Assembly: GCF_005490985.1 (NCBI RefSeq)
Contig: NZ_CP027869.1
Coordinates: 434,001 to 498,000 of the forward strand
Length of the DNA: 64,000 nucleotides
From: Curtobacterium sp. SGAir0471
GTDB taxonomy: Bacteria; Actinomycetota; Actinomycetes; Actinomycetales; Microbacteriaceae
Direction of reading: 5' to 3'
Shown: in pieces, positions 1 to 64,000 of the stretch
How the letters are laid out: every line of letters begins with the position of its first letter
Position numbering within the stretch: position 1 is the first letter of the stretch
Program-made: the position numbers and the translations under genes
Notes under the pieces: model-generated
The model's input: the letters and a program-made list of their open reading frames with translations, nothing else
Database searches by the model: none
What the model was told of the DNA's origin: nothing

Positions 1-3000
1 CTCTGCCTGGTCGCCGCACTCGTCGGAACGCCGTCCGACCGGGCCGCTGCCGCGACCGACGAGCCGGGCCCGGCCGGAGGGGGAGTCGCGCCGTTCCGCG
101 GGGCGATGCCCGAAGCGACCGGGGCGAACGCCGCGCCCGTCGTCCGTGCCTCGGAGGACTTCGAGCACGGCATGTCCACCACGCCGGTGATGCTCGACCA
201 GTACGTGGGGCGCACCGGGCAGCGCTACACGGCGGACCCGCGGTGGATCGACGCGCAGCAGTGCAACGGCGTCCTGACCAGCCAGACGAGCCGCGACCTC
301 GCCGCCTGCGCTGCGAACCCGCAGCTCCGGACGCTCGCGACCGTCCTCGGCACCGTGACCGGGACGGACCCGAGGTCGAACCACGCCGTCAGCGCCTGGA
401 CCCTGGACCGGCGGATGCCCGCGGACGCCGTGCAGGTGCAGCCGACCGCTGCGACGCCGCTCGGCCAGACCGGTCGCTTCGTCTCGTTCGGGGTCGCGGC
501 GGCCGCGGCGTCCTGTGACGTCGCGCACCCGAAGCTCGCGTTCTCGCTCGTGGACCGCGGCGAGGAGCGCCCCGTCTCGGGGCCGATCGACCCGTGCACG
601 GACCGACGCGCGCAGACGTACACCGTCGGCGGCGAGCAGATCAGGGCGGGCTCGTTCGTCTCACCCGGCGGTCTGCTCTTCGACGGCGACACCGTGCAGT
701 GGCGGCTCCGGAACCAGCAGACGGCGTTCGACGGCAACGACGGCGCGATCGACGGGGTGTCGGTCCTCGACACGACACCGCGCCTGGCGAACGCCTTCGC
801 CGGGACGCCGGTCGTCGGAGACACCGCCCGCATGACCGCCAGGGTCGTGAACACGTCGGAGCTCGGGTCGAAGCCCGGCTGGTCGTACGCGGAGCGCCTC
901 CCCGCGGGCCTGCGCATCGCGCGGACCCCGCGGCTCGAGAGCACCTGCACCGGTGGAGCGGTGACCGCCGAGCCTGGCGGTGACCTGCTGAGCGTGCACG
1001 GGGACCTGGCCACGGACGCGGTCGACTGTGCCGTGTCCTTCGACGTGACCGCGGACCGCGCGGGGACCTACACGCTCGCTGCGGGCGACGTCGAGGCCCA
1101 CCGCGGGATCGACCTGCCGGACCCGGCGAGCGTGACGTTCCTGCCCGAGCAGAACGCCCTGGAAGCCACCGAGGAACCGGTGCTGACGGGCGACGACGCG
1201 GTCGCCGACCTGGGCGAGGAGATCGCGTTCGCCACGACGGTGCGCAACGCCGGGAACGCCCCGGTGCACGACCTCGGTGTGGTCGGGACCGCGGGCACGA
1301 GCACCTGTGCCGCGACCGACCTCGCGCCGGGAGCGTCCACGCTCTGCACCTCGCCGAGTCGACCCGTCGTGCAGGCCGACCTCGACCGGGGACGGATCGA
1401 CGATGCCGTCCGCGCCACCGCCACCGCGCGCTCCGGTGCCCCGGTCGATGCCACCACGTCGGCGAGCGCCCCGACCCCCGCGGCCGCACCCTCGGTGGCC
1501 GGGGTGCTCACCGCGCACCGGGACGACCACGAGCCGAACCCGGGCGACGAGGTGACGCTGGAACTCCGGGTCGCGAACACCGGGAACGTCACGCTGCACG
1601 ACATCGCCGCCGCCGTCGACGACCGGGAGGAGTTCACGGTGTCGTGCCCTGCGGCCCCGCTCGCACCGAGCGCGGACGAGGACTGCCGTGTCTCGGGGGC
1701 TGCACGGCTCACCCAGCAGGACATCGACGGCGGCTCACTCGGCTTCGCCGCTCCCGTCGCCGGCCGTGCCCCGGACGGCGCCGAGGTCCGGACGGACACG
1801 TCGACCGACGTCCCGCTCCCGCGGCGCAACGCCGTCACCGCGACGGCGACCGCGTCGATCGTGCCCGGCGCGGGGTCCGTCCCCGTCGCGGGCGACGAGG
1901 TGCGCCTCGGGCTCGTCCTCCGCAACACCGGGAACACCACCCTGCACGACCTCACCGCGCTCGCCGAAGGCCGTCCGGACCTCGACGTCGACTGCCCGAC
2001 CGGGGACCTCGCGCCAGGGGCTGTCGTGACCTGCACGGTCGGGTCGCACCACCTGTCCCAGGCCGAGGTCGACGCCGGGCGGCTCGACGTCGCCTTCACG
2101 GCGCGGGGCATCGGCCCCGACGGGCAGAGCGCCGAGGCCCACCCGGTGACGGGCGTGGACGTCGAACGGCTGCCGGTGCTCGGCGCGACGCTCACGGCGC
2201 ACCTGGCGACCGTCGATTCCGGTGGCTCCGGTGGGTCCGGTGGCTCCGGTGGCTCGGATGGATCCGGAGGGTCCGGTGCTGCCGGTACCGACGACCGGCT
2301 GCCGCGTCCCGGCGACCACGTCGAGGTCGCCGTCGAGCTCCGGAACGCGGGCAACGTCACGCTGCGCGACCTGAGGGCCGAGCTCGTCGAGTCGGCCGAC
2401 GCGCCGGTGACGTGTCCCACTGCGACGCTGGCACCGGGTGGGACGGTCTCCTGCACGGTCCCGGACCACGTGCTGACGCAGGACGATGTCGAACGCGGGG
2501 TCGTGCCGTTCGTGCTCGCCGCGTCGGCGACCGACCCGACCGGGTCCGCCGTCGACGCGCGTGACGACGTCCGGGTCGGCCTCCGTGCCGGGAACGTCCT
2601 CGACCTGCGCACGACCGTGGTCGAACGCGCTCGCGACGGCGAGGCGCGTCCGGTCACCGGAGCAGTCCACGAGGGCGACCGGATCGCGGTCCGCGGGACG
2701 GTGCGACACACCGGCAACCTCGTCGTGCACGGGCTCCGGGGTGTGGACGCGGACGTGCTCGACTGCGCGGACCGGACGCTCCAGCCGGGCGGTGCGACGA
2801 CCTGCGACGGGGCGTTCCACACCGTGACGGCAGCGGACGTCCGCGCCGGGGTGGTCCGGTTCACCACCGAGGTCGCGGGGCGGGTGAGCCGCGCGGACGG
2901 CGAGTCCGAGCACGTCGGGGGCGGCTCGGACACCACGCAGACGGGGACCGTCACGGCGCACCACCGGACCGGCTCGTCGACCCCGGCGGACGACGCGTGG

Positions 3001-3252
3001 CCGGTGGCGGTCGCGTCCCCCGTCCGACACGACGAGGTCCGGGTCGAGGCCCCTGCGGCCGCCGGGGCGGCGGGCACCCCGGCGGCGCTGGCCTTCACCG
3101 GCACCACGGCCGTCGCCGGCGGACTCGTCGGAGCGCTCGGCCTGGTGCTGCTCGGGACGGCCCTCGTCGTCATGCGACGTCGGACGGACCGGACGGGACC
3201 GCCTGCGCAGGGTGCCGCCGGGGACCGCGGCGCGGGCCACGGCGAGGAGTAG
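1..3252 (+). CDS. Sortase-anchored surface protein with five DUF11/DUF7507-like repeats (5' end outside window)
   Basis: The frame is open from base 1 and starts with a hydrophobic run (LCLVAALVG) followed by small residues, which reads as the end of a signal peptide; the in-frame ATG at 106 is therefore not the real start. A cysteine-containing N-terminal region of about 300 residues is followed by five modules of about 115 residues with cores like NTGNVTLHDL and an LAPG-flanked cysteine pair, resembling the DUF11/DUF7507 (CARDB-like) stalk repeats of actinobacterial adhesins. Module four is interrupted by a Gly-Gly-Ser linker (about 2215-2275). The C-terminus has LAFTG (3088-3102), a membrane helix and an Arg-rich tail, the LAxTG sorting signal used by class E sortases. 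Role inferred: wall-attached stalk or adhesin; ligand unknown. Confidence 0.85.
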   Translation, partial: LCLVAALVGTPSDRAAAATDEPGPAGGGVAPFRGAMPEATGANAAPVVRASEDFEHGMSTTPVMLDQYVGRTGQRYTADPRWIDAQQCNGVLTSQTSRDLAACAANPQLRTLATVLGTVTGTDPRSNHAVSAWTLDRRMPADAVQVQPTAATPLGQTGRFVSFGVAAAAASCDVAHPKLAFSLVDRGEERPVSGPIDPCTDRRAQTYTVGGEQIRAGSFVSPGGLLFDGDTVQWRLRNQQTAFDGNDGAIDGVSVLDTTPRLANAFAGTPVVGDTARMTARVVNTSELGSKPGWSYAERLPAGLRIARTPRLESTCTGGAVTAEPGGDLLSVHGDLATDAVDCAVSFDVTADRAGTYTLAAGDVEAHRGIDLPDPASVTFLPEQNALEATEEPVLTGDDAVADLGEEIAFATTVRNAGNAPVHDLGVVGTAGTSTCAATDLAPGASTLCTSPSRPVVQADLDRGRIDDAVRATATARSGAPVDATTSASAPTPAAAPSVAGVLTAHRDDHEPNPGDEVTLELRVANTGNVTLHDIAAAVDDREEFTVSCPAAPLAPSADEDCRVSGAARLTQQDIDGGSLGFAAPVAGRAPDGAEVRTDTSTDVPLPRRNAVTATATASIVPGAGSVPVAGDEVRLGLVLRNTGNTTLHDLTALAEGRPDLDVDCPTGDLAPGAVVTCTVGSHHLSQAEVDAGRLDVAFTARGIGPDGQSAEAHPVTGVDVERLPVLGATLTAHLATVDSGGSGGSGGSGGSDGSGGSGAAGTDDRLPRPGDHVEVAVELRNAGNVTLRDLRAELVESADAPVTCPTATLAPGGTVSCTVPDHVLTQDDVERGVVPFVLAASATDPTGSAVDARDDVRVGLRAGNVLDLRTTVVERARDGEARPVTGAVHEGDRIAVRGTVRHTGNLVVHGLRGVDADVLDCADRTLQPGGATTCDGAFHTVTAADVRAGVVRFTTEVAGRVSRADGESEHVGGGSDTTQTGTVTAHHRTGSSTPADDAWPVAVASPVRHDEVRVEAPAAAGAAGTPAALAFTGTTAVAGGLVGALGLVLLGTALVVMRRRTDRTGPPAQGAAGDRGAGHGEE

Positions 3253-3260
3253 TCGGGGAA

Positions 3261-3290
3261 CGGACCCGGGTCGGGAGCGACCCGGGTCCG
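3261..3290. terminator. Hairpin terminator between convergent genes
   Basis: Perfect 13-bp arms (3261-3273 and 3278-3290) with a 4-nt loop lie just after the surface-protein stop and before the 3' end of the opposite gene, so it can serve both strands. There is no T-tract, as is usual at this GC content. Confidence 0.7.
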
Positions 3291-3315
3291 CGCTCGGCTC
3301 AGGCCGGCGCCCGCT

Positions 3316-3714
3316 TCAGGCCAGCGCGGCCGCGATGTACGCCAGCAGTGCGGAGCCGTAGGTCTCCGCAGCGTCGGCGCCGGTGAACTCCCGCCACTCG
3401 CCGTCGATCGTCGCGGTCACGGTGAAGCCCGCCGCGAGCGAGACGAACGCCGGCCCGAGCAGCTCGCGCAGCTGGTCCTCGCGCGGGAGCCACAGGGCCT
3501 CGGTCGCGGACACCGAGTCGAGCGCCCACTCGGTCGTGCCGTTGAACCCGAGCACGGTGCCGGATGGGTAGTCGTGCCGCTCGACGGTCATCTCGGAGAC
3601 CGTGTAGACGTCGTCGTCGACGCCCGGCTTGTCGATGACGAAGCGGTCCCCGGTCGCGGGGTGCCAGCGGAGCCCGGCGTCGCGGAGGGCCTTGGCGGTG
3701 TCGACGGTGATCAC
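3316..3714 (-). CDS. Small protein of the family often labelled pilus assembly protein CpaE-like
   Basis: 132 residues. I chose the GTG at 3714 because it gives MITVDTAKALRDAGLRW and has an AGGGTGG ribosome site a few bases upstream; the much longer open frame behind it lacks plausible coding character. The protein is acidic, with repeated Trp, Phe and Tyr positions and no signal peptide or membrane helix, so it is likely cytosolic. Actinobacterial proteins of this size and pattern are commonly annotated CpaE, but I see no Walker motif and no pilus gene nearby, so that name is probably inherited annotation rather than function. It is convergent with the surface protein and divergent from the beta-mannosidase. 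Confidence 0.7.
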   Translation of the reverse strand: MITVDTAKALRDAGLRWHPATGDRFVIDKPGVDDDVYTVSEMTVERHDYPSGTVLGFNGTTEWALDSVSATEALWLPREDQLRELLGPAFVSLAAGFTVTATIDGEWREFTGADAAETYGSALLAYIAAALA

Positions 3715-3985
3715 GGCACCACCCTGCCACGTGCCGCCGCCGAGCGCGGTTCCGCCGCCGGGCGGAGGCGCACGGCAAGGTCCGCGTACTAGCATCGCCG
3801 AGCACCCCGCGTACGGCGAGCGATCGTCCGCGCGCGCGGACGCGACGATGCCGAGCAACCGGTGCCGCGCCTCCAGGCCGTCCACGGCCACGGGCACGAC
3901 CGCGAGCCGGCGTCCGGACGCCGGTCCCCGCCGACGCCCGCGCCGCTCGTCCGCACCGAACCCGTCCGCCCAGCAAAGGACCCGC

Positions 3986-6667
3986 ATGACCCTCGAGCGC
4001 GAGGAACTCCGCGACGACTGGACCGTGGCGATCGCGGGCGACGAGCCGCCGGTCGGCGCGCCGGAAGGCATCGTGGGACGCACCATGAGGGCGACCGTCC
4101 CCGGGCAGGTGCACACCGACCTCGAGCGCGAGGGGATCGTCGCCGACCCGCGGTACGACCGCAACGAGGCCGCTGCCGCCTGGGTCGGCCGCGCGGACTG
4201 GTCGTACCGCCGCACCGTCGACGTCGCCCCGCGGGGCTTCGAGCGCGTCGACCTGGTGTGCGAGGGGCTCGACACGGTCGCCGAGCTCAGCCTGGACGGC
4301 GTCGTCGTCGGCACCACGCGGAACATGCACCGCCGCTACCGCTTCGACCTCAACGACGTGCCCGGTGTGACGGGCGAGCGTGAGCTCGAGCTGCTGTTCG
4401 AGTCGCCGTACCGCGAGGCCGGTCGGGTCGCCGCCCGCGCCGGGTCGATGCCCGGACCGTACGACGAGCCGTTCCCCTACGTGCGCAAGATGGCGTCGAA
4501 CTTCGGCTGGGACTGGGGACTGACGGCGGTCACGAGCGGGCCGTGGCGGCCGGTCGCGATCGAGCGCTGGTCCACCGCACGGCTCGCCGAGGTCCGACCG
4601 CTCGTCGACGTCGAGGCCGGCGAGGGCGTGCTCGACGCACACATCACCGTCGAGCGCTCGGGCATGAACGACCTCGACCAGGACGGCGAGGACGACGACC
4701 TCGTGCTCGTCGTGACCGTCAGCGGGCCGACCGTCGACGGTGGGACGACCCGGCAGCGCTCCCGTGCGCAGCTGACCCCGCAGAGCGACGAGACCGTCGT
4801 CACGGTGCGGGTGCCGGACGTCCGCCGCTGGTGGCCGCGCGGGTACGGGGAGCAGGTGCAGTACGACGTCACGGTCGAGCTGCAGACGGTCGACGGCGAG
4901 GTCCTCGACCGCCGCACGAGCCGCACCGGTTTCCGGTCGACCCGCATCGACACCGCCGAGGACGAGATCGGCAAGCCCTTCACGGTCGTGGTGAACGGCA
5001 CCGTGGTCGACGTCCGGGGCGTCAACTGGATCCCGGACGACGTCATCGTGTCCCGTGTGGACCGCGCCCGCATCGAGGACCGGCTGCGCGCCGCTGCCGA
5101 CCTGCACGTGAACCTCGTGCGCGTCTGGGGCGGCGGCGTGTACGAGTCGCACGACTTCTACGACGTGTGCGACGAACTCGGCCTGCTCGTCTGGCAGGAC
5201 TTCCCGTTCGCCTGCTCCGCCTACCCCGAGGTCGAGCCGATCCGCAGCGAGGTCATCGCCGAGGCCCGGGACAACGTCGCCCGCCTCGCCGGACACCCGT
5301 CGCTCGTCGTGTGGAACGGCAACAACGAGAACATCTGGCTGCACGACGCCGACGGCTGGGCCGAGGAACTCGGTGATCGCGGCTGGGGCCTCGACTACTA
5401 CCTCGACCTGCTGCCGACGATCGTGGACGCGGTCGACCCGTCGCGCTTCTACACGGTCGCCTCGCCGTGGTCGGGGTCGGAGAGCCTGCCGGCGAACCAC
5501 GTCGACCACGAGACGCACCACTCGTGGGACGTCTGGAACCGGCTGTCCGACGACCACTACCGCGACTCCGTGCCGCGGTTCGTCTCCGAGTTCGGCTGGC
5601 AGGCCCCGCCCGCGTGGCGCACGCTGCGCGACGCGGTCGCCGACGAGCCGATGCGCGTCGACTCGCCCGGTGTCGTCCACCACCAGAAGGCCGACGACGG
5701 CATGGGGAAGCTCGCGCGCGGCATCGCGCCGCGCTTCGGCACCGTGGACCCGGCGGACCTCGACCGCTGGCACTACCTGACGCAGCTGCAGCAGACCCGT
5801 GCGATCGCGACCGGCGTCGAGCACTGGCGCACGCACTGGCCGCGCTGCACCGGGGTCGTGATCTGGCAGCTCAACGACCTGTGGCCGGTGTCCTCGTGGT
5901 CCGCGATCGACTCCGCGGGGCGGCTGAAGCCGCTCGCGCACGAGCTACGCCGCCTGTACGACGACGTGCTGCTGACGATCCGCCCGGTCGCCGCCCGCAC
6001 GTCGGCCGCCGGTCCCACGGACGGCGAGGACCGGCCGGGAGGCACGGATCACCCCGACCGGTCGACCCACGACGGCGAGACGGCCGAGCTCGCGGACACG
6101 CTCTCGCTCGGTGTCTCACCGGGCGCTTTCGGCAACGCGCCGATCGAGGTCGCCGTCCGGTCGTCGCGCTCCGGTCTGGACAGCGTCGTCCGGGTACGGC
6201 GGATCGCGCTGTCGGGGGCGATCCTCGCCGAGGTCACGCTGCCCGTGCAGCTGTCGGCCTCCGGGGTCGCCGTCGTGGCGCTGCCGGAGTCGGTGGGCGT
6301 CGTCGACGACCCGACGAACGAGCTGGTCGTCGCGGACATGGACTGGCACCGTGCGGTGTGGACCCCGTCGCCTGACCGCGAGATGCGCTGGCAGCCGGCG
6401 CGGTACCGGACCTCGGTGACGCCGGCACCCGACGGGGACGGCCACGACCTGGTCGTCGAGGCGGACTCGCTCGTGCGCGACCTGCTGTTCCAGCCGGACC
6501 GCCTCGCGCCGACCGGCACGGTGGACCGCGGCTTCATGACCCTGCTGCCCGGGGAGCGCGTCGGATTCCGCTTGCGTGGCCTGGCGGCCGCGCAGCTCGG
6601 TGCACTCGACGAGTCTCCGGTCACCTGGACGTTGGACCGGGTGCTCGCAGGTGATATCCGAAACTGA
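3986..6667 (+). CDS. Beta-mannosidase, glycoside hydrolase family 2
   Basis: 893 residues. It releases terminal beta-D-mannose from mannosides, probably in the cytoplasm since no signal peptide is visible. The order is the GH2 plan: N-terminal jelly-roll (MTLEREELRDDWTVAI..., about 1-180), immunoglobulin-like domain, TIM barrel and C-terminal beta domains. WNGNNENIW contains the predicted acid/base Glu448 and SEFGW the predicted nucleophile Glu535. Start chosen at the ATG 3986 with AAAGGA upstream; the frame is open back to 3629 but with no homologous-looking sequence. A low-complexity Gly/Asp-rich segment near residues 675-700 is a likely linker. It is followed after about 75 bp by the sugar transferase, which may be cotranscribed or separately controlled. 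Confidence 0.93.
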   Translation: MTLEREELRDDWTVAIAGDEPPVGAPEGIVGRTMRATVPGQVHTDLEREGIVADPRYDRNEAAAAWVGRADWSYRRTVDVAPRGFERVDLVCEGLDTVAELSLDGVVVGTTRNMHRRYRFDLNDVPGVTGERELELLFESPYREAGRVAARAGSMPGPYDEPFPYVRKMASNFGWDWGLTAVTSGPWRPVAIERWSTARLAEVRPLVDVEAGEGVLDAHITVERSGMNDLDQDGEDDDLVLVVTVSGPTVDGGTTRQRSRAQLTPQSDETVVTVRVPDVRRWWPRGYGEQVQYDVTVELQTVDGEVLDRRTSRTGFRSTRIDTAEDEIGKPFTVVVNGTVVDVRGVNWIPDDVIVSRVDRARIEDRLRAAADLHVNLVRVWGGGVYESHDFYDVCDELGLLVWQDFPFACSAYPEVEPIRSEVIAEARDNVARLAGHPSLVVWNGNNENIWLHDADGWAEELGDRGWGLDYYLDLLPTIVDAVDPSRFYTVASPWSGSESLPANHVDHETHHSWDVWNRLSDDHYRDSVPRFVSEFGWQAPPAWRTLRDAVADEPMRVDSPGVVHHQKADDGMGKLARGIAPRFGTVDPADLDRWHYLTQLQQTRAIATGVEHWRTHWPRCTGVVIWQLNDLWPVSSWSAIDSAGRLKPLAHELRRLYDDVLLTIRPVAARTSAAGPTDGEDRPGGTDHPDRSTHDGETAELADTLSLGVSPGAFGNAPIEVAVRSSRSGLDSVVRVRRIALSGAILAEVTLPVQLSASGVAVVALPESVGVVDDPTNELVVADMDWHRAVWTPSPDREMRWQPARYRTSVTPAPDGDGHDLVVEADSLVRDLLFQPDRLAPTGTVDRGFMTLLPGERVGFRLRGLAAAQLGALDESPVTWTLDRVLAGDIRN

Positions 6668-6695
6668 TATGCTTGTCGGGTGACGTACTACGTCA
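6668..6695 (+). promoter_or_regulatory. Candidate -10 box and palindromic operator before the sugar transferase
   Basis: TATGCT (6668-6673) fits an actinobacterial TAnnnT -10 box. Seven bases downstream lies TGACGTA-C-TACGTCA (6681-6695), a perfect 7+7 palindrome about where transcription should start, a position typical of a repressor operator. No convincing -35 is visible. The regulator is unknown. Confidence 0.45.
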
Positions 6696-6741
6696 TCCGC
6701 GTGCCTCCTCTGGCCGCGGCCGTCGAACGAGGGGCCCGCCG

Positions 6742-8241
6742 GTGTCGATCGCAGTCCGTCGTCCTGCAACGAGTTCGCAGTCCGGTGCCGGGCCGGCGGC
6801 CGATCGTGGCCAGCTGCACCGCGCGGTCGGTGGCTGGTTCGGCGACTACTCGCGAGCCGTCGCCGTCGTCGACCTGCTGCTGTTGGTCGTGACGTTCTGG
6901 ATCGCCCACGGCATCCGCTTCCCCGGCGAACGACTCCTCGTGCCGTCCGCGCCCGGCTGGCTCGAGACCGCCACCGGCCCCGCGGTCGTCCTGCTCTGGG
7001 CCGCCCTGCTCGCGGGGTTCCGCACTCGGGAACCCCGGATCGTGGGTGTCGGCGGCGAGGAGTACCGCCGTGTCCTGCTCGCGAGCCTGACCACGTGCGC
7101 GGTCGTCGCCGTCGTCGCCTACGCCGTCCAGCTCGACCTCGCGCGAGGCTACGTCGCGATCGCCTTCCCGCTCGGCACGTTCCTGCTCGCGGTGGGGCGC
7201 CGGAACGCTCGCACCGTCCTCGCGCGGCGTCGGGCCCGCGGCGAGCTGCTGCAGGACGTCCTCGTCGTCGGTGACCCGGCGGACGTCCGCTACGTCGGAC
7301 GTCGCGTCGCGGCCACACCGGCCGCGGGCTACCGAGTGGCTGCCGTCGCCGTCGACGCACCGGACGCTGAGTCCTCGCTGGTCCTCGGTCCGGACGAGGT
7401 CCCCGTCGCCGGTCGCGTCGACGACGTGCTCGACGTCGCCACCGCGCTGGACGTCAGCGCGGTGATCGTCGCCGGTGCGATCCCCGGCGGGCACGAGCGG
7501 CTGCGGCGTCTCGGGTGGCAGCTCGAGGAACGGGGCATCGAACTCGTCGTCTCCTCGCCGTTGGCGGACATCGCCGCGGACCGGGTGCACGAACGCCCCG
7601 TCGACGGACTGCCGCTGATGCACGTGGAGACCCCGGACTACCGCTGCCGCCCGGGCAAGCGGGCGCTCGACGTGCTCGGTGCGGTGATCGGTCTCACGGT
7701 GCTCGCACCGGTGTTCGTGGCCGTCGCGCTCGCGATCCGCCTCGATGACGGCGGTCCGGTCCTGTTCCGACAGGAGCGCATCGGTCGGGGTGGTCAGCCG
7801 TTCCGCATCTGCAAGTTCCGGACCATGTGCACCGACGCCGAAGACCGCGTCGCGGAGCTCGCCGCGCTCGACGAGGGTTCCGGCCCACTGTTCAAGGTGC
7901 GACAGGACCCTCGGGTCACCCGGGTCGGCGCGTTCCTCCGGCGGACCTCGCTCGACGAACTCCCGCAGCTGTGGAACGTGCTCACCGGCACGATGAGCCT
8001 GGTCGGCCCCCGTCCCGCGTTGCCCTGCGAGGTCGCGGTCTACGAGGACTTCGCCGATCGTCGACTCCTCGTCACCCCGGGCATGACCGGGCTCTGGCAG
8101 GTCAGCGGGCGGTCCGACCTCGACTGGGCCGAGGGAGTCCGACTCGACCTGCACTACGTCGAGAACTGGTCCTTCCTGCACGACATCGTGATCCTGGCGC
8201 GGACGGTCCCGTCCGTCCTGCGCTCGCGCGGCGCCTACTGA
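6742..8241 (+). CDS. Polyprenyl-phosphate sugar-1-phosphate transferase (exopolysaccharide priming glycosyltransferase)
   Basis: 499 residues from the GTG at 6742, preceded by GAGGGG; a TTG at 6673 in the same frame would add 23 unlikely residues. It is expected to transfer a hexose-1-phosphate from a UDP-sugar to undecaprenyl phosphate, the first step of exopolysaccharide or capsule repeat assembly. Four N-terminal membrane helices and a Rossmann-like CoA-binding fold precede a fifth helix and the bacterial sugar transferase domain (from about KRALDVLGAVIGL), with the diagnostic KFRTM, LDELPQLWNV and SLVGPRP motifs. No other polysaccharide gene is nearby, so the rest of the pathway must be elsewhere. 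Sugar specificity cannot be read from the sequence. Confidence 0.92.
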   Translation: MSIAVRRPATSSQSGAGPAADRGQLHRAVGGWFGDYSRAVAVVDLLLLVVTFWIAHGIRFPGERLLVPSAPGWLETATGPAVVLLWAALLAGFRTREPRIVGVGGEEYRRVLLASLTTCAVVAVVAYAVQLDLARGYVAIAFPLGTFLLAVGRRNARTVLARRRARGELLQDVLVVGDPADVRYVGRRVAATPAAGYRVAAVAVDAPDAESSLVLGPDEVPVAGRVDDVLDVATALDVSAVIVAGAIPGGHERLRRLGWQLEERGIELVVSSPLADIAADRVHERPVDGLPLMHVETPDYRCRPGKRALDVLGAVIGLTVLAPVFVAVALAIRLDDGGPVLFRQERIGRGGQPFRICKFRTMCTDAEDRVAELAALDEGSGPLFKVRQDPRVTRVGAFLRRTSLDELPQLWNVLTGTMSLVGPRPALPCEVAVYEDFADRRLLVTPGMTGLWQVSGRSDLDWAEGVRLDLHYVENWSFLHDIVILARTVPSVLRSRGAY

Positions 8242-8291
8242 GTGCCGTGCCTCCTGACTCCGGCCGTGCCTTGACCCTCGGTCGGAACGGC

Positions 8292-8324
8292 GCACCCCCG
8301 GAACGCAGCGGCTTCCGGGGGTGC
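8292..8324 (+). terminator. Hairpin terminator of the sugar transferase gene
   Basis: Perfect 12-bp arms (8292-8303, 8313-8324) with a 9-nt loop, 50 bp after the stop codon and upstream of tatA. Confidence 0.7.
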
Positions 8325-8463
8325 TGCCTGTGCGTCCGGTGTCCGTCCAGCCCCCGACCTGTGCTTCGTCGTCTGGTCGGGTTACGATTGCGGGACGACG
8401 GACTTCCGCCGTGCGGGTCGACGGAGACACGCAACACGGCGACCTGTTCCAGAACAAGGAGAC

Positions 8464-8754
8464 ATGATGCTCGGAAACCTCGGTGGCGTCCACCTGCTGA
8501 TCATCCTCGGGATCATCATCCTGCTGTTCGGTGCGACCAAGCTGCCCGCGCTCGCCAAGGGCCTGGGCCAGTCGATCAACATCTTCAAGAAGGAGATGGG
8601 CGACGACAAGAAGCCGGCGAAGGACGGTACGGTGCAGGACGCCGCGCAGCCCGGGGCGGCCCAGTACTCGGCTCCGCAGAGCGACACCGCCGGCCCCGTC
8701 GTGAACCCGGGCCCCTCGGTCCAGCCGAACGCGCACACCGACCCCCGCAGCTAG
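8464..8754 (+). CDS. tatA: Sec-independent protein translocase subunit TatA/E
   Basis: 96 residues. TatA multimerises in the membrane to form the path for folded twin-arginine substrates recruited by TatBC. The sequence is classic: one short N-terminal helix ([18 protein letters not shown]), an amphipathic helix with FKKEMG, then a polar Gln/Pro/Ala-rich tail. Two adjacent ATGs exist at 8464 and 8467; AAGGAG at 8456-8461 is better spaced for the second, so the mature start may be MLGNLGG. tatB and tatC are not in the window. It stands alone, bounded by strong hairpins on both sides. Confidence 0.93.
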
Positions 8755-8825
8755 GGCGATCCCAGCTCGCCGGACCTCCCGCACTTCGGGAACACGACCA
8801 GGACACCCAGCCCCGTCCTGTCGGC

Positions 8826-8861
8826 GGAAGCCCCCGCGACCAGCAGGTCGCGGGGGCTTCC
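8826..8861. terminator. Strong bidirectional terminator
   Basis: Perfect 16-bp arms (8826-8841, 8846-8861) with a 4-nt loop, between tatA and the convergent acyltransferase gene. Confidence 0.85.
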
Positions 8862-8910
8862 CACGTCTCCGGGTGCCGTCGTCCGAGTCCGGGTCCTCGG
8901 CGGAGATCGA

Positions 8911-10215
8911 TCAGGTGACGGCCGGTCGAGGGGCGGGGAGGACCTCGGGCGTTCCGCCACGAGCGGCGTTGGCGTCGACGTCGCCGCTGCCGCCGCGGTC
9001 GTCCAAGGATCGCGCGCAGCGTCGGGCGAGTGCCTCGAGGGGGCCGCGTCTGCCGGCTCGGTCGAGCAGGATCGCCGCGACCGCGGCCGCCACGATCAGG
9101 ACGAGGTACGGGAACCACCCGTCGAGCGCCGGCAGCGGGTCCGGACGTCCGGCGACCACCCATGCACCGATTGCGAGGACGTGTCCGCAGTACAGCGTCA
9201 GGGCGCACCGACCGATCGATGAGAGCGGCCGCAGGCGCAGCGGTGCGACCGCCGTGAGGAGCAAAGCCGCGGCGAGGACGGCGACCGCGACCCCGATCGC
9301 CCCGAGGAGCTCGAACGTCGAGCCACCGTGCGGGGAGACGTCGAGCAGTCGCGCCCAGTTCACCTCGGGGAGCGGCTGCTGCTCGGGGACGAGCATCGTC
9401 GTGGATGACCCCGTCGGGATCGTGACAGACCCGGACCCGGGTCCGGTGCTCGACCCGGACAGGTCGGGGATCGGGATCATCGTGCCGACCGGACCGGAGA
9501 TGCCGAAGGCGTGCGCGACGACGCTCCCGCCGCCGTAACCGAGGATCGCTGCGCCGATCCCCGAGCCGAGCGCGCCCCACAGGACCCTCCGGCGTTCGAG
9601 GCCGAGCCGCGCCAGGAGCACGCCGGCGAGGACGACGCCGAACCACGACACCGCCGGGTAGCCCGAGAACAGCGGGTCGGCGAGTCCGACACCGCTCAGC
9701 GAGGCGACCGACTGGCCGACGAGGGCGACCGGGGGACCGGCGACGAGGGCGAGGACCGCGGCCAGGACCACCCAGCGCAGTCGGAGCCGCAGGAACGGCA
9801 GCGCCGCGACGAACAGCACGGCGTAGGTGGGCAGGATGACGAGGATGCCGCCCGGGACCAGGGTCAGGAGCGCCCCGATCGCGAGGAGCAGGGCAGCTCG
9901 GGCCAGGACGTGCCGACGGTCGCGGATCCGTCCGCGCTCGGTCGGGCCGGTGGTCGCGAGGACGAGGGACACACCGGCGCAGAGCGCGAACAGCACGGAC
10001 GACCGCCCGTGGACCATCGCACCCCACGTCGAGGGGTCGCCGAGGTCGACGGGGTCGTGGAGTGGGGCGAGGTGGGCGGCGAACATCCCCAGGACTGCGA
10101 GGCCGCGTGCGGCGTCGAGGCCGTCGAGTCGGGGGCGTCGTGGTGGGCGGTCACCGGTGGCGGCGGGTGTGGCGGCGGCGCTGGCGGCTCTGGGCCGCGT
10201 CGTGAAATGTTGCAT
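8911..10215 (-). CDS. Multi-pass membrane acyltransferase-like protein (DUF1624/HGSNAT-like)
   Basis: 434 residues with about ten hydrophobic helices. The N-terminal RLDGLDAARGLAVLGMFAAH is the usual opening of the heparan-alpha-glucosaminide N-acetyltransferase/DUF1624-DUF418 membrane family, in which an acyl group is moved across the membrane onto an extracellular glycan or peptide. A Gly/Ser/Thr/Pro-rich external loop (about residues 245-285) and a C-terminal DUF418-like region follow. Substrate unknown. The start ATG at 10215 has no clear Shine-Dalgarno site, but GAAAC (minus strand, 10242-10238) lies 27 nt upstream, nearly the position seen before the lipoproteins at 16.3-17.6 kb. Confidence 0.8.
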   Translation of the reverse strand: MQHFTTRPRAASAAATPAATGDRPPRRPRLDGLDAARGLAVLGMFAAHLAPLHDPVDLGDPSTWGAMVHGRSSVLFALCAGVSLVLATTGPTERGRIRDRRHVLARAALLLAIGALLTLVPGGILVILPTYAVLFVAALPFLRLRLRWVVLAAVLALVAGPPVALVGQSVASLSGVGLADPLFSGYPAVSWFGVVLAGVLLARLGLERRRVLWGALGSGIGAAILGYGGGSVVAHAFGISGPVGTMIPIPDLSGSSTGPGSGSVTIPTGSSTTMLVPEQQPLPEVNWARLLDVSPHGGSTFELLGAIGVAVAVLAAALLLTAVAPLRLRPLSSIGRCALTLYCGHVLAIGAWVVAGRPDPLPALDGWFPYLVLIVAAAVAAILLDRAGRRGPLEALARRCARSLDDRGGSGDVDANAARGGTPEVLPAPRPAVT

Positions 10216-10385
10216 GTCCCGATCCTGGCGACCAGGTGTTTCGTCAGCGTGTGCGTCTCCCCGATCGCGGCCGTGCAGGGTCCGGGCGCATGCTGAGCTC
10301 TTCCTGGTGTGACCGGTGCGGGACGGGCGGCGGCCGTGAGCCCTGGCCGTGCGCGGGTCGGCGGCCGAGCGGGCACGATGAGGTC

Positions 10386-11816
10386 ATGGACCCGCACCGC
10401 CCGACGGCACCACTGCGCGGTGATCGTCGTGTCGTCCTCGTGGTCGCGATCCTGGCGTCCTTCGTCGTCGGGCTCGACTCGAGCGTGGTCACCGTCGCGC
10501 TCCCGGCGATCCGGCACGAACTCGGCGGCGGGCTGGTCGTGCAGCAGTGGGTCGTCGACGCCTACCTCGTGACCCTCGGGTCGCTCATCCTCGTCGCCGG
10601 ATCGCTCTCGGACGTGTTCGGGCGGGTGCGGATCGTCACGTGGGGGCTGGTCGTGTTCGGGGTGGCCTCGGTCGCGTGCGCGGTCGCACCGTCGGGCGGG
10701 GTGCTCGTCGTGGCGCGCGCGGTGCAGGGGATCGGCGGGGCGCTCGTCACCCCGAGCTCACTCGCACTCATCGTCGCCGCGTACCGCGGTGCTGCGCAGG
10801 CGAGGGTGATCGGCACGTGGACGGCCTGGTCGAGTGCCGCGGTCATCGTCGGCCCGGTGGTCGGCGGCCTCGTGGTGGACGGCATCGGCTGGCGCTGGAT
10901 CTTCGTGCTGACCACGGTGCCGATCGCGGTGACGATCCCGCTGGTGCTCCAGATCACAGGTGACGTGCCTCCGGTGCGGCGACCGCGGATCGACATCGTC
11001 GGTGCCGTCCTGGCGGTCGTCGGTGTGGGCGGCGTGGTGCTCGGGCTCATCGAGCAGGAGCGGCTCGGGTGGGGCGCTCCCGTGGTGGTGGTCGCGCTCG
11101 TCGCCGGCGCGGTCGCGCTCGTGGCGTTCGTGCCGTGGGAGCGACGGGTCGCCCGGGCCGGGGGCGCGCCGCTCGTGCCGCTCGAGCTCTTCCGGGCGCG
11201 GAACTTCGCGGTCGGGAACCTCGCGACCCTGTCGATCTACGGCGCGCTCGGGATGGTCGGCTTCGTCGTGACGCTCTTCCTGCAGGAGGTCTGGTCGTTC
11301 CCCGCCTGGCTCGCCGGCGTCGCGAGCCTGCCGCCGACGATCCTGCTCCTCGCGCTGTCCACCACGGTCGGCGCGCTCGCCGGGCGCCACGGCCCGCGGT
11401 GGTTCATGGCCGCGGGGCCGGCGATCGCCGCGGTCGGTGCGCTCGTGATGCTCGGCGCCGGTGACGAATCGACGGGCTACTGGTGGACGGTGCTGCCCGG
11501 GCTGGTGCTCGTCGGCGTGGGCATCGCGACGATGGTGACCCCGCTGACGAGTGCCGTGCTCGGTTCGGTGCCGGAGCGCGAGGCCGGAGTGGGATCGGCG
11601 GTCAACAACGCCGTCGCGCGGGTCGCCGGACTGGTCGTCGTGGCGCTCGCCGGGGTCGTGCTCGGTGGCGACGGCGTGAGCACGGCCGGGTTCCACCGGG
11701 CGATGGTCGTCATGGCAGTCCTGCTCCTCGCGGGTGCGCTCGTCAGCGCCATGGGGATCCGGAACGGATCAGCCGTCGGTGCCGTCGGGCTCCGGAACAA
11801 ACCACCCCGTCCGTGA
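10386..11816 (+). CDS. MFS drug exporter, EmrB/QacA (DHA2) type
   Basis: 476 residues and about 14 membrane helices, the DHA2 topology of proton-driven multidrug exporters. The N-terminal motif VVGLDSSVVTVALPAI is the DHA2 motif D1, and GSLSDVFGRVRI is MFS motif A in the loop after helix two. The ATG at 10386 follows GATGAGG; an upstream in-frame ATG at 10236 would add implausible arginine-rich residues. No dedicated regulator is adjacent. The stop codon directly abuts the HAIR element of clpB. Substrates cannot be predicted. Confidence 0.9.
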   Translation: MDPHRPTAPLRGDRRVVLVVAILASFVVGLDSSVVTVALPAIRHELGGGLVVQQWVVDAYLVTLGSLILVAGSLSDVFGRVRIVTWGLVVFGVASVACAVAPSGGVLVVARAVQGIGGALVTPSSLALIVAAYRGAAQARVIGTWTAWSSAAVIVGPVVGGLVVDGIGWRWIFVLTTVPIAVTIPLVLQITGDVPPVRRPRIDIVGAVLAVVGVGGVVLGLIEQERLGWGAPVVVVALVAGAVALVAFVPWERRVARAGGAPLVPLELFRARNFAVGNLATLSIYGALGMVGFVVTLFLQEVWSFPAWLAGVASLPPTILLLALSTTVGALAGRHGPRWFMAAGPAIAAVGALVMLGAGDESTGYWWTVLPGLVLVGVGIATMVTPLTSAVLGSVPEREAGVGSAVNNAVARVAGLVVVALAGVVLGGDGVSTAGFHRAMVVMAVLLLAGALVSAMGIRNGSAVGAVGLRNKPPRP

Positions 11817-11837
11817 GTTGAGTCGAGTAGACTCAAG
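11817..11837 (+). promoter_or_regulatory. HAIR element (HspR operator) upstream of clpB
   Basis: GTTGAGT-N7-ACTCAAG (11817-11823, 11831-11837) differs by one base from the CTTGAGT-N7-ACTCAAG consensus bound by the heat-shock repressor HspR in actinobacteria. It begins one base after the MFS stop codon and 78 bp before clpB, so clpB is predicted to be HspR-repressed and heat-inducible. Confidence 0.9.
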
Positions 11838-11914
11838 TACGAGACGCGCGCGCAGGACGCGACGTGCGAGCAGTACGACACCACACGACCACCGCAACGG
11901 AAAGGACGGACCGC

Positions 11915-14083
<2,169 letters not shown>

Positions 14084-14128
14084 GCGGACGGTCGGTTCCG
14101 GTCGCGACGGGACCGACCGCTCCGCGGT

Positions 14129-14185
14129 GACGGCCTGGAGGCCCGGTGCCGGTCCACGAGACCGGCACCGGGCCTCCAGGCCGTC
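14129..14185 (+). terminator. Long palindromic terminator of clpB
   Basis: Perfect 26-bp arms (14129-14154, 14160-14185) with a 5-nt loop. Its GGAGGCCCGGTGCCGGT core is shared with the hairpin at 21351-21395 and is part of a repeat family seen throughout the window. Confidence 0.85.
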
Positions 14186-14250
14186 GCGTGCCGTCCGTGG
14201 TCGCCGACCCGGTTACGCCGCGGAAACAGGCGGACCGACAGGCTCGCCAC

Positions 14251-14373
14251 ATGGACACACTCTCGATCGACACCGTTCCCCTCTTCGTCGTCCCCGGCCC
14301 GGAGAGCCGCGCCTTCGTCGTCCACCTGGACGAGCGACGCGGCACCGTGCACGTCGACCCAGCCGATGCATAG
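14251..14373 (+). CDS. Small ORF, 40 residues, unknown function
   Basis: Encodes a 40-residue acidic peptide beginning MDTLSIDTVPLFVV with no signal peptide. No homolog recognised. Support for it being real is contextual: GAAAC at 14223-14227 stands exactly 28 nt before the ATG, the same distance as before the three lipoprotein genes downstream, and the start context CACATG matches that of the first lipoprotein. There is no good Shine-Dalgarno site. It ends 22 bp before the response regulator start, so it may be a leader peptide or small member of the same operon. Confidence 0.45.
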   Translation: MDTLSIDTVPLFVVPGPESRAFVVHLDERRGTVHVDPADA

Positions 14374-14395
14374 AAATGTCATGTGTCATGTACTC

Positions 14396-15049
14396 ATGCG
14401 CGTACTGGTGGTGGATGACGAGACAGCCCTGGCCGACCTGATCGCCCGTGGCCTCACGCGTCAGGACATGGCCGTCGACGTGGCGTACCGCGGTGACCAC
14501 GCCGACGAGTTGCTCGCCGTGAACGACTACGACGTCGTCGTGCTCGACCGTGACCTCCCCGGCATGCACGGGGACGAGGTCGCCCGACGGCAGACCGCCC
14601 GGTCCGGCTGCACGCGGATCCTCATGCTGACCGCCGCGACGGCGCTCACGGACCGCGTCCACGGGCTCGAGCTCGGCGCCGACGACTACCTGCCGAAGCC
14701 GTTCGAGTTCCCCGAGCTCGTCGCCCGGGTCCGCGCGCTCGGTCGACGCAGCACCGCCGCCGTCGCGCCGGTGCTCGAGCGGGACGGCCTGCTCCTCGAC
14801 TCGAACCGCCGCATCGCCACACGCGACGGTCGGCCGCTCGACCTCACCACGAAGGAGCTCGGGGTGCTCGAGGTCCTGCTCCGCGCGGACGGACGGATCG
14901 TCTCCGCCGAAGAGCTCCTCGAGAAGGTCTGGGACATGAACATCGACCCGTTCACCGCCGCCGTCCGGGTGACGATGTCGAAGCTCCGCAAGAAGCTCGG
15001 TGCCCCGGACCCGATCCGGACCGTCCCGGGCAAGGGCTACGCGCTGTGA
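14396..15049 (+). CDS. OmpR-family response regulator
   Basis: 217 residues: receiver domain (MRVLVVDDET, phosphoacceptor Asp51 in VVVLDRDLPG, conserved Lys in LPKPFEFPE) and a winged-helix DNA-binding domain ending RTVPGKGYAL. It is expected to be phosphorylated by the kinase encoded next and to bind DNA as a dimer. I start at 14396 because it gives the canonical MRVLVVDDE opening; the ORF could extend ten residues to 14366, which are unlike the family. The short AT-richer stretch directly upstream contains TGTCATG twice in tandem (from 14377), a possible autoregulatory site. The likely targets are the lipoprotein and exporter genes downstream. Confidence 0.93.
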   Translation: MRVLVVDDETALADLIARGLTRQDMAVDVAYRGDHADELLAVNDYDVVVLDRDLPGMHGDEVARRQTARSGCTRILMLTAATALTDRVHGLELGADDYLPKPFEFPELVARVRALGRRSTAAVAPVLERDGLLLDSNRRIATRDGRPLDLTTKELGVLEVLLRADGRIVSAEELLEKVWDMNIDPFTAAVRVTMSKLRKKLGAPDPIRTVPGKGYAL

Positions 15050-16230
15050 CCCGACTCTGGTCCATCCGGGCGCGGACGACCCTGACGTTCGCGGTCGCCT
15101 CGATGGTCCTGACCGCGGCCGTCGTGCTCCTGGTGACGTGGGCCTCGACGGTGACGCTCACCGGGACGATCGACGGCGGCGCGGCCGAACGGACGCCCTC
15201 GTTGCGGAGCACCACCGAGGGCGACGACGGCGAGTGGTGGTCTGGCTCCGAGCTCCGACCGGGGCACGGCTCCGAGACCCCGGCAGGGGGTGCTCGGGAC
15301 GTCCGTGGTGCCGAGGCGGTGATGGTGGTCGCGGAGGCGAACCGCACCCAGTGGCAGTGGGCCGCCGTCGGGGTGCTCGCCGCCGGACTGCTGGCGGGCG
15401 GGACCGGATGGGTCGTCAGCCGCCGGGTCCTCCGACCGATCGATCGGATCACCGACACCGCACGCCGGCTGTCCGCGTCGACCCTGCACGAGCGCATCGG
15501 ACTCGACGGCCCCGACGACGAGCTCCGACGGCTCGCAGGGACGATCGACGACCTGCTCGACCGCCTCGAGGCGGCGTTCGAGAGCCAGCGGCGCTTCGTC
15601 GCACAGGCATCGCACGAGCTGCGGACCCCGCTGGCCGTGCAGCGCGCCGCCCTGCAGGTCGGCCTGGCTGAGGGCTCTGGTCCGGACGACGTCGTCGCGG
15701 TCCGCGAGGAACTGCTCGAGCAGAACCGGCGGACCGAGCACCTGGTCGAGAGCCTGCTGGCGCTCGCCGAGGCGGATCGCGGGCTCGACGGCCGCGTCGA
15801 CGACCTCGACCTCGCCGAGCTCGCGGGACAGGTGGTCGCCGGGCAGCGGGACCACGCCCGGACCGCGGGGGTGGCCCTGACGGTCGAACCGGCCCCGTCC
15901 GCCGTGGTGTCGGCCGAGCCGGTGCTCGTCCGGCAGCTGGTGACGAACCTCGTCGACAACGCCGTCGAGTACAACGAGCCCGGCGGGTTCGTCCGCGTGT
16001 CGGTCTGCCCGGACGGCCTCTGCGTCGAGAACTCGGGGCCGGTGGTGTCGGCGGACGAGGTCGCCGTGCTCGTGGAGCCGTTCCGCCGCGGGGCGCAGGG
16101 CGCTGCGACCGGGCGCCACAGCGGTCTCGGGCTGTCCATCGTCGCGGCGATCGTCCGCGCCCACGGGTGGTCCCTGGCCGTCGAGCCCCGACCGGACGGC
16201 GGCCTCCGGGTGCGGGTCGCGACGGGCTGA
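15046..16230 (+). CDS. Membrane sensor histidine kinase
   Basis: 394 residues, GTG start overlapping the regulator stop by four bases (GTGA), so translation is coupled. Two helices (about 12-34 and 104-126) enclose a short extracellular loop of about 70 residues, rich in Gly, Glu and Ser, with no recognised sensor fold. Then come HAMP, a HisKA domain with phosphoacceptor His190 in QASHELRTPLA and an HATPase_c domain with N-box NLVDNAVEYN and GLGLSIV. The small sensor loop suggests it reads the membrane or a partner protein, possibly the lipoproteins encoded next; that is inference. Confidence 0.93.
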   Translation: MTRLWSIRARTTLTFAVASMVLTAAVVLLVTWASTVTLTGTIDGGAAERTPSLRSTTEGDDGEWWSGSELRPGHGSETPAGGARDVRGAEAVMVVAEANRTQWQWAAVGVLAAGLLAGGTGWVVSRRVLRPIDRITDTARRLSASTLHERIGLDGPDDELRRLAGTIDDLLDRLEAAFESQRRFVAQASHELRTPLAVQRAALQVGLAEGSGPDDVVAVREELLEQNRRTEHLVESLLALAEADRGLDGRVDDLDLAELAGQVVAGQRDHARTAGVALTVEPAPSAVVSAEPVLVRQLVTNLVDNAVEYNEPGGFVRVSVCPDGLCVENSGPVVSADEVAVLVEPFRRGAQGAATGRHSGLGLSIVAAIVRAHGWSLAVEPRPDGGLRVRVATG

Positions 16231-16275
16231 GCCGGGATCGGCGGTGGTCCTGGCGAGGTCTTCGCAGCCGGCTAC

Positions 16276-16322
16276 CGGTGTTTCGTCGATGTCACTCCGC
16301 CGCACGTCGTGCCGAAACACCG
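16276..16322 (+). promoter_or_regulatory. Inverted GTTTC/GAAAC element before lipoprotein 1
   Basis: CGGTGTTTCG (16276-16285) and CGAAACACCG (16313-16322) are perfect 10-bp inverted arms. GTTTC and GAAAC start 34 bp apart, and GAAAC starts 28 nt before the ATG, spacings repeated exactly at the next two genes. Probably the binding site of the adjacent response regulator or part of a shared promoter. Confidence 0.6.
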
Positions 16323-16341
16323 CTCCGGGTGCACTGGTCAC

Positions 16342-16854
16342 ATGACCACCACGACGAAGCAGACCATCGGACGGCTCTCGGCCGTCCTCGCCACCGTGCT
16401 CCTGGCAGGGTGCGCGCTCACCGCGTGTTCCTCGGGGCCCGACGCTCCCGACGCAGCGGGCGGAACGACCTCGGCCGAGGGCAGCCAGCGCGAGAAGCTC
16501 CTGGCGAACGCGAAGTGCCTGCGCGACAAGGGGTTCGACGTCTCGGACGAGCAGTTCACCTCCGGGAACTTCTCGATCCCGGAGGGCGCCGATCCCGACG
16601 AGTACCTGAAGGCCGACGAGGAGTGCAGCGCGAAGAACCGGAGTGCGGGTGATGCACAGGGCCCGGCGACGCCGTTCGGGTTCGGCCCCGCGGTGGCGGC
16701 CTGCCTGCGCGACTCGGGCTTCGCCGACTACCCCGACGACCCGGGGGCGCAGGGCGAGTACGTGCCGCACGACGGCGACGGCTTCGATGCGGCGCTCGAC
16801 AAGTGCGTCACAGAGCACGGCGACGGTGCCGGAGTGCAGGCTCCCCGCGGCTGA
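16342..16854 (+). CDS. Lipoprotein 1 of a three-paralog set
   Basis: 170 residues, ATG at 16342. The signal peptide ends in a lipobox (LTAC; LAGC five residues earlier is an alternative), predicting a lipid-anchored protein on the outer face of the membrane. The mature part contains two similar units, each with C-L-R-D-x-G-F, an Asp/Pro patch and a second cysteine about 35-40 residues later (KCLRDKGFDV and ACLRDSGFADYP), so four cysteines that could form two disulfides. No characterised family recognised. It follows the kinase after 111 bp and precedes two paralogs and an efflux set, suggesting a ligand-binding or sensing role in that system. Confidence 0.8.
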   Translation: MTTTTKQTIGRLSAVLATVLLAGCALTACSSGPDAPDAAGGTTSAEGSQREKLLANAKCLRDKGFDVSDEQFTSGNFSIPEGADPDEYLKADEECSAKNRSAGDAQGPATPFGFGPAVAACLRDSGFADYPDDPGAQGEYVPHDGDGFDAALDKCVTEHGDGAGVQAPRG

Positions 16855-16862
16855 CCGGTGCG

Positions 16863-16921
16863 TGCAGCGGCGGAACCACTGTGTTTCGCCGCTGCAACCT
16901 CGGCCGACCGCCTGCTGAAAC
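16863..16921 (+). promoter_or_regulatory. Hairpin and GTTTC/GAAAC element before lipoprotein 2
   Basis: TGCAGCGGCG (16863-16872) and CGCCGCTGCA (16887-16896) are perfect inverted arms just after the lipoprotein 1 stop, a possible terminator or attenuator. The second arm overlaps the GTTTCGCCGCTGCAACC element (GTTTC 16883-16887); GAAAC is at 16917-16921, 34 bp on and 28 nt before the ATG. Confidence 0.55.
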
Positions 16922-16944
16922 GTCGCTCCTCGTTCCATGGGTCC

Positions 16945-17451
16945 ATGACCGAAACGACCTTCCGCCCGCGCGCCGTCCTGACCGCCGTCGCACTGCTCGC
17001 CGCACTCCCGCTCGCCCTGTCCGCCTGCTCCTCCGCCGACCCCGGTGCGGACTCCACCTCCGCCGCCCAGGGAGTCGGTGCGAAGTGGGGCGACTGCATG
17101 CGCTCCGCAGGGTTCGACGTCCCCGACCCCGCTGACGAGGAACTCGCGTCGGGGGTCGTCCGCACGCCGCCGGGCGCCGACGAGCAGGCGTTCGGCGAAG
17201 CCGCCCGCACGTGTCAGCAGGACCTCGGGCTCAAGAGCGCCGACGACGCGCAGCGACAGACCTGGGAGCGCCAGTACAGCCAGGTCGCGTCGTGCATCCG
17301 TGAGCACGGCTACGCCGACTTCCCCGAGCAGGAGCCCGGGGTGCTCAGTACCGGCGAGTACGCCCGCGCCTCAGAGCCGGCGTTCGAGAAGACCTTCCAG
17401 GACTGCCTCGCCGAGTTCGCTCCGGACACGAAGCAGCAGAACCCGGGCTGA
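16945..17451 (+). CDS. Lipoprotein 2 of a three-paralog set
   Basis: 168 residues, ATG at 16945. Signal peptide with lipobox LSAC, then a short linker and two CxRxxG(F/Y) units: DCMRSAGFDVPDP with a partner cysteine in RTCQQDLG, and SCIREHGYADFPEQ with a partner cysteine in QDCLAEF. It is closest to lipoprotein 3, sharing the WGDCMR, GFDV, QVASCIRE and DFPEQ blocks, while lipoprotein 1 is more divergent. No enzymatic motif is visible. No Shine-Dalgarno site precedes the start. Confidence 0.8.
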   Translation: MTETTFRPRAVLTAVALLAALPLALSACSSADPGADSTSAAQGVGAKWGDCMRSAGFDVPDPADEELASGVVRTPPGADEQAFGEAARTCQQDLGLKSADDAQRQTWERQYSQVASCIREHGYADFPEQEPGVLSTGEYARASEPAFEKTFQDCLAEFAPDTKQQNPG

Positions 17452-17504
17452 GCGCTCCCCGCCCGACACGGCGCCAATCTGCACGCCGACCACGACCCTT
17501 GACC

Positions 17505-17537
17505 ACGACGCCCCTGCCGACCCGGCGGGGGCGTCGT
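17505..17537 (+). terminator. Hairpin terminator after lipoprotein 2
   Basis: Arms ACGACGCCCC (17505-17514) and GGGGCGTCGT (17528-17537) with a GC-rich loop, 53 bp past the stop and immediately before the next GTTTC element, so each lipoprotein gene appears to be its own transcription unit. Confidence 0.6.
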
Positions 17538-17540
17538 CGT

Positions 17541-17579
17541 GTTTCGCCGGTGCAACCCGTCCTGACCACCTGGGGAAAC
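17541..17579 (+). promoter_or_regulatory. GTTTC/GAAAC element before lipoprotein 3
   Basis: GTTTCGCCGGTGCAACC (17541-17557) matches the element before lipoprotein 2 at 16 of 17 bases; GAAAC is at 17575-17579. The 34-bp and 28-nt spacings are the same as at the other two genes. Confidence 0.6.
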
Positions 17580-17602
17580 AGCCCGTCTCATTCCATGGAC
17601 CC

Positions 17603-18103
17603 ATGACCCACACGCCCGTCCGCAGCCGCGTCACGCTCGGCACCGTCGCCCTGTTCATCGCCCTCCCGCTCACCCTCTCCGCCTGCAGTACGCCCGACGC
17701 GGGGACCGCCCCCACCACGGCGGCGAAGGGCATCGGGACACAGTGGGGCGACTGCATGCGCGCGGCCGGCTTCGACGTCGAGGATCCGGACGACGACGCC
17801 GTGACCTCCGGGGTTGCGACCGCTCCGCAGGGCGTCGACCAGCACGCGTTCGCCGAGCAGGCGGGCACGTGCTCCCGTTCGCTCGGGGTCACCGGTGCCG
17901 ACGACGCGACCGAGCAGAAGTTCCGGCGCGAGTACCAGCAGGTCGCGTCGTGCATCCGCGAGCGCGGCTACCCGGACTTCCCCGAGCAGGACGGCGGCTT
18001 CACGACCGAGGGGTACCCCCGGTCGGAGGAGCCGGAGTTCGACGGGGTCGTGACCGACTGCATGGCGGAGTACTCGCCGGACAGCCGGACCGCCGGGCGC
18101 TGA
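17603..18103 (+). CDS. Lipoprotein 3 of a three-paralog set
   Basis: 166 residues, ATG at 17603. Signal peptide with lipobox LSAC, then the duplicated two-cysteine modules (DCMRAAGFDVEDP with GTCSRSLG; SCIRERGYPDFPEQ with TDCMAEYSPD). It is the last of the three lipoproteins, 101 bp before the adaptor gene of the efflux set, so it could be carried into that operon transcript. The intervening sequence holds near-repeats of CGGGCGCTGACC but no strong hairpin. Confidence 0.8.
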   Translation: MTHTPVRSRVTLGTVALFIALPLTLSACSTPDAGTAPTTAAKGIGTQWGDCMRAAGFDVEDPDDDAVTSGVATAPQGVDQHAFAEQAGTCSRSLGVTGADDATEQKFRREYQQVASCIRERGYPDFPEQDGGFTTEGYPRSEEPEFDGVVTDCMAEYSPDSRTAGR

Positions 18104-18204
18104 CCCGCCGGGCGCTGACCCACCGGGCATGCACCCGCCCGGCACTGCCGCGCGGCACCACCCCACCTCACCCCACCTCACACACCGACCCCAGGAAGGT
18201 CCTG

Positions 18205-19338
18205 ATGACCCCCACCTCCCACTCCCGACCCGGCCGCAGCCGTCGGCGCGTCGTCGTCGCCTCCGTCTGCCTGGTCGCCGTCCTCGGCGCCGGTGGCGCG
18301 TCCTGGGCGCTGCTCAGCGGCCAGCCGACCGCAGCCTCCGCCGCCGACGAGGACACCGCCACGGAGCACCGCTCCACGTCGCCGGTCACCCGCGGCGACC
18401 TGACCGAGTCGAACGTCTTCGCGGGCACGCTCGGCTACGGCGCCCCGGTCGGCGTACCGGCCGCGGCATCGGGCACCATCACGTGGCTCCCGGACCCGGG
18501 CCAGGTCATCCACCGCGACGAGCCGCTCTACGCGGTCGACGAGGAGCCCGTCCGGGCGATGTACGGCACCGTCCCGCTGTGGCGCACGCTCGAGTACGGC
18601 GACCGCGGTCAGGACGTCGCGCAGCTCAACCGGAACCTCGCGGCGCTCGGGTACGGCGTCGTCGAGGACGACCGGTTCGGCAAGCGCACGCTCGCGGGGG
18701 TCCGGCAGTGGCAGAAGGACCGCCACCGCACGGTCACCGGCACGATCGGCGCCGACGACATCGCCTTCGTCGACGGCGACGTCCGCGTGGCGAAGGTCGA
18801 CGGGACGCTCGGCCAGACCGTCGGGAGTGGCGGCGGTGGTGACGCCGGTGGAGATGCCGGCGGCGGATCGGCCGGGGGCTCCGGCGGCAACGTCATCAGC
18901 GTCACGAGCACCAGCCGCGTGGTCGACACCACCGTCGGGCAGCAGGACGCGGACCGGCTCACGGTCGGGGCCGAGGTCTCGGTCCGGATCAACGGCGGCG
19001 GCGATGCCCTGCCCGGCAAGGTCGTCGCGACCGAGCCCGTGGAGGACGACAACGGCGGCGCACCGAAGGTCCGGGCGACCGTGTCGATCGAGGCGGGGGA
19101 CCGGCAGCTGCCAGCGGCCGCGACGGCGCAGGTGATCGTCGCCGGTCGCAGCGAGCAGGACGTGCTGTCGGTGCCGGTCGCGGCGCTCGTGGCGCACGGA
19201 TCGGACGGCTACGCGGTCGACGTGGTGCGACACGGCGACACGAAGCGTGTCCCGGTCGAGGCCGGCTTCGTGGCGAACGGTCGGGTCGCCGTCACCGGGG
19301 ACGTCCGCGAGGGCGACCAGGTGGTGGTGCCCTCGTGA
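18205..19338 (+). CDS. Efflux periplasmic-adaptor-like protein with peptidoglycan-binding domain
   Basis: 377 residues, ATG at 18205 after AGGAAGG. One N-terminal membrane anchor, a short barrel-sandwich-like segment (GTLGYGAPVGV...GTITWLPDPGQVI), a peptidoglycan-binding type 1 domain (about 130-185; RGQDVAQLNRNLAALGY) and then a Gly-rich linker and C-terminal beta-barrel regions like HlyD/MacA adaptors. This arrangement is typical of actinobacterial adaptors that work with MacB-like ABC permeases, with the wall-binding domain replacing a contact to an outer-membrane channel. Overlaps the ATPase start by four bases. Confidence 0.85.
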   Translation: MTPTSHSRPGRSRRRVVVASVCLVAVLGAGGASWALLSGQPTAASAADEDTATEHRSTSPVTRGDLTESNVFAGTLGYGAPVGVPAAASGTITWLPDPGQVIHRDEPLYAVDEEPVRAMYGTVPLWRTLEYGDRGQDVAQLNRNLAALGYGVVEDDRFGKRTLAGVRQWQKDRHRTVTGTIGADDIAFVDGDVRVAKVDGTLGQTVGSGGGGDAGGDAGGGSAGGSGGNVISVTSTSRVVDTTVGQQDADRLTVGAEVSVRINGGGDALPGKVVATEPVEDDNGGAPKVRATVSIEAGDRQLPAAATAQVIVAGRSEQDVLSVPVAALVAHGSDGYAVDVVRHGDTKRVPVEAGFVANGRVAVTGDVREGDQVVVPS

Positions 19339-20105
19339 CCGCCCCCGTCCTCGTGCTCGACGACCTCGTCAAGACCTACGGCGAGGTCGGGGCGCTCCGC
19401 GGGGTGTCGTTGTCCGTCGACGCGGGTGAACTCGTGGCCGTGGTCGGGCCGTCCGGCTCCGGCAAGTCGACGATGCTCAACATCATCGGGACGCTCGACC
19501 GGCCGACCTCCGGCAGCCTGACGATCGCCGGCAACGACGTGCAGACGATGGCGGACGACGCGCTGTCCGAGCTCCGCGCCGACCACATCGGCTTCGTGTT
19601 CCAGCACTTCCACCTGCAGGCAGGGGCGACCGCGACCGAGAACGTCGCCGACGGCCTGCTCTACGCGGGCGTCGGCCGGCACGAGCGCCGACGACGCGCG
19701 GTGGTCGCCCTCGAACGCGTCGGGCTCGGGCACCGGGTCGACCACCGGCCGAACCAGCTGTCCGGCGGTGAGAAGCAGCGGGTCGCCATCGCGCGGGCGA
19801 TCGTCGGCGACCCGACGATCCTGCTCGCCGACGAGCCGACCGGTGCGCTCGACACGGCCTCCGGCGCGGCGATCCTCGACCTGCTCCGGGAACTGAACGT
19901 CGGCGGGACGACGGTGCTCGTCATCACCCACGACCTCGAGCTCGCAGCGGCCCTGCCCCGCCAGGTCCGGATGCGCGACGGACTGGTGCAGCAGGACTCC
20001 CGCGGCGACGGGGTCGACGCCCGCGAGCTCGCACGGACGATCCGCACGGCGGGTACGGGGCTCGTCGGCGCCTTCGGGTCGACCGGGCAGGAGGGAGCCC
20101 GGTGA
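19335..20105 (+). CDS. ABC transporter ATP-binding protein, MacB/LolD type
   Basis: 256 residues, GTG start inside GTGA overlap with the adaptor stop. Walker A GPSGSGKST, Q-loop FVFQHF, signature LSGGEKQRVAIARA, Walker B ILLADEPTGALD and the switch His in VITHD are all intact. It energises the permease encoded next. Residues after about 225 form a short variable tail. Confidence 0.95.
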   Translation: MTAPVLVLDDLVKTYGEVGALRGVSLSVDAGELVAVVGPSGSGKSTMLNIIGTLDRPTSGSLTIAGNDVQTMADDALSELRADHIGFVFQHFHLQAGATATENVADGLLYAGVGRHERRRRAVVALERVGLGHRVDHRPNQLSGGEKQRVAIARAIVGDPTILLADEPTGALDTASGAAILDLLRELNVGGTTVLVITHDLELAAALPRQVRMRDGLVQQDSRGDGVDARELARTIRTAGTGLVGAFGSTGQEGAR

Positions 20106-21289
20106 GCCGCCGGAACGCCGTCCGCCCCGGCGACCTGCTCCGACTCGGGCTCTTCGGCCTGCGCACCCGCCCCACCCGCGTGGTGCTCTCCGCGCTCGGC
20201 ATCGCGATCGGCATCGCGGCGATGATCGCAGTGGTCGGGATCTCCTCGTCGAGCAAGGCGAAGCTCGACCAGGTCCTCGACGCCCTCGGCACGAACGTGC
20301 TCACGGCGACCAAGGCGCAGGGCTTCGGCGAGACGCCACCGTTGCCGGAGACCGCGGTCGCGTCCGCCGAGCGGCAGGACGACGTGCTCACGGCCGCCGG
20401 CGTCGGCACCGTCCCGCGCCGGGCGCCCTACCGGAACGCGCTCGTGTCCCCGCTCGAGACCAAGGGCATCGGCACGATGACCGCGTGGGGCGACGTCCCC
20501 GCGGTGCTCGGTGGGACGGTGGTGTCCGGTCGGTGGCTGGACACCCGCGCCGACGCCGTCCCCCAGGTCGTCCTCGGCAGCCAGGCGGCCGCGTCGCTCG
20601 GCATCGACCGGGTCGCGGCGGACACCCGCGTCTGGATGAACGGATCGTGGGTGCAGGTCGTCGGGATCCTCGGGCCGATGGCACTCGCGCCCGACCTGGA
20701 CAACCAGGTCTTCGTGCCGGGTGGGCTCGCGGCCGAGCTCGGCTTCGACGGCCACCCGACGGCGGTCTACACGCGGGTCGACCCAGAGCGTGTCGGTCAG
20801 GCCCGCGACGTCCTGGCCCGGGCCATCCGTCCGGACAGCCCCGCTGACGTCGGGGTGACGAACCCGTCCGACGCGCTCGCCGCGAAGAACGCCACGGACG
20901 ACTCGTTCACCGGGCTCCTCGTCGGCATCGGCGGCGTGGCACTGCTGGTCGGCGGCATCGGCGTCGCGAACACCATGGTGATCACCGTCCTCGAACGACG
21001 GGCCGAGGTGGGTGTCCGCCGTGCGCTCGGTGCCCGGCGCCGCAACATCCGCGACCAGTTCCTGGTGGAGTCGCTGCTGCTGTCGTTCCTCGGCGGTGTC
21101 GCCGGGGTGGTGATCGGCGTGGGGGTGACCGCCGCCTTCGCGGCCGCGAACGGCGCTCCGCTCGCGGTGCCGCTCTGGGCTGTCGCCGGCGGCCTCGGCG
21201 CGACCGTCGTGATCGGTGGGGTCTCCGGGATCTACCCGGCGGCACGCGCGGCACGCATCCCACCGACCTCCGCACTCGCCGCCGTCTGA
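20102..21289 (+). CDS. ABC transporter permease, MacB/FtsX type
   Basis: 395 residues, GTG start overlapping the ATPase stop. One N-terminal helix (about 25-45), a large extracellular MacB periplasmic core-like domain and three C-terminal helices with the FtsX-family region VLERRAEVGVRRALGARRRNI. In MacB-type systems this permease acts as a mechanotransmitter pulling substrates from the outer leaflet or periplasm rather than a classical channel. Substrate unknown. Last gene of the operon, followed by hairpins at 21309-21329 and 21351-21395. Confidence 0.93.
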   Translation: MSRRNAVRPGDLLRLGLFGLRTRPTRVVLSALGIAIGIAAMIAVVGISSSSKAKLDQVLDALGTNVLTATKAQGFGETPPLPETAVASAERQDDVLTAAGVGTVPRRAPYRNALVSPLETKGIGTMTAWGDVPAVLGGTVVSGRWLDTRADAVPQVVLGSQAAASLGIDRVAADTRVWMNGSWVQVVGILGPMALAPDLDNQVFVPGGLAAELGFDGHPTAVYTRVDPERVGQARDVLARAIRPDSPADVGVTNPSDALAAKNATDDSFTGLLVGIGGVALLVGGIGVANTMVITVLERRAEVGVRRALGARRRNIRDQFLVESLLLSFLGGVAGVVIGVGVTAAFAAANGAPLAVPLWAVAGGLGATVVIGGVSGIYPAARAARIPPTSALAAV

Positions 21290-21350
21290 GCCGAGCGGTT
21301 CCGGACCGCCGCCGCTCGACCAGCGGCGGTCGATCCACCAGACGCACCGA

Positions 21351-21395
21351 CGGGAGGCCCGGTGCCGGTCCCTGGAACCGGCACCGGGCCTCCCG
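21351..21395 (+). terminator. Palindromic terminator of the MacAB-like operon
   Basis: Perfect 19-bp arms (21351-21369, 21377-21395). Core sequence shared with the clpB terminator. It ends only 16 bp before the next start codon, so the downstream promoter must fit within or just after it. Confidence 0.8.
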
Positions 21396-21398
21396 GCC

Positions 21399-21404
21399 TA
21401 GCGT
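21399..21404 (+). promoter_or_regulatory. -10 box of probable leaderless promoter (DUF2231 gene)
   Basis: TAGCGT followed by 7 nt and the ATG at 21412; initiation 6-7 nt after a -10 box would fall on the start codon. Confidence 0.5.
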
Positions 21405-21411
21405 CCAGGGC

Positions 21412-21966
21412 ATGCCAGAGCTGCCGATCCTGCGTCGCCTCACCGATTCCATCGAGCGCGCGAGCGTCCTCGACAAGGCCGTCGACGTCGACACGCGCGT
21501 CGTCCGTGCCGTCGCGAAGCCCCGCGCCCTGCGGCAGCTGCTGCACGGCGTACCGTTCGGCCACCCGCTGCACCCGCTCATGGTCCAGGTGCCGCTCGGC
21601 GCGTGGATCTCCGCCGCCGTCCTCGACACCATCGGCGGGAAGGGCAACGCCCGGGCCGCGAAGACCCTGACCGGGGTCGGTCTGGTGTCGGCGACGGCTG
21701 CGTCCACCGCCGGGTACGTCGACTGGGCCGAGCTCTCGCTCGAGCAGCGTCGCACCGGGTGGGTGCACCAGGCCGTCAACTGGGTCGGCATCACGTTCTT
21801 CGGGCTGTCGTGGTGGCAGCGCCGGAAGGGCAACACGGCCGCGGGCAAGGCCCTCGGCTTCGTCGGGCTCACCGTCGTGAGCGTCGGCGGGTACCTCGGT
21901 GGGCACCTGTCGTACCGGCAGCGCGCGGGCGTCGGATCGAGCGACCGCGTGCCGTTCGACGACTGA
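21412..21966 (+). CDS. DUF2231 membrane protein
   Basis: 184 residues. The motif PFGHPLHPLMVQVPLGAW is diagnostic of DUF2231, a family of small membrane proteins with about four helices; its histidines suggest metal or heme binding, but function is not established. Helices are visible around 60-80, 85-105, 115-135 and 145-165. ATG chosen with a -10-like box 7 nt upstream and no upstream alternative. Stands alone between the efflux operon and the fructose operon. Confidence 0.85.
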   Translation: MPELPILRRLTDSIERASVLDKAVDVDTRVVRAVAKPRALRQLLHGVPFGHPLHPLMVQVPLGAWISAAVLDTIGGKGNARAAKTLTGVGLVSATAASTAGYVDWAELSLEQRRTGWVHQAVNWVGITFFGLSWWQRRKGNTAAGKALGFVGLTVVSVGGYLGGHLSYRQRAGVGSSDRVPFDD

Positions 21967-21985
21967 GATCGTCCCGCTCGTCCTT

Positions 21986-22043
21986 CGTTCGTGTTGGTTT
22001 CACGACAGAACAGTTGCGTTCGTGTGACTTTCGGACGTACAGT
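21986..22043 (+). promoter_or_regulatory. Promoter and candidate operator of the fructose operon
   Basis: TTGCGT (22014-22019), 18 nt, TACAGT (22038-22043) is a plausible -35/-10 pair. CGTTCGTGT occurs twice (21986-21994 and 22017-22025), 31 bp or three helical turns apart, with the second copy inside the promoter: a likely site for the DeoR-type repressor encoded first in the operon. Confidence 0.5.
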
Positions 22044-22076
22044 TCCTGGAACCAACGGGAACGAAGGAGTCCGGGC

Positions 22077-22865
22077 ATGTACGCAACGGAGCGGCAGGAC
22101 GCCATCGCCGCCGCGCTGCAGTCGGCCGGGCGGGTGTCCGTCGCCGACCTCGCCGAGCACTTCGACGTCACCACCGAGACCGTCCGCCGCGACCTCGACG
22201 CCCTCGAGGCCGCCGGAGTCCTGCGCCGCGTGCACGGGGGAGCCGTCCCCGCGGGCCGGTCGAGCGTCGTCGAGCTGAGCGTCGCCGAGCGGGAGGGCCA
22301 GCACGGCACCGCGAAGACCGCGATCGCCCGCGCCGCGATGCACCTGGTGCCCGCGACCTTCACCGGCTCGATCGCCCTCGACGCCGGCACCACCTGCGCC
22401 GCCGTCGCCGCCGAACTCGTCCGCTGGGAGCCGGCGACCCCCGGTGCGACCCTGACCGTCGTCACGAACTCGGTGCCGATCGCCGCCACCCTGCAGCACA
22501 GCGAGCACGTCGAGCTGCACCTGCTCGGCGGCCGGGTGCGCGGGGTCACGAGCGCCGCGGTCGGCACGGCCACCGTGCAGCAGATCGGCGCCCTCCGCCC
22601 CGACATCGCCTTCGTCGGCACGAACGGCCTGTCCGCGGGCTTCGGCCTGAGCACGCCCGACGAGTACGAGGCCGCCGTGAAGGGCGCCTACGTGCTCGCA
22701 GCCCGCCGCAGCGTGGTGCTCGCCGACGCCGCCAAGCACGGGGTCGAGGCGCTCATGCGCTTCGCCCGACTCGACGAGGTCGACACCCTCGTCACCGACC
22801 AGGAGCCGCCGGCCGACCTCGCCGGTGCGCTCACCGACGCCGACGTGGAGGTCGTGGTCGCATGA
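22077..22865 (+). CDS. DeoR-family transcriptional regulator of fructose use
   Basis: 262 residues, ATG at 22077 after GAAGGAGT. The N-terminal DeoR helix-turn-helix (RQDAIAAALQSAGRVSVADL...TVRRDLDALEAAGVLRRVHGGAV) is followed by the sugar-phosphate-sensing DeoRC domain (ALDAGTTCAAVAAEL, GTNGLS, LADAAKHG). In actinobacteria this position ahead of fruK and fruA indicates a repressor released by fructose-1-phosphate. Overlaps fruK by four bases (ATGA). Confidence 0.9.
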   Translation: MYATERQDAIAAALQSAGRVSVADLAEHFDVTTETVRRDLDALEAAGVLRRVHGGAVPAGRSSVVELSVAEREGQHGTAKTAIARAAMHLVPATFTGSIALDAGTTCAAVAAELVRWEPATPGATLTVVTNSVPIAATLQHSEHVELHLLGGRVRGVTSAAVGTATVQQIGALRPDIAFVGTNGLSAGFGLSTPDEYEAAVKGAYVLAARRSVVLADAAKHGVEALMRFARLDEVDTLVTDQEPPADLAGALTDADVEVVVA

Positions 22866-23863
22866 ACAGCACCCGCATCGTCACCGTGACGCCCAACCCG
22901 TCCCTCGACCGCACGATCGAGCTCGGCGGCGAACTCCAGCGCGGCGCCGTGCAGCGGGCCGTCCGTACGACGGCGGAGCCCGGCGGCAAGGGCGTCAACG
23001 TCTCGCGGGTCGTCGTCGCGAGCGGTGGGGACACCCTCGCGGTGCTGCCCGGCGACGAGCTCGACCCCGTCCTGCTCGGCCTGGCGACCCGGGGCATCCC
23101 GACCGCCGCGCTGCCGATCGGGGCCCCGCTGCGCTCGAACGTCACCGTCACCGAGCCCACCGGCACGACGACGAAGCTCAACGAGCCCGGCCCCTCGCTC
23201 GCCGGGCGCCTGGATGACCTCGCCGCGCTCGTCGCCGACGCCGCCGGCCCGACCCCGACCGGCCCGGCCGCGCGCTGGGTGGTGTTCGCGGGGTCCCTGC
23301 CGCCCGGGCTGCCCGACGACGCGCTCGCCGTGCTCGTCCGTGCGGTGCGCGAGCGGCACGGCGACACCGTCCGGATCGCGGTCGACTCGTCGGGCGTCCC
23401 GTTCACGGCGCTGCTGCAGTCCGGCGAACGGATCGACCTGGTCAAGCCGAACGCCGAGGAGCTCGCCGAGGTCGTCGGCGGCGACCCCGAGGTGTACGAG
23501 CAGGACCTCGAGGCGGCCGTCGCCGCCGCCCACCGGCTGCGCGACAAGCACGTCGACACCGTCCTGCTGACCCTGGGCAGCGCGGGCGCCGTGCTCGTCT
23601 CCGGCGAGGGCAGCCACGCTGCCGCCGCACCGCGGATCACCGCCCGCTCGACCGTCGGCGCCGGCGACTCGTCCCTGGCGGGCTACCTGCTCGCCGAGGT
23701 CGCCGGTGCCTCCGCAGCCGAGCGTCTCGCCCAGGCCGTCGCCACCGGAGCCGCCGCCGCCGCGCTGCCCGGCAGCGACGTCCCCGCCCTCGACCACACC
23801 GACCCCGGCAGCGTGACCGTCCGGACCCTGCACACGACGCAGGTCCCGGCACCGATCGCCTGA
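22862..23863 (+). CDS. fruK: 1-phosphofructokinase
   Basis: 333 residues of the PfkB/ribokinase family; converts fructose 1-phosphate plus ATP to fructose 1,6-bisphosphate. It opens with the TVTPNPSLDRTIEL signature of FruK/LacC, has the GGKGVNVS substrate motif and the C-terminal GAGDS anion-hole motif with the catalytic Asp. ATG overlaps the regulator stop. The fruA gene follows after 80 bp. Confidence 0.95.
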   Translation: MNSTRIVTVTPNPSLDRTIELGGELQRGAVQRAVRTTAEPGGKGVNVSRVVVASGGDTLAVLPGDELDPVLLGLATRGIPTAALPIGAPLRSNVTVTEPTGTTTKLNEPGPSLAGRLDDLAALVADAAGPTPTGPAARWVVFAGSLPPGLPDDALAVLVRAVRERHGDTVRIAVDSSGVPFTALLQSGERIDLVKPNAEELAEVVGGDPEVYEQDLEAAVAAAHRLRDKHVDTVLLTLGSAGAVLVSGEGSHAAAAPRITARSTVGAGDSSLAGYLLAEVAGASAAERLAQAVATGAAAAALPGSDVPALDHTDPGSVTVRTLHTTQVPAPIA

Positions 23864-23943
23864 CCGTCCCCGCACAACCCCGCAGCACCACCCCTCGAAC
23901 CCGCACTGCCCGCGCCACGGCGCCACTGCAAAGGAGCAACCCC

Positions 23944-26088
23944 ATGTCCGCAGACACGACGCAGCGCCTCATCAGCGCCGAGCTCGTCGGCCTCGACGAG
24001 GACCTCGGCGCCACGTCGTCCGACGTCATCCGCGTGCTCGCCGACCGCGTCGCCGCGACCGGCCGCGCGGCCGACGGCGCCACCCTGGCCGAGGACGCCA
24101 TCACGCGCGAGGCGAGCGTCGGCACCGGCGTGCCCGGCGGCATCGCGATCCCGCACGCCCGGTCGGCCTCGGTGTCGAGCCCGACGCTGGCGTTCTCGCG
24201 GCTCGCCCGGAAGGTGCCGTTCGGTGCGCCGGACGGCGACGCCGACGTCGTCTTCATGATCGCCGTGCCGGAGGGCGCCGACAAGGACCACCTCACCGTC
24301 CTGTCGACCCTGGCTCGCGCCCTCATCCGCGACGACTTCACCGCAGCCCTGCGCGCCGCCTCGACGCCGCAGGAGATCGTCGACCTGGTGCAGCGCGAGG
24401 TGGGCGGCGAGGTCGCCGCAGCCGGTGTGGGGAACGCGAGCAGTGCCTCCCGGCCGAGCACGACGGCCGGCGCGACCGGTGCTGCCGCCGCGACCGCCGC
24501 CGGAGCCGGTGCCGCCACCGGTAGCGCCGGTGCCCGCAAGGTCATCGTCGGCGTCACCGCCTGCCCGACCGGCATCGCACACACCTACATGGCCGCCGAC
24601 GCCCTCGTCGCCGCCGCCGAGCGCGCCGGTGCCGAGATGCACGTCGAGACGCAGGGCTCCTCGCAGGTCGAGCCGCTCGACCCCGCCCTGATCGCCCGGG
24701 CCGACGCCGTCGTGTTCGCGGTCGACGTGGACGTCCGCGACCGCGGTCGGTTCGCCGGCAAGCCGCTGGTCTCCGGCCCGGTCAAGCGCGGCGTCGACGA
24801 GCCCGACGCGATGATCGCCGAGGCGATCCGCGCCGCCGACGACCCGCACGCCGCGCGCGTGCAGGGCGGTGCCGCGACCGCGTCCGAGTCGAACAAGGCC
24901 GACGAGCACTTCGGCCAGGCACTCAAGCGCTGGCTCCTCACCGGCGTCAGCTACATGATCCCGTTCGTCGCGGGCGGCGGTCTCCTCATCGCCCTCGGCT
25001 TCCTGCTCTCCGGCTACGCCATCGCGCTCCCGCACGGCGACTCCGGGCAGAACAACGCCGTCTACACGCTGACGAACTACACGCTGCTCAACCTGCCGCC
25101 GGAGGGCTTGGGTTACTACCTCGGCGCGGCCGCGTTCCAGATCGGCGGGGTGTCCCTCGGGTTCCTCGTCGCAGCCCTCGCCGGGTACATCGCCTACGCG
25201 ATCGCCGACCGTCCGGGCATCGCACCGGGCTTCGTCGCCGGTTCGATCGCCGTCTTCATGAACGCCGGCTTCCTCGGCGGGCTCGTCGGTGGTCTCATCG
25301 CCGGTGCCGCCGCGTACTGGATCGGCCGCATCCCGACCTGGCGCTGGCTCCGCGGCCTCATGCCGGTCGTGATCATCCCGCTCTTCGCGTCGATCATCGC
25401 CTCGGGCCTCATGCTCCTCGTGCTCGGCGGTCCGATCGCCTGGCTCATGACGCAGCTCACCAACTGGCTGAACTCGCTCAACGGTGCCTCGGCGATCCTG
25501 CTCGGTGTCATCCTCGGCCTGATGATGGCGTTCGACCTCGGCGGCCCGGTCAACAAGGTCGCGTACTCGTTCGCCGTCGCCGGGCTCGGTGCCGGCACCG
25601 CGACGAACGTCGTGCCGTTCGAGATCATGGCCGCCGTGATGGCCGCGGGCATGGTCCCGCCGCTCGCCCTGGCCCTCGCGTCGACCGTCCTCTACCGCAA
25701 GGGCTTCACGAAGCCGGAGCGCGAGAACGGCAAGGCCGCGTGGCTCCTCGGTGCGTCGTTCATCTCCGAGGGTGCGATCCCGTTCGCCGCTGCCGACCCG
25801 CTGCGGGTCATCCCGGCATCGATGATCGGTGCCGCGGTCACGGGCGCGATCTCGATGGCGGCCGGTGTGACCTCGCGTGCGCCGCACGGCGGCATCTTCG
25901 TGTTCTTCGCGATCGGCAACATCGCGATGTTCGTCATCGCGATCGTGGCCGGGACGGTCGTCTCCGCGCTGGTCCTGGTCGCCCTGAAGAAGTGGGTGCG
26001 GAAGTCGCCCGCCGCCGAGTCCGTCGCCGCCGAGCAGGCAGCGGTGGCCGGCGAGACGGTCGGCCAGCGCGCGCCGGCCGCCGTGTAG
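23944..26088 (+). CDS. fruA: PTS fructose-specific EIIABC transporter
   Basis: 714 residues with all three domains in one chain. EIIA (about 1-155) has phospho-His71 in IPHARSAS; after an Ala/Gly/Thr linker, EIIB-Fru (about 199-295) has phospho-Cys207 in VTACPTGIAHTYMA; EIIC (about 320-690) is the membrane channel. It imports fructose and phosphorylates it at C1, supplying FruK. AAAGGAG precedes the ATG at 23944. The general PTS proteins EI and HPr are not encoded here. Confidence 0.95.
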   Translation: MSADTTQRLISAELVGLDEDLGATSSDVIRVLADRVAATGRAADGATLAEDAITREASVGTGVPGGIAIPHARSASVSSPTLAFSRLARKVPFGAPDGDADVVFMIAVPEGADKDHLTVLSTLARALIRDDFTAALRAASTPQEIVDLVQREVGGEVAAAGVGNASSASRPSTTAGATGAAAATAAGAGAATGSAGARKVIVGVTACPTGIAHTYMAADALVAAAERAGAEMHVETQGSSQVEPLDPALIARADAVVFAVDVDVRDRGRFAGKPLVSGPVKRGVDEPDAMIAEAIRAADDPHAARVQGGAATASESNKADEHFGQALKRWLLTGVSYMIPFVAGGGLLIALGFLLSGYAIALPHGDSGQNNAVYTLTNYTLLNLPPEGLGYYLGAAAFQIGGVSLGFLVAALAGYIAYAIADRPGIAPGFVAGSIAVFMNAGFLGGLVGGLIAGAAAYWIGRIPTWRWLRGLMPVVIIPLFASIIASGLMLLVLGGPIAWLMTQLTNWLNSLNGASAILLGVILGLMMAFDLGGPVNKVAYSFAVAGLGAGTATNVVPFEIMAAVMAAGMVPPLALALASTVLYRKGFTKPERENGKAAWLLGASFISEGAIPFAAADPLRVIPASMIGAAVTGAISMAAGVTSRAPHGGIFVFFAIGNIAMFVIAIVAGTVVSALVLVALKKWVRKSPAAESVAAEQAAVAGETVGQRAPAAV

Positions 26089-26103
26089 CGGTCGTCACCA
26101 CCT

Positions 26104-26151
26104 GACGGACGGGAGGCCCGTGGCGGATCCGCCACGGGCCTCCCGTCCGTC
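26104..26151 (+). terminator. 48-bp perfect palindrome, terminator of the fructose operon
   Basis: All 48 bases form one palindrome centred on GGATCC, with no unpaired spacer. An identical 48-bp copy occurs at 31786-31833, and flanking GTCACCAC is also shared. Confidence 0.85.
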
Positions 26152-26168
26152 GTCGTGCCGCTCTGCGC

Positions 26169-26309
26169 GAGACGCCGGACTCCCGCCGAGACGCCGCGGG
26201 ATCCGAGGGTGTCTCGACAGGAGAGGAGCGTCTCGGTCCGACGCCGGCGTCTCGGGGCAGCACCAGGGAGGCCGGACGGGGGCGGAGACGGTGCCGGGCG
26301 GCGGAGACG
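26169..26309. repeat. Cluster of GAGACG/CGTCTC hexamers between convergent genes
   Basis: Six perfect hexamers (26169, 26188, 26229, 26248, 26285, 26304) and one variant TGTCTC (26210) within 141 bp, in both orientations. I see no gene in this 250-bp gap beyond the terminator before it. Confidence 0.5.
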
Positions 26310-26341
26310 TGGTGGAGGAACGACCGCCCGACACCGCCGGC

Positions 26342-26647
26342 TCACCCGCCGACCACGAGGGTGCGCTGCTGCTGCGGGGCCGGCTGCCGACGCCGGTCGC
26401 CGTTGCCGCGAGCAACCGTCTCGCGCATGCACTGGTCGGAGTGCTCCGTGCCGGTGAGCAGGCAGGCATCCCGCCCGACCAGCTCAGCGACGCCGTGCTG
26501 CCGCTGCTCGCGCTGCACCGGGGTGCTCGCGACGACTGGCTGCGGCGGCTCGCCGATCGAGACGGACGCGATCGCCGGGACCTGGAGCACGAGGGCGCCG
26601 ACGAGCCCGGCGATCAGGACGAGACGGCTGGTGGTGGATCGGTTCAC
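26342..26647 (-). CDS. Small secreted protein, unknown
   Basis: 101 residues from the GTG at 26647, chosen because GAAGGGATG lies upstream and because it gives a clean signal peptide (NRSTTSRLVLIAGLVGALVL...AIAS). The mature peptide is polar and Gln/Arg-rich with two cysteines (DACLLTG and DQCM) that could pair. No family recognised. It lies upstream of and in the same direction as nothing obvious; the next minus-strand gene pair (NarL system) is separated from it by about 110 bp on its 5' side. Confidence 0.5.
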   Translation of the reverse strand: MNRSTTSRLVLIAGLVGALVLQVPAIASVSIGEPPQPVVASTPVQREQRQHGVAELVGRDACLLTGTEHSDQCMRETVARGNGDRRRQPAPQQQRTLVVGG

Positions 26648-26755
26648 GGTGGTACATCCCTTCGTTCGGACCTGTGGGACATGGTGGTCCCGTCCGGGGG
26701 CCGTGTCGGTCCGTCGAAGGTCTGAGCGGATGGCCGGGAGGACCACTCACCCCCG

Positions 26756-27409
26756 TCAGTCGTCGACCCAGCCGGAGCGGTGTGCGAGCACGGCGACCTG
26801 CACGCGGCTGCGGAGCCCGTACACCCGGAGCGTCCGGGCCACATGGGTCTTCACGGTCGCCTCGCTGATGAACAGCGCCCGGCTGATCTCCGCGTTCGAC
26901 AGGCCGCGCGCGACCAGCAGGGCGACCTCGCGCTCCCGGTCGGAGAGGAGCTCGAAGGGCGGCGACGACGCCGGCCGGAACACGCCGCGCAGCCGGGCGC
27001 GCTCCAGGAGCAGGTTCGTCGCGTGCGGGGAGGCGAAGGCTGCACCCTCCGCGACAGCGTGCACGGCCCGCGCCAGTTCGGCCGGTTCGGTCTCCTTGGG
27101 CAGGAACCCGCTGGCTCCCGCGTCGGAGCCCGCGAGCACGTTGTCGTCTGTCTCGAACGACGTCAGCAGGAGCACCCGGCTGTCCGTCGTGGCGGTGATC
27201 TGCCGCGTCGCCGCGATGCCGTCGGTGCCCGGCATCCGGATGTCCATGAGGACCACCTGGGGCCGGAGGCGGGTGACGCGCTCGATCGCGGTGTCACCGT
27301 CCGCGGCGTCGCCGACGAGACGGAGGCCGGGCTGGGCGCCCACGAGCATGGCGGTGGCGGTGCGGAGGAGGGCCTGGTCCTCGACGAGGAACACGGTGAC
27401 GTCAGCCAC
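26756..27409 (-). CDS. NarL/LuxR-family response regulator
   Basis: 217 residues. GTG at 27409 gives MADVTVFLVEDQALLR; the receiver has Asp56 in VVLMDIRMPGTDG and the C-terminal LuxR helix-turn-helix is LSDREREVALLVARGLSNAEISRALFISEATVKTHV. It overlaps the kinase stop by eight bases, so the pair is translationally coupled. Targets unknown. Confidence 0.93.
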   Translation of the reverse strand: MADVTVFLVEDQALLRTATAMLVGAQPGLRLVGDAADGDTAIERVTRLRPQVVLMDIRMPGTDGIAATRQITATTDSRVLLLTSFETDDNVLAGSDAGASGFLPKETEPAELARAVHAVAEGAAFASPHATNLLLERARLRGVFRPASSPPFELLSDREREVALLVARGLSNAEISRALFISEATVKTHVARTLRVYGLRSRVQVAVLAHRSGWVDD

Positions 27410-28691
27410 GCCGGCCTCCCTCCGTGGTCGCCGTGAAGCACACACGCCAGGTGCCGTCCGCCCCCGGCCCGGACGCGAACGTCCCGCCGTGCTCCTCGGC
27501 CAGTGCGCGCAGGCTGATCGTGCCGACACCGCCGTCGGGTGACCCGGTCCGGGCAGGATCGACGCCGTCGTTCACGACCTCGATGCGGCACCGGCCGCCG
27601 GGGTGCCCGTCGCGCTCGGGATGTCCGTCGCGCTCGGGGTGCCCGCTGGGGTCGTCGCGGGCGCCGTCCTCGAACGCGATGGTCACCTCCACCCGGTCCG
27701 GCTCGGCGTGCCGGATCGCGTTCGCGAGGCACTCGCGCAACACGCGGACGGCGATGCCGAGGAGCTCGCCGCTCGCGGGGGCGCCCTGGACGGAGGCGCG
27801 GATCGGGAGCCCGGCCCGCCGTGCGGCGGACAGGACGTCGTCGATGCTGGCGACGACCGACCCGGCCTCGCCCGCCACGTCGTCGTCGACGAGGTCCCTC
27901 ACCAGGGCACGGATCTCGGCCAGACCCTGGCGGTTCACCCGGGCGATCTGCGCGACTGCGTCGAGCGCTGCGCGGTGGTCGTCCCGCCGCACGGCGACGG
28001 TCGCGACGTCGGCGAGCCGGGCGGAGAGGCACGCCGTGTTCGTCAGGGTGTCGTGGACGCTGCGTCCGACATTGACCCGGTGCTCGGCCGCGGTCCGCTC
28101 GAGCTCGGCCACGCGAGTGCGCTCGCGTTCGGCGCGCACCTGTCGTTCGAGTCGGTCCGCCCGGTCGACCGCGTCGCGGTCCCGCCGGAACCGCAGCCCG
28201 AGCCACACGGCGAGCAGGGCGACGACGGCGCAGAGGGCGAGTCCCGCGGGCGACCGATCGGCGAGCGGGACGGACAGGCCGAGGGCCGCCAGGGTCAGGG
28301 CGAGCGCGAGCAGCGCCTGCCGCCGACCGCGGAGGTCTGCGAGTGAGAACAGGGCGATCCCCGTCGTGAAGGGTTCAGCGGCGATGTCGGCGCGTCGGGT
28401 CATCCCCTCGAGCACGATCGCGACGGCGAGCACCAGCCACGGTGCGCGCCGGCGGGCGAGGGCGAAGGTGGTGACGGCCCCGGCGGGGAGCGCCCACTCC
28501 CATCCGGAGTACGCGAACACCGGTCGCCCGTCGGGTCCCCACCCCCAGCAGACGGCGGCGACGGCGACGAACGTCACGGCGGCGACGGCGAGGTCCTGGC
28601 CTCGGGGTGTCGGAGGTCTGCGGGGAGGGTCGGACTCCGCTCGGGCGTCCTCGACGGCAGGAAGGAGTGACCGTTCAACACTGACTGTCAT
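27402..28691 (-). CDS. Sensor histidine kinase, NarL-partner (HisKA_3) type
   Basis: 429 residues from the ATG at 28691. Five to six N-terminal helices without a large extracellular domain, then a coiled coil, HisKA_3 with phospho-His213 in GRSVHDTLTN and an HATPase_c domain (RECLANAIRHA). The ATP-binding domain contains an unusual inserted repeat (GHPERD twice, then GHPGG, about bases 27600-27655) between two conserved segments. Membrane-integral sensors of this kind often read membrane state or cell-envelope drugs. AGGAG lies 13 nt upstream of the start. Confidence 0.9.
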   Translation of the reverse strand: MTVSVERSLLPAVEDARAESDPPRRPPTPRGQDLAVAAVTFVAVAAVCWGWGPDGRPVFAYSGWEWALPAGAVTTFALARRRAPWLVLAVAIVLEGMTRRADIAAEPFTTGIALFSLADLRGRRQALLALALTLAALGLSVPLADRSPAGLALCAVVALLAVWLGLRFRRDRDAVDRADRLERQVRAERERTRVAELERTAAEHRVNVGRSVHDTLTNTACLSARLADVATVAVRRDDHRAALDAVAQIARVNRQGLAEIRALVRDLVDDDVAGEAGSVVASIDDVLSAARRAGLPIRASVQGAPASGELLGIAVRVLRECLANAIRHAEPDRVEVTIAFEDGARDDPSGHPERDGHPERDGHPGGRCRIEVVNDGVDPARTGSPDGGVGTISLRALAEEHGGTFASGPGADGTWRVCFTATTEGGRRG

Positions 28692-28779
28692 ACGGTATTT
28701 TGTACTCCTGATTGCGGAGAGGCTCCGCCGGTCACCGGGTGCACCGCGATCTGTCAGGACGCTCAGGGAGACTCGGGGG

Positions 28780-29583
28780 ATGACGACCGCCCTCACGCTG
28801 CCGCCGACGATGTCCCTGCCCGCGGGTGCGACCGCCACCGCCGCGGGCTCCCGACCGGAGGGCACGGAGGACCTCGGGGGCCTGTCGGGCTTCGTGCTGC
28901 AGCTCATCGACGCACTGGGGGAGTGGGGCGTCGCCCTGATGCTCTTCGTCGAGACGGTGTTCCCGCCGATCCCGTCCGAGGTCATCCTGCCGCTCGCGGG
29001 CTTCCTGGCCGGTGCCGGGCAGATGAACCTCGTGCTCGTGCTGGTGCTGGCGACGCTCGGGTCGTACCTCGGCGCGCTCGTGCTCTACTGGCTCGGTGCC
29101 GTCATCGGGTTCGAGCGGACCGTGCGACTGCTGGGGCGACTGCCGCTCGTCGACGAGGACGACTTCCGCAAGGCGGCCGACTGGTTCCACCGGCACGGCA
29201 GGAGCGCGGTCTTCTTCGGCCGCTTCGTGCCGATCGTGCGCAGCCTGATCTCGCTGCCCGCCGGCGCGGACCGGATGCACCTGGTGCCGTTCTCCGTCTT
29301 CACGATCATCGCCAGCGGCATCTGGAACAGCGCGCTCGTGCTGCTCGGTGCGGCGTTCGGCACGCAGTACGACAAGGTCGAGCAGTACACCGAGTGGATC
29401 GACCGGGTGCTCTACGTCGCGATCGCGGTCGTGGTCGTCACGTTCGTGGTCCGGCGCATCCGCCGGGTCCGCGCCGAGCGGGCGGAGCAGCGCGCGGTGG
29501 CGCAGGACGCGCAGGACGCGCAGGACACGGGGTCGACCGGTGCCGTCCGCGGACGCCGTCGTGCGACGTCCGCGGACGACTGA
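28780..29583 (+). CDS. DedA-family membrane protein
   Basis: 267 residues, ATG at 28780. The family signature FPPIPSEVILPLAGFLAG, the G-x-x-x-G-x-x-x-x-Y segment (LGSYLGALVLYWLG) and FFGRFVPIVRSLISLPAG are present. DedA proteins are proposed lipid-carrier (undecaprenyl phosphate or phospholipid) flippases in the inner membrane. The C-terminal tail has AQDAQDAQD, a short tripeptide repeat. Divergent from the NarL-type kinase. Confidence 0.9.
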   Translation: MTTALTLPPTMSLPAGATATAAGSRPEGTEDLGGLSGFVLQLIDALGEWGVALMLFVETVFPPIPSEVILPLAGFLAGAGQMNLVLVLVLATLGSYLGALVLYWLGAVIGFERTVRLLGRLPLVDEDDFRKAADWFHRHGRSAVFFGRFVPIVRSLISLPAGADRMHLVPFSVFTIIASGIWNSALVLLGAAFGTQYDKVEQYTEWIDRVLYVAIAVVVVTFVVRRIRRVRAERAEQRAVAQDAQDAQDTGSTGAVRGRRRATSADD

Positions 29584-29587
29584 CGGG

Positions 29588-29791
29588 TCACTTCTTCGTG
29601 AGGGCCGACTCCTTGTGGGCGGCCTTGTTGCCGGACTTCTCCGACTCGACGATCCAGTACGGGTCGTCGTCCGTCGGCTTGAAGTCCTGACCGTCGAACG
29701 TGAAGTCCTTCGTCTTCTTCTCGACGAGCTTGCCGGTGGTCTTGCCCTGCGAGGTGTTCCAGTGCACCTCGTCGCCCTTCGACAGCGCCAC
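29588..29791 (-). CDS. DUF2945 / HVA1 Tudor-like small protein
   Basis: 67 residues from the GTG at 29791 with AAGGAGGA upstream. The pattern MALSKGDEVHWNTSQGKTTGKLVEK...PYWIVESEKSGNKAAHK matches DUF2945 (hypervirulence-associated Tudor-like domain), a small SH3-like barrel of unknown role. Convergent with dedA, stop codons 4 bp apart. Confidence 0.88.
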   Translation of the reverse strand: MALSKGDEVHWNTSQGKTTGKLVEKKTKDFTFDGQDFKPTDDDPYWIVESEKSGNKAAHKESALTKK

Positions 29792-29992
29792 GATGTCCTC
29801 CTTGCGTAGTCAGTACGGTTGCGTGACCCCGGACGCTACCCGCGCGGATGCGCGGATCCACGGGCATCTGTCCCCCATCACGATGTCGTAACGCCCCTGC
29901 GGGATCGAGGTGGGACGCGTACCGTTGACGGTGAGTCAGTTCGCCGGCGTGTGCCGCGGTCCCCGATGGCTCCAGACGGAACGACGTGCACC

Positions 29993-31045
29993 ATGACCCT
30001 GGTCGACAGCGCACGAGCCGACACGGTCCTCGCGGGCCGGTACCGGCTCGTCCGGCTCATCGGTACCGGTGGCATGGGCTCCGTGTACGAAGCCCGCGAC
30101 GAGCACACCTACCGGCTGGTCGCCGTGAAGCTCTTCGCGACGCCGGATTCGATGACGACCGCCGACCGCGTCCGCCAGGAGCGCGAGATCCGCCTGCTCA
30201 GCATGCTCTCGCACCCGGGGCTCGTGCCGCTCTACGACGCCGGGACCCACGAGTTCGAGGACGGCCCGCACCGCTTCATCGTGATGGAGCTCATCGCCGA
30301 CACGACGCTGCTCCGGCGGCTCGCGGGCGGGCCGCTGCACAACTACGAGGTCGCCGACCTCGGCGCGCAGCTCGCCGACGCCCTCGCGTACGTGCACTCG
30401 CGCGGCATCGTGCACCGCGACGTCAAGCCGGCGAACATCCTCATCAACGACGAGGGTGCGTCCGGCTTCGCCCGCTCGGTCAAGCTCACCGACTTCGGCG
30501 TCGCGCACTTCGTCGACGGCTCGCGCCTGACGAACGACGGCACGATCATCGGCACCGCGGCCTACCTGAGCCCCGAGCAGGTCGCGGGTGAGCCGATCGG
30601 CTTCGCCACCGACGTCTACTCGCTCGGCCTGGTGCTGCTCGAGTCGCTGACCGGCAAGCAGGAGTACTCCGGCACCCTCATCGAAGCGGCCCTCGCGCGG
30701 CTCCGGAACGACCCCCAGGTCCCCGCGGAGGTCGGCGCCGAGTGGAAGGACCTGCTCGCCAAGATGACGCACCGCGACCCGGCGAAGCGCCCGACCGCGG
30801 TCGCGGTCGCGAACGCGCTGCGCGGTGGGTCGACGCAGATCACCGGTCCGGTGCCGCTCGGGCCGGAGCGCACGAAGCACAAGCGCGACCACAAGCTGCA
30901 CCGTGCGGCGCACAAGCACGCCAGGCGCGGGACCTTCACGGCCGTTCGGCGGTGGCGGCGTCGGAACGTGCTCGTCGGCTCGTTCGCGACGTTCGGCGTG
31001 CTCGCGGCCTGCGCCGCCGCCTACGTCGCGGGCACCCTGCACTGA
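29993..31045 (+). CDS. Membrane-anchored Ser/Thr protein kinase
   Basis: 350 residues. Hanks-type kinase with GTGGMGSVY glycine loop, Lys46, Glu65 of helix C, HRDVKPANIL (Asp143) and DFG (Asp167), followed by an activation segment with TNDGTIIGTAAYLSPEQ, so it should be active. After the kinase domain come a basic linker and one C-terminal helix, leaving only about four residues outside the cell: no PASTA or other sensor domain. The ATG at 29968 is an alternative start. Neither site has a strong ribosome-binding site. Confidence 0.9.
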   Translation: MTLVDSARADTVLAGRYRLVRLIGTGGMGSVYEARDEHTYRLVAVKLFATPDSMTTADRVRQEREIRLLSMLSHPGLVPLYDAGTHEFEDGPHRFIVMELIADTTLLRRLAGGPLHNYEVADLGAQLADALAYVHSRGIVHRDVKPANILINDEGASGFARSVKLTDFGVAHFVDGSRLTNDGTIIGTAAYLSPEQVAGEPIGFATDVYSLGLVLLESLTGKQEYSGTLIEAALARLRNDPQVPAEVGAEWKDLLAKMTHRDPAKRPTAVAVANALRGGSTQITGPVPLGPERTKHKRDHKLHRAAHKHARRGTFTAVRRWRRRNVLVGSFATFGVLAACAAAYVAGTLH

Positions 31046-31127
31046 GGTCGTCCGTCCACGGGGGCGGCTCCGTCCACCGGTGCGCGCGACGCCGTCGCGG
31101 GACGGTGGTCCCTGGCAGGATGGGGGC

Positions 31128-31751
31128 ATGACCGACCAGCGATGGATCAAGATCTGCGGACTCTCGACGCCGGAGACCGTGGACGCCGCCGTGGACGCCG
31201 GTGCCGACGCGGTCGGGTTCGTCTTCGCCGCCGGCAGCCCCCGGACCGTCACTGCCGACCTCGCCAAGGAGCTCGTCGAGCGGGTGCCCGAGGGCATCGA
31301 CGCCGTCGGGGTCTTCCGTGACCAGCAGATCGACGAGGTGGTCGGCATCGCCTCCGAGGTCGGGCTCACCACCCTGCAGCTGCACGGCCGCGAGTCGGTC
31401 AGCGACTTCGCCCGCGCCCGTGACGCCGGGTTCTTCACCATCCGGGCCGTCGCCGCCGACGACTACCTGCGCGAGACCGCCGAGCAGCGCGCCGAGTTCG
31501 ACCACGACCTGCTGCTGCTCGACGCCGCGGTTCCCGGCAGCGGCACCCTGGTCGACCCGGCGACGCTCGCCGGTCGGGTGGACGAAGCCTGGATCCTCGC
31601 CGGCGGTCTGACGCCCGCCAACGTCGTCGCCGCCGTGCAGGCGCTCGACCCGGACGGGGTCGACGTCTCCAGCGGGGTCGAGTCGGAGCGTGGCGTCAAG
31701 GACGCCGCGAAGATCCGCTCCTTCGTCGAGGCGGTCCGCAGCATCCCCTGA
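31128..31751 (+). CDS. trpF: Phosphoribosylanthranilate isomerase
   Basis: 207 residues, ATG at 31128. It catalyses the Amadori rearrangement of N-(5-phosphoribosyl)anthranilate in tryptophan synthesis. Family motifs are present: KICGLSTPE with the catalytic Cys, QLHGRES, LLLDA and the C-terminal GGLTPANV...VDVSSGVES phosphate-binding loop. Unusually it stands alone next to a kinase gene with no other trp gene in view. Confidence 0.93.
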   Translation: MTDQRWIKICGLSTPETVDAAVDAGADAVGFVFAAGSPRTVTADLAKELVERVPEGIDAVGVFRDQQIDEVVGIASEVGLTTLQLHGRESVSDFARARDAGFFTIRAVAADDYLRETAEQRAEFDHDLLLLDAAVPGSGTLVDPATLAGRVDEAWILAGGLTPANVVAAVQALDPDGVDVSSGVESERGVKDAAKIRSFVEAVRSIP

Positions 31752-31785
31752 CGGACGTGCCGTGACGGGCGCGGCGTCACCACAT

Positions 31786-31833
31786 GACGGACGGGAGGCC
31801 CGTGGCGGATCCGCCACGGGCCTCCCGTCCGTC
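31786..31833. terminator. 48-bp perfect palindrome, identical to 26104-26151
   Basis: Exact second copy of the 48-bp palindrome, between the convergent trpF and HAD genes, usable on both strands. Confidence 0.85.
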
Positions 31834-31844
31834 GTGTGGGCGCG

Positions 31845-32603
31845 TCAGCGCAGGGTCGGGATCAGCTCCGTCAGGAACGCGTCCGTGTCCTCCCAGCCCT
31901 CCACCGCGTGGCAGGGGACGCCGAGCGCCTTCACCGGGTAGTCGTTGCCCTCGGGGTCGAGGCGGTCGCCGACGAACAGCATGTCGTCGAGCGCGATGCC
32001 GGTCAGCTCGGCGAGCCGGCGCATGCCGTACGCCTTGTCGATGCCCTTCCGGGTGATGTCGACGCTGGTCGAGCCGCCGGAGCGGACCTCGAGGTCCGGG
32101 AGCTCCGCCTGGACGAGCCGGCGCAGGTGGTCCTTCTTCTCACCGGTCGGATCCCATCGCTTCTTGACGTCCACCGGGGCGGACTGGCCGAGCGCCGAGA
32201 ACGTGATCTGCGACCCGCGGTCCTCGAGGATCTCGCCCCAGGTCTCCGACTCCCAGTAGCCGGCCGCCTTCGCCTGCGTCTCGACCGCCGCGAGGGCGCG
32301 GGCCTTCTCGTCGTCGGTCAGGTCCTCGGCGTACTGCAGGACCCAGTCCGACCCCGACCAGCGGTAGTACGCCGTGCCGCAGGTCGGCAGCAGGTGCAGG
32401 TCGTCGAGGACGAGGCCCTCGCGCTCGCGGAGCGGGAGCACGAGCTGCTGCTCGAACTGCTGGAAGTTGCCGCCCGAGATGACCGCGACGGGCACGGTGG
32501 CGAGCAGGGACGCGAACGTCTCGAGCATGCGCGGGTCGAGCGGGGACTTCGACGGCGCGAGGGTGTCGTCGAGGTCGAAGGCGACGAGGCGGGGCGTGGT
32601 CAT
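31845..32603 (-). CDS. HAD-IIB family phosphatase
   Basis: 252 residues. Motif I is DLDDT (FDLDDTLAPSKSPL), the type IIB cap lies in the middle, and FVGDRLDPEGND is motif IV. The sequence resembles the Cof/phosphomannomutase-like HAD subgroup acting on sugar phosphates; substrate not determined. GGGGG precedes the ATG at 32603. Confidence 0.88.
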   Translation of the reverse strand: MTTPRLVAFDLDDTLAPSKSPLDPRMLETFASLLATVPVAVISGGNFQQFEQQLVLPLREREGLVLDDLHLLPTCGTAYYRWSGSDWVLQYAEDLTDDEKARALAAVETQAKAAGYWESETWGEILEDRGSQITFSALGQSAPVDVKKRWDPTGEKKDHLRRLVQAELPDLEVRSGGSTSVDITRKGIDKAYGMRRLAELTGIALDDMLFVGDRLDPEGNDYPVKALGVPCHAVEGWEDTDAFLTELIPTLR

Positions 32604-32632
32604 GCCCCCGATTCTGTCAGCTGGGACCTGCG

Positions 32633-33127
32633 TCAGGCGCGGTGGGCGGCGGGGACGCGGTCGCGGGCGTACGTGATGTCGGTCCAGCCGTGCGGTGCGG
32701 GGTTGCCGTCCTCGTCGAGGTTCACGAACACGACCTCGTCGATGGTCAGGATGCTCCGGTGCGTGAAGAGGTTGCGGGCCTCGGCGCGCATCGTGAGCGA
32801 GGTCCGGCCGAAGCGGGTCGCGACGAGGCCGATCTCGACGATGTCACCCTGGCGCGCGGAGGACACGAAGACGATCTCGGACATGTACTTCGTGACGACC
32901 TTGCCGTTGCCGAGCTGGATGATCGCGTACACGGCTGCCTCTTCGTCGATCCAACGGAGCAGGCTGCCGCCGAACAGCGTGCCGTTCGCGTTGAGGTCCT
33001 CCGGACGGACCCACTTGCGCGTGTAGAAGTTCATCTCGGGCGTCGGGACGTCGAGGTGCTGCTGGCCGGGCTGGTGCTGCTGGTCTGGGTGCTGCTGGTC
33101 TGGCTGGTGCTGCTGGTGCTGATCCAT
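32633..33127 (-). CDS. Acyl-CoA thioesterase, hotdog fold
   Basis: 164 residues. From about residue 32 the sequence is a single hotdog domain of the YciA/cytosolic acyl-CoA hydrolase type (MNFYTRKWVRPEDLN, NGTLFGGSLLRWIDEEAA with the catalytic Asp). It hydrolyses acyl-CoA to free acid and CoA. The first 30 residues are a Gln/His/Pro repeat (QHQQHQPDQQHPDQQH) not expected in the family; translation from Met32 would remove it, but the -10 box at 33136-33141 sits 8 nt before the upstream ATG, favouring the long form. Confidence 0.85.
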   Translation of the reverse strand: MDQHQQHQPDQQHPDQQHQPGQQHLDVPTPEMNFYTRKWVRPEDLNANGTLFGGSLLRWIDEEAAVYAIIQLGNGKVVTKYMSEIVFVSSARQGDIVEIGLVATRFGRTSLTMRAEARNLFTHRSILTIDEVVFVNLDEDGNPAPHGWTDITYARDRVPAAHRA

Positions 33128-33135
33128 GTCCGTAC

Positions 33136-33141
33136 ATGCTA
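33136..33141 (-). promoter_or_regulatory. -10 box of probable leaderless promoter (thioesterase)
   Basis: TAGCAT, 8 nt before the ATG at 33127, directly abutting the terminator of the gene upstream. Confidence 0.45.
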
Positions 33142-33174
33142 CGACGGCCGGACCCGTGGGGGTCCGGCCGTCGT
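33141..33174 (-). terminator. Hairpin terminator of the nitroreductase gene
   Basis: Perfect 14-bp arms (33141-33154, 33161-33174) with a 6-nt loop, 20 bp downstream of the nitroreductase stop. Confidence 0.8.
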
Positions 33175-33193
33175 GTGCTCCCGCGGCTGTCGG

Positions 33194-33787
33194 CTACTCC
33201 TTGACGAGGACGACCTCGTCGAGGGGCAGGCGGGTGCGCGGGGCGACCTCGCGCTCGGCGGCCTTCTCGTCGAGCTGCGACGGGTCCGCGACGGTGCCGA
33301 TCGCGGTCACCGTGTACGGCAGGAAGCGCTCGGGCAGGTCGAACGCAGCGCGCAGGCCCTCGGCGTCGATGCCGGCCATCTGGTGCACGTGGAGGCCCTC
33401 GGCGTGCGCCTGGACGGTCAGCGCGGTGAGGGACTGGCCGAGGTCGTACTGCGCGAACGGGCGCGCCTCGCCGTCCTCGGTCGTGGTCTCGAGGATCCCG
33501 ACGACGAGGGCGCTGGCACGGAAGGCCCAGGCGGCGTTGAAGCCGAGCAGGTTGTCGTTGATCTTCGCGAAGGTGTCGGTCCCACGACGGCCGGCGATGA
33601 AGCGGCGCGGCTGGTGGTTCATCGCGGATGAGGCCCAGCGAGCGGCCTCGAGGACGGCGTCCAGCTGGGCGTCGGTCATCGTCGCGGCGTCGTCGTAGGA
33701 GCGCGGGCTCCAGCGCTCCTCGAGCAGCGGCACGAGCGGCTGGCTGGAGTCGGTCGAACGGGTGAGCGTGTCGGGCGTCGAGGTCAT
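33194..33787 (-). CDS. Nitroreductase-family FMN oxidoreductase
   Basis: 197 residues, ATG at 33787. The opening LLEERWSPRSYDD and AARWASSAMNHQPRRF are the FMN-contacting segments of nitroreductases (R-S-x-R/Y and SSxNxQP). Expected to reduce nitro- or quinone-like substrates with NAD(P)H as a homodimer. TACCGT lies 10 nt before the ATG. Confidence 0.9.
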   Translation of the reverse strand: MTSTPDTLTRSTDSSQPLVPLLEERWSPRSYDDAATMTDAQLDAVLEAARWASSAMNHQPRRFIAGRRGTDTFAKINDNLLGFNAAWAFRASALVVGILETTTEDGEARPFAQYDLGQSLTALTVQAHAEGLHVHQMAGIDAEGLRAAFDLPERFLPYTVTAIGTVADPSQLDEKAAEREVAPRTRLPLDEVVLVKE

Positions 33788-33957
33788 GGTGGCTGCAACG
33801 GTAGTCGATGCGTACGCATTTCCCGGCTGAGTGACGTCACATGTGAGCGTGCTGCTCGGCCGCCCAGTTGCTCGGTTGCACGGCTGCTCGGCTGCTCGAC
33901 TGCACGTGTTGCCGTGCTGGTCGCCGTGCGTGGCTCCGGGCTGCGAGGATGGTCGTG

Positions 33958-34881
33958 ATGGGTGGCGTGTTGACCGGGTTCGCGATCATCGGCGCGATCA
34001 TCGCCGCCGGGTACGTGGTCGGTCGCGTGCGCCTGCTCGGCCCGCACGCGCAGTTCGTGATGAGCCGGCTCGCGTTCTTCGTGCTCATGCCGTGCCTGCT
34101 CTTCCACACCATCGCCACGGCGCACATCGAGACGCTGCTGTCCCCGATGCTCTGGGTGTCGCTCATCAGCGCCGTCACGGTCGCACTCGTCGCCGTCGTG
34201 CTGTTCCGCCTGGTGCTCCGACGGTCGGTCGCGACGACCACGGTCGGCGCGCTGGCGTCCGGGTACGTCAACGCGAACAACATCGGCCTGCCGGTCGCGG
34301 TCTACGTCCTCGGCCAGGCCACCGCGGTCGTGCCGGTCATCCTGCTGCAGCTCGTGGTCCTCGCCCCGCTCGCGCTGACGGTGCTCGACGCGGCGACGGC
34401 CGGGGGTGGTGGATGGCGGTCCCGCGTCGCCGGGCCCTTCCGGAACCCGATCATCATCGCCTCGCTCGCGGGGCTCGTGTGCTCCGCGCTGCGGCTCGAG
34501 ATCCCGGCGCCCGTGCTCGAACCGTTCTCGCTCGTCGGTGCCGCGGCGGTGCCGGTCGTGCTGCTGTCATTCGGCATGAGCCTGCACGGGGCGACACCAC
34601 TGCGCGACCGGGCCACGCGGCCGGACGTGCTCGTCGCGTCGGCACTGAAGCTGCTCGTGATGCCGGCCGTGGCGTTCGTCGTCGCGCGCTTCGTCTTCGG
34701 CCTCGACGACCAGGACGTCTTCGTCCTCACCACCCTCGGGGCGCTGCCGGCGGCGCAGAACGTGTTCAACTACGCGCAGCGCTACCAGGCGGCCGTCCCG
34801 GTCGCGCGCGACGTCGTGCTCGTCTCGACGATCGGCGCCGTGCCGGTCCTGGTCGTCATCGCCGCACTCCTGCACCCGTAG
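33958..34881 (+). CDS. AEC-family (auxin efflux carrier) permease
   Basis: 307 residues, about ten helices in two repeats of five. I chose the ATG at 33958 (MGGVLTGFAIIGAIIAAGYVVGR) because GAGG is 9 nt upstream; the ATG at 33949 is too close to it. The internal ASGYVNANNIGLPVAVYVLG and the C-terminal LGALPAAQNVFNYAQRY are AEC hallmarks. These transporters move organic acids; substrate unknown. The 170 bp upstream hold imperfect GCTGCTCGG repeats and no gene. Confidence 0.9.
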   Translation: MGGVLTGFAIIGAIIAAGYVVGRVRLLGPHAQFVMSRLAFFVLMPCLLFHTIATAHIETLLSPMLWVSLISAVTVALVAVVLFRLVLRRSVATTTVGALASGYVNANNIGLPVAVYVLGQATAVVPVILLQLVVLAPLALTVLDAATAGGGGWRSRVAGPFRNPIIIASLAGLVCSALRLEIPAPVLEPFSLVGAAAVPVVLLSFGMSLHGATPLRDRATRPDVLVASALKLLVMPAVAFVVARFVFGLDDQDVFVLTTLGALPAAQNVFNYAQRYQAAVPVARDVVLVSTIGAVPVLVVIAALLHP

Positions 34882-34940
34882 CGCCACCCGCCGGACCCCG
34901 CCAGGGTGCCGAGTGGGCCAGATCTGTCACGCTCGACGGC

Positions 34941-34964
34941 TCCGGGCGACCGATCGCGCCCGGA
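34941..34964. terminator. Hairpin between convergent genes
   Basis: Arms TCCGGGCG (34941-34948) and CGCCCGGA (34957-34964), between the AEC permease and exonuclease III. Confidence 0.5.
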
Positions 34965-35009
34965 CGATGACCGACGCGCGGCATGTCGTGCCCGCTCGGG
35001 GCGGCGGCG

Positions 35010-35846
35010 TCAGAAGATCATCGGGCGGTCGTCGTCGAGCGAGGTCTCCAGGTCGAGGTCGACCGACACGGGGACGTGGTCGCTCGGGGCATCGCCCTTC
35101 CGCTCATCGCGGTGGATCGTCGCGCCGACGGTGACGTCCGCGAACGCCTGCGAGCCGAGGACGAAGTCGATGCGCATGCCCTCGTTGCGGGGGAAGCGGA
35201 GCGACTTGTAGTCCCAGTACGTGTAGCCCTCGGGCACCAGCGGGCGGACGACGTCCTGCAGTCCGCGTGCCTCGAACTCCCGGAACGCCGCGCGCTCCGG
35301 CTCGCTGACGTGCGTGGCCCCCTCGAACACCCGGACGTCCCACACGTCCTGGTCGAGCGGTGCGACGTTCCAGTCACCCATCAGCGCGAGCGGGGTGTCC
35401 GGCTCGGCGTCGAGCCACTCGGTCGTGCGGTCGGCCAGCTGCGCGAGCCAGTCGAGCTTGTACGTGTAGTGCGGATCGCCGAGCTCGCGGCCGTTCGGGA
35501 CGTAGAGGCTCCAGAGCCGGACACCGTCGACCGTGACGCCCATCGCGCGCGCCTCGACCGGCAGGTCCGGACCCTCGTGCCCCTTGAGGAACCCGGGCTG
35601 GCCGGGGAAGTCGCGGGTGACGTCCTCCATCGGCAGGCGACTGGCGAAGGCGACGCCGTTCCACTGGTTCAGTCCGTGCGCCTCGACCTGGTAGCCGGCC
35701 GCCTCGAACGCCTCGACCGGGAACTGCTCGGGCTTGCACTTGATCTCCTGCATGCCGAGGACGTCGACGTCCTCGCGCACCAGCCAGTCCACGATCCGGC
35801 CCACTCGGGTGCGGACGGAGTTCACGTTCCAGGTCGCCACGCGCAT
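35010..35846 (-). CDS. xth: Exodeoxyribonuclease III
   Basis: 278 residues; AP endonuclease and 3'-5' exonuclease of base-excision repair. Motifs: MRVATWNVNSVR, QEIKC with the metal-binding Glu, GDWNVAP, MRIDFVLGS and SDHVPV with the catalytic Asp-His. Start at 35846 because the family begins MRVATWNVNS and TAGGTT (35854-35859) stands 7 nt upstream; the frame could extend ten residues. Confidence 0.95.
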   Translation of the reverse strand: MRVATWNVNSVRTRVGRIVDWLVREDVDVLGMQEIKCKPEQFPVEAFEAAGYQVEAHGLNQWNGVAFASRLPMEDVTRDFPGQPGFLKGHEGPDLPVEARAMGVTVDGVRLWSLYVPNGRELGDPHYTYKLDWLAQLADRTTEWLDAEPDTPLALMGDWNVAPLDQDVWDVRVFEGATHVSEPERAAFREFEARGLQDVVRPLVPEGYTYWDYKSLRFPRNEGMRIDFVLGSQAFADVTVGATIHRDERKGDAPSDHVPVSVDLDLETSLDDDRPMIF

Positions 35847-35853
35847 GGGATCG

Positions 35854-35859
35854 AACCTA
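35854..35859 (-). promoter_or_regulatory. -10 box of probable leaderless promoter (xth)
   Basis: TAGGTT, 7 nt before the ATG at 35846. Confidence 0.5.
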
Positions 35860-35947
35860 CCGGTGGCGGCTGGCACGCTGCTCGCGCGCCGGCGCCGGCG
35901 CCGGCGCCGCGCCCAGCCGAGCCGAGCCCCCCGCCGTGCCGAGTATG

Positions 35948-35983
35948 CGACATCGCACGCGTCGATCGACGCGTGCGATGTCG
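35948..35983. repeat. 36-bp perfect palindrome
   Basis: CGACATCGCACGCGTCGA and its exact reverse complement abut with no spacer. The half CGTGCGATGTCG recurs once more at 35991-36002. It lies in the 277-bp gap between the xth promoter and the M23 gene and may act as a terminator for the latter. Confidence 0.7.
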
Positions 35984-36024
35984 GAAACGCCGTGCGATGT
36001 CGAGGGTGCTGTGCGACGCGGAAC

Positions 36025-36111
36025 GTGCGCCGCCTGCGGCCCGCCGCTGTCGCGTGCGCCGCCTGCGGCCCGCCGCTGTCGCGTGCGCCGCCCGCCGCCC
36101 GCCGCTGTCGC
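36025..36111. repeat. Three tandem 29-bp repeats
   Basis: Units at 36025-36053 and 36054-36082 are identical; the third (36083-36111) has two changes. Unit begins GTGCGCCGCCTGCGGCCCG. No spacers, so not a CRISPR array. Confidence 0.75.
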
Positions 36112-36123
36112 GTGCGCTCCGGA

Positions 36124-37470
36124 CTAGAAGCGGACGCCCCGTGCCGCCATGAACGGCGCCGGGTCGGTCGTCGCGCCGTTGATGTGGACCTCGTAGTGCA
36201 GGTGGCAGCCGGTCGAGTTGCCCGTCGAGCCGACCAGGGCGATGAGCTGCCCGGCCGAGACCCGCTGGCCCTTGGTGACGCGGAAGCCGCCGTTCACGAT
36301 GTGCCCGTACGCCGTCGCGACACCGCCGCCGTGGTTGATCCGGACGTAGTTGCCGTACCCGCCGTACCAGCCGACGTAGTCGACGGTCCCCGCCGAGGCC
36401 GCGACGATCGCCGTCGAGCAGCCGCTCGTCAGGTCGAGGCCGTCGTGCTTCGTGACCCGACCGGTGATCGGGTGCACGCGGTACCCGTACGGGCTGATGA
36501 CGTAACCGCCGCCGGGGCGCACCCAGCCGGTGCCGGAGCCGGAACCGACCCCGCCGCCACCGCCGCCGCCCGCTGCCGGAGCAGGCGCACCGCCACCACC
36601 ACCGCTGCCCGCAGCTGCGGCGGCCGCGGCCTGGCGCTGGAGCTCGCGCTGCCGTGCCGCCTCGGCCTCCTGCCGGGCCTTCTCCTCCTCCGCCTTGCGG
36701 ACCTTCTCACCCTCGGCGAACTCGGCCTCGGTGCGGACGCGGCCCGAGGTCAGCGTCGCGAGCTGGGCGTCGAGCCGCGCCTTGTTCTCCTGCTGCTCGT
36801 CGTACGCGGCCTGGACCTTGTCGGCAGCGGCCTGTGCGGCCTGCATCGTCCGCTCGGCCTCGGCAGCGCGCTCCTCGAGCGCCTTCGATGCGCGGTCGGC
36901 CTGCGCGGTGAGCGACCGGGCGACCGAGGCGTCGGCGCTCGCCGCGGCCTCGACCCGTTCGGCCTGTTCGGACAGCTTGCTCAGCGCACCGAGGTCGTAC
37001 AGCAGGTCGCGCGCGCCCTCGCCCTCGGCCAGCACCGACGCCGTGACGTCCGCACCGCCGTGTCGCGCCATCTGCGCTGCGAACTGCCCTGCCTGCGACG
37101 CGCTCTGCTCGGCGATCTGCGCGTGCTCGTCGGCCTCGGCGCGGAGCTTCTGCTCGGTCTCCGCCGCGTCCTGCGCCTTGCCCTGTGCCGCGAAGAACTC
37201 GTCACCGAGGCGCTTCGCCTCGGCCTCGGCAGCCGCGACCTGGTCCGAGAGCCCGTCGATGATGCCGCGGATCTGGGTGATCTGCTCCTGCTTCGCGGAC
37301 TCCTGGCCCCGAGCCGCGAGCACCTCGTCCCACGACGGGTACTTCGCGGCGCTCGCGCTCGGCGCGTCGACGAGCACCGTCGCGAGCAGGCCGGCAAGGG
37401 CCAGCCCGGTGGCGGCGATGCGGAGTCGGAGGGCGGGACGCGGGACGCGGTGGCTGGTGGAGCGAGTCAC
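36124..37470 (-). CDS. Secreted M23 peptidase with EnvC-like coiled coil
   Basis: 448 residues from the GTG at 37470, which has TAGGCT 7 nt upstream; an ATG at 37488 would add six residues. Signal peptide (LRIAATGLALAGLLATVLV...ASA), a long Ala/Glu/Gln coiled coil (about 45-270), a Gly/Ala/Pro linker with two polyglycine runs and a C-terminal LytM/M23 domain with HPITGRVTKHDGLDL and HLHYEVHI zinc motifs intact. Expected to cleave peptidoglycan cross-bridges or to regulate such an enzyme during division. Confidence 0.92.
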   Translation of the reverse strand: MTRSTSHRVPRPALRLRIAATGLALAGLLATVLVDAPSASAAKYPSWDEVLAARGQESAKQEQITQIRGIIDGLSDQVAAAEAEAKRLGDEFFAAQGKAQDAAETEQKLRAEADEHAQIAEQSASQAGQFAAQMARHGGADVTASVLAEGEGARDLLYDLGALSKLSEQAERVEAAASADASVARSLTAQADRASKALEERAAEAERTMQAAQAAADKVQAAYDEQQENKARLDAQLATLTSGRVRTEAEFAEGEKVRKAEEEKARQEAEAARQRELQRQAAAAAAAGSGGGGGAPAPAAGGGGGGGVGSGSGTGWVRPGGGYVISPYGYRVHPITGRVTKHDGLDLTSGCSTAIVAASAGTVDYVGWYGGYGNYVRINHGGGVATAYGHIVNGGFRVTKGQRVSAGQLIALVGSTGNSTGCHLHYEVHINGATTDPAPFMAARGVRF

Positions 37471-37477
37471 GGGGTCG

Positions 37478-37483
37478 AGCCTA
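37478..37483 (-). promoter_or_regulatory. -10 box of probable leaderless promoter (M23 gene)
   Basis: TAGGCT, 7 nt before the GTG at 37470. Confidence 0.5.
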
Positions 37484-37553
37484 TACATCCGTACAGCCGA
37501 CGCGACACGCCGCCGCGCCGCCTGTGGAGAACTCCCGACGGCATCGCGTCCCC

Positions 37554-37678
37554 CGCGACCGCACCGCAGGACGCCGGCGAAGCGCTGCCGCGCCGCCGGG
37601 ATCGCGCGAACCGCGACCGCACCGCAGGACTCCGGCGAACCGCGACCGCACCGCAGGACTCCGGCGAACCGCGACCGC
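37554..37678. repeat. 29-bp tandem repeats between two minus-strand genes
   Basis: Two identical 29-bp units (37612-37640, 37641-37669) starting CGCGACCGCACCGCAGGAC, a partial third (37670-37678) and a degenerate copy at 37554-37582. Unit length equals that of the array on the other side of the M23 gene, but the sequence differs. Confidence 0.7.
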
Positions 37679-37681
37679 CCC

Positions 37682-39370
37682 TCAGAAGCCCCGCTCGCGG
37701 CGGATCGCGTCCGCGCTGCCCACGACGTCGCGCCGCAGGACGGACGCGCCGACGGTGCCCGCGTAGTCGTAGACGTCGAAACCCGTGCAGTGCGTGATGC
37801 TCGCCGGGGCACCCAGGGAGTCCTCGACCGCGGTGGTCCACACGTCGTTCGCGCCGATGACCACGAAGGTCGGCTCCGCGTCGCGGTAGGCACCGAGGTC
37901 GACGAGCCACGGGTAGGTCTGGAAGTCGTCCCGGACCTGCAGGAGCTCGACGTCGTCCGAGGCGTACGCCGCGAGGGGCCGGACCGTCCAGAACTGCCCG
38001 ACGCCGGTGACCTGCCGCCCGTCCGCCCAGCGGTCCAGGCACGCCGACGGCGCGTACCGGGCCGCCGCGACCGCTCCGACCGTGCTCGGCGCCACCGCCA
38101 CGCCCCCGGCCAGGACGACCGCTGCCGCGACCGCCACGGCGAGCTGCACGCCGCGCCGCGGTCGGTGCACCCGGGTCCGGCGGACGGCGGAGCGCACGAG
38201 CTCCGCGACGGCGACGAGCGCCAGGAGGGGCGCGGTCACGATCGGCTCCAGGTACCGCGGCGTCTGCGACCCGGCGACGACCACCCCGACGGACACCGCC
38301 ACGACCGTCACCAGCGGCAGCACCGTCGCGACGAGCACGGTCCGGGCGGTGCGGACGCGCCAGGCCCACACCGTGCCGCCGACCGCGAGCACCACTCCGG
38401 CGAAGAGCAGCAGCAGCTCGGCGTCGCCGCGGGCCGACCCCGCGCGGTCGTCGGTCAGGGCCGCGAAGAACGCCAGTGTCCGACCGGCCTGCTCCGGGTG
38501 CACGTACGTCGACGGGTCGAGCGACACGAACGGCGCGAGCGGGATCCGGAGCAGGTACCCGACGACCGACCCCGCGACGAGCACGCCCGACATCCACGCC
38601 GTCGGTCGCCAGGGGACGCGGCGGGCGACCGAGAGCAGCACGAGGGTCACGACGACCGGCCCTGCCGACCACGGCACGTACAGCGGGTTCGATGCCGTGG
38701 TGCACGCCGCGACGAGCCCCGTGACGAGGAGCACGGTCACCGAGGCCCGCCCGGTCCGCACCGCACGGAGCACGAGGACCGCCGTCCCGAGCATCGCGAG
38801 CAGTGCGCCGTAGTAGTAGGTCGTCGTCAGCAGCAGGGAACCGAGCTCCAGCGACGTCGCCGTCGCGGTGTACTCCGTCAGCACGATCGCGGTCACGAAC
38901 CCGAGCGCCAGCACGGACACCGTGATCCGTGCCGACCGGCGTGCGGCGGGCATGAGCTCGTTCGCCGCCGCCCGCACCAGCGCGTACACGGCGAGCAGGA
39001 CGAGCACGCCGTTGAGCGCCAGGGCCTGCTGCGGCGTCGCCGTGACGAGGGAGCAGAGCAGGTAGACGGGCAGCTCCGGGAAGAAGAACAGTGCCGGCGA
39101 CATCGCCCACTCGAACGGCTGCCCGAGACGGAGCGAGCGCTCGACGAGCGGCAGCAGGACGGAGTCGCCGTCGTACCAGAGCAGGGCGACGCGGTCGGTC
39201 GCCATGACGTGGCCGAGGGCGATGACGGACAGGGCGAGCGCGACGGCGGCGCCCAGTGCCTCCCGGCCGACGGCTGCCCACCGGCGGCGCGACGGCGGAC
39301 CGGGGGAGGCGATCGCGACCGGCTCCGGTGCCGCGGCGCGGCCGGAGGGGCCGGGCGCGACGGGGGACAT
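37682..39370 (-). CDS. Polytopic membrane protein, possibly glycosyltransferase-like, unknown
   Basis: 562 residues, ATG at 39370. About ten to eleven hydrophobic helices follow a Pro/Arg-rich cytoplasmic start, and a soluble C-terminal domain of about 110 residues (CLDRWADGRQVTGVGQFW..., then TGFDVYDYAG) lies outside. The early loop WYDGDSVLLPLVERSL between helices 1 and 2 holds acidic residues like the catalytic loop of GT-C fold transferases, which use polyprenyl-linked sugars, but I cannot confirm that family. TACGCT (39377-39382) is 6 nt before the start. Confidence 0.75.
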   Translation of the reverse strand: MSPVAPGPSGRAAAPEPVAIASPGPPSRRRWAAVGREALGAAVALALSVIALGHVMATDRVALLWYDGDSVLLPLVERSLRLGQPFEWAMSPALFFFPELPVYLLCSLVTATPQQALALNGVLVLLAVYALVRAAANELMPAARRSARITVSVLALGFVTAIVLTEYTATATSLELGSLLLTTTYYYGALLAMLGTAVLVLRAVRTGRASVTVLLVTGLVAACTTASNPLYVPWSAGPVVVTLVLLSVARRVPWRPTAWMSGVLVAGSVVGYLLRIPLAPFVSLDPSTYVHPEQAGRTLAFFAALTDDRAGSARGDAELLLLFAGVVLAVGGTVWAWRVRTARTVLVATVLPLVTVVAVSVGVVVAGSQTPRYLEPIVTAPLLALVAVAELVRSAVRRTRVHRPRRGVQLAVAVAAAVVLAGGVAVAPSTVGAVAAARYAPSACLDRWADGRQVTGVGQFWTVRPLAAYASDDVELLQVRDDFQTYPWLVDLGAYRDAEPTFVVIGANDVWTTAVEDSLGAPASITHCTGFDVYDYAGTVGASVLRRDVVGSADAIRRERGF

Positions 39371-39376
39371 GAGCGG

Positions 39377-39382
39377 AGCGTA
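39377..39382 (-). promoter_or_regulatory. -10 box of probable leaderless promoter (membrane protein)
   Basis: TACGCT, 6 nt before the ATG at 39370. Confidence 0.45.
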
Positions 39383-39432
39383 CCGAGCGAGCCGTGACGC
39401 CGCCTGGCGATGGCGTTCCGGGGCCGAGCGAC

Positions 39433-39438
39433 TACCCT
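39433..39438 (+). promoter_or_regulatory. -10 box of probable leaderless promoter (pyrE)
   Basis: TACCCT, 8 nt before the GTG at 39447. Confidence 0.5.
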
Positions 39439-39446
39439 TGTGGGCT

Positions 39447-39998
39447 GTGACCGACACGCGCGACCAGCTGATCCAGCACATCTCCGCAGACGCGGTGTTC
39501 CACGGCGACTTCACGCTCACCAGCGGCAAGCAGGCGTCGTACTACATCGACCTGCGCAAGGTGAGCCTCGACCACCGGGTCGCTCCGCTGATCGGGCAGG
39601 TCATGACGGACCTGCTGCAGCAGGTGCCCGACGTCGACGCTGTGGGAGGCCTCACGATGGGCGCCGACCCGATCGCCAGCGCCGTGCTGCACCAGGCCGC
39701 GGCGCGTGGGCTCGCCTACGACGCGTTCGTCGTGCGCAAGGAGCCCAAGGACCACGGCCGGGGCCGTCAGGTCGAGGGACCAGACGTCCGCGGCAAGCGC
39801 GTCGTCGTGCTCGAGGACACCTCCACCACGGGCGGTTCGCCGCTCAAGGCCGCCGAGGCGCTCGAGCGCGAGGGTGCGATCATCGCCGCCGTGGCCGTCG
39901 TCGTCGACCGTGACACCGGCGCGAAGGAGCGCATCGAGGCCGCCGGGTACCCCTACTTCGCGGCGATCGGGCTGGCCGACCTGGGGCTGAGCGCGTGA
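39447..39998 (+). CDS. pyrE: Orotate phosphoribosyltransferase
   Basis: 183 residues, GTG start. Converts orotate and PRPP to OMP in pyrimidine synthesis. The PRPP-binding signature VVVLEDTSTTGGSPLKAAE and the flexible-loop lysines in VRKEPKDHGRGRQVEG are present. Other pyr genes are not in the window. Its stop overlaps the start of the septum-formation-like gene by four bases. Confidence 0.95.
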   Translation: MTDTRDQLIQHISADAVFHGDFTLTSGKQASYYIDLRKVSLDHRVAPLIGQVMTDLLQQVPDVDAVGGLTMGADPIASAVLHQAAARGLAYDAFVVRKEPKDHGRGRQVEGPDVRGKRVVVLEDTSTTGGSPLKAAEALEREGAIIAAVAVVVDRDTGAKERIEAAGYPYFAAIGLADLGLSA

Positions 39999-42448
39999 CC
40001 GAGGGGCGTCCGGACGACGCGCGCGACCCCGACGGTACGTCCGGCCCGGCAGACGGGGCGGACGACCGGGAGGCCCGTCGCGCGCCCGCCACGGACGCTC
40101 CGTTCCGCGGTCTCCGCAGTGCCGCTGACATCTTCGGTGCGCCGCGTGCGGCCGACGAGTGGCCGTCGCGCCGCGAACGGCGCGAGGCCGAGCGGGCCGC
40201 GCGCGAGACCGGCGCACCGCTGCCCGAGCCGTTCGAGCCGACGACCGGCGCCCTGGCGCAGCCGGTGGACGCGGGCCGGCCCGAGCCGGCGACCGGCGCC
40301 CTGTCGCAGCCGGTGGATGCGGCCCGGCCCGAGCCGGACGAGGACGCCGGAGCGACGCAGGCGATCCGGATGGACGACGAGCTCCGCGAGCCGTCGGAGA
40401 ACCCGCAGGCGACGGTCGAGCACGAACGCGCGACGCTGGGCGAGCGGATCCCGCCGGCGGCGCCGGTGCCACCGGCGAGCACGGTCGCGCACCCGTCGGC
40501 GATCTCGCTGCCGTCAGCGGTGCAGCACCGTGACGAGCGCGCCGCCGGGAACCGGGCCGTCGACGAGGAACGTCGGCGCGCGGACCCGTTCGGGCAGGGA
40601 CGCAGCGACGTCGACTGGCTCGGCCGCGCCACCGGCTCGCAGCCTCCGGCTCCCGTGCCGACCCCGACCGGGCCCGTCGCGCAGCCCCTCGGCGTGGGGA
40701 ACGTCCTGCCGCCGACCCCGGCCGCGCCGACGAACGAGCCACCGAGCTTCACCGAGCTGCTGCGCCTGCAGGGAGCGGAGGACTCCGCATCGACCGGGTC
40801 CACCGAGCGCCCGTTCGACTGGGCGATCCGGGACGACGAGACCGGTGAGGTGCCGACGACGCTGACCACCGACCGCTTCGACACGACGGCGTTCGGCGCC
40901 GGGTCGTGGTCGCTCGCGGACGAGGCGGACGACGACGTCGTGTCGGGCGAGGTCGACACGCCGGCCGGCGGCCTGCCGAGCGGACTGCTCGCGGCGCCGG
41001 TGCCCACGTCCGAGCCGGTGCCGGCTCCGGGTACGGCCCCCGCTCCCGCTGGTGGTGCGGCTGCGATCGAGGCCTCAGAAGAAGACGATGACGTCGACGT
41101 CGCCCGGACGACTGCGCTGCCGACCGTGGCGGACGAGCGGCGCGACGACGACGTCGACGGTCGCGACGACGATGACGCCGCCCGCACGACGGCGCTGCCC
41201 ACCGCGCGCGACGACGTCCGACACGACGAGCAGGGCGACGCCGGTCCGGGCCTGCCGACGCCGATCGCCGCGACCGCCACCCCCTGGTGGGCGGAACCCG
41301 ACGCCACCGTGCCGCCGACGGCAGCCCCGCCGCTGGTCGAACCGGCTTCGTCGGACACCGCTGCGGCCTACCCGGCGCACCTGCCACCCTCGGTCGGCCA
41401 GGACCTCCGCGGGCTGACCGGCGCCGCCGACGATCGGGCCGCCGACGACCAGCGCCACGACCGGCGCGGTGACGGCAGCGACGACCGAGACGACGACCGC
41501 GACGACCGGCCGGTCGAGCGCCTGCCTGCCGCGGCTCCGGACGACCTCGACCAGGCCGAGTGGGACGGCCGCGAGACGAGCGACACGAGCGCCATCAAGG
41601 ACCTGTTCGGCACCGAGGCCGTCGGGCAGCTCGGCGACACCGGCTACGACCCCGAGGACTCGGGCACGCGCATGTTGCCCGCGGTCGCGGCCCCCGCCGG
41701 TGCCGCCGCTGCTGCCCGGACCCCGGGTCGTGCCGTGCCGACCGGGGCTGCGCCCGCGGGTGCTCGGTCCGCCGGTGACCGCGGCGGCCGGGACAACTTC
41801 ATCAACGAGGGCTTCGGCCGCCTCGCCGGCGAGGGCAAGCGCGGCAAACAGCTGCTCGTCGTCGGCGCCGTGGTGCTCATCGTGGTGCTGCTCGTGGCGG
41901 TCTTCGGACTCACCCGCTGGATCCTCGGGAACTCGATCAGCGAGGAGAGCGCTCCCGCCGCCACGGCGACGTCCGCTGCCCCGTCGAGTGCCCCGTCCGC
42001 CGAGCCCTCGGCGGAGCAGTCCACCGAAGCCGCGGCGGCTCCCGCCCAGCCCCTGCAGTTCGCGACGACCCAGGCAGCACCGGGTGAGCACGCGTGGACC
42101 GAGCTCGCGGGTGGCGAGTGCCTGTCGCCCTACACCGACGCGTGGGCCCAGACCTACACCGTGGTCGCGTGCTCGACCGCGCACGCGGCACAGCTGACCG
42201 CCCGGATCCAGGTCGAGGCGGGGGCGTGGCCCGGGCCGGAGGACCTCGCGGCGCAGGCGTCCCAGGTGTGCCAGACCTCGCAGGCGATCGACACGTCGGC
42301 GGCGGCGACGTACGGCGACGTGCAGGTGCAGGGGTCGTACGCGCCGGACCAGGAGACCTGGGACCGCGGCAACACCTTCATCTCGTGCTTCGCGACGCGG
42401 TCCTCCGGCCAGCCGCTGACGGGCTCGCTCGCCCCGGACGGCGACTGA
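39995..42448 (+). CDS. Single-pass membrane protein with long disordered cytosolic region and septum-formation-like domain
   Basis: 817 residues, GTG start. Residues 1-600 are Pro/Ala/Asp/Thr-rich and mostly disordered, with a 16-residue tandem repeat (TGALAQPVDAGRPEPA then TGALSQPVDAARPEPD) and a repeated ARTTALPT motif. A single helix (about 625-650, LLVVGAVVLIVVLLVAVFGL) is followed by an extracellular domain starting GECLSPYTDAWAQTYTVVAC, whose spaced cysteines resemble the septum formation (Septum_form) domain of actinobacteria. Likely envelope or division-related; function otherwise unknown. Translationally coupled to pyrE, probably without metabolic link. Confidence 0.8.
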   Translation: MTEGRPDDARDPDGTSGPADGADDREARRAPATDAPFRGLRSAADIFGAPRAADEWPSRRERREAERAARETGAPLPEPFEPTTGALAQPVDAGRPEPATGALSQPVDAARPEPDEDAGATQAIRMDDELREPSENPQATVEHERATLGERIPPAAPVPPASTVAHPSAISLPSAVQHRDERAAGNRAVDEERRRADPFGQGRSDVDWLGRATGSQPPAPVPTPTGPVAQPLGVGNVLPPTPAAPTNEPPSFTELLRLQGAEDSASTGSTERPFDWAIRDDETGEVPTTLTTDRFDTTAFGAGSWSLADEADDDVVSGEVDTPAGGLPSGLLAAPVPTSEPVPAPGTAPAPAGGAAAIEASEEDDDVDVARTTALPTVADERRDDDVDGRDDDDAARTTALPTARDDVRHDEQGDAGPGLPTPIAATATPWWAEPDATVPPTAAPPLVEPASSDTAAAYPAHLPPSVGQDLRGLTGAADDRAADDQRHDRRGDGSDDRDDDRDDRPVERLPAAAPDDLDQAEWDGRETSDTSAIKDLFGTEAVGQLGDTGYDPEDSGTRMLPAVAAPAGAAAAARTPGRAVPTGAAPAGARSAGDRGGRDNFINEGFGRLAGEGKRGKQLLVVGAVVLIVVLLVAVFGLTRWILGNSISEESAPAATATSAAPSSAPSAEPSAEQSTEAAAAPAQPLQFATTQAAPGEHAWTELAGGECLSPYTDAWAQTYTVVACSTAHAAQLTARIQVEAGAWPGPEDLAAQASQVCQTSQAIDTSAAATYGDVQVQGSYAPDQETWDRGNTFISCFATRSSGQPLTGSLAPDGD

Positions 42449-42469
42449 CCCGCCCGGGGCGACGAGTGG

Positions 42470-43423
42470 TCAGGACGCGGCGGGGACCTTCGCGGACGCG
42501 TCGTCCAGGGAGCGGAGCTCCTCGGCGCTGAGCTCCAGGTCCGCGGACGCCAGCAGCGCCGGCAGCTGCTCGGTGTTCCGCGCGCTCGCGATCGGCGCGA
42601 CGACGTCCGGCTGGGCCTGCAGCCACGCCAGCGCGACCGAGGCGATCTCCGTTTCGTGCGCCTGCGCGATCGTGTCGAGGGCGTCGACGACCGCCAGGCC
42701 CTCGTCGGAGAAGTAGCCAGACACCTGCCCCTCACGGTCCTTGCCGGCGAAGTCGTCCTTCGTCCGGTACTTGCCGGTCAGGAACCCGGCGGCCAGCGCG
42801 AAGTAGGGGACGACCCCCAGCCCCTCGGACGCCGCGAGCGGGGCGATCTCCGACTCGTAGGGCTCACGGGTGACCAGGTTGTAGTGCGGCTGGATCGCGA
42901 CCGGCAGCGCCAGCCCGTTCTCCTTCGCGATGCGGATCCACTCCTCGGCACGCGACCGGGAGTAGTTCGAGATCGCGGTGTACCGGACGAGGCCCTCCTG
43001 CACGAGCTGGTCGAACGCGCGCACGGTCTCATCGAGCGGGGTGTCCTGGTCGTCGAAGTGCGCGTAGTACAGGTCGATCCGGTCGGTCCCGAGGCGCTCG
43101 AGGCTCGCACGCGCGGCCGCAGCGACGTTCGATGCCGACAGCCCCTTGTACTGCGGGTGCTGCGAGACCTTCGTCGCGATCACGACGTCGTCGCGCTTCC
43201 CGGACGCGCGGAGCCACGAGCCGATGACCCGCTCGGACTCGCCGCCCTCGTTGCCCGGAGCCCATGCCGAGTAGACGTCCGCCGTGTCGACGAAGTCGCC
43301 GCCGGCCGAGGTGTACGCGTCGAGCACCCGGTGCGAGGTCTGCTCGTCGGCGGTCCAGCCGAAGACGTTGCCGCCGAGGGCGAGGGGGAACACGTGCAGG
43401 TCACTGGTTCCGATGCGGGGCAT
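42470..43423 (-). CDS. Aldo/keto reductase
   Basis: 317 residues, ATG at 43423 after GGAAGGA. NAD(P)H-dependent TIM-barrel reductase; catalytic tetrad visible as Asp in DFVDTADVYS, Tyr in the same motif, Lys in VVIATKVS and His in LYYAHFDDQD. The C-terminal cofactor segment (IASARNTEQL) indicates the YajO/AKR11-13-like group. Substrate unknown. Divergent from the HEAT-repeat gene. Confidence 0.92.
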   Translation of the reverse strand: MPRIGTSDLHVFPLALGGNVFGWTADEQTSHRVLDAYTSAGGDFVDTADVYSAWAPGNEGGESERVIGSWLRASGKRDDVVIATKVSQHPQYKGLSASNVAAAARASLERLGTDRIDLYYAHFDDQDTPLDETVRAFDQLVQEGLVRYTAISNYSRSRAEEWIRIAKENGLALPVAIQPHYNLVTREPYESEIAPLAASEGLGVVPYFALAAGFLTGKYRTKDDFAGKDREGQVSGYFSDEGLAVVDALDTIAQAHETEIASVALAWLQAQPDVVAPIASARNTEQLPALLASADLELSAEELRSLDDASAKVPAAS

Positions 43424-43513
43424 GGGATTCCTTCCGGTTCGGTACGGGTCGCGTCCACGCTATGCCCCAGCTCCGTCCACGTGACCAGCGGGTTCCCGGT
43501 GTTGCATGAGGGC

Positions 43514-44158
43514 ATGACCACCCTCGCCGACGACCTCACCGACCCCCGTTCGTCCGTCCGCCTCCGGGCCGTGATGGCCGCCGGCACCGAGGCGCGGGTG
43601 GAGGACCTCGAGGTGCTCGTCGAACGCTGCGCCGTCGAGCCCGACCTGCAGGTGCGCGAGGCCCTGACCTGGGCACTGGTCCGGCTGCCCGCGGAGACCG
43701 TCGTGCCCCGGCTGCTCGACGAGCTGCACCGCCCCGAGGCGCGGGCACGGTCGCAGGCGCTCCACACGCTGTCGAAGATCCGTGACGGGTCCGTGTACCC
43801 CGAGGTCGCCGAGCGGCTCGGCGACGACGACCCCGGCGTCCGTCGGACGGCCTGGCGCGCGGCCGTCCTGCTCGCTCCGGCCGACGAGGGACCCGCCCTC
43901 GCTCGTCGACTCGCCCGCGAGCTCGGCCAGGGCGACCGGGAGACCCGACTCGCGCTGAGCCGGGCGCTCGTCACGCTCGGCGAGGACGTCGTCGCCCCCG
44001 TCCTGGCGGACGTCGCGGACCGCCGTGGCGAGGCCGTCCGCGAGCACGTCGCCGAGACCGAGCGCCTGCTCGCCGATCCCGACGCCGGGTCGGCCCTCGC
44101 GCTCGAGCGCGCACGACGCGAGATGGCGCTCGGACGCGGCAAGCGCGCCTCGGGGTGA
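43514..44158 (+). CDS. HEAT-repeat (PBS lyase-like) protein
   Basis: 214 residues, ATG at 43514. Composed of about five alpha-helical HEAT-like repeats (VRLRAVMAAG, VREALTWALVRL, ARSQALHTLSKI, VRRTAWRAAVLL, TRLALSRALVTLG), with no other domain. Such proteins are protein-interaction scaffolds; partner unknown. The hairpin terminator starts 5 bp after the stop. Confidence 0.8.
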   Translation: MTTLADDLTDPRSSVRLRAVMAAGTEARVEDLEVLVERCAVEPDLQVREALTWALVRLPAETVVPRLLDELHRPEARARSQALHTLSKIRDGSVYPEVAERLGDDDPGVRRTAWRAAVLLAPADEGPALARRLARELGQGDRETRLALSRALVTLGEDVVAPVLADVADRRGEAVREHVAETERLLADPDAGSALALERARREMALGRGKRASG

Positions 44159-44163
44159 CCGGG

Positions 44164-44213
44164 TGACGGACGGGAGGCCCGTGGCCGCGCCGCCACGAGC
44201 CTCCCGTCCGTCA
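44164..44213 (+). terminator. Palindromic terminator of the same repeat family
   Basis: 22-bp arms with one mismatch, sharing TGACGGACGGGAGGC with the two identical 48-bp palindromes at 26.1 and 31.8 kb. Confidence 0.8.
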
Positions 44214-44332
44214 CGTGGTCGGTCCGCGCCGGTCCCGCCGTTCCGGGGCGGGCCGCGGAAGACCCGGATTCGGGTCGACGAACAGGACCGATCCGCTTGC
44301 GCACGCCGATCGGAGCGCGCCAAGGTGGGTGT

Positions 44333-44457
44333 CGAAGGGGAGTAGCTCCCAGCGCGTGCATCGACACACTGGCCATCACGACGATCGGCCCGGTGCACCA
44401 CCTGCCGGTCCGACCCGGCGGGCGAGCGAGACCTTCGGCCGTTCTGCCGTGCCGAAG
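44333..44457 (+). promoter_or_regulatory. yybP-ykoY (manganese) riboswitch
   Basis: The two conserved Mn-binding loop sequences are present: GGGGAGTAGC (44337-44346) and GCGAGACC (44426-44433). CGAAGG (44333-44338) pairs with CCTTCG (44432-44437) to close P1. The 3' P1 strand can instead pair in CTTCGGC/GCCGAAG (44433-44439/44451-44457), giving a competing hairpin. It lies 50 bp before the exchanger start. In characterised members, Mn2+ binding stabilises P1 and turns the gene on. Confidence 0.88.
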
Positions 44458-44506
44458 CGCTCCCCACCCCTGCGCGATCGGTGCGGCCCGACCAAGGGAC
44501 CACCCC

Positions 44507-45793
44507 GTGATCGACACCGCATCCGTCCGCGCCGCAGAGTCCGGCGCACCGACCGCCCGCATGGGCCGCAGCGCCTGGGGGCGCATCGCGATCTGCGTCG
44601 TGATCGCCCTGCCCGCCGTGGTCTTCCGACTGACGGGCTTCGCCCCGAACCCCGTCGTCGACCTGCTCGTCTTCGGCGGCGCGGTCGTCGCCGCCTCGTT
44701 CCTGCTCGCCTGGGCCGCCGAGGCCGCCCAGAAGGACATCTCCGGCGCGCTCGCGATCGCGATCCTCGCCCTCATCGCCGTGCTGCCCGAGTACGCGGTC
44801 GACCTGTACTACGCGTTCCGCTCCGGGTACGACCCGTCGTACGAGCAGTTCGCCGCCGCCAACATGACCGGGTCGAACCGGCTGCTGCTCGGGTTCGGCT
44901 GGCCGCTCGTCGTGGTGATCTCGCTGCTCGTCGCCCGCCGGTACGTCCGTGCCGGGACCCTGCCGAGGTCGGCCACGAGGGTGCTGCAGCTCGAGCAGTC
45001 CTCGCGGCTCGACATCGGGTTCCTGGCGCTGCTGGCGGTCGTCGCGTTCCTCATCCCGCTGATGGGCTCGATCCCGCTGTGGTTCGGTTTCGTGCTGCTC
45101 GCCGCGTTCGTGGCGTACCTGTGGCGTGCCTCGCAGGCGCCGGACGACGGCGACGACGAGGAGATGGTCGGCATGGCGGGGAACATCGCGTCGATGCCGC
45201 AGCGTGCGCGCCGGTGGACGATCGTGGCCCTGTTCGTCGTGGCCGCCGCCGTCATCCTGTCGTCCGCGGAGCCGTTCGCCGAGGCCCTCGTCGCATCGGG
45301 CAGTGCCCTCGGCATCGACAGCTACTTCCTGGTGCAGTGGCTCGCGCCGCTCGCCACCGAGGCGCCCGAGTTCATCGTCGCCGCGCTCTTCGCGCTGCGG
45401 GGCATGGGCGGCGCGGCGATCGGGACGCTCATCGCGTCGAAGGTCAACCAGTGGTCGCTGCTCGTGGGCTCGCTGCCGATCGCGCACGTGCTCGGTGGCG
45501 GGACCTCGGGCGGACTGCCGCTCGACGGCCGGCAGGTCGAGGAGTTCGTCCTCACCGCCTCGCAGACCGTGCTCGGCGTGGCCATCATCATCGCGCTGCG
45601 CTTCCACCGGTGGTCGGCGATCGCCCTCGTGGCGCTGTTCGCGGTGCAGTTCGTGGTGACGGACACCAGCGGGCGGTGGGTGTTGAGCGGGGTGCACGTG
45701 GTCGCTGCGCTCGTGGTGCTCTGGATCAACCGGAGGGACATCGTGCCGACCCTGCGCGCGCCGTTCCGGCGGGCGGTGGTGGCCGGCGCGTAG
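44507..45793 (+). CDS. CaCA-family cation exchanger under Mn riboswitch control
   Basis: 428 residues, GTG at 44507 after AAGGGA. About ten helices with the two inverted alpha-repeats of sodium/calcium exchangers: ALIAVLPEYAVDLYYAFRSG and LATEAPEFIVAALFALRGMG...IGTLIASKVNQWSLLVG. The paired acidic residues (PEY, PEF) coordinate the divalent cation. Members are usually called Ca2+ exporters, but control by a Mn2+-sensing riboswitch suggests manganese export here. Convergent with an MntR-like regulator gene. Confidence 0.9.
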   Translation: MIDTASVRAAESGAPTARMGRSAWGRIAICVVIALPAVVFRLTGFAPNPVVDLLVFGGAVVAASFLLAWAAEAAQKDISGALAIAILALIAVLPEYAVDLYYAFRSGYDPSYEQFAAANMTGSNRLLLGFGWPLVVVISLLVARRYVRAGTLPRSATRVLQLEQSSRLDIGFLALLAVVAFLIPLMGSIPLWFGFVLLAAFVAYLWRASQAPDDGDDEEMVGMAGNIASMPQRARRWTIVALFVVAAAVILSSAEPFAEALVASGSALGIDSYFLVQWLAPLATEAPEFIVAALFALRGMGGAAIGTLIASKVNQWSLLVGSLPIAHVLGGGTSGGLPLDGRQVEEFVLTASQTVLGVAIIIALRFHRWSAIALVALFAVQFVVTDTSGRWVLSGVHVVAALVVLWINRRDIVPTLRAPFRRAVVAGA

Positions 45794-45863
45794 CGGCCGC
45801 GGGGCGGCGACGGGGCGGCGTCGGGGCGGCCTGCGCCGCACGGCCGGGCCACCGGCTCGCCGC

Positions 45864-46090
45864 TTCCGGTCGCACGACGTGCCGTCGGCGGGCGTTCCGG
45901 TCGCACGACGTGCCGTCGGCGGCGGAGGTGAGCGGCACGTCCTGCGACCAGGTCGTCGGGTCTGGAGGCGCGGGGCGGGCTCGCACCGGGCCTCCCGTCC
46001 GGTGGGTGCGCCGTCGGCGCTACCGGCTCGCCGGTTCCGGTCGCACGACGTGCCGTCGGCGGCGGAGGTGAGCGGCATGTCGTGCGACCA
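45864..46090. repeat. Two copies of a 56-bp inverted-repeat element plus a half copy
   Basis: The 363-bp gap between convergent genes has no ORF. It holds near-identical 56-bp units at 45895-45950 and 46035-46090 (two differences) and a 28-bp half unit at 45864-45891. Each unit carries arms GGTCGCACGACGTGCCG and CGGCATGTCGTGCGACC (second copy), so it can fold as a hairpin. Also contains a half copy of the GGGCCTCCCGTCC terminator sequence near 45988. Confidence 0.75.
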
Positions 46091-46156
46091 GAACAGCGCT
46101 GGCGCGACCGCCGGCGGGCTGCGTGGGCGACCGCCGGCGGGCGCCGCAGGCGGCCG

Positions 46157-46846
46157 TCAGTCGGCGTGGGGGGCGAGCCAGATGGCCGAGGCGGCGGCGG
46201 CGGGGAGGTCGACGAGGGACTCCTCGCCGTCGGGGGACCGGCGCGCGACCGCGATCACGCCCGCGTAGTCCCGCACGCGCTCGACCCGCAGGTGCGTCCC
46301 GAGTGCGACCCCGAGCTCGTCGAAGTACCGGAGCAGGGCCGGGTCGTCGTCGGACACCCGGTCGACGATCCCGCACGCGCCGGGCTCGATCGACCCGAGC
46401 AGCGTCCCCGGGGACGACGGCACGGTGCCGTCCGCCGCGGGGATCGGGTCGCCGTGCGGGTCGTGCGTCGGGTGCCCCAGGTCGGCGTCCACCCGGTCGA
46501 GGAACGTCTCCGACACCGCGTGCTCGAGGGCCTCGGCCTCGGTGTGGACCTCGTCCCACGAGTAGCCGAGCCGTTGCACCAGGTAGGTCTCGATGAGCCG
46601 GTGCCGTCGGACCATCGCCACGGCGACCTGCTGCCCGAGCGGGGTGAGCACGACCCCGTAGTAGGGCGTGTGCTCGATGAGGCCGTCGCGGTCGAGCTTC
46701 CGGAGGTTGCCCGACACCGTCGAGGCCGAGACCCCGAGCGCCGCCGCGATGTCCCGCGTCGCGAGCCCCTCACCGCCTCGCTCGCCGGCCTTCCACACGA
46801 GCTTCACGTAGTCCTCTGCCATGGTGGAGAGGGAGGGCAGGCGCAT
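46157..46846 (-). CDS. DtxR-family regulator, MntR-like metal site
   Basis: 229 residues. Winged helix (STMAEDYVKLVWKAGE, STVSGNLRKLDRDGLI), dimerisation and metal-binding domain, and a C-terminal FeoA/SH3-like domain (GTHLRVERVRDYAG). In the metal segment EVHTEAEALEHAVS the position that is Cys102 in DtxR/IdeR is Glu, as in manganese-specific MntR (E..EH). So Mn2+ rather than Fe2+ is the likely corepressor. TACCAT is 6 nt before the ATG at 46846. Its 5' end overlaps the divergent CPBP gene by two bases. Confidence 0.9.
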   Translation of the reverse strand: MRLPSLSTMAEDYVKLVWKAGERGGEGLATRDIAAALGVSASTVSGNLRKLDRDGLIEHTPYYGVVLTPLGQQVAVAMVRRHRLIETYLVQRLGYSWDEVHTEAEALEHAVSETFLDRVDADLGHPTHDPHGDPIPAADGTVPSSPGTLLGSIEPGACGIVDRVSDDDPALLRYFDELGVALGTHLRVERVRDYAGVIAVARRSPDGEESLVDLPAAAASAIWLAPHAD

Positions 46847-47750
46847 GCGTCAATGGTACGGACGACGGGCGACCACGACGGCACCCGTCCGGCGTCGCCG
46901 CTGGCCGGTGCCCGCGTCGCTCCTGCTCGGTCTCGCGCCGCTCGTCGCCTTCGCGGCCGTCAGCGCCTGGCGCTCGCGGCCGAGCGACGACTACGGCACG
47001 CTCGGGCAGACGGTCGAGAGCGTCGTGCGGGCGCTCGTGCTGCCCGAGGGCATCGCGGTGCTCGTGCTCTGCGCCTACGTCACCGCCCTGGGCTGGTGGC
47101 CGATCGCGACCGTCGACCGTCGACGGACCACGCTCCGCTGGACCCTCACCGCGCCCGCCCTGATCGCCGTGGTCTGCCTCGCCCGGCTGCCGCTCGTCGA
47201 GTGGGACGCGCAGCCGGTCGGGTACTTCGTGCTGCTCGCGGTCGGGGTGCTCCTCGTCGGGGTGTTCGAGGAGCTGCTCACCCGAGGCGTCCTGCTCGTC
47301 GGGCTCCGGCGGCGGCTGCCCGAGTTCGGTGTGTGGATCGGGTCCTGCGTGCTGTTCGGGCTGCTGCACTTCCTCAACGTCCTCGCGGGCGCCGGGGTCG
47401 GCGTGACCGTCGTGCAGGTCGTGTTCGCGGCGTCGTTCGGCTCGACGCTGTACCTGGCGCGGCGGCTGACCGGGAACCTGCTCGCGCCCGTGCTGCTGCA
47501 CGCGTTCTGGGACTTCGGGTCGATCGCGGTGTCGGCGACCGTGCCGACCGGGGACCTGGTGCGGATGGTGCCCGCCGGGGTCATCGGGCTGTTCGCCTTC
47601 GCGGTGCTCGCCCTCGGGCTGGCCGCCGGCGGCGTGGTCGCGTGGCGGGACGACCGGGGCCGTCGCCTCGGGCGCCGGTGGCGGACGGTACCGCCCATGG
47701 GGGCGCTCGCGGTGCAGGTGGACGAGCCGCGCCTCCCGTCCGCCGTCTGA
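46845..47750 (+). CDS. CPBP-family intramembrane metalloprotease
   Basis: 301 residues with about seven helices. The CPBP/Abi motifs are present: EELLTRGVLL (EExxxR), FGLLHFLN and HAFWDFG, giving the membrane-embedded Glu/His/His metal site. I chose the ATG at 46845 because GGGAGGG stands upstream; the ATG at 46821 has none, and a GTG at 46908 is possible. The gene overlaps the 5' end of the divergent regulator. Family members process prenylated or other membrane peptides; substrate unknown. Confidence 0.88.
   Translation: MRQWYGRRATTTAPVRRRRWPVPASLLLGLAPLVAFAAVSAWRSRPSDDYGTLGQTVESVVRALVLPEGIAVLVLCAYVTALGWWPIATVDRRRTTLRWTLTAPALIAVVCLARLPLVEWDAQPVGYFVLLAVGVLLVGVFEELLTRGVLLVGLRRRLPEFGVWIGSCVLFGLLHFLNVLAGAGVGVTVVQVVFAASFGSTLYLARRLTGNLLAPVLLHAFWDFGSIAVSATVPTGDLVRMVPAGVIGLFAFAVLALGLAAGGVVAWRDDRGRRLGRRWRTVPPMGALAVQVDEPRLPSAV
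46853..46858 (-). promoter_or_regulatory. -10 box of probable leaderless promoter (DtxR-family gene)
   Basis: TACCAT, 6 nt before the ATG at 46846; lies inside the start of the divergent CPBP coding region. Confidence 0.4.
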
Positions 47751-47782
47751 CGCGCACCGCCTGCGGGGCGGCGGCCGAGCGG

Positions 47783-47850
47783 ATCATCCCGCGGGAGCGA
47801 CAGGACGCCGCGAACGGTTGCGCGCATCCTGTCGCTTTCGCAGAGGACTC
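47783..47850. repeat. 68-bp dispersed hairpin repeat, copy 1
   Basis: Arms AGCGACAGGA (47796-47805) and TCCTGTCGCT (47827-47836) around CGCGAACGGTTGCGCGC. A second copy lies at 51030-51097. It starts 33 bp after the CPBP stop and may terminate that transcript. Confidence 0.7.
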
Positions 47851-47956
47851 AGCGCGGAGGACTCAACGCGGGACCCAGCGCGGCGGACTCAGCGGGAGAG
47901 CGTGATCGCACCCGACCACCCGCCCGGCGCTGCGAATGCGCACAGCCTCGGGCCCG

Positions 47957-48015
47957 GTTCACCCCCGGGTGGGGGATCGTTCGCCGTCCGGCAACCACCC
48001 GTCCCTAGGTTCACC
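47957..48015 (+). promoter_or_regulatory. Putative PHO-box-like repeats and -10 box before the phosphatase
   Basis: GTTCACC (47957-47963), GTTCGCC (47979-47985, 22 bp on) and GTTCACC (48009-48015) resemble the GTTCAYYYRG units bound by PhoP in Streptomyces. TAGGTT (48006-48011) could be a -10 box. The rest of this 321-bp gap holds the 68-bp repeat and imperfect GGACTCA repeats, no gene. Confidence 0.35.
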
Positions 48016-48071
48016 CTGTTTCCACACCGGTACAACAGGAAGGGGCGTCGCCCGCGGGCGACCACCACCAC

Positions 48072-49874
48072 ATGCGCAGATCCGCCCTCCGCGGAGTGAC
48101 CGTCGCCGCCGTCGCGACCGCACTCGTCGTCGGGTCGCCGCTCGCCGCCCAGGCCGCGACGTACCCGAGCGACTCCACCAAGCCCGACCTCGTGTCGCTG
48201 CTGAACGGCTACGACCAGTACTGGACCTCCAGCGGGAAGAACGACCTGCACGGCACGGTGAACGACCCGGCGACCCTGGCGACGAACGACCAGCTGACGT
48301 CGTGGATCAACCAGCACGCCACGAAGGCGCAGCAGTTCACGGCCCTGCAGGACGCCGAGTACAACAACGCGTCGAACACCGCCTACGACCAGTCGTTCAC
48401 GGTGTCGCAGGGCCTCGGCGACGTGCTGAGCAAGTTGTTCGTGCAGGGACGCAACAACGGCGACCTCCCGCTCGTGAACGCCCTCATCAACTCCTCGAAC
48501 GGCACCAGCGGCGCCTACGTCGGCACCGGTGACGCGAAGGCGCACTACAGCTACCCGCGGCCCTACCTGCCGTCGGACCCCCAGGCGACGCTGCCCGCCG
48601 GCGACGACACCGCGAGCTGCAACCCGGCGACCGTGAACGCCTCGTCCCTCGCCGCGAACCGCACCGGCAAGGCATGGGCGGACGCGAAGGGCAACCTCAC
48701 GATCACGCGCGTGCCGGCCACGACCGACACCACGCACGAGTTCTCGCCGAACGACGTCGTGCTCGACGCCGGCTACGGCCAGAAGGGCATCTGCACCGGC
48801 GGCTCGTACCCCTCCGGGCACACCACCACGGCGTACCAGGCGGGCATCACCCTCGCCACGCTCGTGCCCGAGCTCGCGCCGGAGATCCTCGCCCGCACGT
48901 CCGAGGCCGGCAACGACCGCATCGTCCTCGGCGTGCACTACCCGCTCGACATCATGGGCGGACGCATCGACGGCGAGGCCGCCCTGGCCGCCCGCTGGTC
49001 CGACACGCAGTACCGCACCGAGGTCCTCGAGCCGGCCCGTGCCGAGCTGACGAAGTACCTCGAGGCCCAGTGCGGCGGGACGCTGGCGGAGTGCATCGCC
49101 GCGGAGAAGCCGTACACCGACGACCCCTACGGCGGCCAGGCGATGCCCGGCGGCACCGCGCAGGTCGTCACCGACCGTGCCTCGGCCGTGCAGGTCTACC
49201 GCGAGCGCATGACCTACGGCTTCGCGAAGACCGGCACCGCGGGTCTCGCCCCGTCGGTCCCGACCGGTGCGTCGAACCTGCTGCTCTCGACCTTCCCGAC
49301 CCTGACCGACGCGCAGCGCACGCAGGTGCTCGCGCAGACCGAGATCGCCTCGGGCTTCCCGCTCGACCAGTCCGGCACCGCGAACGGCTCGTGGGAGCGT
49401 CTCGACCTGGCGGCCGCGACGAGCGCGACCGTCGCCGTGGGCGCGGACGGCACCGCGACGGTCGTCTCGACCGGTGGCGAGGCGCGCGTCGTCTCCGGCG
49501 TGCTGACCGCCCCCGAGGGCACCTCCGTGCAGGCCGGCAAGATGATCGCCCTCGCCGGCACCGAGCTCCCCGCCGGCTCCACCCTGCAGGTCGTCCTGCG
49601 GTCCGACCCGGTCGAGGTCGGCACGCTCACGGTCGACGCCGACGGCACCGCGACGGGCTCGGTGACGATCCCCGCGGACACCACGGTGGGCGCGCACACG
49701 CTCGACCTGGTCGACGCGTCCGGCGACTCGGTGCTCGTGACGCCGCTCGCGATCACCGTGACCGCGGCGCCGAGCGCGGGTGGCTCGACCGGTGGGACGG
49801 GTACGGGGACCGGCAGCGCCGGCACCACCGGCACGGTCCCCGCCGGCGTGCACCTGCCGGTCGTCAGCGGCTGA
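48072..49874 (+). CDS. Secreted PAP2-family acid phosphatase
   Basis: 600 residues, ATG at 48072. Signal peptide (VTVAAVATALVVGSPLAAQA), then a vanadate-type PAP2 domain with KAHYSYPRPYL, GSYPSGHTT and the last motif around NDRIVLGVHYPLDIMGG. Residues after about 420 form Thr/Ala-rich beta domains and a Gly/Thr linker, unlike the short class A acid phosphatases. No membrane anchor, so released or wall-associated. Probably scavenges phosphate from organic esters. No Shine-Dalgarno close to the start (AGGAAGG is about 28 nt away). Confidence 0.9.
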   Translation: MRRSALRGVTVAAVATALVVGSPLAAQAATYPSDSTKPDLVSLLNGYDQYWTSSGKNDLHGTVNDPATLATNDQLTSWINQHATKAQQFTALQDAEYNNASNTAYDQSFTVSQGLGDVLSKLFVQGRNNGDLPLVNALINSSNGTSGAYVGTGDAKAHYSYPRPYLPSDPQATLPAGDDTASCNPATVNASSLAANRTGKAWADAKGNLTITRVPATTDTTHEFSPNDVVLDAGYGQKGICTGGSYPSGHTTTAYQAGITLATLVPELAPEILARTSEAGNDRIVLGVHYPLDIMGGRIDGEAALAARWSDTQYRTEVLEPARAELTKYLEAQCGGTLAECIAAEKPYTDDPYGGQAMPGGTAQVVTDRASAVQVYRERMTYGFAKTGTAGLAPSVPTGASNLLLSTFPTLTDAQRTQVLAQTEIASGFPLDQSGTANGSWERLDLAAATSATVAVGADGTATVVSTGGEARVVSGVLTAPEGTSVQAGKMIALAGTELPAGSTLQVVLRSDPVEVGTLTVDADGTATGSVTIPADTTVGAHTLDLVDASGDSVLVTPLAITVTAAPSAGGSTGGTGTGTGSAGTTGTVPAGVHLPVVSG

Positions 49875-49886
49875 CACCCGCCCACC

Positions 49887-50085
49887 GCCGGACGGGAGGC
49901 ACGTGGCCGGCCCGACCCGCTCCTCCCGTCCGCATCCGCCGGACGGGAGGCACGTGGTCGGCTCACCCCGCTCCTCCCGTCCGCATCCGCCGGACGGGAG
50001 GCACGTGGCCGGCCCGACCCGCTCCTCCCGTCCGCATCCGCCGGACGGGAGGTGCGTGGTCGGCTCGCCCCGCTCCTCCCGTCCG
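49887..50085. repeat. Four tandem 51-bp palindromic repeats
   Basis: Units start at 49887, 49938, 49989 and 50040. Each has arms GGACGGGAGG and CCTCCCGTCC, so each is itself a hairpin of the terminator family. Copies 1 and 3 share GTGGCCGGCCCGACCCG while 2 and 4 have GTGGTCGGCTC variants, implying duplication of a 102-bp pair. Confidence 0.85.
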
Positions 50086-50120
50086 CCGTCCCGCTTCCCC
50101 TCGCACCACCGGAGATCCCC

Positions 50121-50993
50121 GTGCCGCACCGCAAGACCTGGACCACCCTCGGCGTCGCCGCCGTCGTGGTCGCCGCCGCCGCGATCGCGGTGCCCGCGCT
50201 GACCGGCGCCACCGGCGGCGAGGCCCTCTCGGCGCCGTCCCACCGATCCACGGCGACCGCGAGCGCGGCACCGTCCGTGCCCACCGTCGACGCAGCGGCG
50301 CTCGCCGCACTGCCCGAGGCCCGCTACTCGGCGGTGGTGAGCGGCCTGCTGCCCGTCGAGCGGACCGTGTCGTCCGCCGAGGTCTTCCGACTCCGCGCCG
50401 ACGCCCCGCTGTTCGGGACCGACCGGCAGCACCCCGTCGCGCGCTTCGCGGCCACGGACTTCCTCGGCCAGCCGACCACGGTGGTCGGTCTGCGGCACGA
50501 GGGGGCGTGGGAGCTCGTCCTCACGCCGGCGCGGCAGGCGCTGCCCTCGACGGCAGGCGGGCACGCCGCCGCGCAGACCGCCGCGTGGGTGCCCGCGGCG
50601 TCGCTCGAGCAGCAGGCGACACCGACCTCGCACGTGGTGATCTCGACGGCGGACCAGACCGTGTCGATCGTGTCGTCGACCGGACAGGTGTCCCGGAGCT
50701 TCCCCGCCGGGGTCGGCACGCCGGACACCCCGACGCCGACCGGGGTGACGGGCTACCTGGAGCAGCGGTACGTCGACCCCTCGCAGGGGACGGGCGACCA
50801 CCCGATCCAGCTGACCTCGCTGCACTCGAGCGCGGACGACGAGCCGTACGGCGGGTCGGACGGCGGGCTCATCGGGCTGCACTGGAACGCGGCGGCCTCG
50901 GGGGCGGTGTCGCACGGGTGCGTCCGGCTGTCCGCAGACGGGGTCGCCGCGATCGACGCGCTGCCGCTCGGGACGCTCGTGACGGTGGAGTAG
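50121..50993 (+). CDS. L,D-transpeptidase (YkuD)
   Basis: 290 residues from the GTG at 50121 after GGAGAT. One N-terminal helix (signal or anchor), an SH3-like region and a C-terminal YkuD domain with the catalytic SHGCVRLS (His265, Cys267). It makes 3-3 cross-links in peptidoglycan or attaches proteins to it, using the thiol acyl-enzyme. Thr/Ser/Ala-rich linker near 40-60. Confidence 0.92.
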   Translation: MPHRKTWTTLGVAAVVVAAAAIAVPALTGATGGEALSAPSHRSTATASAAPSVPTVDAAALAALPEARYSAVVSGLLPVERTVSSAEVFRLRADAPLFGTDRQHPVARFAATDFLGQPTTVVGLRHEGAWELVLTPARQALPSTAGGHAAAQTAAWVPAASLEQQATPTSHVVISTADQTVSIVSSTGQVSRSFPAGVGTPDTPTPTGVTGYLEQRYVDPSQGTGDHPIQLTSLHSSADDEPYGGSDGGLIGLHWNAAASGAVSHGCVRLSADGVAAIDALPLGTLVTVE

Positions 50994-51029
50994 CGGCCGC
51001 GCCGGCCGCGCCGGCGCCGGTGTGCCTCG

Positions 51030-51097
51030 ATTCTTCCGCGAGAGCGACAGGCCGCCGCGAACGGTTGCGCGCGTTCTGTCGCTTTCGCGGACCACTC
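51030..51097. repeat. 68-bp dispersed hairpin repeat, copy 2
   Basis: Close to the copy at 47783-47850; arms AGCGACAG (51043-51050) and CTGTCGCT (51076-51083) and identical loop core CGCGAACGGTTGCGCGC. Follows the L,D-transpeptidase stop by 37 bp. Confidence 0.7.
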
Positions 51098-51180
51098 GAG
51101 CCGTGAGCTGTGAGCCGTGAGCCTTGAGCCGTGCGCCGCGTCCTGGTGCGCACCGCGGGCCGCCGGTCGGGGGCGCCGGG

Positions 51181-51186
51181 TACGCT
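51181..51186 (+). promoter_or_regulatory. -10 box of probable leaderless promoter (UbiA gene)
   Basis: TACGCT, 7 nt before the GTG at 51194. Confidence 0.5.
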
Positions 51187-51193
51187 CGGGCCG

Positions 51194-52090
51194 GTGACCG
51201 ACGGGACCGGACCGCTGCCCCGCACCGTGCTGTCCGGGGCCGGTGCGACCGTGCGCCGACTGGTCCACATCTCGCGGCCGGTCCTGTGGATCAACACGAT
51301 CGGCTCGGGGATCGTCGCCGTCTGGCTCACCGGCGCGCTGTTCGACCTCCGGGCGCTGCCGGTCCTGATCTGGTTGACGCTGCCGTTCAACCTGCTCATC
51401 TACGGCGTGAACGACGTCTTCGACCAGGACACCGACGCGACGAACCCGCGCAAGGGCTCCATCGAGGGCGCACGGATCCGGCAGTCCGAGGTCCGGCTCA
51501 TCCTCTGGGCCGTGGCGGTGACCAACGTGCCGTTCCTCGTCGCCTTCCTGGTCACGCTGCCGCCGGTCGCGACCGCCGCGATCCTGCTCTACGCCGTGGT
51601 CTTCGTCGGCTACTCGGCGCCGCCGCTGCGGTTCAAGGCCCGGCCGTGGCTCGACTCACTGAGCAACGCCGCCTACGCGTTGCCGCTGGTCATCGTGCCG
51701 TTCGCGCTCGGCGACGAGCCGGTGTGGGCGGCCGCGGTCGGCCTGATGGCCTGGAGCGTCGCCAAGCACGCCTTCGACGCCGTCCAGGACATCGTCGAGG
51801 ACCGCGACGCGGGCATCACCACGACCGCGGTCCGGCTCGGGCCCCGGGGCACCGCCCTGTGGAGCGGGGCGTGGTGGATCGTCTCGACGGTGCTGTTCGC
51901 CCTGGTCAGCCTGCCGGTCGCCGCCGTCAACGTGCTCATCGCCGGTGTCCTCGTCGTGCGCCTGCTGCGCGACCCGACACCGGAGACCGGACACCGCCTG
52001 TACCCGCTGTCCGTCGCCTTCCCGTACATCGCGGGGTCCTTCGCCGGGGTGCTGCTCCTGGTGTCCATCGTCCTCGGAGGTGGCCGGTGA
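51194..52090 (+). CDS. UbiA-family prenyltransferase (possible carotenoid elongase)
   Basis: 298 residues, about eight to nine helices. Both Mg-diphosphate motifs are visible: NDVFDQDTD (73-81) and DAVQDIVEDRD. UbiA enzymes attach a prenyl chain to an aromatic or isoprenoid acceptor in the membrane. The next gene, four bases overlapping, is a CrtI-type FAD oxidoreductase, a pairing found in actinobacterial and archaeal C50-carotenoid or related pigment loci, so lycopene elongation (CrtEb/LyeJ-like) is a reasonable guess, not proven. Frame open to 51131, but the GTG at 51194 has the promoter box. Confidence 0.85.
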   Translation: MTDGTGPLPRTVLSGAGATVRRLVHISRPVLWINTIGSGIVAVWLTGALFDLRALPVLIWLTLPFNLLIYGVNDVFDQDTDATNPRKGSIEGARIRQSEVRLILWAVAVTNVPFLVAFLVTLPPVATAAILLYAVVFVGYSAPPLRFKARPWLDSLSNAAYALPLVIVPFALGDEPVWAAAVGLMAWSVAKHAFDAVQDIVEDRDAGITTTAVRLGPRGTALWSGAWWIVSTVLFALVSLPVAAVNVLIAGVLVVRLLRDPTPETGHRLYPLSVAFPYIAGSFAGVLLLVSIVLGGGR

Positions 52091-53574
52091 GCCGCATCGT
52101 CGTCGTCGGGGGTGGCATCGGTGGTCTCGCCGCCGCCGCTCTGCTCGCCACCGCGGGGCACCGGGTGACCCTGCTCGAGGCATCGGACCGGCTCGGCGGC
52201 AAGAGCCGTCGCATCCAGCTCGGCGAGGACCGGATCGACACCGGGCCGTCGCTCGTCACCTTCCCCGCGGTCTGGGACGAGCTGCTGCGGCGGCTCGGGG
52301 ACGGCCCGGGCGGCACCGGTCGTCCGCTCGAGGACGGGCACCTCGACCTGGTGCGGATGCCCGAGGTGGGGCGGTACTTCCACCGGGGCGAGGAGACCGC
52401 GCTGCCGGTCGCCCCCGACCACCCCTGGTACCCGGCCTGGCGACGGTTCGCCGACCTGCACGCGCCGCTCGCCGACGACGTCACCCGGCTGCTGCTCGCC
52501 GACCCGCTCGACCGGGCTGCCCTGCCGGCCGTCCGACGACTGCTGTCGGTCTACGGCTCGCGGCTCACCACGCGCGCGTACCTCGACGGGCTGCCCTGGC
52601 TACCGGACGGGCTGCGCGAGGTCATCGCGATCCACACCCTGAACGCGGGGGTGTCCCCGGCGCGCACCCCGGCGCTCTACGCGAGCATGCCCGCGATCAT
52701 GGCGGAGACCGGTGCCTGGGTGCCGGAGGGCGGCGTGTACGAGGTCGTGCTCGCCCTGCAGCGACTGGCCGAGGCGGCTGGCGTCGACGTCCGCACCGGC
52801 GAGGCCGCCACCCACATCGACCGCGGCGGCGTCACCACCGAGGGCGGACGCCGCGTTGCGGATCTGGTCGTCAGCGCCCTCGACGCCGACCGGCTGGCCG
52901 CGCTGACCGGTCCGTCACCGGTGCCGTCGCTGCCCCGGTCACTGGCCGCGCCAGTCTCCGGAACGCTGTCCCGCTCCCGCTCCCGCTCGCGCTCTCGGTC
53001 CCGCGCCCTGTCCTGCAGCGCCGTCGCGCTGTACGGCGTGCTGCGCGAGGAACTGCCGGCAGGCCTGGCGACGCACAGCGTCGTGCTGCCGACGAAGCCG
53101 GACGCACTGCACCGGAGCCTCGAGGCGGGCGACGAGCCGGCGGACACCATGGTGTTCGTCAACCACTACCGCGCCGGCGAGCTCTCCCCGAATCCGCACG
53201 GCACCGTGGGGGTGCTGCTCACTGCACCCGCGGACGGCGCGCACTACACGGTCGATCACCCCTTCGTGCGGCGCGAGGTCGACCGGGTCTCGGCGGCGCT
53301 CGGCCTCGACCGGCCGGTCACGGACCTGGTCGAGGACCACGTGGTCCTCGACCCCGCCTACTACGGCACCGGCGGTGAACCACACGGGGCGCTCTACGGG
53401 ACCGCGCGACCGCCGTGGCAGAGCGGCCCGTTCCACCGGCCGACCTACAACGACCGGTGGCGGCCCTGGCTCTGGCGGGTCGGCGCGTCGGTGCACCCCG
53501 GCGGTGGGATCCCGGCGGTCCTGGGCGGGGCGATGATCGCCACGCAGCGACTGCTCCGGTCGAACCCGGCCTGA
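52087..53574 (+). CDS. CrtI-type FAD-dependent desaturase/oxidoreductase
   Basis: 495 residues, GTG start overlapping the UbiA stop. N-terminal Rossmann FAD motif [16 protein letters not shown]...[12 protein letters not shown] and the C-terminal phytoene desaturase signature [20 protein letters not shown]. It likely desaturates, hydroxylates or isomerises a carotenoid intermediate. A run of alternating Ser-Arg (about residues 294-304) looks inserted into the substrate domain. No crtE, crtB or cyclase gene is in the window. Confidence 0.88.
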
Positions 53575-53649
53575 GCGCACTGCCGGTCCGGGCGCTCCGC
53601 GCGAGGCCCCGGCCTGGACGCTCCGCGCGGTTCCGGCCCGGGCGCTCCG

Positions 53650-54447
53650 CTACATCTCGACCTCGATCGGCTCGGCGCGGACGAGCTCGTGCACGCCCGC
53701 GATGACCTCGCTCGGGCGGAACGGGTAGCGGTCGATCTCCGCCTGGTCGCTGATGCCGGTCATCACGAGGACGGTGTGGAGCCCGGCCTCGATGCCGGCC
53801 TGCACGTCGGTGTCCATCCGGTCGCCGATCATGCCGGTGTTCTCGGAGTGCGCCCCGATCCGGTTCATCGCCGAGCGGAACATCATCGGGTTCGGCTTGC
53901 CGACGACGTACGGCTGCTTGCCGGTGGCCTTCTCGATCATCGCGGCGATCGCCCCGGTCGCCGGCAGGACCCCCTCTGCCGACGGCCCGGTCGCGTCCGG
54001 GTTCGTCACGATGAACCGTGCACCGTCACGGATGAGCCGGACCGCCTTCGTGATCGCCTCGAACGAGTAGTTGCGGGTCTCACCGACGACGACGTAGTCC
54101 GGCGCGGTCTCCGTCATGATGAACCCGGCCTCGTGCAGCGCCGTCGTCATGCCGGCCTCACCGATCACGAACGCCGAGCCGCCGGGCATCTGCGAGCGGC
54201 AGAAGTCCGCCGTGGCGAGGGCCGACGTCCAGATGCGTTCCTCGGGCACCTCGAGCCCCGACCACCGCAGCCGGGCGCTGAGGTCACGGGGCGTGAAGAT
54301 CGAGTTGTTCGTCAGGACGAGGAACTCGGTCCCCTCGTCCAACCACTGCTGGATGAGCTCCGGAGCCCCCGGCAGTGCCTGGTTCTCGTGGACGAGCACG
54401 CCGTCCATGTCGGTCAGCCAGCACTCGACTTCGTCGCGGGTCGCCAT
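53650..54447 (-). CDS. HAD-IIA family phosphatase (NagD/PGP-like)
   Basis: 265 residues, ATG at 54447. Motif I is WLTDMDGVL, motif [10 protein letters not shown], and [19 protein letters not shown] is motif IV; the C2-type cap lies between. The family dephosphorylates nucleotides, sugar phosphates or damaged metabolites. Agcgta on the plus strand (TACGCT, 54459-54454) is 6 nt before the start, again a leaderless arrangement. The 75 bp after the stop contain three ~25-bp imperfect repeats with GCTCCGC. Confidence 0.9.
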
Positions 54448-54586
54448 GGCCTCAGCGTACTGGGACCCCCGCGCGCCGGACCTGCGTGGTCACCCGGCTG
54501 TGGAGAACTGGCCGACCGGACACCGAGCGGAGTTCGGCTTTGGGCTACGATTTTCGGGACACGTACCGGATCAAGGAGGCCTCCCC

Positions 54587-55330
54587 GTGCTCGTCGACCC
54601 CGGCAACCCGACCGCCCAGCCGCGAACCACCGCCGAGACCGGTGCCGCCGAGACCGGTGCCCCCGAAGCCGCACCCCGGCGGCGCCGCGGACGCCCGAAC
54701 GTCCTGAGCCGCGAGCAGGTGGTCGACGCCGCCACCGCCATCGCGAACGAGGAGGGCCTCGACCGCCTGTCCTTCCGCGCACTCGGCGCCCGACTCGGCG
54801 TCGCTCCGATGACCGTGCACCGGACGATCGGCGGCCTCGACGACCTGCACGCCGAGCTCGTCCGCCGCACCGTCGACGAGTTCACCGCGACCTTCGTCTG
54901 GCCGGACGACTGGCGCTCCGTCGTGCACGTCTTCGCCTGCACCTTCCGCGACCTCATGCGCACCCACCCCCTGGTGCTCGAGTCCCACAGCCAGCGTGCC
55001 CCGCTCGCCTCCACCGAGTCGGACGCCGTCGTGGCGAAGGTCGTCGGCGCCCTGCAGCAGGCAGGACTGCCGGAGCGCGAGGCCATGTACGCGTTCTTCG
55101 TCGTCTACGACTTCGTCGTCGGGCACGCCGGCGTGCAGGTCGGCCGCGGCGACTCCGACGCGGGCCGACCGGAGCGGCACCGGGTCGTCGGCGAGATCCT
55201 CGGCGAGCACTCCTACGACGACCGCTTCACGCTCGGCCTCGAGATCATCACCGCCGGCATCGAGGCCCGCGTCGCCGCGCACGGCACCCGCGGCGGAGAC
55301 GTCGCCGCGCACGGCACCACCACGCCGTGA
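54587..55330 (+). CDS. TetR-family transcriptional regulator
   Basis: 247 residues, GTG at 54587 with a strong AAGGAGG. A Pro/Ala/Thr-rich leader of about 35 residues with RRRRGRP precedes the helix-turn-helix (LSREQVVDAATAIANEEGLDRLSFRALGARLGVAPMTVHRTI), then a ligand-binding domain of the TetR_C type. Ligand unknown. Stop overlaps the next gene by four bases, so the DUF3592-like membrane protein is probably cotranscribed. Confidence 0.88.
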   Translation: MLVDPGNPTAQPRTTAETGAAETGAPEAAPRRRRGRPNVLSREQVVDAATAIANEEGLDRLSFRALGARLGVAPMTVHRTIGGLDDLHAELVRRTVDEFTATFVWPDDWRSVVHVFACTFRDLMRTHPLVLESHSQRAPLASTESDAVVAKVVGALQQAGLPEREAMYAFFVVYDFVVGHAGVQVGRGDSDAGRPERHRVVGEILGEHSYDDRFTLGLEIITAGIEARVAAHGTRGGDVAAHGTTTP

Positions 55331-56193
55331 GCACGGTCGACCCGCAGCAGGCCCGCCGCGAGCGCGAGGCCCGGTACCGCGGATCGACCACCGCCCTGAC
55401 GATGACCGTCGTCGGCGCCGTCCTCGTCGTCGCCGCGGGCGCCGTCGGCGGACTCGCGCTCTCCGGGTTCGTCCTGCGGGTCCGGACGGCGATGGTGAAC
55501 AGCGTCTTCTCCGACAGCCCCGAGCCGGACCCTCACCTGTGGGCGGCTCCCGTGGCCGTCGTCGCCACCCTGGTCGCCGTCGGCCTCCAGACGAGGTGGA
55601 ACCACCGCTGGTCCGGACGGACCACCGACCTGGTCGGACCGGGACCGCTGCCGCTCTGGCTCGTCGGCGCCACCGCATGCACCTGGTGGGCGACCACCAC
55701 GCAGTGGCCGACGCCCGACCGCATCGGCGTGGCCGTCGACCCGACGTTCGGTCACGACGAGACCTGGCGCGCCGCGACGTGGATCTGGTACGCGTCCGAG
55801 TGGTGGCTCCCCGGCCTGTCCACCGTCGTGACGGTCCTCGCGCTCGTCGCCGGCGGCACGACCCGGATCGGCCGCGGTGCTCGCCGCGCCCGGCTCACGG
55901 AGGTGCTGGCCGACGGCCGTCGCACCACGGGTGAGGTCACCGCAGTCAGCGGCGGCACCACGCCCGACGCGTCCCGGACCCTGCTGCGGTGGACCTTCTC
56001 GTTCGTGGACCTGCACGGCGTCCGGCGCTGGGTCGAACGCACCGAGGGCTTCACGCACGGCACGGCACCAGTGCTCGGTGAGACGGTGACGGTGCTCTAC
56101 GACCCGGACCGCCCCGGCGACCGGAAGCGCATCTTCACGACGACCGGCAGGGGCGACGAGCCCGAGGACTTCCTGCGCCCCGGCACGACCTGA
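55327..56193 (+). CDS. Membrane protein with DUF3592-like C-terminal domain
   Basis: 288 residues, GTG start coupled to the TetR gene. Four helices (about 23-50, 73-88, 108-125, 155-180) followed by a soluble C-terminal domain (TGEVTAVSGG...VLGETVTVLYDPDRPGD) with the pattern of DUF3592, a domain of unknown function. The extracellular loops are Trp-rich. Likely controlled by the preceding regulator. Confidence 0.75.
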   Translation: MSTVDPQQARREREARYRGSTTALTMTVVGAVLVVAAGAVGGLALSGFVLRVRTAMVNSVFSDSPEPDPHLWAAPVAVVATLVAVGLQTRWNHRWSGRTTDLVGPGPLPLWLVGATACTWWATTTQWPTPDRIGVAVDPTFGHDETWRAATWIWYASEWWLPGLSTVVTVLALVAGGTTRIGRGARRARLTEVLADGRRTTGEVTAVSGGTTPDASRTLLRWTFSFVDLHGVRRWVERTEGFTHGTAPVLGETVTVLYDPDRPGDRKRIFTTTGRGDEPEDFLRPGTT

Positions 56194-56230
56194 CGCCGGT
56201 CGCCGGCCTGGAGGCACGGGGCCGGCACCC

Positions 56231-56236
56231 TACGCT
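56231..56236 (+). promoter_or_regulatory. -10 box of probable leaderless promoter (DUF6584-like gene)
   Basis: TACGCT, 6 nt before the GTG at 56243. Confidence 0.5.
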
Positions 56237-56242
56237 GGTCCT

Positions 56243-56935
56243 GTGACGGGACGGACGGGTGTCGACGCGCGGGTCGCGCGGGCGCTCGCCGTGTTCGCCA
56301 CCGGTGACCGTCGCGCCGCCTGGGAGTCGCTGACGACGATGGCCCGACAGGACCCCTCCGAGCCCGCCTGGCGTCGGGCCCTCGTGCAGACCTACCGTGT
56401 CGCCGGCCACCCGGACCAGGCCGCGCGGTGGGGCGCCGCCGAACCAGCGCTCCTCGACGACCGGGAACGGCGGCTGCTCCGCCGCGCCGCGGCCCGTGCA
56501 CGGTCGGCGGCGGAGCTCCGGTCGTACCTCGCGCTGCCGGTCCTGCCGCCGGAGCTCGACGCACTGCTCCCGCCGCGCGCCGAGCAGCGCCGGCACCGAC
56601 TGGGTCCGCTCGCCGACGGGTTCGAGAAGGGGGCGCTGGTCGTGTCGTCCCTGCTCGCCGGGCCCGCGATCGCGATCGGCATCGTCGTGACGCTCGTGCG
56701 GGCGTTCCTCGGCGACCCGTCCGCACACGACGTGGCACAGGTGACGGCCGCAGGCGTGCTCGTCTCGGTCGCGGGGGTCGGGGCACTCCTGCTCGTCGCC
56801 TCGGTGCTCCGTGCACGCTGGGTCCGGGCGGCGCTGCTGCTCGTCGCCGTGGTGGCAGCGGTGGTCCTGCTCGCGGCCGCCGACCCGACCTCGTCGGCAC
56901 CGTTCGACGGGGCGGCCCTACCCTGGGCACCGTGA
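56243..56935 (+). CDS. DUF6584-like membrane protein with TPR-type N-terminus
   Basis: 230 residues, GTG start. The N-terminal 100 residues are helical and TPR-like (RALAVFATGDRRAAWESLTTMARQDP, LVQTYRVAGHPDQAARWG), with the RRLLRRAAARARSAAEL segment seen in DUF6584 proteins; two to three helices follow. Function unknown. Translationally coupled (four-base overlap) to the methyltransferase gene. Confidence 0.7.
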   Translation: MTGRTGVDARVARALAVFATGDRRAAWESLTTMARQDPSEPAWRRALVQTYRVAGHPDQAARWGAAEPALLDDRERRLLRRAAARARSAAELRSYLALPVLPPELDALLPPRAEQRRHRLGPLADGFEKGALVVSSLLAGPAIAIGIVVTLVRAFLGDPSAHDVAQVTAAGVLVSVAGVGALLLVASVLRARWVRAALLLVAVVAAVVLLAAADPTSSAPFDGAALPWAP

Positions 56936-57573
56936 CCGCACAGCCCGAACCGACGCACGAGGCCACCACCAACGGCGTCGGGCCGCACCCCGAGCCGTGG
57001 CCGGACGACCCGCGGCTCGACCCGGAACTGCTCGCGACGGGGGACACCCGGAACGTCGTCGACCGCTTCCGGTACTGGTCGATGGACGCGATCGTCGCCG
57101 AGCTCGACACCCGTCGGCACACCTTCGACGTCGCGATCGAGAACTGGCAGCACGACCTGAACATCGGGTCGATCGTGCGGAGCGCGAACGCGTTCCTCGC
57201 CGGCACCGTGCACATCATCGGGCGGCGTCGGTGGAACAAGCGCGGGGCGATGGTCACCGACCGCTACCAGCACGTGCGGTACCACCCCGACGTCGCCGCG
57301 TTCCTGGCCGCGATGCACGACGAGGCCAGGCCGGTCGTCGCGATCGACAACACCCCGGGCGCCGAGCGCATCGAGACCGCGGCGATCCCGGAGCGCTGCG
57401 TGTTCCTGTTCGGGCAGGAGGGGCCGGGGCTCACCGACGAGGCAGTGGCCGGCGCCGACGCCCACCTCGAGATCACGCAGTTCGGCTCGACGCGGAGCAT
57501 CAACGCCTCGGCCGCGGCGGCGATCGTCATGCACGCCTGGGTCGTCCAGCACGCGGAGCTGCCCACCGACTGA
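56932..57573 (+). CDS. TrmH-family (SpoU) RNA ribose methyltransferase
   Basis: 213 residues, GTG start. The three SPOUT motifs are present: NIGSIVRSANAF (motif 1), LFGQEGPGL (motif 2) and SINASAAAAIVMHAW (motif 3), which form the knotted SAM site; it methylates a ribose 2'-OH in tRNA or rRNA. The N-terminal 60 residues are a polar extension without a known domain. Confidence 0.92.
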   Translation: MTAQPEPTHEATTNGVGPHPEPWPDDPRLDPELLATGDTRNVVDRFRYWSMDAIVAELDTRRHTFDVAIENWQHDLNIGSIVRSANAFLAGTVHIIGRRRWNKRGAMVTDRYQHVRYHPDVAAFLAAMHDEARPVVAIDNTPGAERIETAAIPERCVFLFGQEGPGLTDEAVAGADAHLEITQFGSTRSINASAAAAIVMHAWVVQHAELPTD

Positions 57574-57598
57574 CGCGCTCGTCGATCGGCGGCGTGCG

Positions 57599-58618
57599 TC
57601 AGTGGGCGGCGGTCGTGCGGCGGGCGACGAGGCGGGGTTCGACCAGGGTCTCCTGTGCGGGGGCGTCCGGATCGGCGATGCGGGCGAGCAGGCGCTCCCC
57701 GGCGCCGCGGCCGATCTCCACGCTGCGGTCGTCGATGCTCGTCAGCCCGACGTAGGACGACGCCGCGAGCGGGGTGTCGTCGTAGCCCATCACCGACACG
57801 TCCTCGGGGACCCGCAGCCCCCGGGCGGCGAGCCCGGACATCGCGCCGAGCGCCATCACGTCGTTCGCCGCGAACACCGCCGTCACGTCGGGGTGGGCGT
57901 CGAGCAGGTGCCCGACCGCCTCGGCGCCGGCCTCCTCGGTGGGTTCCACGGGCATGACGTGGGTGACGAGCGAGGCGGGCGCCGGGGCGGTGGTGACCCG
58001 TGCCTCCAGGCCGGTGAGCCGCTCGGCGGACGCTGCCGAGCGTCCGCCGACGAAGCCGATGCGCGTGTGCCCGAGGGCGAGCAGGTGCTCGGCCGCCATC
58101 CGGCCTCCGGCGCGGTCGTCGTTCGCGACGGTGTCCGCGCGGGGGAGGACCGCGCGGCCGCCGGCGACCACGACCGGCATGCTCGCCGGGATCGCGAGGT
58201 CGGTGTCGGGCTCGCCGGCGATGACGATGCCCTCGACGCGCATCGACAGGAAGCCCTCGACCGGTGACGCGTCGAGTCCGGTGTTGAGGAAGCGGTCGGC
58301 GACGACGAGCCGGTGTCCCTGGTCCTGCAGGGCCTCGCGCAGGCCGGTGAGCAGGTCGACGAACCACTGGTTGCGGAAGTCGTCGAGCACGACGCCGATC
58401 GTGCGGCTGCGGGTGCCGGCGAGCGAGACGGCGGCGGTGCTCGGCCGGTAGTCGAGTTCCTGGATGGCGCGGAGGACGGCCTCGCGGCGCTGGTCGCTGA
58501 CCTTGGGGGAGCGCTGGAGCACGAGCGAGACGAGGGACTTCGAGACCCCTGCGCGTGCCGCGACGTCGTAGATGGTCGCCGGTTTGCCGTCTGCGGTGGC
58601 GGACCTGCCGTCTCCCAT
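57599..58618 (-). CDS. LacI-family transcriptional regulator
   Basis: 339 residues, ATG at 58618. N-terminal helix-turn-helix ATIYDVAARAGVSKSLVSLVLQ and hinge, then a periplasmic-binding-like sugar domain (VVAGGRAVLPRADTVANDDR, VSVMGYDDTPLAASSYVGLTSI). Probably controls a sugar-use operon not in this window. TCGAGGGA occurs twice 20 bp apart upstream (minus strand, 58650-58643 and 58630-58623), the nearer copy overlapping the ribosome site. Confidence 0.92.
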   Translation of the reverse strand: MGDGRSATADGKPATIYDVAARAGVSKSLVSLVLQRSPKVSDQRREAVLRAIQELDYRPSTAAVSLAGTRSRTIGVVLDDFRNQWFVDLLTGLREALQDQGHRLVVADRFLNTGLDASPVEGFLSMRVEGIVIAGEPDTDLAIPASMPVVVAGGRAVLPRADTVANDDRAGGRMAAEHLLALGHTRIGFVGGRSAASAERLTGLEARVTTAPAPASLVTHVMPVEPTEEAGAEAVGHLLDAHPDVTAVFAANDVMALGAMSGLAARGLRVPEDVSVMGYDDTPLAASSYVGLTSIDDRSVEIGRGAGERLLARIADPDAPAQETLVEPRLVARRTTAAH

Positions 58619-58718
58619 GATCTCCCTCGACCGGTAGTGGTGTCCCTCGATCGTAGCCGCCCCGCCGCTCGCGGTTGTCAGGACATGGCGGGGCACCGGG
58701 CGGGCGGCGCGTTCGTCG

Positions 58719-58771
58719 ATGGAGCAGACAACGTCGAGCAGAACGGCACCACTCGACGTTTCCTGCTCCAT
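58719..58771. repeat. Imperfect hairpin repeat, ATGGAGCAG family, copy 1
   Basis: 20-bp arms (58719-58738, 58752-58771) with mismatches near the middle. Shares ATGGAGCAGA...ACGTCG with the perfect hairpin at 60625-60677. Confidence 0.7.
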
Positions 58772-58874
58772 TACTGGCGGTGCGAGTCCTGCACAGGGGA
58801 GCTCGAGCGTCCTGCTGCCCACAGGATCGGTGTGCAGCTCGGCTCGACGGTTGCGACGCACGGACCCTTGGACC

Positions 58875-59780
58875 ATGCGCCCACGACCACTGCCGAAGAG
58901 CCTGTCCGCTCGGAGCTTCGACGTTCACGCCGCAGATCGTGAAGGCGTGGTGCACCGCGAGCGGCTCCGCCGGTCCGACCTGGTCCGCCCCACGCGCTCG
59001 ATCCGCTGGCATCAGCAGCGTCCGCCGACCGGTGTCGATCGCATCAGGGCCTTCCGACCCGTGCTCGGGCCGGGGCAGTTCATCAGTCACCTCTCCGCGG
59101 CGGTCCTCTGGGGCCTGCCCCTGCCACGCGATCGCCCCGGCGACGACCCGGTCCACGTGACGAGCATCCGACCGTCCGCTCAGATGCGCCGCGAGGGCGT
59201 GGTCGGGCACCGGACCACGGAGGGCGCAGCCATGGTCCTGACACGCTGGGGGATGCGGACGAGCGCGCCGGCCGCCGCCTGGGTGGAGTGCGGGGCACTG
59301 CTCGACCTCGACGACCTCGTCGTCCTGGGCGATGCGGTGCTGTCGAGCCGAGCGTGTGCGACGACCGTCGAGGAACTCGCGGCCGCGCTGGCAGTCCGGG
59401 GGCGCTGCCCTGGCGCGCGCAGACTCCGGGCGGCGCTCGGACTGGTCCGCAGGGGGAGCGGATCTCCCCAGGAGACGCGGGCGCGGTTGGGCATCGTCCG
59501 CGCCGGCATCGCCGAGCCCGAGCTGCAGGTCGAGATCCGCGACGAAGCGGGTCGGTTCGTCGGTCGCGCGGACTTCGCCTACCGACGCGAGCGCATCGTC
59601 ATCGAGTACGAGGGAGACCACCACCGCACGGACCCAGCGCAGTGGGAGTCCGACCTGCGGCGCTACCGCGCCTTCGCGCGTCTCGGCTGGGCGGTACTGC
59701 GATGGAGCCGGAGTGACGTGACGACGCACCGGGCGGCAGCGCTCGAGGAGCTGGCAGGGTTGCTACGACGCCGGGCGTAG
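58875..59780 (+). CDS. DUF559 (VSR-like) endonuclease-domain protein
   Basis: 301 residues, ATG at 58875. The N-terminal two-thirds are a winged-helix/AbiEi-antitoxin-like region (FISHLSAAVLWGLPLP); the C-terminal 70 residues are DUF559, a PD-(D/E)XK fold with Asp233, then IVIEYEGDHHRTD (Glu244, Glu246) and RLGWAVLRWSRSDV. Members are related to Vsr nicking endonucleases; biological role unsettled. An in-frame upstream ATG at 58719 lies in the hairpin and is unlikely. The stop overlaps the -10 box of the next gene. Confidence 0.85.
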   Translation: MRPRPLPKSLSARSFDVHAADREGVVHRERLRRSDLVRPTRSIRWHQQRPPTGVDRIRAFRPVLGPGQFISHLSAAVLWGLPLPRDRPGDDPVHVTSIRPSAQMRREGVVGHRTTEGAAMVLTRWGMRTSAPAAAWVECGALLDLDDLVVLGDAVLSSRACATTVEELAAALAVRGRCPGARRLRAALGLVRRGSGSPQETRARLGIVRAGIAEPELQVEIRDEAGRFVGRADFAYRRERIVIEYEGDHHRTDPAQWESDLRRYRAFARLGWAVLRWSRSDVTTHRAAALEELAGLLRRRA

Positions 59781-59783
59781 CTT
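59778..59783 (+). promoter_or_regulatory. -10 box of probable leaderless promoter (epimerase gene)
   Basis: TAGCTT, 7 nt before the ATG at 59791; its TAG is the stop codon of the DUF559 gene. Confidence 0.45.
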
Positions 59784-59790
59784 CCGCCGC

Positions 59791-60594
59791 ATGGCGACGC
59801 TGCTGCTGACGGGTGCTGCTGGTCGGATCGGTACCGCGCTGCGGCCGAGACTCCGTGAAGCCGGACACGAACTGGTGCTGTTCGACGAACGCGAACCCGC
59901 GGACCCCGTCGCAGCGGGCGAGCGACTCGTCATCGGCTCCGTGGCCGATCTCCGTACGCTCGACGATGCCCTGGCCGGCGTGGACACCGTGGTGCACCTC
60001 GCGGGCATCCCGACCGAGGACGACTGGGACGAACTCGTCGCGGTGAACCTGACCGGTACGAAGAACGTGCTGGAGCGTGCGGCCGCCGCCGGAGTGTTGC
60101 GTGTGCTGCAGGCGAGCTCGATCCATGCCGTCGGCCGTGTGACGGAACCGGAGCAGGCGCCAGCGAGCATCCCGGGGGATCTCCTGCCCCGCCCCGACAC
60201 GTACTACGGCGTGACGAAGGCCGCGATGGAGATGCTCGGGAGCCTGTTCGTCGACCGCTTCGGCATGTCGATCGTGTCCGCCCGGATCGGAGCGTTCGGC
60301 GAGCGGCCGACGAGCCGTCGGGCGCTGCTGATGTGGACGTCCGGTGACGACCTCGCACGCCTGGTCGGGGCGACGCTGGGGCTGCGCGAGCCCGGACACC
60401 ACGTCGTCTGGGCGCTCTCGCACAACCAGGGCAGCCCCGCCGATCTGCGTGCCGGGGAGGCCATCGGCTTCGTGCCGGTCGACGATGCCGCCATCGTGCT
60501 CGACGATGGTGAACGCTCGGCGCTGCCCGACGAGGACATGCGCTTCCTCGGCGGTGCGCTCGCCGACGTGCCGCTCGGCCGTCGGTCTACCTGA
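59791..60594 (+). CDS. NAD-dependent epimerase/dehydratase (uronate dehydrogenase-like)
   Basis: 267 residues, short extended SDR. TGAAGRIG cofactor motif, catalytic Tyr139 and Lys143 in YYGVTK, Ser109/110 upstream. Length and the LLTGAAGRIGTALR opening with AGIPTEDDW and ASSIHAVG resemble uronate dehydrogenase, which oxidises galacturonate or glucuronate to the aldarolactone; substrate not proven. Lies inside the hairpin-bounded segment with the DUF559 gene. Confidence 0.85.
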   Translation: MATLLLTGAAGRIGTALRPRLREAGHELVLFDEREPADPVAAGERLVIGSVADLRTLDDALAGVDTVVHLAGIPTEDDWDELVAVNLTGTKNVLERAAAAGVLRVLQASSIHAVGRVTEPEQAPASIPGDLLPRPDTYYGVTKAAMEMLGSLFVDRFGMSIVSARIGAFGERPTSRRALLMWTSGDDLARLVGATLGLREPGHHVVWALSHNQGSPADLRAGEAIGFVPVDDAAIVLDDGERSALPDEDMRFLGGALADVPLGRRST

Positions 60595-60624
60595 CGCGCC
60601 TGTACTCAGGACCAGGGCGCATCG

Positions 60625-60677
60625 ATGGAGCAGAAGACGTCGGGTACGTGACCGTGACCCGACGTCTTCTGCTCCAT
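60625..60677. repeat. Perfect 21-bp-arm hairpin, ATGGAGCAG family, copy 2
   Basis: Arms 60625-60645 and 60657-60677 with an 11-nt loop; likely also the terminator of the epimerase gene. Confidence 0.8.
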
Positions 60678-60715
60678 GAACGCATCACGCCGGCGCGGCG
60701 CCGCTCCGCGCCGGG

Positions 60716-60748
60716 CGCCGCGCCGCGCCGCGCCGCGCCGCGCCGCGC
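60716..60748. repeat. Pentanucleotide microsatellite (CGCCG)6
   Basis: Six exact CGCCG units plus CGC run up to the stop codon of the YhgE/Pip gene. Confidence 0.8.
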
Positions 60749-62817
60749 TACCCGATCAGGCTCGGCCGCAGGTCGCGCAGCGTCCGCGAGCGGGTCTGCC
60801 GCGCCGTGACGACGTAGGACACGAGCAGCGCGCCGAGCAGCCAGCACGCGAGCACCCCCGCGTCCGACCACACCGCCGCGAAGGACCCGCCGTACATCGT
60901 CTGACGGATCGCGTCGACCGAGTACGTCATCGGCAGCGCGAAGTGCAGCGCCGCCAACGGCCCCGGCAGCGTCTGCCACGGGAAGGTCCCACCAGCGGTG
61001 ACGAGCTGCACGAGCATGAGCACCAGGCCGAGGAACTGCCCGACCGACCCGAGCAGCACGTTCAGCGCCATGATGATCGCCGCGAAGGTCGCCGACGCGA
61101 GCACCATGATCGCCACCGTCGGCCCGGCGTGCACCACGTCGAGGTCGAGCGCGAACCGGACGATCAGGAACAGCGCCGCCATCTGCACGAGCCCGAGCAG
61201 CGCCGGCGTCAGCCATCCGCCGAGCACCACGCGCAGCGGCTTCTTCACGGCGGTGATCGCCCGCTTCGAGATCGGCTTGAGGATGAGGAACAGCGCGTAC
61301 ATGCCGATCCAGGCGGCGAGCGAGATGAAGAACGGCGCGAGGCCGGCGCCGTAGTTCGACGCCGCGGCCACGTTGTCGTCGCCGACCTGCACCGGGTCCG
61401 AGATGACGGACGCCTGCGCGGACCGCTGCGACGCCGTGGATGCCGGGATCTTCGTGCGGCCCTGGTCGAGCTTCGCCGCGAGCTCCTTCGAGCCGTCCTC
61501 GAGCGACTGCAGCCCGGTGGACAGCGAAGCGGCGCCCGACGCCGCCGAGGCCGAGCCGTCGGCGAGCGAGGCGGCGCCGGAGGACAGCGTCGGTGCCGCG
61601 GCGGCGAGCTTCGACGTGCCCGCGGCGACCTGCGACGAGCCCGACGCCAGCTGCGACGCACCGCTCGACGCCGACGCGATGCCGTCCGCCAGCTGCGGGG
61701 ACGCCGCCGCGAGCGCCGACGTGCCGGCAGCGACCTGCGCCGACCCGTCGCGGAGCTGGTCGACGGCGGACTTCGTCGACGCGTAGGTCTGCTTGGCCGA
61801 GGCGCCGGCACCGTTCACGTCGCCGACGGCCTTGGTGATGGCGTCCTGCTGCGCCTGCGTCAGCGTGGCGCCCTCGGGCAGGTTCGCCGTGATCTGGGCG
61901 AGCACCGCGGTCGCGTCGATCGGCTGGACCGCGTCGACGTCGGCGCTGACCGAGTCGACCTTGTCCGCGAGCGCAGCGTTGCCCGCCGCGACCCGCTGCG
62001 CGCCGTCGTTCAGCTGCGCGGTCTGCGACGGCAGCGACGCGGTCTGCTGCTGGGCCGACTGCAGTCCGGACGCCAGGGTCGCGGCGCCCGACGCGACCTG
62101 CTGCGCACCGCTGTTCAGCTGCGCGGTCTGCGACGGCAGCGCGGCGGTGCCGGACGCGAGCTGCGCGGCACCGTCCGACAACTGCTGCGTGCCGGTCGCG
62201 AGCGAGGAGGCACCGTCCGCCGCCGTGGTCGCTCCCGACGCCAGCTGCCCGGCTCCGTCGACGGCGTCGCCCAGGCTGTCCCGCACGTCGGCGAGCCCGA
62301 CGAGCAGCGTCTTCGCGGCCTGCTTGCCGACCCGCTCGGCGACGGCCGTGCGCATGGTCTTGCCCGCCTGCTCCGCGATGGTCGACGCCAGGTACGAGTT
62401 CGTGTCCGCGGTCGTCATGACGAGTTCGGCCCGCTGCGGGTCGTCACCCTGCGCCGACACCAGGTGCTCGGAGAAGTCGTGCGGGATCGTCACGACGAAG
62501 TCGTAGGTGCCGTTGCGCACGCCGGAGCGTGCGTCGGCCGCCGTCGTCTCGGTCCACTTGAAGTCGCCGCCGTCGATGGCCTCCTTCGCGACGTCCTTGC
62601 CGTAGTCGACCCGGTCGCCGTCGAGCGTCGCGCCGGCGTCCTGGTCGACGATCGCGGCCGGGATCTGGTCGAGCTTCGCGTACGGGTCGCGGTTCGCCCA
62701 CAGGTACGCGCCGCCGTAGAGCAGCGGCACCACCATGAGGGCGACGAACGCCAGCCGGGCGAGCGGCGTGGCGGTGAGACGCGCCAGTTCGGCGCGGATG
62801 AGCGAGGGGATGGTCAC
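60748..62817 (-). CDS. YhgE/Pip-domain membrane protein
   Basis: 689 residues, GTG at 62817 overlapping the stop of the ATPase-like gene by four bases. One N-terminal helix, an extracellular YhgE/Pip domain (DFVVTIPHDFSEHL), then about 250 residues of Ala/Ser/Gly-rich repeats of the form LASG, LADG and GAAQL (predicted coiled coil), and five to six C-terminal helices of the ABC-2 permease type. The family (phage infection protein, YhgE, T7SS EsaA-like) is membrane-spanning and used for phage receptor, secretion or export roles. Partner and substrate unknown. Confidence 0.9.
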   Translation of the reverse strand: MTIPSLIRAELARLTATPLARLAFVALMVVPLLYGGAYLWANRDPYAKLDQIPAAIVDQDAGATLDGDRVDYGKDVAKEAIDGGDFKWTETTAADARSGVRNGTYDFVVTIPHDFSEHLVSAQGDDPQRAELVMTTADTNSYLASTIAEQAGKTMRTAVAERVGKQAAKTLLVGLADVRDSLGDAVDGAGQLASGATTAADGASSLATGTQQLSDGAAQLASGTAALPSQTAQLNSGAQQVASGAATLASGLQSAQQQTASLPSQTAQLNDGAQRVAAGNAALADKVDSVSADVDAVQPIDATAVLAQITANLPEGATLTQAQQDAITKAVGDVNGAGASAKQTYASTKSAVDQLRDGSAQVAAGTSALAAASPQLADGIASASSGASQLASGSSQVAAGTSKLAAAAPTLSSGAASLADGSASAASGAASLSTGLQSLEDGSKELAAKLDQGRTKIPASTASQRSAQASVISDPVQVGDDNVAAASNYGAGLAPFFISLAAWIGMYALFLILKPISKRAITAVKKPLRVVLGGWLTPALLGLVQMAALFLIVRFALDLDVVHAGPTVAIMVLASATFAAIIMALNVLLGSVGQFLGLVLMLVQLVTAGGTFPWQTLPGPLAALHFALPMTYSVDAIRQTMYGGSFAAVWSDAGVLACWLLGALLVSYVVTARQTRSRTLRDLRPSLIG

Positions 62818-63521
62818 GCGGGTGCCTCCGTCGGGACGGTTGCGGGAGAGTCGGGGTCGGACTGGAGGCTCTGGTCGCCTCCGTCGGTCCGGGTCGCGTC
62901 GTCGGGACCCTCGGTGTGGATCGTGTCGAGCAGCTGCTCGACGGTGTCGGCGGCGGCCTTCGAGGTCACGAGCACGACGGTGACGCCCCGACGGGCGACG
63001 TCGCGAACCACCGCGAACCAGTCGGCCACGGCGCCCCCGTGCCGCTCGGGCGCGGTGAGCACGATGCCCGTGACCCCGTCCCGCAGCAGTGTGAGCTCCA
63101 CGAGCAGCCGCACCCGCACGCCCGTCGGGACCCGCTGCACGGCCGTGTCGGCGTACTCCGACATGCCGAGCTCGTCGAGCACGGTGTCCACGTGCTCGCG
63201 CGAGGGCCGCTGCCCGGCGAACGCGAGCTCCTCGCGCACGATCTTCCGGAGCGTCATGACGGGGAACGGCTCGGCGACCCCGGGGGTGTCCACGAGCGCG
63301 AATGCCGCCCGGACGGCAGCGGCGTCCTCGTGCCCGTCGAGCAGCACCCGGCCGGAGTCGGGCCGCATCCGCCCGCCGGCGACGAGCGACGCGAGCACGG
63401 GCGCCTGCTCGGTCTCGACGGCGACGACTCCCGGACGCCCGGGAGCCGCGACGGCGGAGACGACGGGCAGCGCGGCACCGGGCTCGTCGCCGATGCCGAC
63501 GTGGTCGAGTTCGAGCGTCAT
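62814..63521 (-). CDS. ABC ATPase-like protein with lost catalytic motifs
   Basis: 235 residues, ATG at 63521 overlapping the regulator stop by four bases. The fold pattern follows ABC ATPases (MTLELDHVGIG, PDSGRVLLDG, DELGMSEYAD, RRGVTVVLVTSK), but Walker A is replaced by AAPGRPGVVAVETEQ, the signature by RVPTGVRVRLLVELTLL and Walker B-DEP by GIVLTAPE, so it should not hydrolyse ATP. It may have become a structural or regulatory subunit for the YhgE/Pip protein. The coding frame is intact, so this is not a pseudogene by sequence. Confidence 0.75.
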   Translation of the reverse strand: MTLELDHVGIGDEPGAALPVVSAVAAPGRPGVVAVETEQAPVLASLVAGGRMRPDSGRVLLDGHEDAAAVRAAFALVDTPGVAEPFPVMTLRKIVREELAFAGQRPSREHVDTVLDELGMSEYADTAVQRVPTGVRVRLLVELTLLRDGVTGIVLTAPERHGGAVADWFAVVRDVARRGVTVVLVTSKAAADTVEQLLDTIHTEGPDDATRTDGGDQSLQSDPDSPATVPTEAPA

Positions 63522-64000
63522 GCGCGGGTCTCCTGCTCGGTCTGCGGTGCGGGTACGGGGGAGGCGGCCGGTTCGGACAGCAGGGCCGTGCGCCAGTCGA
63601 TGCCTGCGGTGCCGAGCGCGGAGAGCACCACGGTGCGCCGCCCGGCCTCGTCGCTCGTGCCGGTCCGGGTGGCCTCGTCGAGGACGGCGATGCACGCCGC
63701 CTCGACGAGCCGTGCCAGCGACTCGGCGTCGACGTCGTCACGCATGGAGCCGTCCTCGATGCCGAGCGCGCAGGCCTGCCGGACCTGGGCGCGCAGCGGG
63801 GCGAAGACCTCGGCCACCGCCTCGGCGAAGGGGCTGCGGACGGCCACGCGGGCCATCGGGCGGACGTGCGACACCTCGGACCACAGCGCGACCGCGAGGG
63901 CGGCGAGCCGTGCGGCCGGCGGGAGCGCCACGAGCGCGGACGAGTCGGGCATCGCGGCGGCGATCCGTGCGGCACCGGCGGTCACGACCTCGCGCACCAG
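63518..64000 (-). CDS. TetR-family regulator (5' end beyond window)
   Basis: The frame is open to base 64000, so the N-terminal helix-turn-helix lies outside. The visible 160 residues (MREVVTAGAARIAAAMPDSS...) look like a TetR C-terminal ligand domain: helices with ARVAVRSPFAEAVAEVFAPLRAQVRQACALG and LARLVEAACIAVLDEATRTG. ATGA overlap with the ATPase-like gene makes it the first gene of the three-gene operon, presumably its regulator. Confidence 0.75.
   Translation of the reverse strand: MVREVVTAGAARIAAAMPDSSALVALPPAARLAALAVALWSEVSHVRPMARVAVRSPFAEAVAEVFAPLRAQVRQACALGIEDGSMRDDVDAESLARLVEAACIAVLDEATRTGTSDEAGRRTVVLSALGTAGIDWRTALLSEPAASPVPAPQTEQETRA

What the first reader, a model, noticed from the sequence alone, without database searches (positions are those of the whole stretch)
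14251..21289. Candidate undescribed sensory-efflux system: two-component pair, three paralogous lipoproteins, MacAB-like exporter
The block holds a small ORF, OmpR-type regulator and kinase, three paralogous lipoproteins, a peptidoglycan-binding adaptor, an ABC ATPase and an FtsX/MacB permease, all on one strand. The kinase has only a small sensor loop, so the lipoproteins may supply sensing or substrate capture. I know of MacAB-type exporters with kinases, but not this triplicated lipoprotein family.
Basis: partly seen in the sequence, partly recalled or inferred. Interest (0 to 1): 0.7.

Follow-up and report, generated by a model that had tools for sequence, protein, structure and literature searches.

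The report
Actinobacterial exporter with paired-cysteine lipoproteins
This stretch encodes a membrane export pump, the two proteins that probably switch it on and three copies of an unnamed surface lipoprotein; relatives of that lipoprotein sit beside the same kind of pump across the actinobacteria, so it is probably an overlooked part of the pump whose exact job is unknown.

Summary
14251-21289 carries a 40-aa ORF, an OmpR-type regulator, a HAMP kinase, three paralogous lipoproteins, a peptidoglycan-binding adaptor, an ABC ATPase and a MacB/FtsX permease. The lipoproteins have no Pfam or NCBIfam family and no PDB sequence relative; each is two homologous modules with a conserved cysteine pair. 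A DNA motif (11-bp direct repeat, about GTTWC-N6-GTAAG) learned from other genera has its four best sites in the 64 kb window before the small ORF/regulator and before each lipoprotein; a strict pattern occurs four times in the 3.53 Mb genome, all here. With another regulator subfamily the motif is not found (0 of 19), yet lipoprotein and exporter stay together. So the lipoprotein looks like an exporter component more than a kinase accessory. Best reading: a MacAB/YknXYZ-like exporter with an obligate lipoprotein subunit that captures substrate at the outer leaflet, switched on by its own two-component system. Triplication is local (one to four copies). Substrate and lipoprotein role are inferred.

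The parts
14210..14231 (-). Operator: 11-bp direct repeat, before the small ORF and regulator
   Evidence: 16.6 bits, best of all positions of the window with a motif learned from other genera
14251..14373 (+). Small ORF, 40 aa (core VPL..FVV..DE..GTV..DP), function unknown
   Evidence: Frame kept in the window and 9 of 22 other Curtobacterium loci; coding-type GC by codon position
14396..15049 (+). OmpR-family response regulator
   Evidence: PF00072, PF00486; best NCBIfam VanR-O, far under its cut-off
15046..16230 (+). Sensor histidine kinase with short variable extracytoplasmic loop
   Evidence: HAMP, HisKA, HATPase_c; loop not conserved
16276..16297 (+). Operator before LP1, 66 nt before the ATG
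   Evidence: 16.5 bits, second best in the window
16342..16854 (+). LP1, lipoprotein of the beta group
   Evidence: Invariant Cys in alignment of 114 members; tree
16879..16900 (+). Operator before LP2, 66 nt before the ATG
   Evidence: 9.8 bits, fourth best in the window (next best elsewhere 9.6)
16945..17451 (+). LP2, lipoprotein of the alpha group
   Evidence: AlphaFold model
17505..17537 (+). Terminator-like hairpin between LP2 and LP3, its tail running into the LP3 operator
   Evidence: 15-bp stem, z -4.6, none of 200 shuffles folds as well; the consensus scan flags it, but 2 hits against 0.7 in shuffles is not more than chance
17537..17558 (+). Operator before LP3, 66 nt before the ATG
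   Evidence: 10.9 bits, third best in the window
17603..18103 (+). LP3, lipoprotein of the alpha group
18205..19338 (+). Periplasmic-adaptor-like protein: TM helix, barrel-type domains, peptidoglycan-binding domain where other adaptors have the alpha-hairpin
   Evidence: PG_binding_1 at 134-183, RND_mfp match at 227-375; AlphaFold pLDDT 87 and Foldseek to BesA, ZneB, MexA, MacA
19335..20105 (+). ABC ATPase of the MacB/LolD group
   Evidence: PF00005; best NCBIfam matches MacB (238 bits) and LolD (223), both under cut-off
20102..21289 (+). MacB-type permease (MacB_PCD + FtsX), not fused to the ATPase
   Evidence: PDB sequence matches MacB 5gko E 1.8e-33 and S. pneumoniae 5xu1 E 1.1e-21

Best explanation
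A conserved actinobacterial export unit of the MacAB/YknXYZ kind with an obligate lipoprotein subunit. Shown by sequence: lipoprotein, adaptor, ATPase and permease form a nearly fixed unit, usually with an OmpR-type two-component system, one subfamily of which goes with an 11-bp direct-repeat motif before the lipoprotein gene. Inferred: the lipoprotein, held in the outer leaflet and stiffened by two disulfides, captures a membrane-active or envelope-targeting compound and hands it to the MacB-type permease and to the adaptor, which is tethered to the wall by a peptidoglycan-binding domain instead of reaching for a TolC; ATP-driven movement of the permease expels the compound through the zone between membrane and wall. 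Kinase activation by the same stress lets the regulator bind the motif and raise lipoprotein and exporter. Extra lipoprotein copies would widen or boost capture.
For: Two-way linkage: adaptor present in 117 of 120 fetched lipoprotein loci (family 19 of 20; class 60 of 60, with ATPase and permease in 59, the other cut by its contig end; genus 18 of 20; other classes 20 of 20), and lipoprotein beside 96 of 97 adaptors of this clade. In the 60 class loci the regulator is of the window's subfamily in 51, another subfamily in 6, not found in 3, so the lipoprotein goes with the exporter. Lipoprotein and adaptor on one strand in 60 of 60, median gap about 60 nt. Motif: log-likelihood 374 against 79-86 in three shuffled sets; four best sites in the window; four exact pattern matches in 3.53 Mb, all here, reversed control none; 9 bits or more before the first lipoprotein in 21 of 24 Curtobacterium loci, none of them used for training; other untrained loci: 12 of 16 with this regulator subfamily, 0 of 19 with the other, 3% of 1000 background windows. 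Permease and ATPase MacB-like; adaptor fold like known periplasmic adaptors with the peptidoglycan-binding domain at the hairpin place. Partial distance correlation of the lipoprotein over 65 loci is highest with the permease (0.35), then kinase (0.23), adaptor (0.11) (weak evidence).
Against: No substrate, phenotype or physical contact is shown; capture and hand-over are inference. Two lipoproteins stand without exporter in reach (L035, L133). Only 5 of 15 second or third lipoprotein copies in Curtobacterium have a 9-bit site upstream, and only 9 of 22 regulators, so a site before each copy is a trait of this locus. Of the untrained loci with the window's regulator subfamily 4 of 16 lack the site. 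The lipoprotein also tracks the kinase somewhat (0.23), so a sensing role is not excluded. The lipoprotein model matched no solved fold. The disulfides are inferred from invariant Cys.
Confidence: 0.5

Rival explanations
1. The lipoprotein is the extracytoplasmic sensor: it binds the stressor (or reports exporter load) and controls the kinase, whose own loop is too short and variable to bind a ligand.
For: Kinase loop short and unconserved, 30-117 aa; a regulator and kinase accompany 57 of 60 class loci; in the window each lipoprotein copy has its own motif site, as a feedback sensor might; partial correlation with kinase 0.23.
Against: The lipoprotein stays with the exporter where the regulator is of another subfamily (6 of 60) or not found (3 of 60), and in 4 of 20 other-class loci no regulator was found (two of these show a kinase match, one near a contig edge). 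I found no locus with lipoprotein and two-component genes but clearly without exporter (L114 ends at a contig edge).
Confidence: 0.25
2. The lipoprotein is the cargo: the MacB/LolD-like transporter pulls it out of the membrane (LolCDE-like) and the wall-bound adaptor passes it to the wall or outside.
For: ATPase scores nearly as well to LolD (223 bits) as to MacB (238); lipoprotein and exporter linked both ways; copy number varies 1-4 per exporter.
Against: Permease matches the LolC/E model less well than MacB (40 against 81 bits); an adaptor is present, which LolCDE lacks (recalled); the lipoprotein changes fast (median identity 29%) beyond the CMR..G.D..DP core.
Confidence: 0.12
3. The lipoprotein is a redox or soft-metal device: the CMR..G module binds metal or reports oxidation, and the unit is a metal or thiol-stress exporter.
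For: Four invariant Cys, often with Met beside them; regulator and kinase each have the heavy-metal subfamily as second-best NCBIfam match (173 and 146 bits, cut-offs 279 and 293); among fold matches of the adaptor the metal adaptor ZneB ranks fourth (1.7e-12) and CusB in the same range, so the fold does not speak for drugs over metals.
Against: 100 of 114 members have exactly five Cys, one lipobox plus two pairs about 37 apart, as expected for plain disulfides; by sequence the adaptor is nearer to the MacA/MexA chimera (9.6e-7) than to SilB (0.0017); the permease is MacB-like, not RND.
Confidence: 0.1
4. Ordinary neighbours only: an efflux operon with hypothetical lipoproteins that happen to lie beside it.
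For: Each single component apart from the lipoprotein is of a common kind.
Against: Linkage in both directions across the phylum and the shared motif before the lipoprotein genes.
Confidence: 0.03

Closest known systems
YknWXYZ of Bacillus subtilis (MacAB-like exporter of Gram-positives)
   Same: Adaptor, separate ATPase and MacB-like permease, with a further co-transcribed protein (YknW); purified YknX binds peptidoglycan (PMC5985334, section 13 read).
   Different: YknW is called a membrane protein there; I did not compare it with the lipoproteins. YknX is said to have the MacA fold, here a PG_binding_1 domain stands at the hairpin place.
Spr0693-0695 (SpMacAB) of Streptococcus pneumoniae and AS-48EFGH of Enterococcus faecalis
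   Same: MacB-type exporters with adaptor in Gram-positives; the permease 5xu1 is a sequence match.
   Different: No lipoprotein is mentioned in the section read; SpMacA has an alpha-hairpin.
MacAB-TolC with YbjP of E. coli
   Same: A lipoprotein bound to a MacAB pump (PMC13082787, passages read; 9qgy among the fold matches of the adaptor).
   Different: YbjP binds the outer-membrane duct TolC; it did not come up among fold or sequence matches of the lipoprotein, and I made no direct comparison.
BceRS-BceAB and related detoxification modules
   Same: Two-component system next to an ABC transporter of the MacB superfamily; kinase with little extracytoplasmic sequence (recalled, and passages).
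   Different: No adaptor or lipoprotein there (recalled); here the kinase has HAMP and the permease one MacB_PCD + FtsX unit of 395 aa.
VanRS-type regulators
   Same: VanR-O and VanS-O are the best NCBIfam matches of regulator and kinase.
   Different: 239 of 505 and 146 of 720 bits; no van gene among the neighbours scanned.

Membership tests
MacB-superfamily exporter (MacAB/YknXYZ kind) | Permease with MacB_PCD and one FtsX domain | tested here: met
   PF12704 and PF02687 above cut-off; PDB MacB matches
MacB-superfamily exporter (MacAB/YknXYZ kind) | ATPase of the MacB/LolD group in the same operon | tested here: met
   ABC_tran; best NCBIfam MacB then LolD, both below the equivalog cut-offs
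MacB-superfamily exporter (MacAB/YknXYZ kind) | Membrane-anchored adaptor with barrel and lipoyl-type domains | tested here: met
   Predicted model; Foldseek to BesA 9e-13, MexA 2e-12, MacA 2e-11, query TM-scores 0.3-0.5
MacA proper | Alpha-helical hairpin in the adaptor | tested here: not met
   Two short helices of a PG_binding_1 domain stand at that place in the model and in the profile matches
MacAB proper | Export of macrolides or peptides | not testable with these tools
   Needs experiment
BceAB/BceS module | Kinase with almost no loop and no HAMP; no adaptor (features recalled) | tested here: not met
   HAMP found; loop about 65 aa; adaptor present
LolCDE | LolC/LolE-type permeases, no adaptor | tested here: not met
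   LolC/E model 40 of 362 bits; adaptor present
VanRS | VanR and VanS models at their cut-offs | tested here: not met
   239 of 505 and 146 of 720 bits
Any Pfam or NCBIfam family for the lipoprotein | Match at the curated cut-off | tested here: not met
   Three window proteins in both libraries; 114 members in Pfam only, at most 3 share a weak match
YbjP-like pump lipoproteins | Shared fold | tested here: inconclusive
   No PDB fold match for the lipoprotein model; absence of a match is not evidence

The most novel reading that the evidence does not exclude
The paired-module lipoproteins are an undescribed class of exporter subunit, spread through the actinobacterial phylum, that both loads the MacB-type exporter and reports its load to the kinase: a lipoprotein-based flux sensor in bacteria without TolC, with tandem copies acting as interchangeable specificity subunits.
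Probability: 0.25. Interest if true: 0.8.

Novelty: new variant of a known kind. Interest (0 to 1): 0.62.

Why it matters
It gives a phylum-wide family of unnamed lipoproteins a definite place: the near-constant partner of one clade of MacB-type exporters, with a predicted operator that makes the regulon testable at once. The adaptor with a peptidoglycan-binding domain at the hairpin place bears on the question, put in the 2018 MacB review (PMC5985334, section 13), of what such adaptors do in bacteria without an outer membrane. If the lipoprotein loads or senses substrate, it would be a new principle for envelope defence in actinobacteria, a phylum that holds many antibiotic producers.

Tried and rejected

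Sigma-70-type promoter scan: none found, uninformative in DNA of this GC content. A one-mismatch search for the motif pattern gave 8 further sites in the genome, its reversed control none; I did not look at their genes, so a wider regulon is not excluded. The site at 10234 (9.6 bits) was left as probable chance, though LP2's own site is only 9.8.

Literature: nine text searches aimed at the unit gave no description; a tenth was for YbjP. Papers seen: PMC5985334 passages and section 13; PMC3123327, PMC11237479 and PMC13082787 passages; all others as search listing only. Subscription papers are mostly not held, so an earlier description cannot be excluded.

Weak points: the genome search scores only the best few candidates per genome (9 for the lipoprotein and 7 for the adaptor in the class and phylum searches), so genome counts are lower bounds. 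The 60 class loci are the best hit of each of the 60 best-scoring genomes, not a random draw; other listed hits include adjacent pairs that were not fetched (G608:C38, G499:C60, G302:C2). The adaptor profile was built from lipoprotein-linked loci, so 96 of 97 describes this clade only; in 13 weaker adaptor loci also fetched (L141-L153), lipoprotein-like matches were weak (16-37 bits) in 11 and absent in 2 (L148, L150). The regulator subfamilies are told apart by score to my regulator profile (over 240 bits, or 100-240); L163, counted with the other subfamily, is cut by its contig end and may be misfiled. In the motif run the shuffled sets had 20 random starts against 40 for the real set, and a few of the 59 training sites are weak. 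Rows dropped before alignment: A3 holds 21 of 25 lipoproteins then at hand, A4 114 of 119, A5 65 of 98 adaptors.
Full report
WHAT IS THERE. The window lies in a 3.53 Mb single-contig genome. Genes in order on the + strand: a 40-aa ORF (14251-14373), response regulator (14396-15049), histidine kinase (15046-16230), LP1 (16342-16854), LP2 (16945-17451), LP3 (17603-18103), adaptor (18205-19338), ATPase (19335-20105) and permease (20102-21289).

THE LIPOPROTEIN FAMILY. No Pfam or NCBIfam family takes the three proteins; 114 members scanned against Pfam give no common match, and the PDB holds no convincing sequence relative. Searching 5.8 billion proteins gave 13 matches for LP2 (itself included) and 45 for an eight-sequence profile (candidates capped at 7997), one of them from Streptomyces sp. 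NBC_00859. In an alignment of 114 members five Cys are invariant, the lipobox Cys plus C51, C90, C117 and C154 of LP2; R53, G56, R119 and G122 are nearly so. 100 of 114 members have exactly five Cys, with medians of 38 and 37 residues within the pairs. The two halves are homologous: profile comparison 99.1% probability, E 4.6e-19, against at most 2.4% with shuffled columns in three trials. Consensus module: F-A-x-C-M-R-[ED]-x-G-x-D-x-x-D-P ... A-x-x-C. Two intramodule disulfides are the natural reading, not shown.

SPREAD. By genome, at the thresholds used: 55 of 66 in the genus, 28 of 249 in the family with LP2 alone, 117 of 394 in the class with the first profile, and 37 of 396 in the phylum with the wide profile, 26 of them in other classes. 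These are lower bounds, since few candidates per genome are scored.

LINKAGE, LIPOPROTEIN AS BAIT. Family: 20 regions; 19 carry adaptor, ATPase and permease, 18 also regulator and kinase; L035 has the lipoprotein near its contig start and no exporter downstream; L043 has no two-component genes in reach. Class: the best hit of each of 60 genomes; adaptor in 60 of 60, ATPase and permease in 59 (L087 is cut by its contig end), regulator of the window's subfamily in 51, of another subfamily in 6, none found in 3 (L093, L101, L110); in L093 and L101 the lipoprotein follows the permease instead of preceding the adaptor. Genus: 20 further regions; 18 complete, L114 cut by the contig end after two lipoproteins, L133 an orphan lipoprotein. 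Other classes: 20 regions; exporter in 20, a regulator in 16. In all 117 of 120. Exporter as bait: 97 adaptors at E 1e-70 or better, own genome left out, in a search of 296 genomes; 89 have a listed lipoprotein within 4 kb; of the other eight, seven had one on inspection (L134-L140, 40-145 bits) and one lies at a contig start. So the association holds in both directions.

COPY NUMBER. Each of the 60 class loci shows one lipoprotein. Among the 19 non-orphan further genus loci: six single, ten double (one second copy partial), two triple and one cut. L163 and L173 have two and L170 has four. In the tree LP2 and LP3 fall in an alpha group of 22 (100/99) and LP1 in a less firm beta group of 19 (94/93); the alpha pair of the window (96/67) and that of L115/L116 (97/88) appear to have arisen separately. 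So triplication is a local elaboration.

MOTIF. In 59 divergent regulator/lipoprotein intergenic regions, none from Curtobacterium, motif search finds an 11-bp direct repeat, about G[TA]T[TA]C-N6-GTAAG, with log-likelihood 374 against 79-86 in three shuffled sets; a site is placed in all 59, a few weakly. Scanned blind over the window, its four best sites are 14210(-) before the small ORF and regulator (16.6 bits), 16276 before LP1 (16.5), 17537 before LP3 (10.9) and 16879 before LP2 (9.8); the fifth, elsewhere, has 9.6. All three lipoprotein sites start 66 nt before the ATG. No site precedes the adaptor (best 2.1 bits). In 24 other Curtobacterium loci the first lipoprotein has a 9-bit site on its own strand in 21, in 14 of 24 starting 66-67 nt before the profile match; but only 5 of 15 second or third copies and 9 of 22 regulators have one. 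A strict pattern covering the four window sites occurs four times in the genome, all here, and its reversed control not at all; with one mismatch eight more places appear, which I did not examine. Further test on loci outside the training set: 12 of 16 with the window's regulator subfamily reach 9 bits, 0 of 19 with the other OmpR-type subfamily (best 9.0, just under), 1 of 8 with none, and 3% of 1000 background windows (Pfam of four alternative regulators). This ties the regulator to the lipoprotein-exporter operon by sequence alone. Direct repeats of this period are what OmpR/PhoB-type regulators bind (recalled).

LAYOUT. A 15-bp hairpin (z -4.6) stands between LP2 and LP3 and its tail runs into the LP3 site; a weaker one (z -2.9, 3 of 200 shuffles as good) overlaps the LP2 site. 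Inference: LP1, LP2 and LP3-exporter can be separate transcripts here, so lipoprotein can be made in excess over exporter.

EXPORTER. The permease is one MacB_PCD-FtsX unit with MacB as best solved relative. In the adaptor model (pLDDT 87) the PG_binding_1 helices (136-147, 160-172) sit between strands 107-120 and 186-198, where adaptors have the alpha-hairpin; Foldseek finds BesA, ZneB, MexA, CusB, MacA and others at query TM-scores of 0.3-0.5. So the adaptor looks built to meet the wall rather than an outer-membrane duct.

HOW IT PROBABLY WORKS. See Best explanation. The point that separates exporter subunit from kinase accessory is that the lipoprotein keeps company with the exporter when the two-component pair changes or is not found, while I found no locus with the pair and lipoprotein but clearly no exporter. 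The kinase loop is short and unconserved, so some other part may bring the signal; the lipoprotein-loaded exporter is one candidate. The distance correlations over 65 loci (permease 0.35, kinase 0.23, adaptor 0.11) agree but are weak.

KNOWN OR NEW. It works like Gram-positive MacAB systems (YknWXYZ, SpMacAB; PMC5985334 section 13). It differs by the lipoprotein family, the peptidoglycan-binding domain in the adaptor and the dedicated motif. The nearest idea in print that I saw is YbjP, a lipoprotein partner of TolC in MacAB and AcrABZ pumps (PMC13082787, passages); no link to the present family came up. Nine text searches gave no description of this unit. I rate it a new variant of a known kind.

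Noticed in passing
14129-14185: 26-bp perfect inverted repeat with a 5-nt loop (fold -73.8 kcal/mol, z -10) between the upstream Clp-like ATPase ORF (named by eye from its sequence) and the small ORF, probably a terminator.
   Followed up: partly
14251-14373: 40-aa protein directly after a motif site and before the regulator, kept in 9 of 22 other Curtobacterium loci; DE..GTV..DP core, no family. Could be a small modulator of the kinase.
   Followed up: partly
L133:6061-6564 and L035:566-1114: Two lipoproteins without exporter in reach; L133 has a strong motif match (17.1 bits) on the other strand upstream.
   Followed up: no
L170:5682-8988: Four tandem lipoproteins before one exporter in a genome of another class.
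   Followed up: no
L148, L150: More distant adaptor/MacB-type exporter loci with no lipoprotein match.
   Followed up: no
G297, G392, G431 (family f11, genus g102): Short matches to the first part of the profile (about positions 4-112) in one genus of the class: possible half-length relatives; one has a stop inside.
   Followed up: no
G000:C1:1585345-1585361 and 2685295-2685311: Two of eight one-mismatch matches of the motif pattern elsewhere in the genome; neighbours not examined.
   Followed up: no
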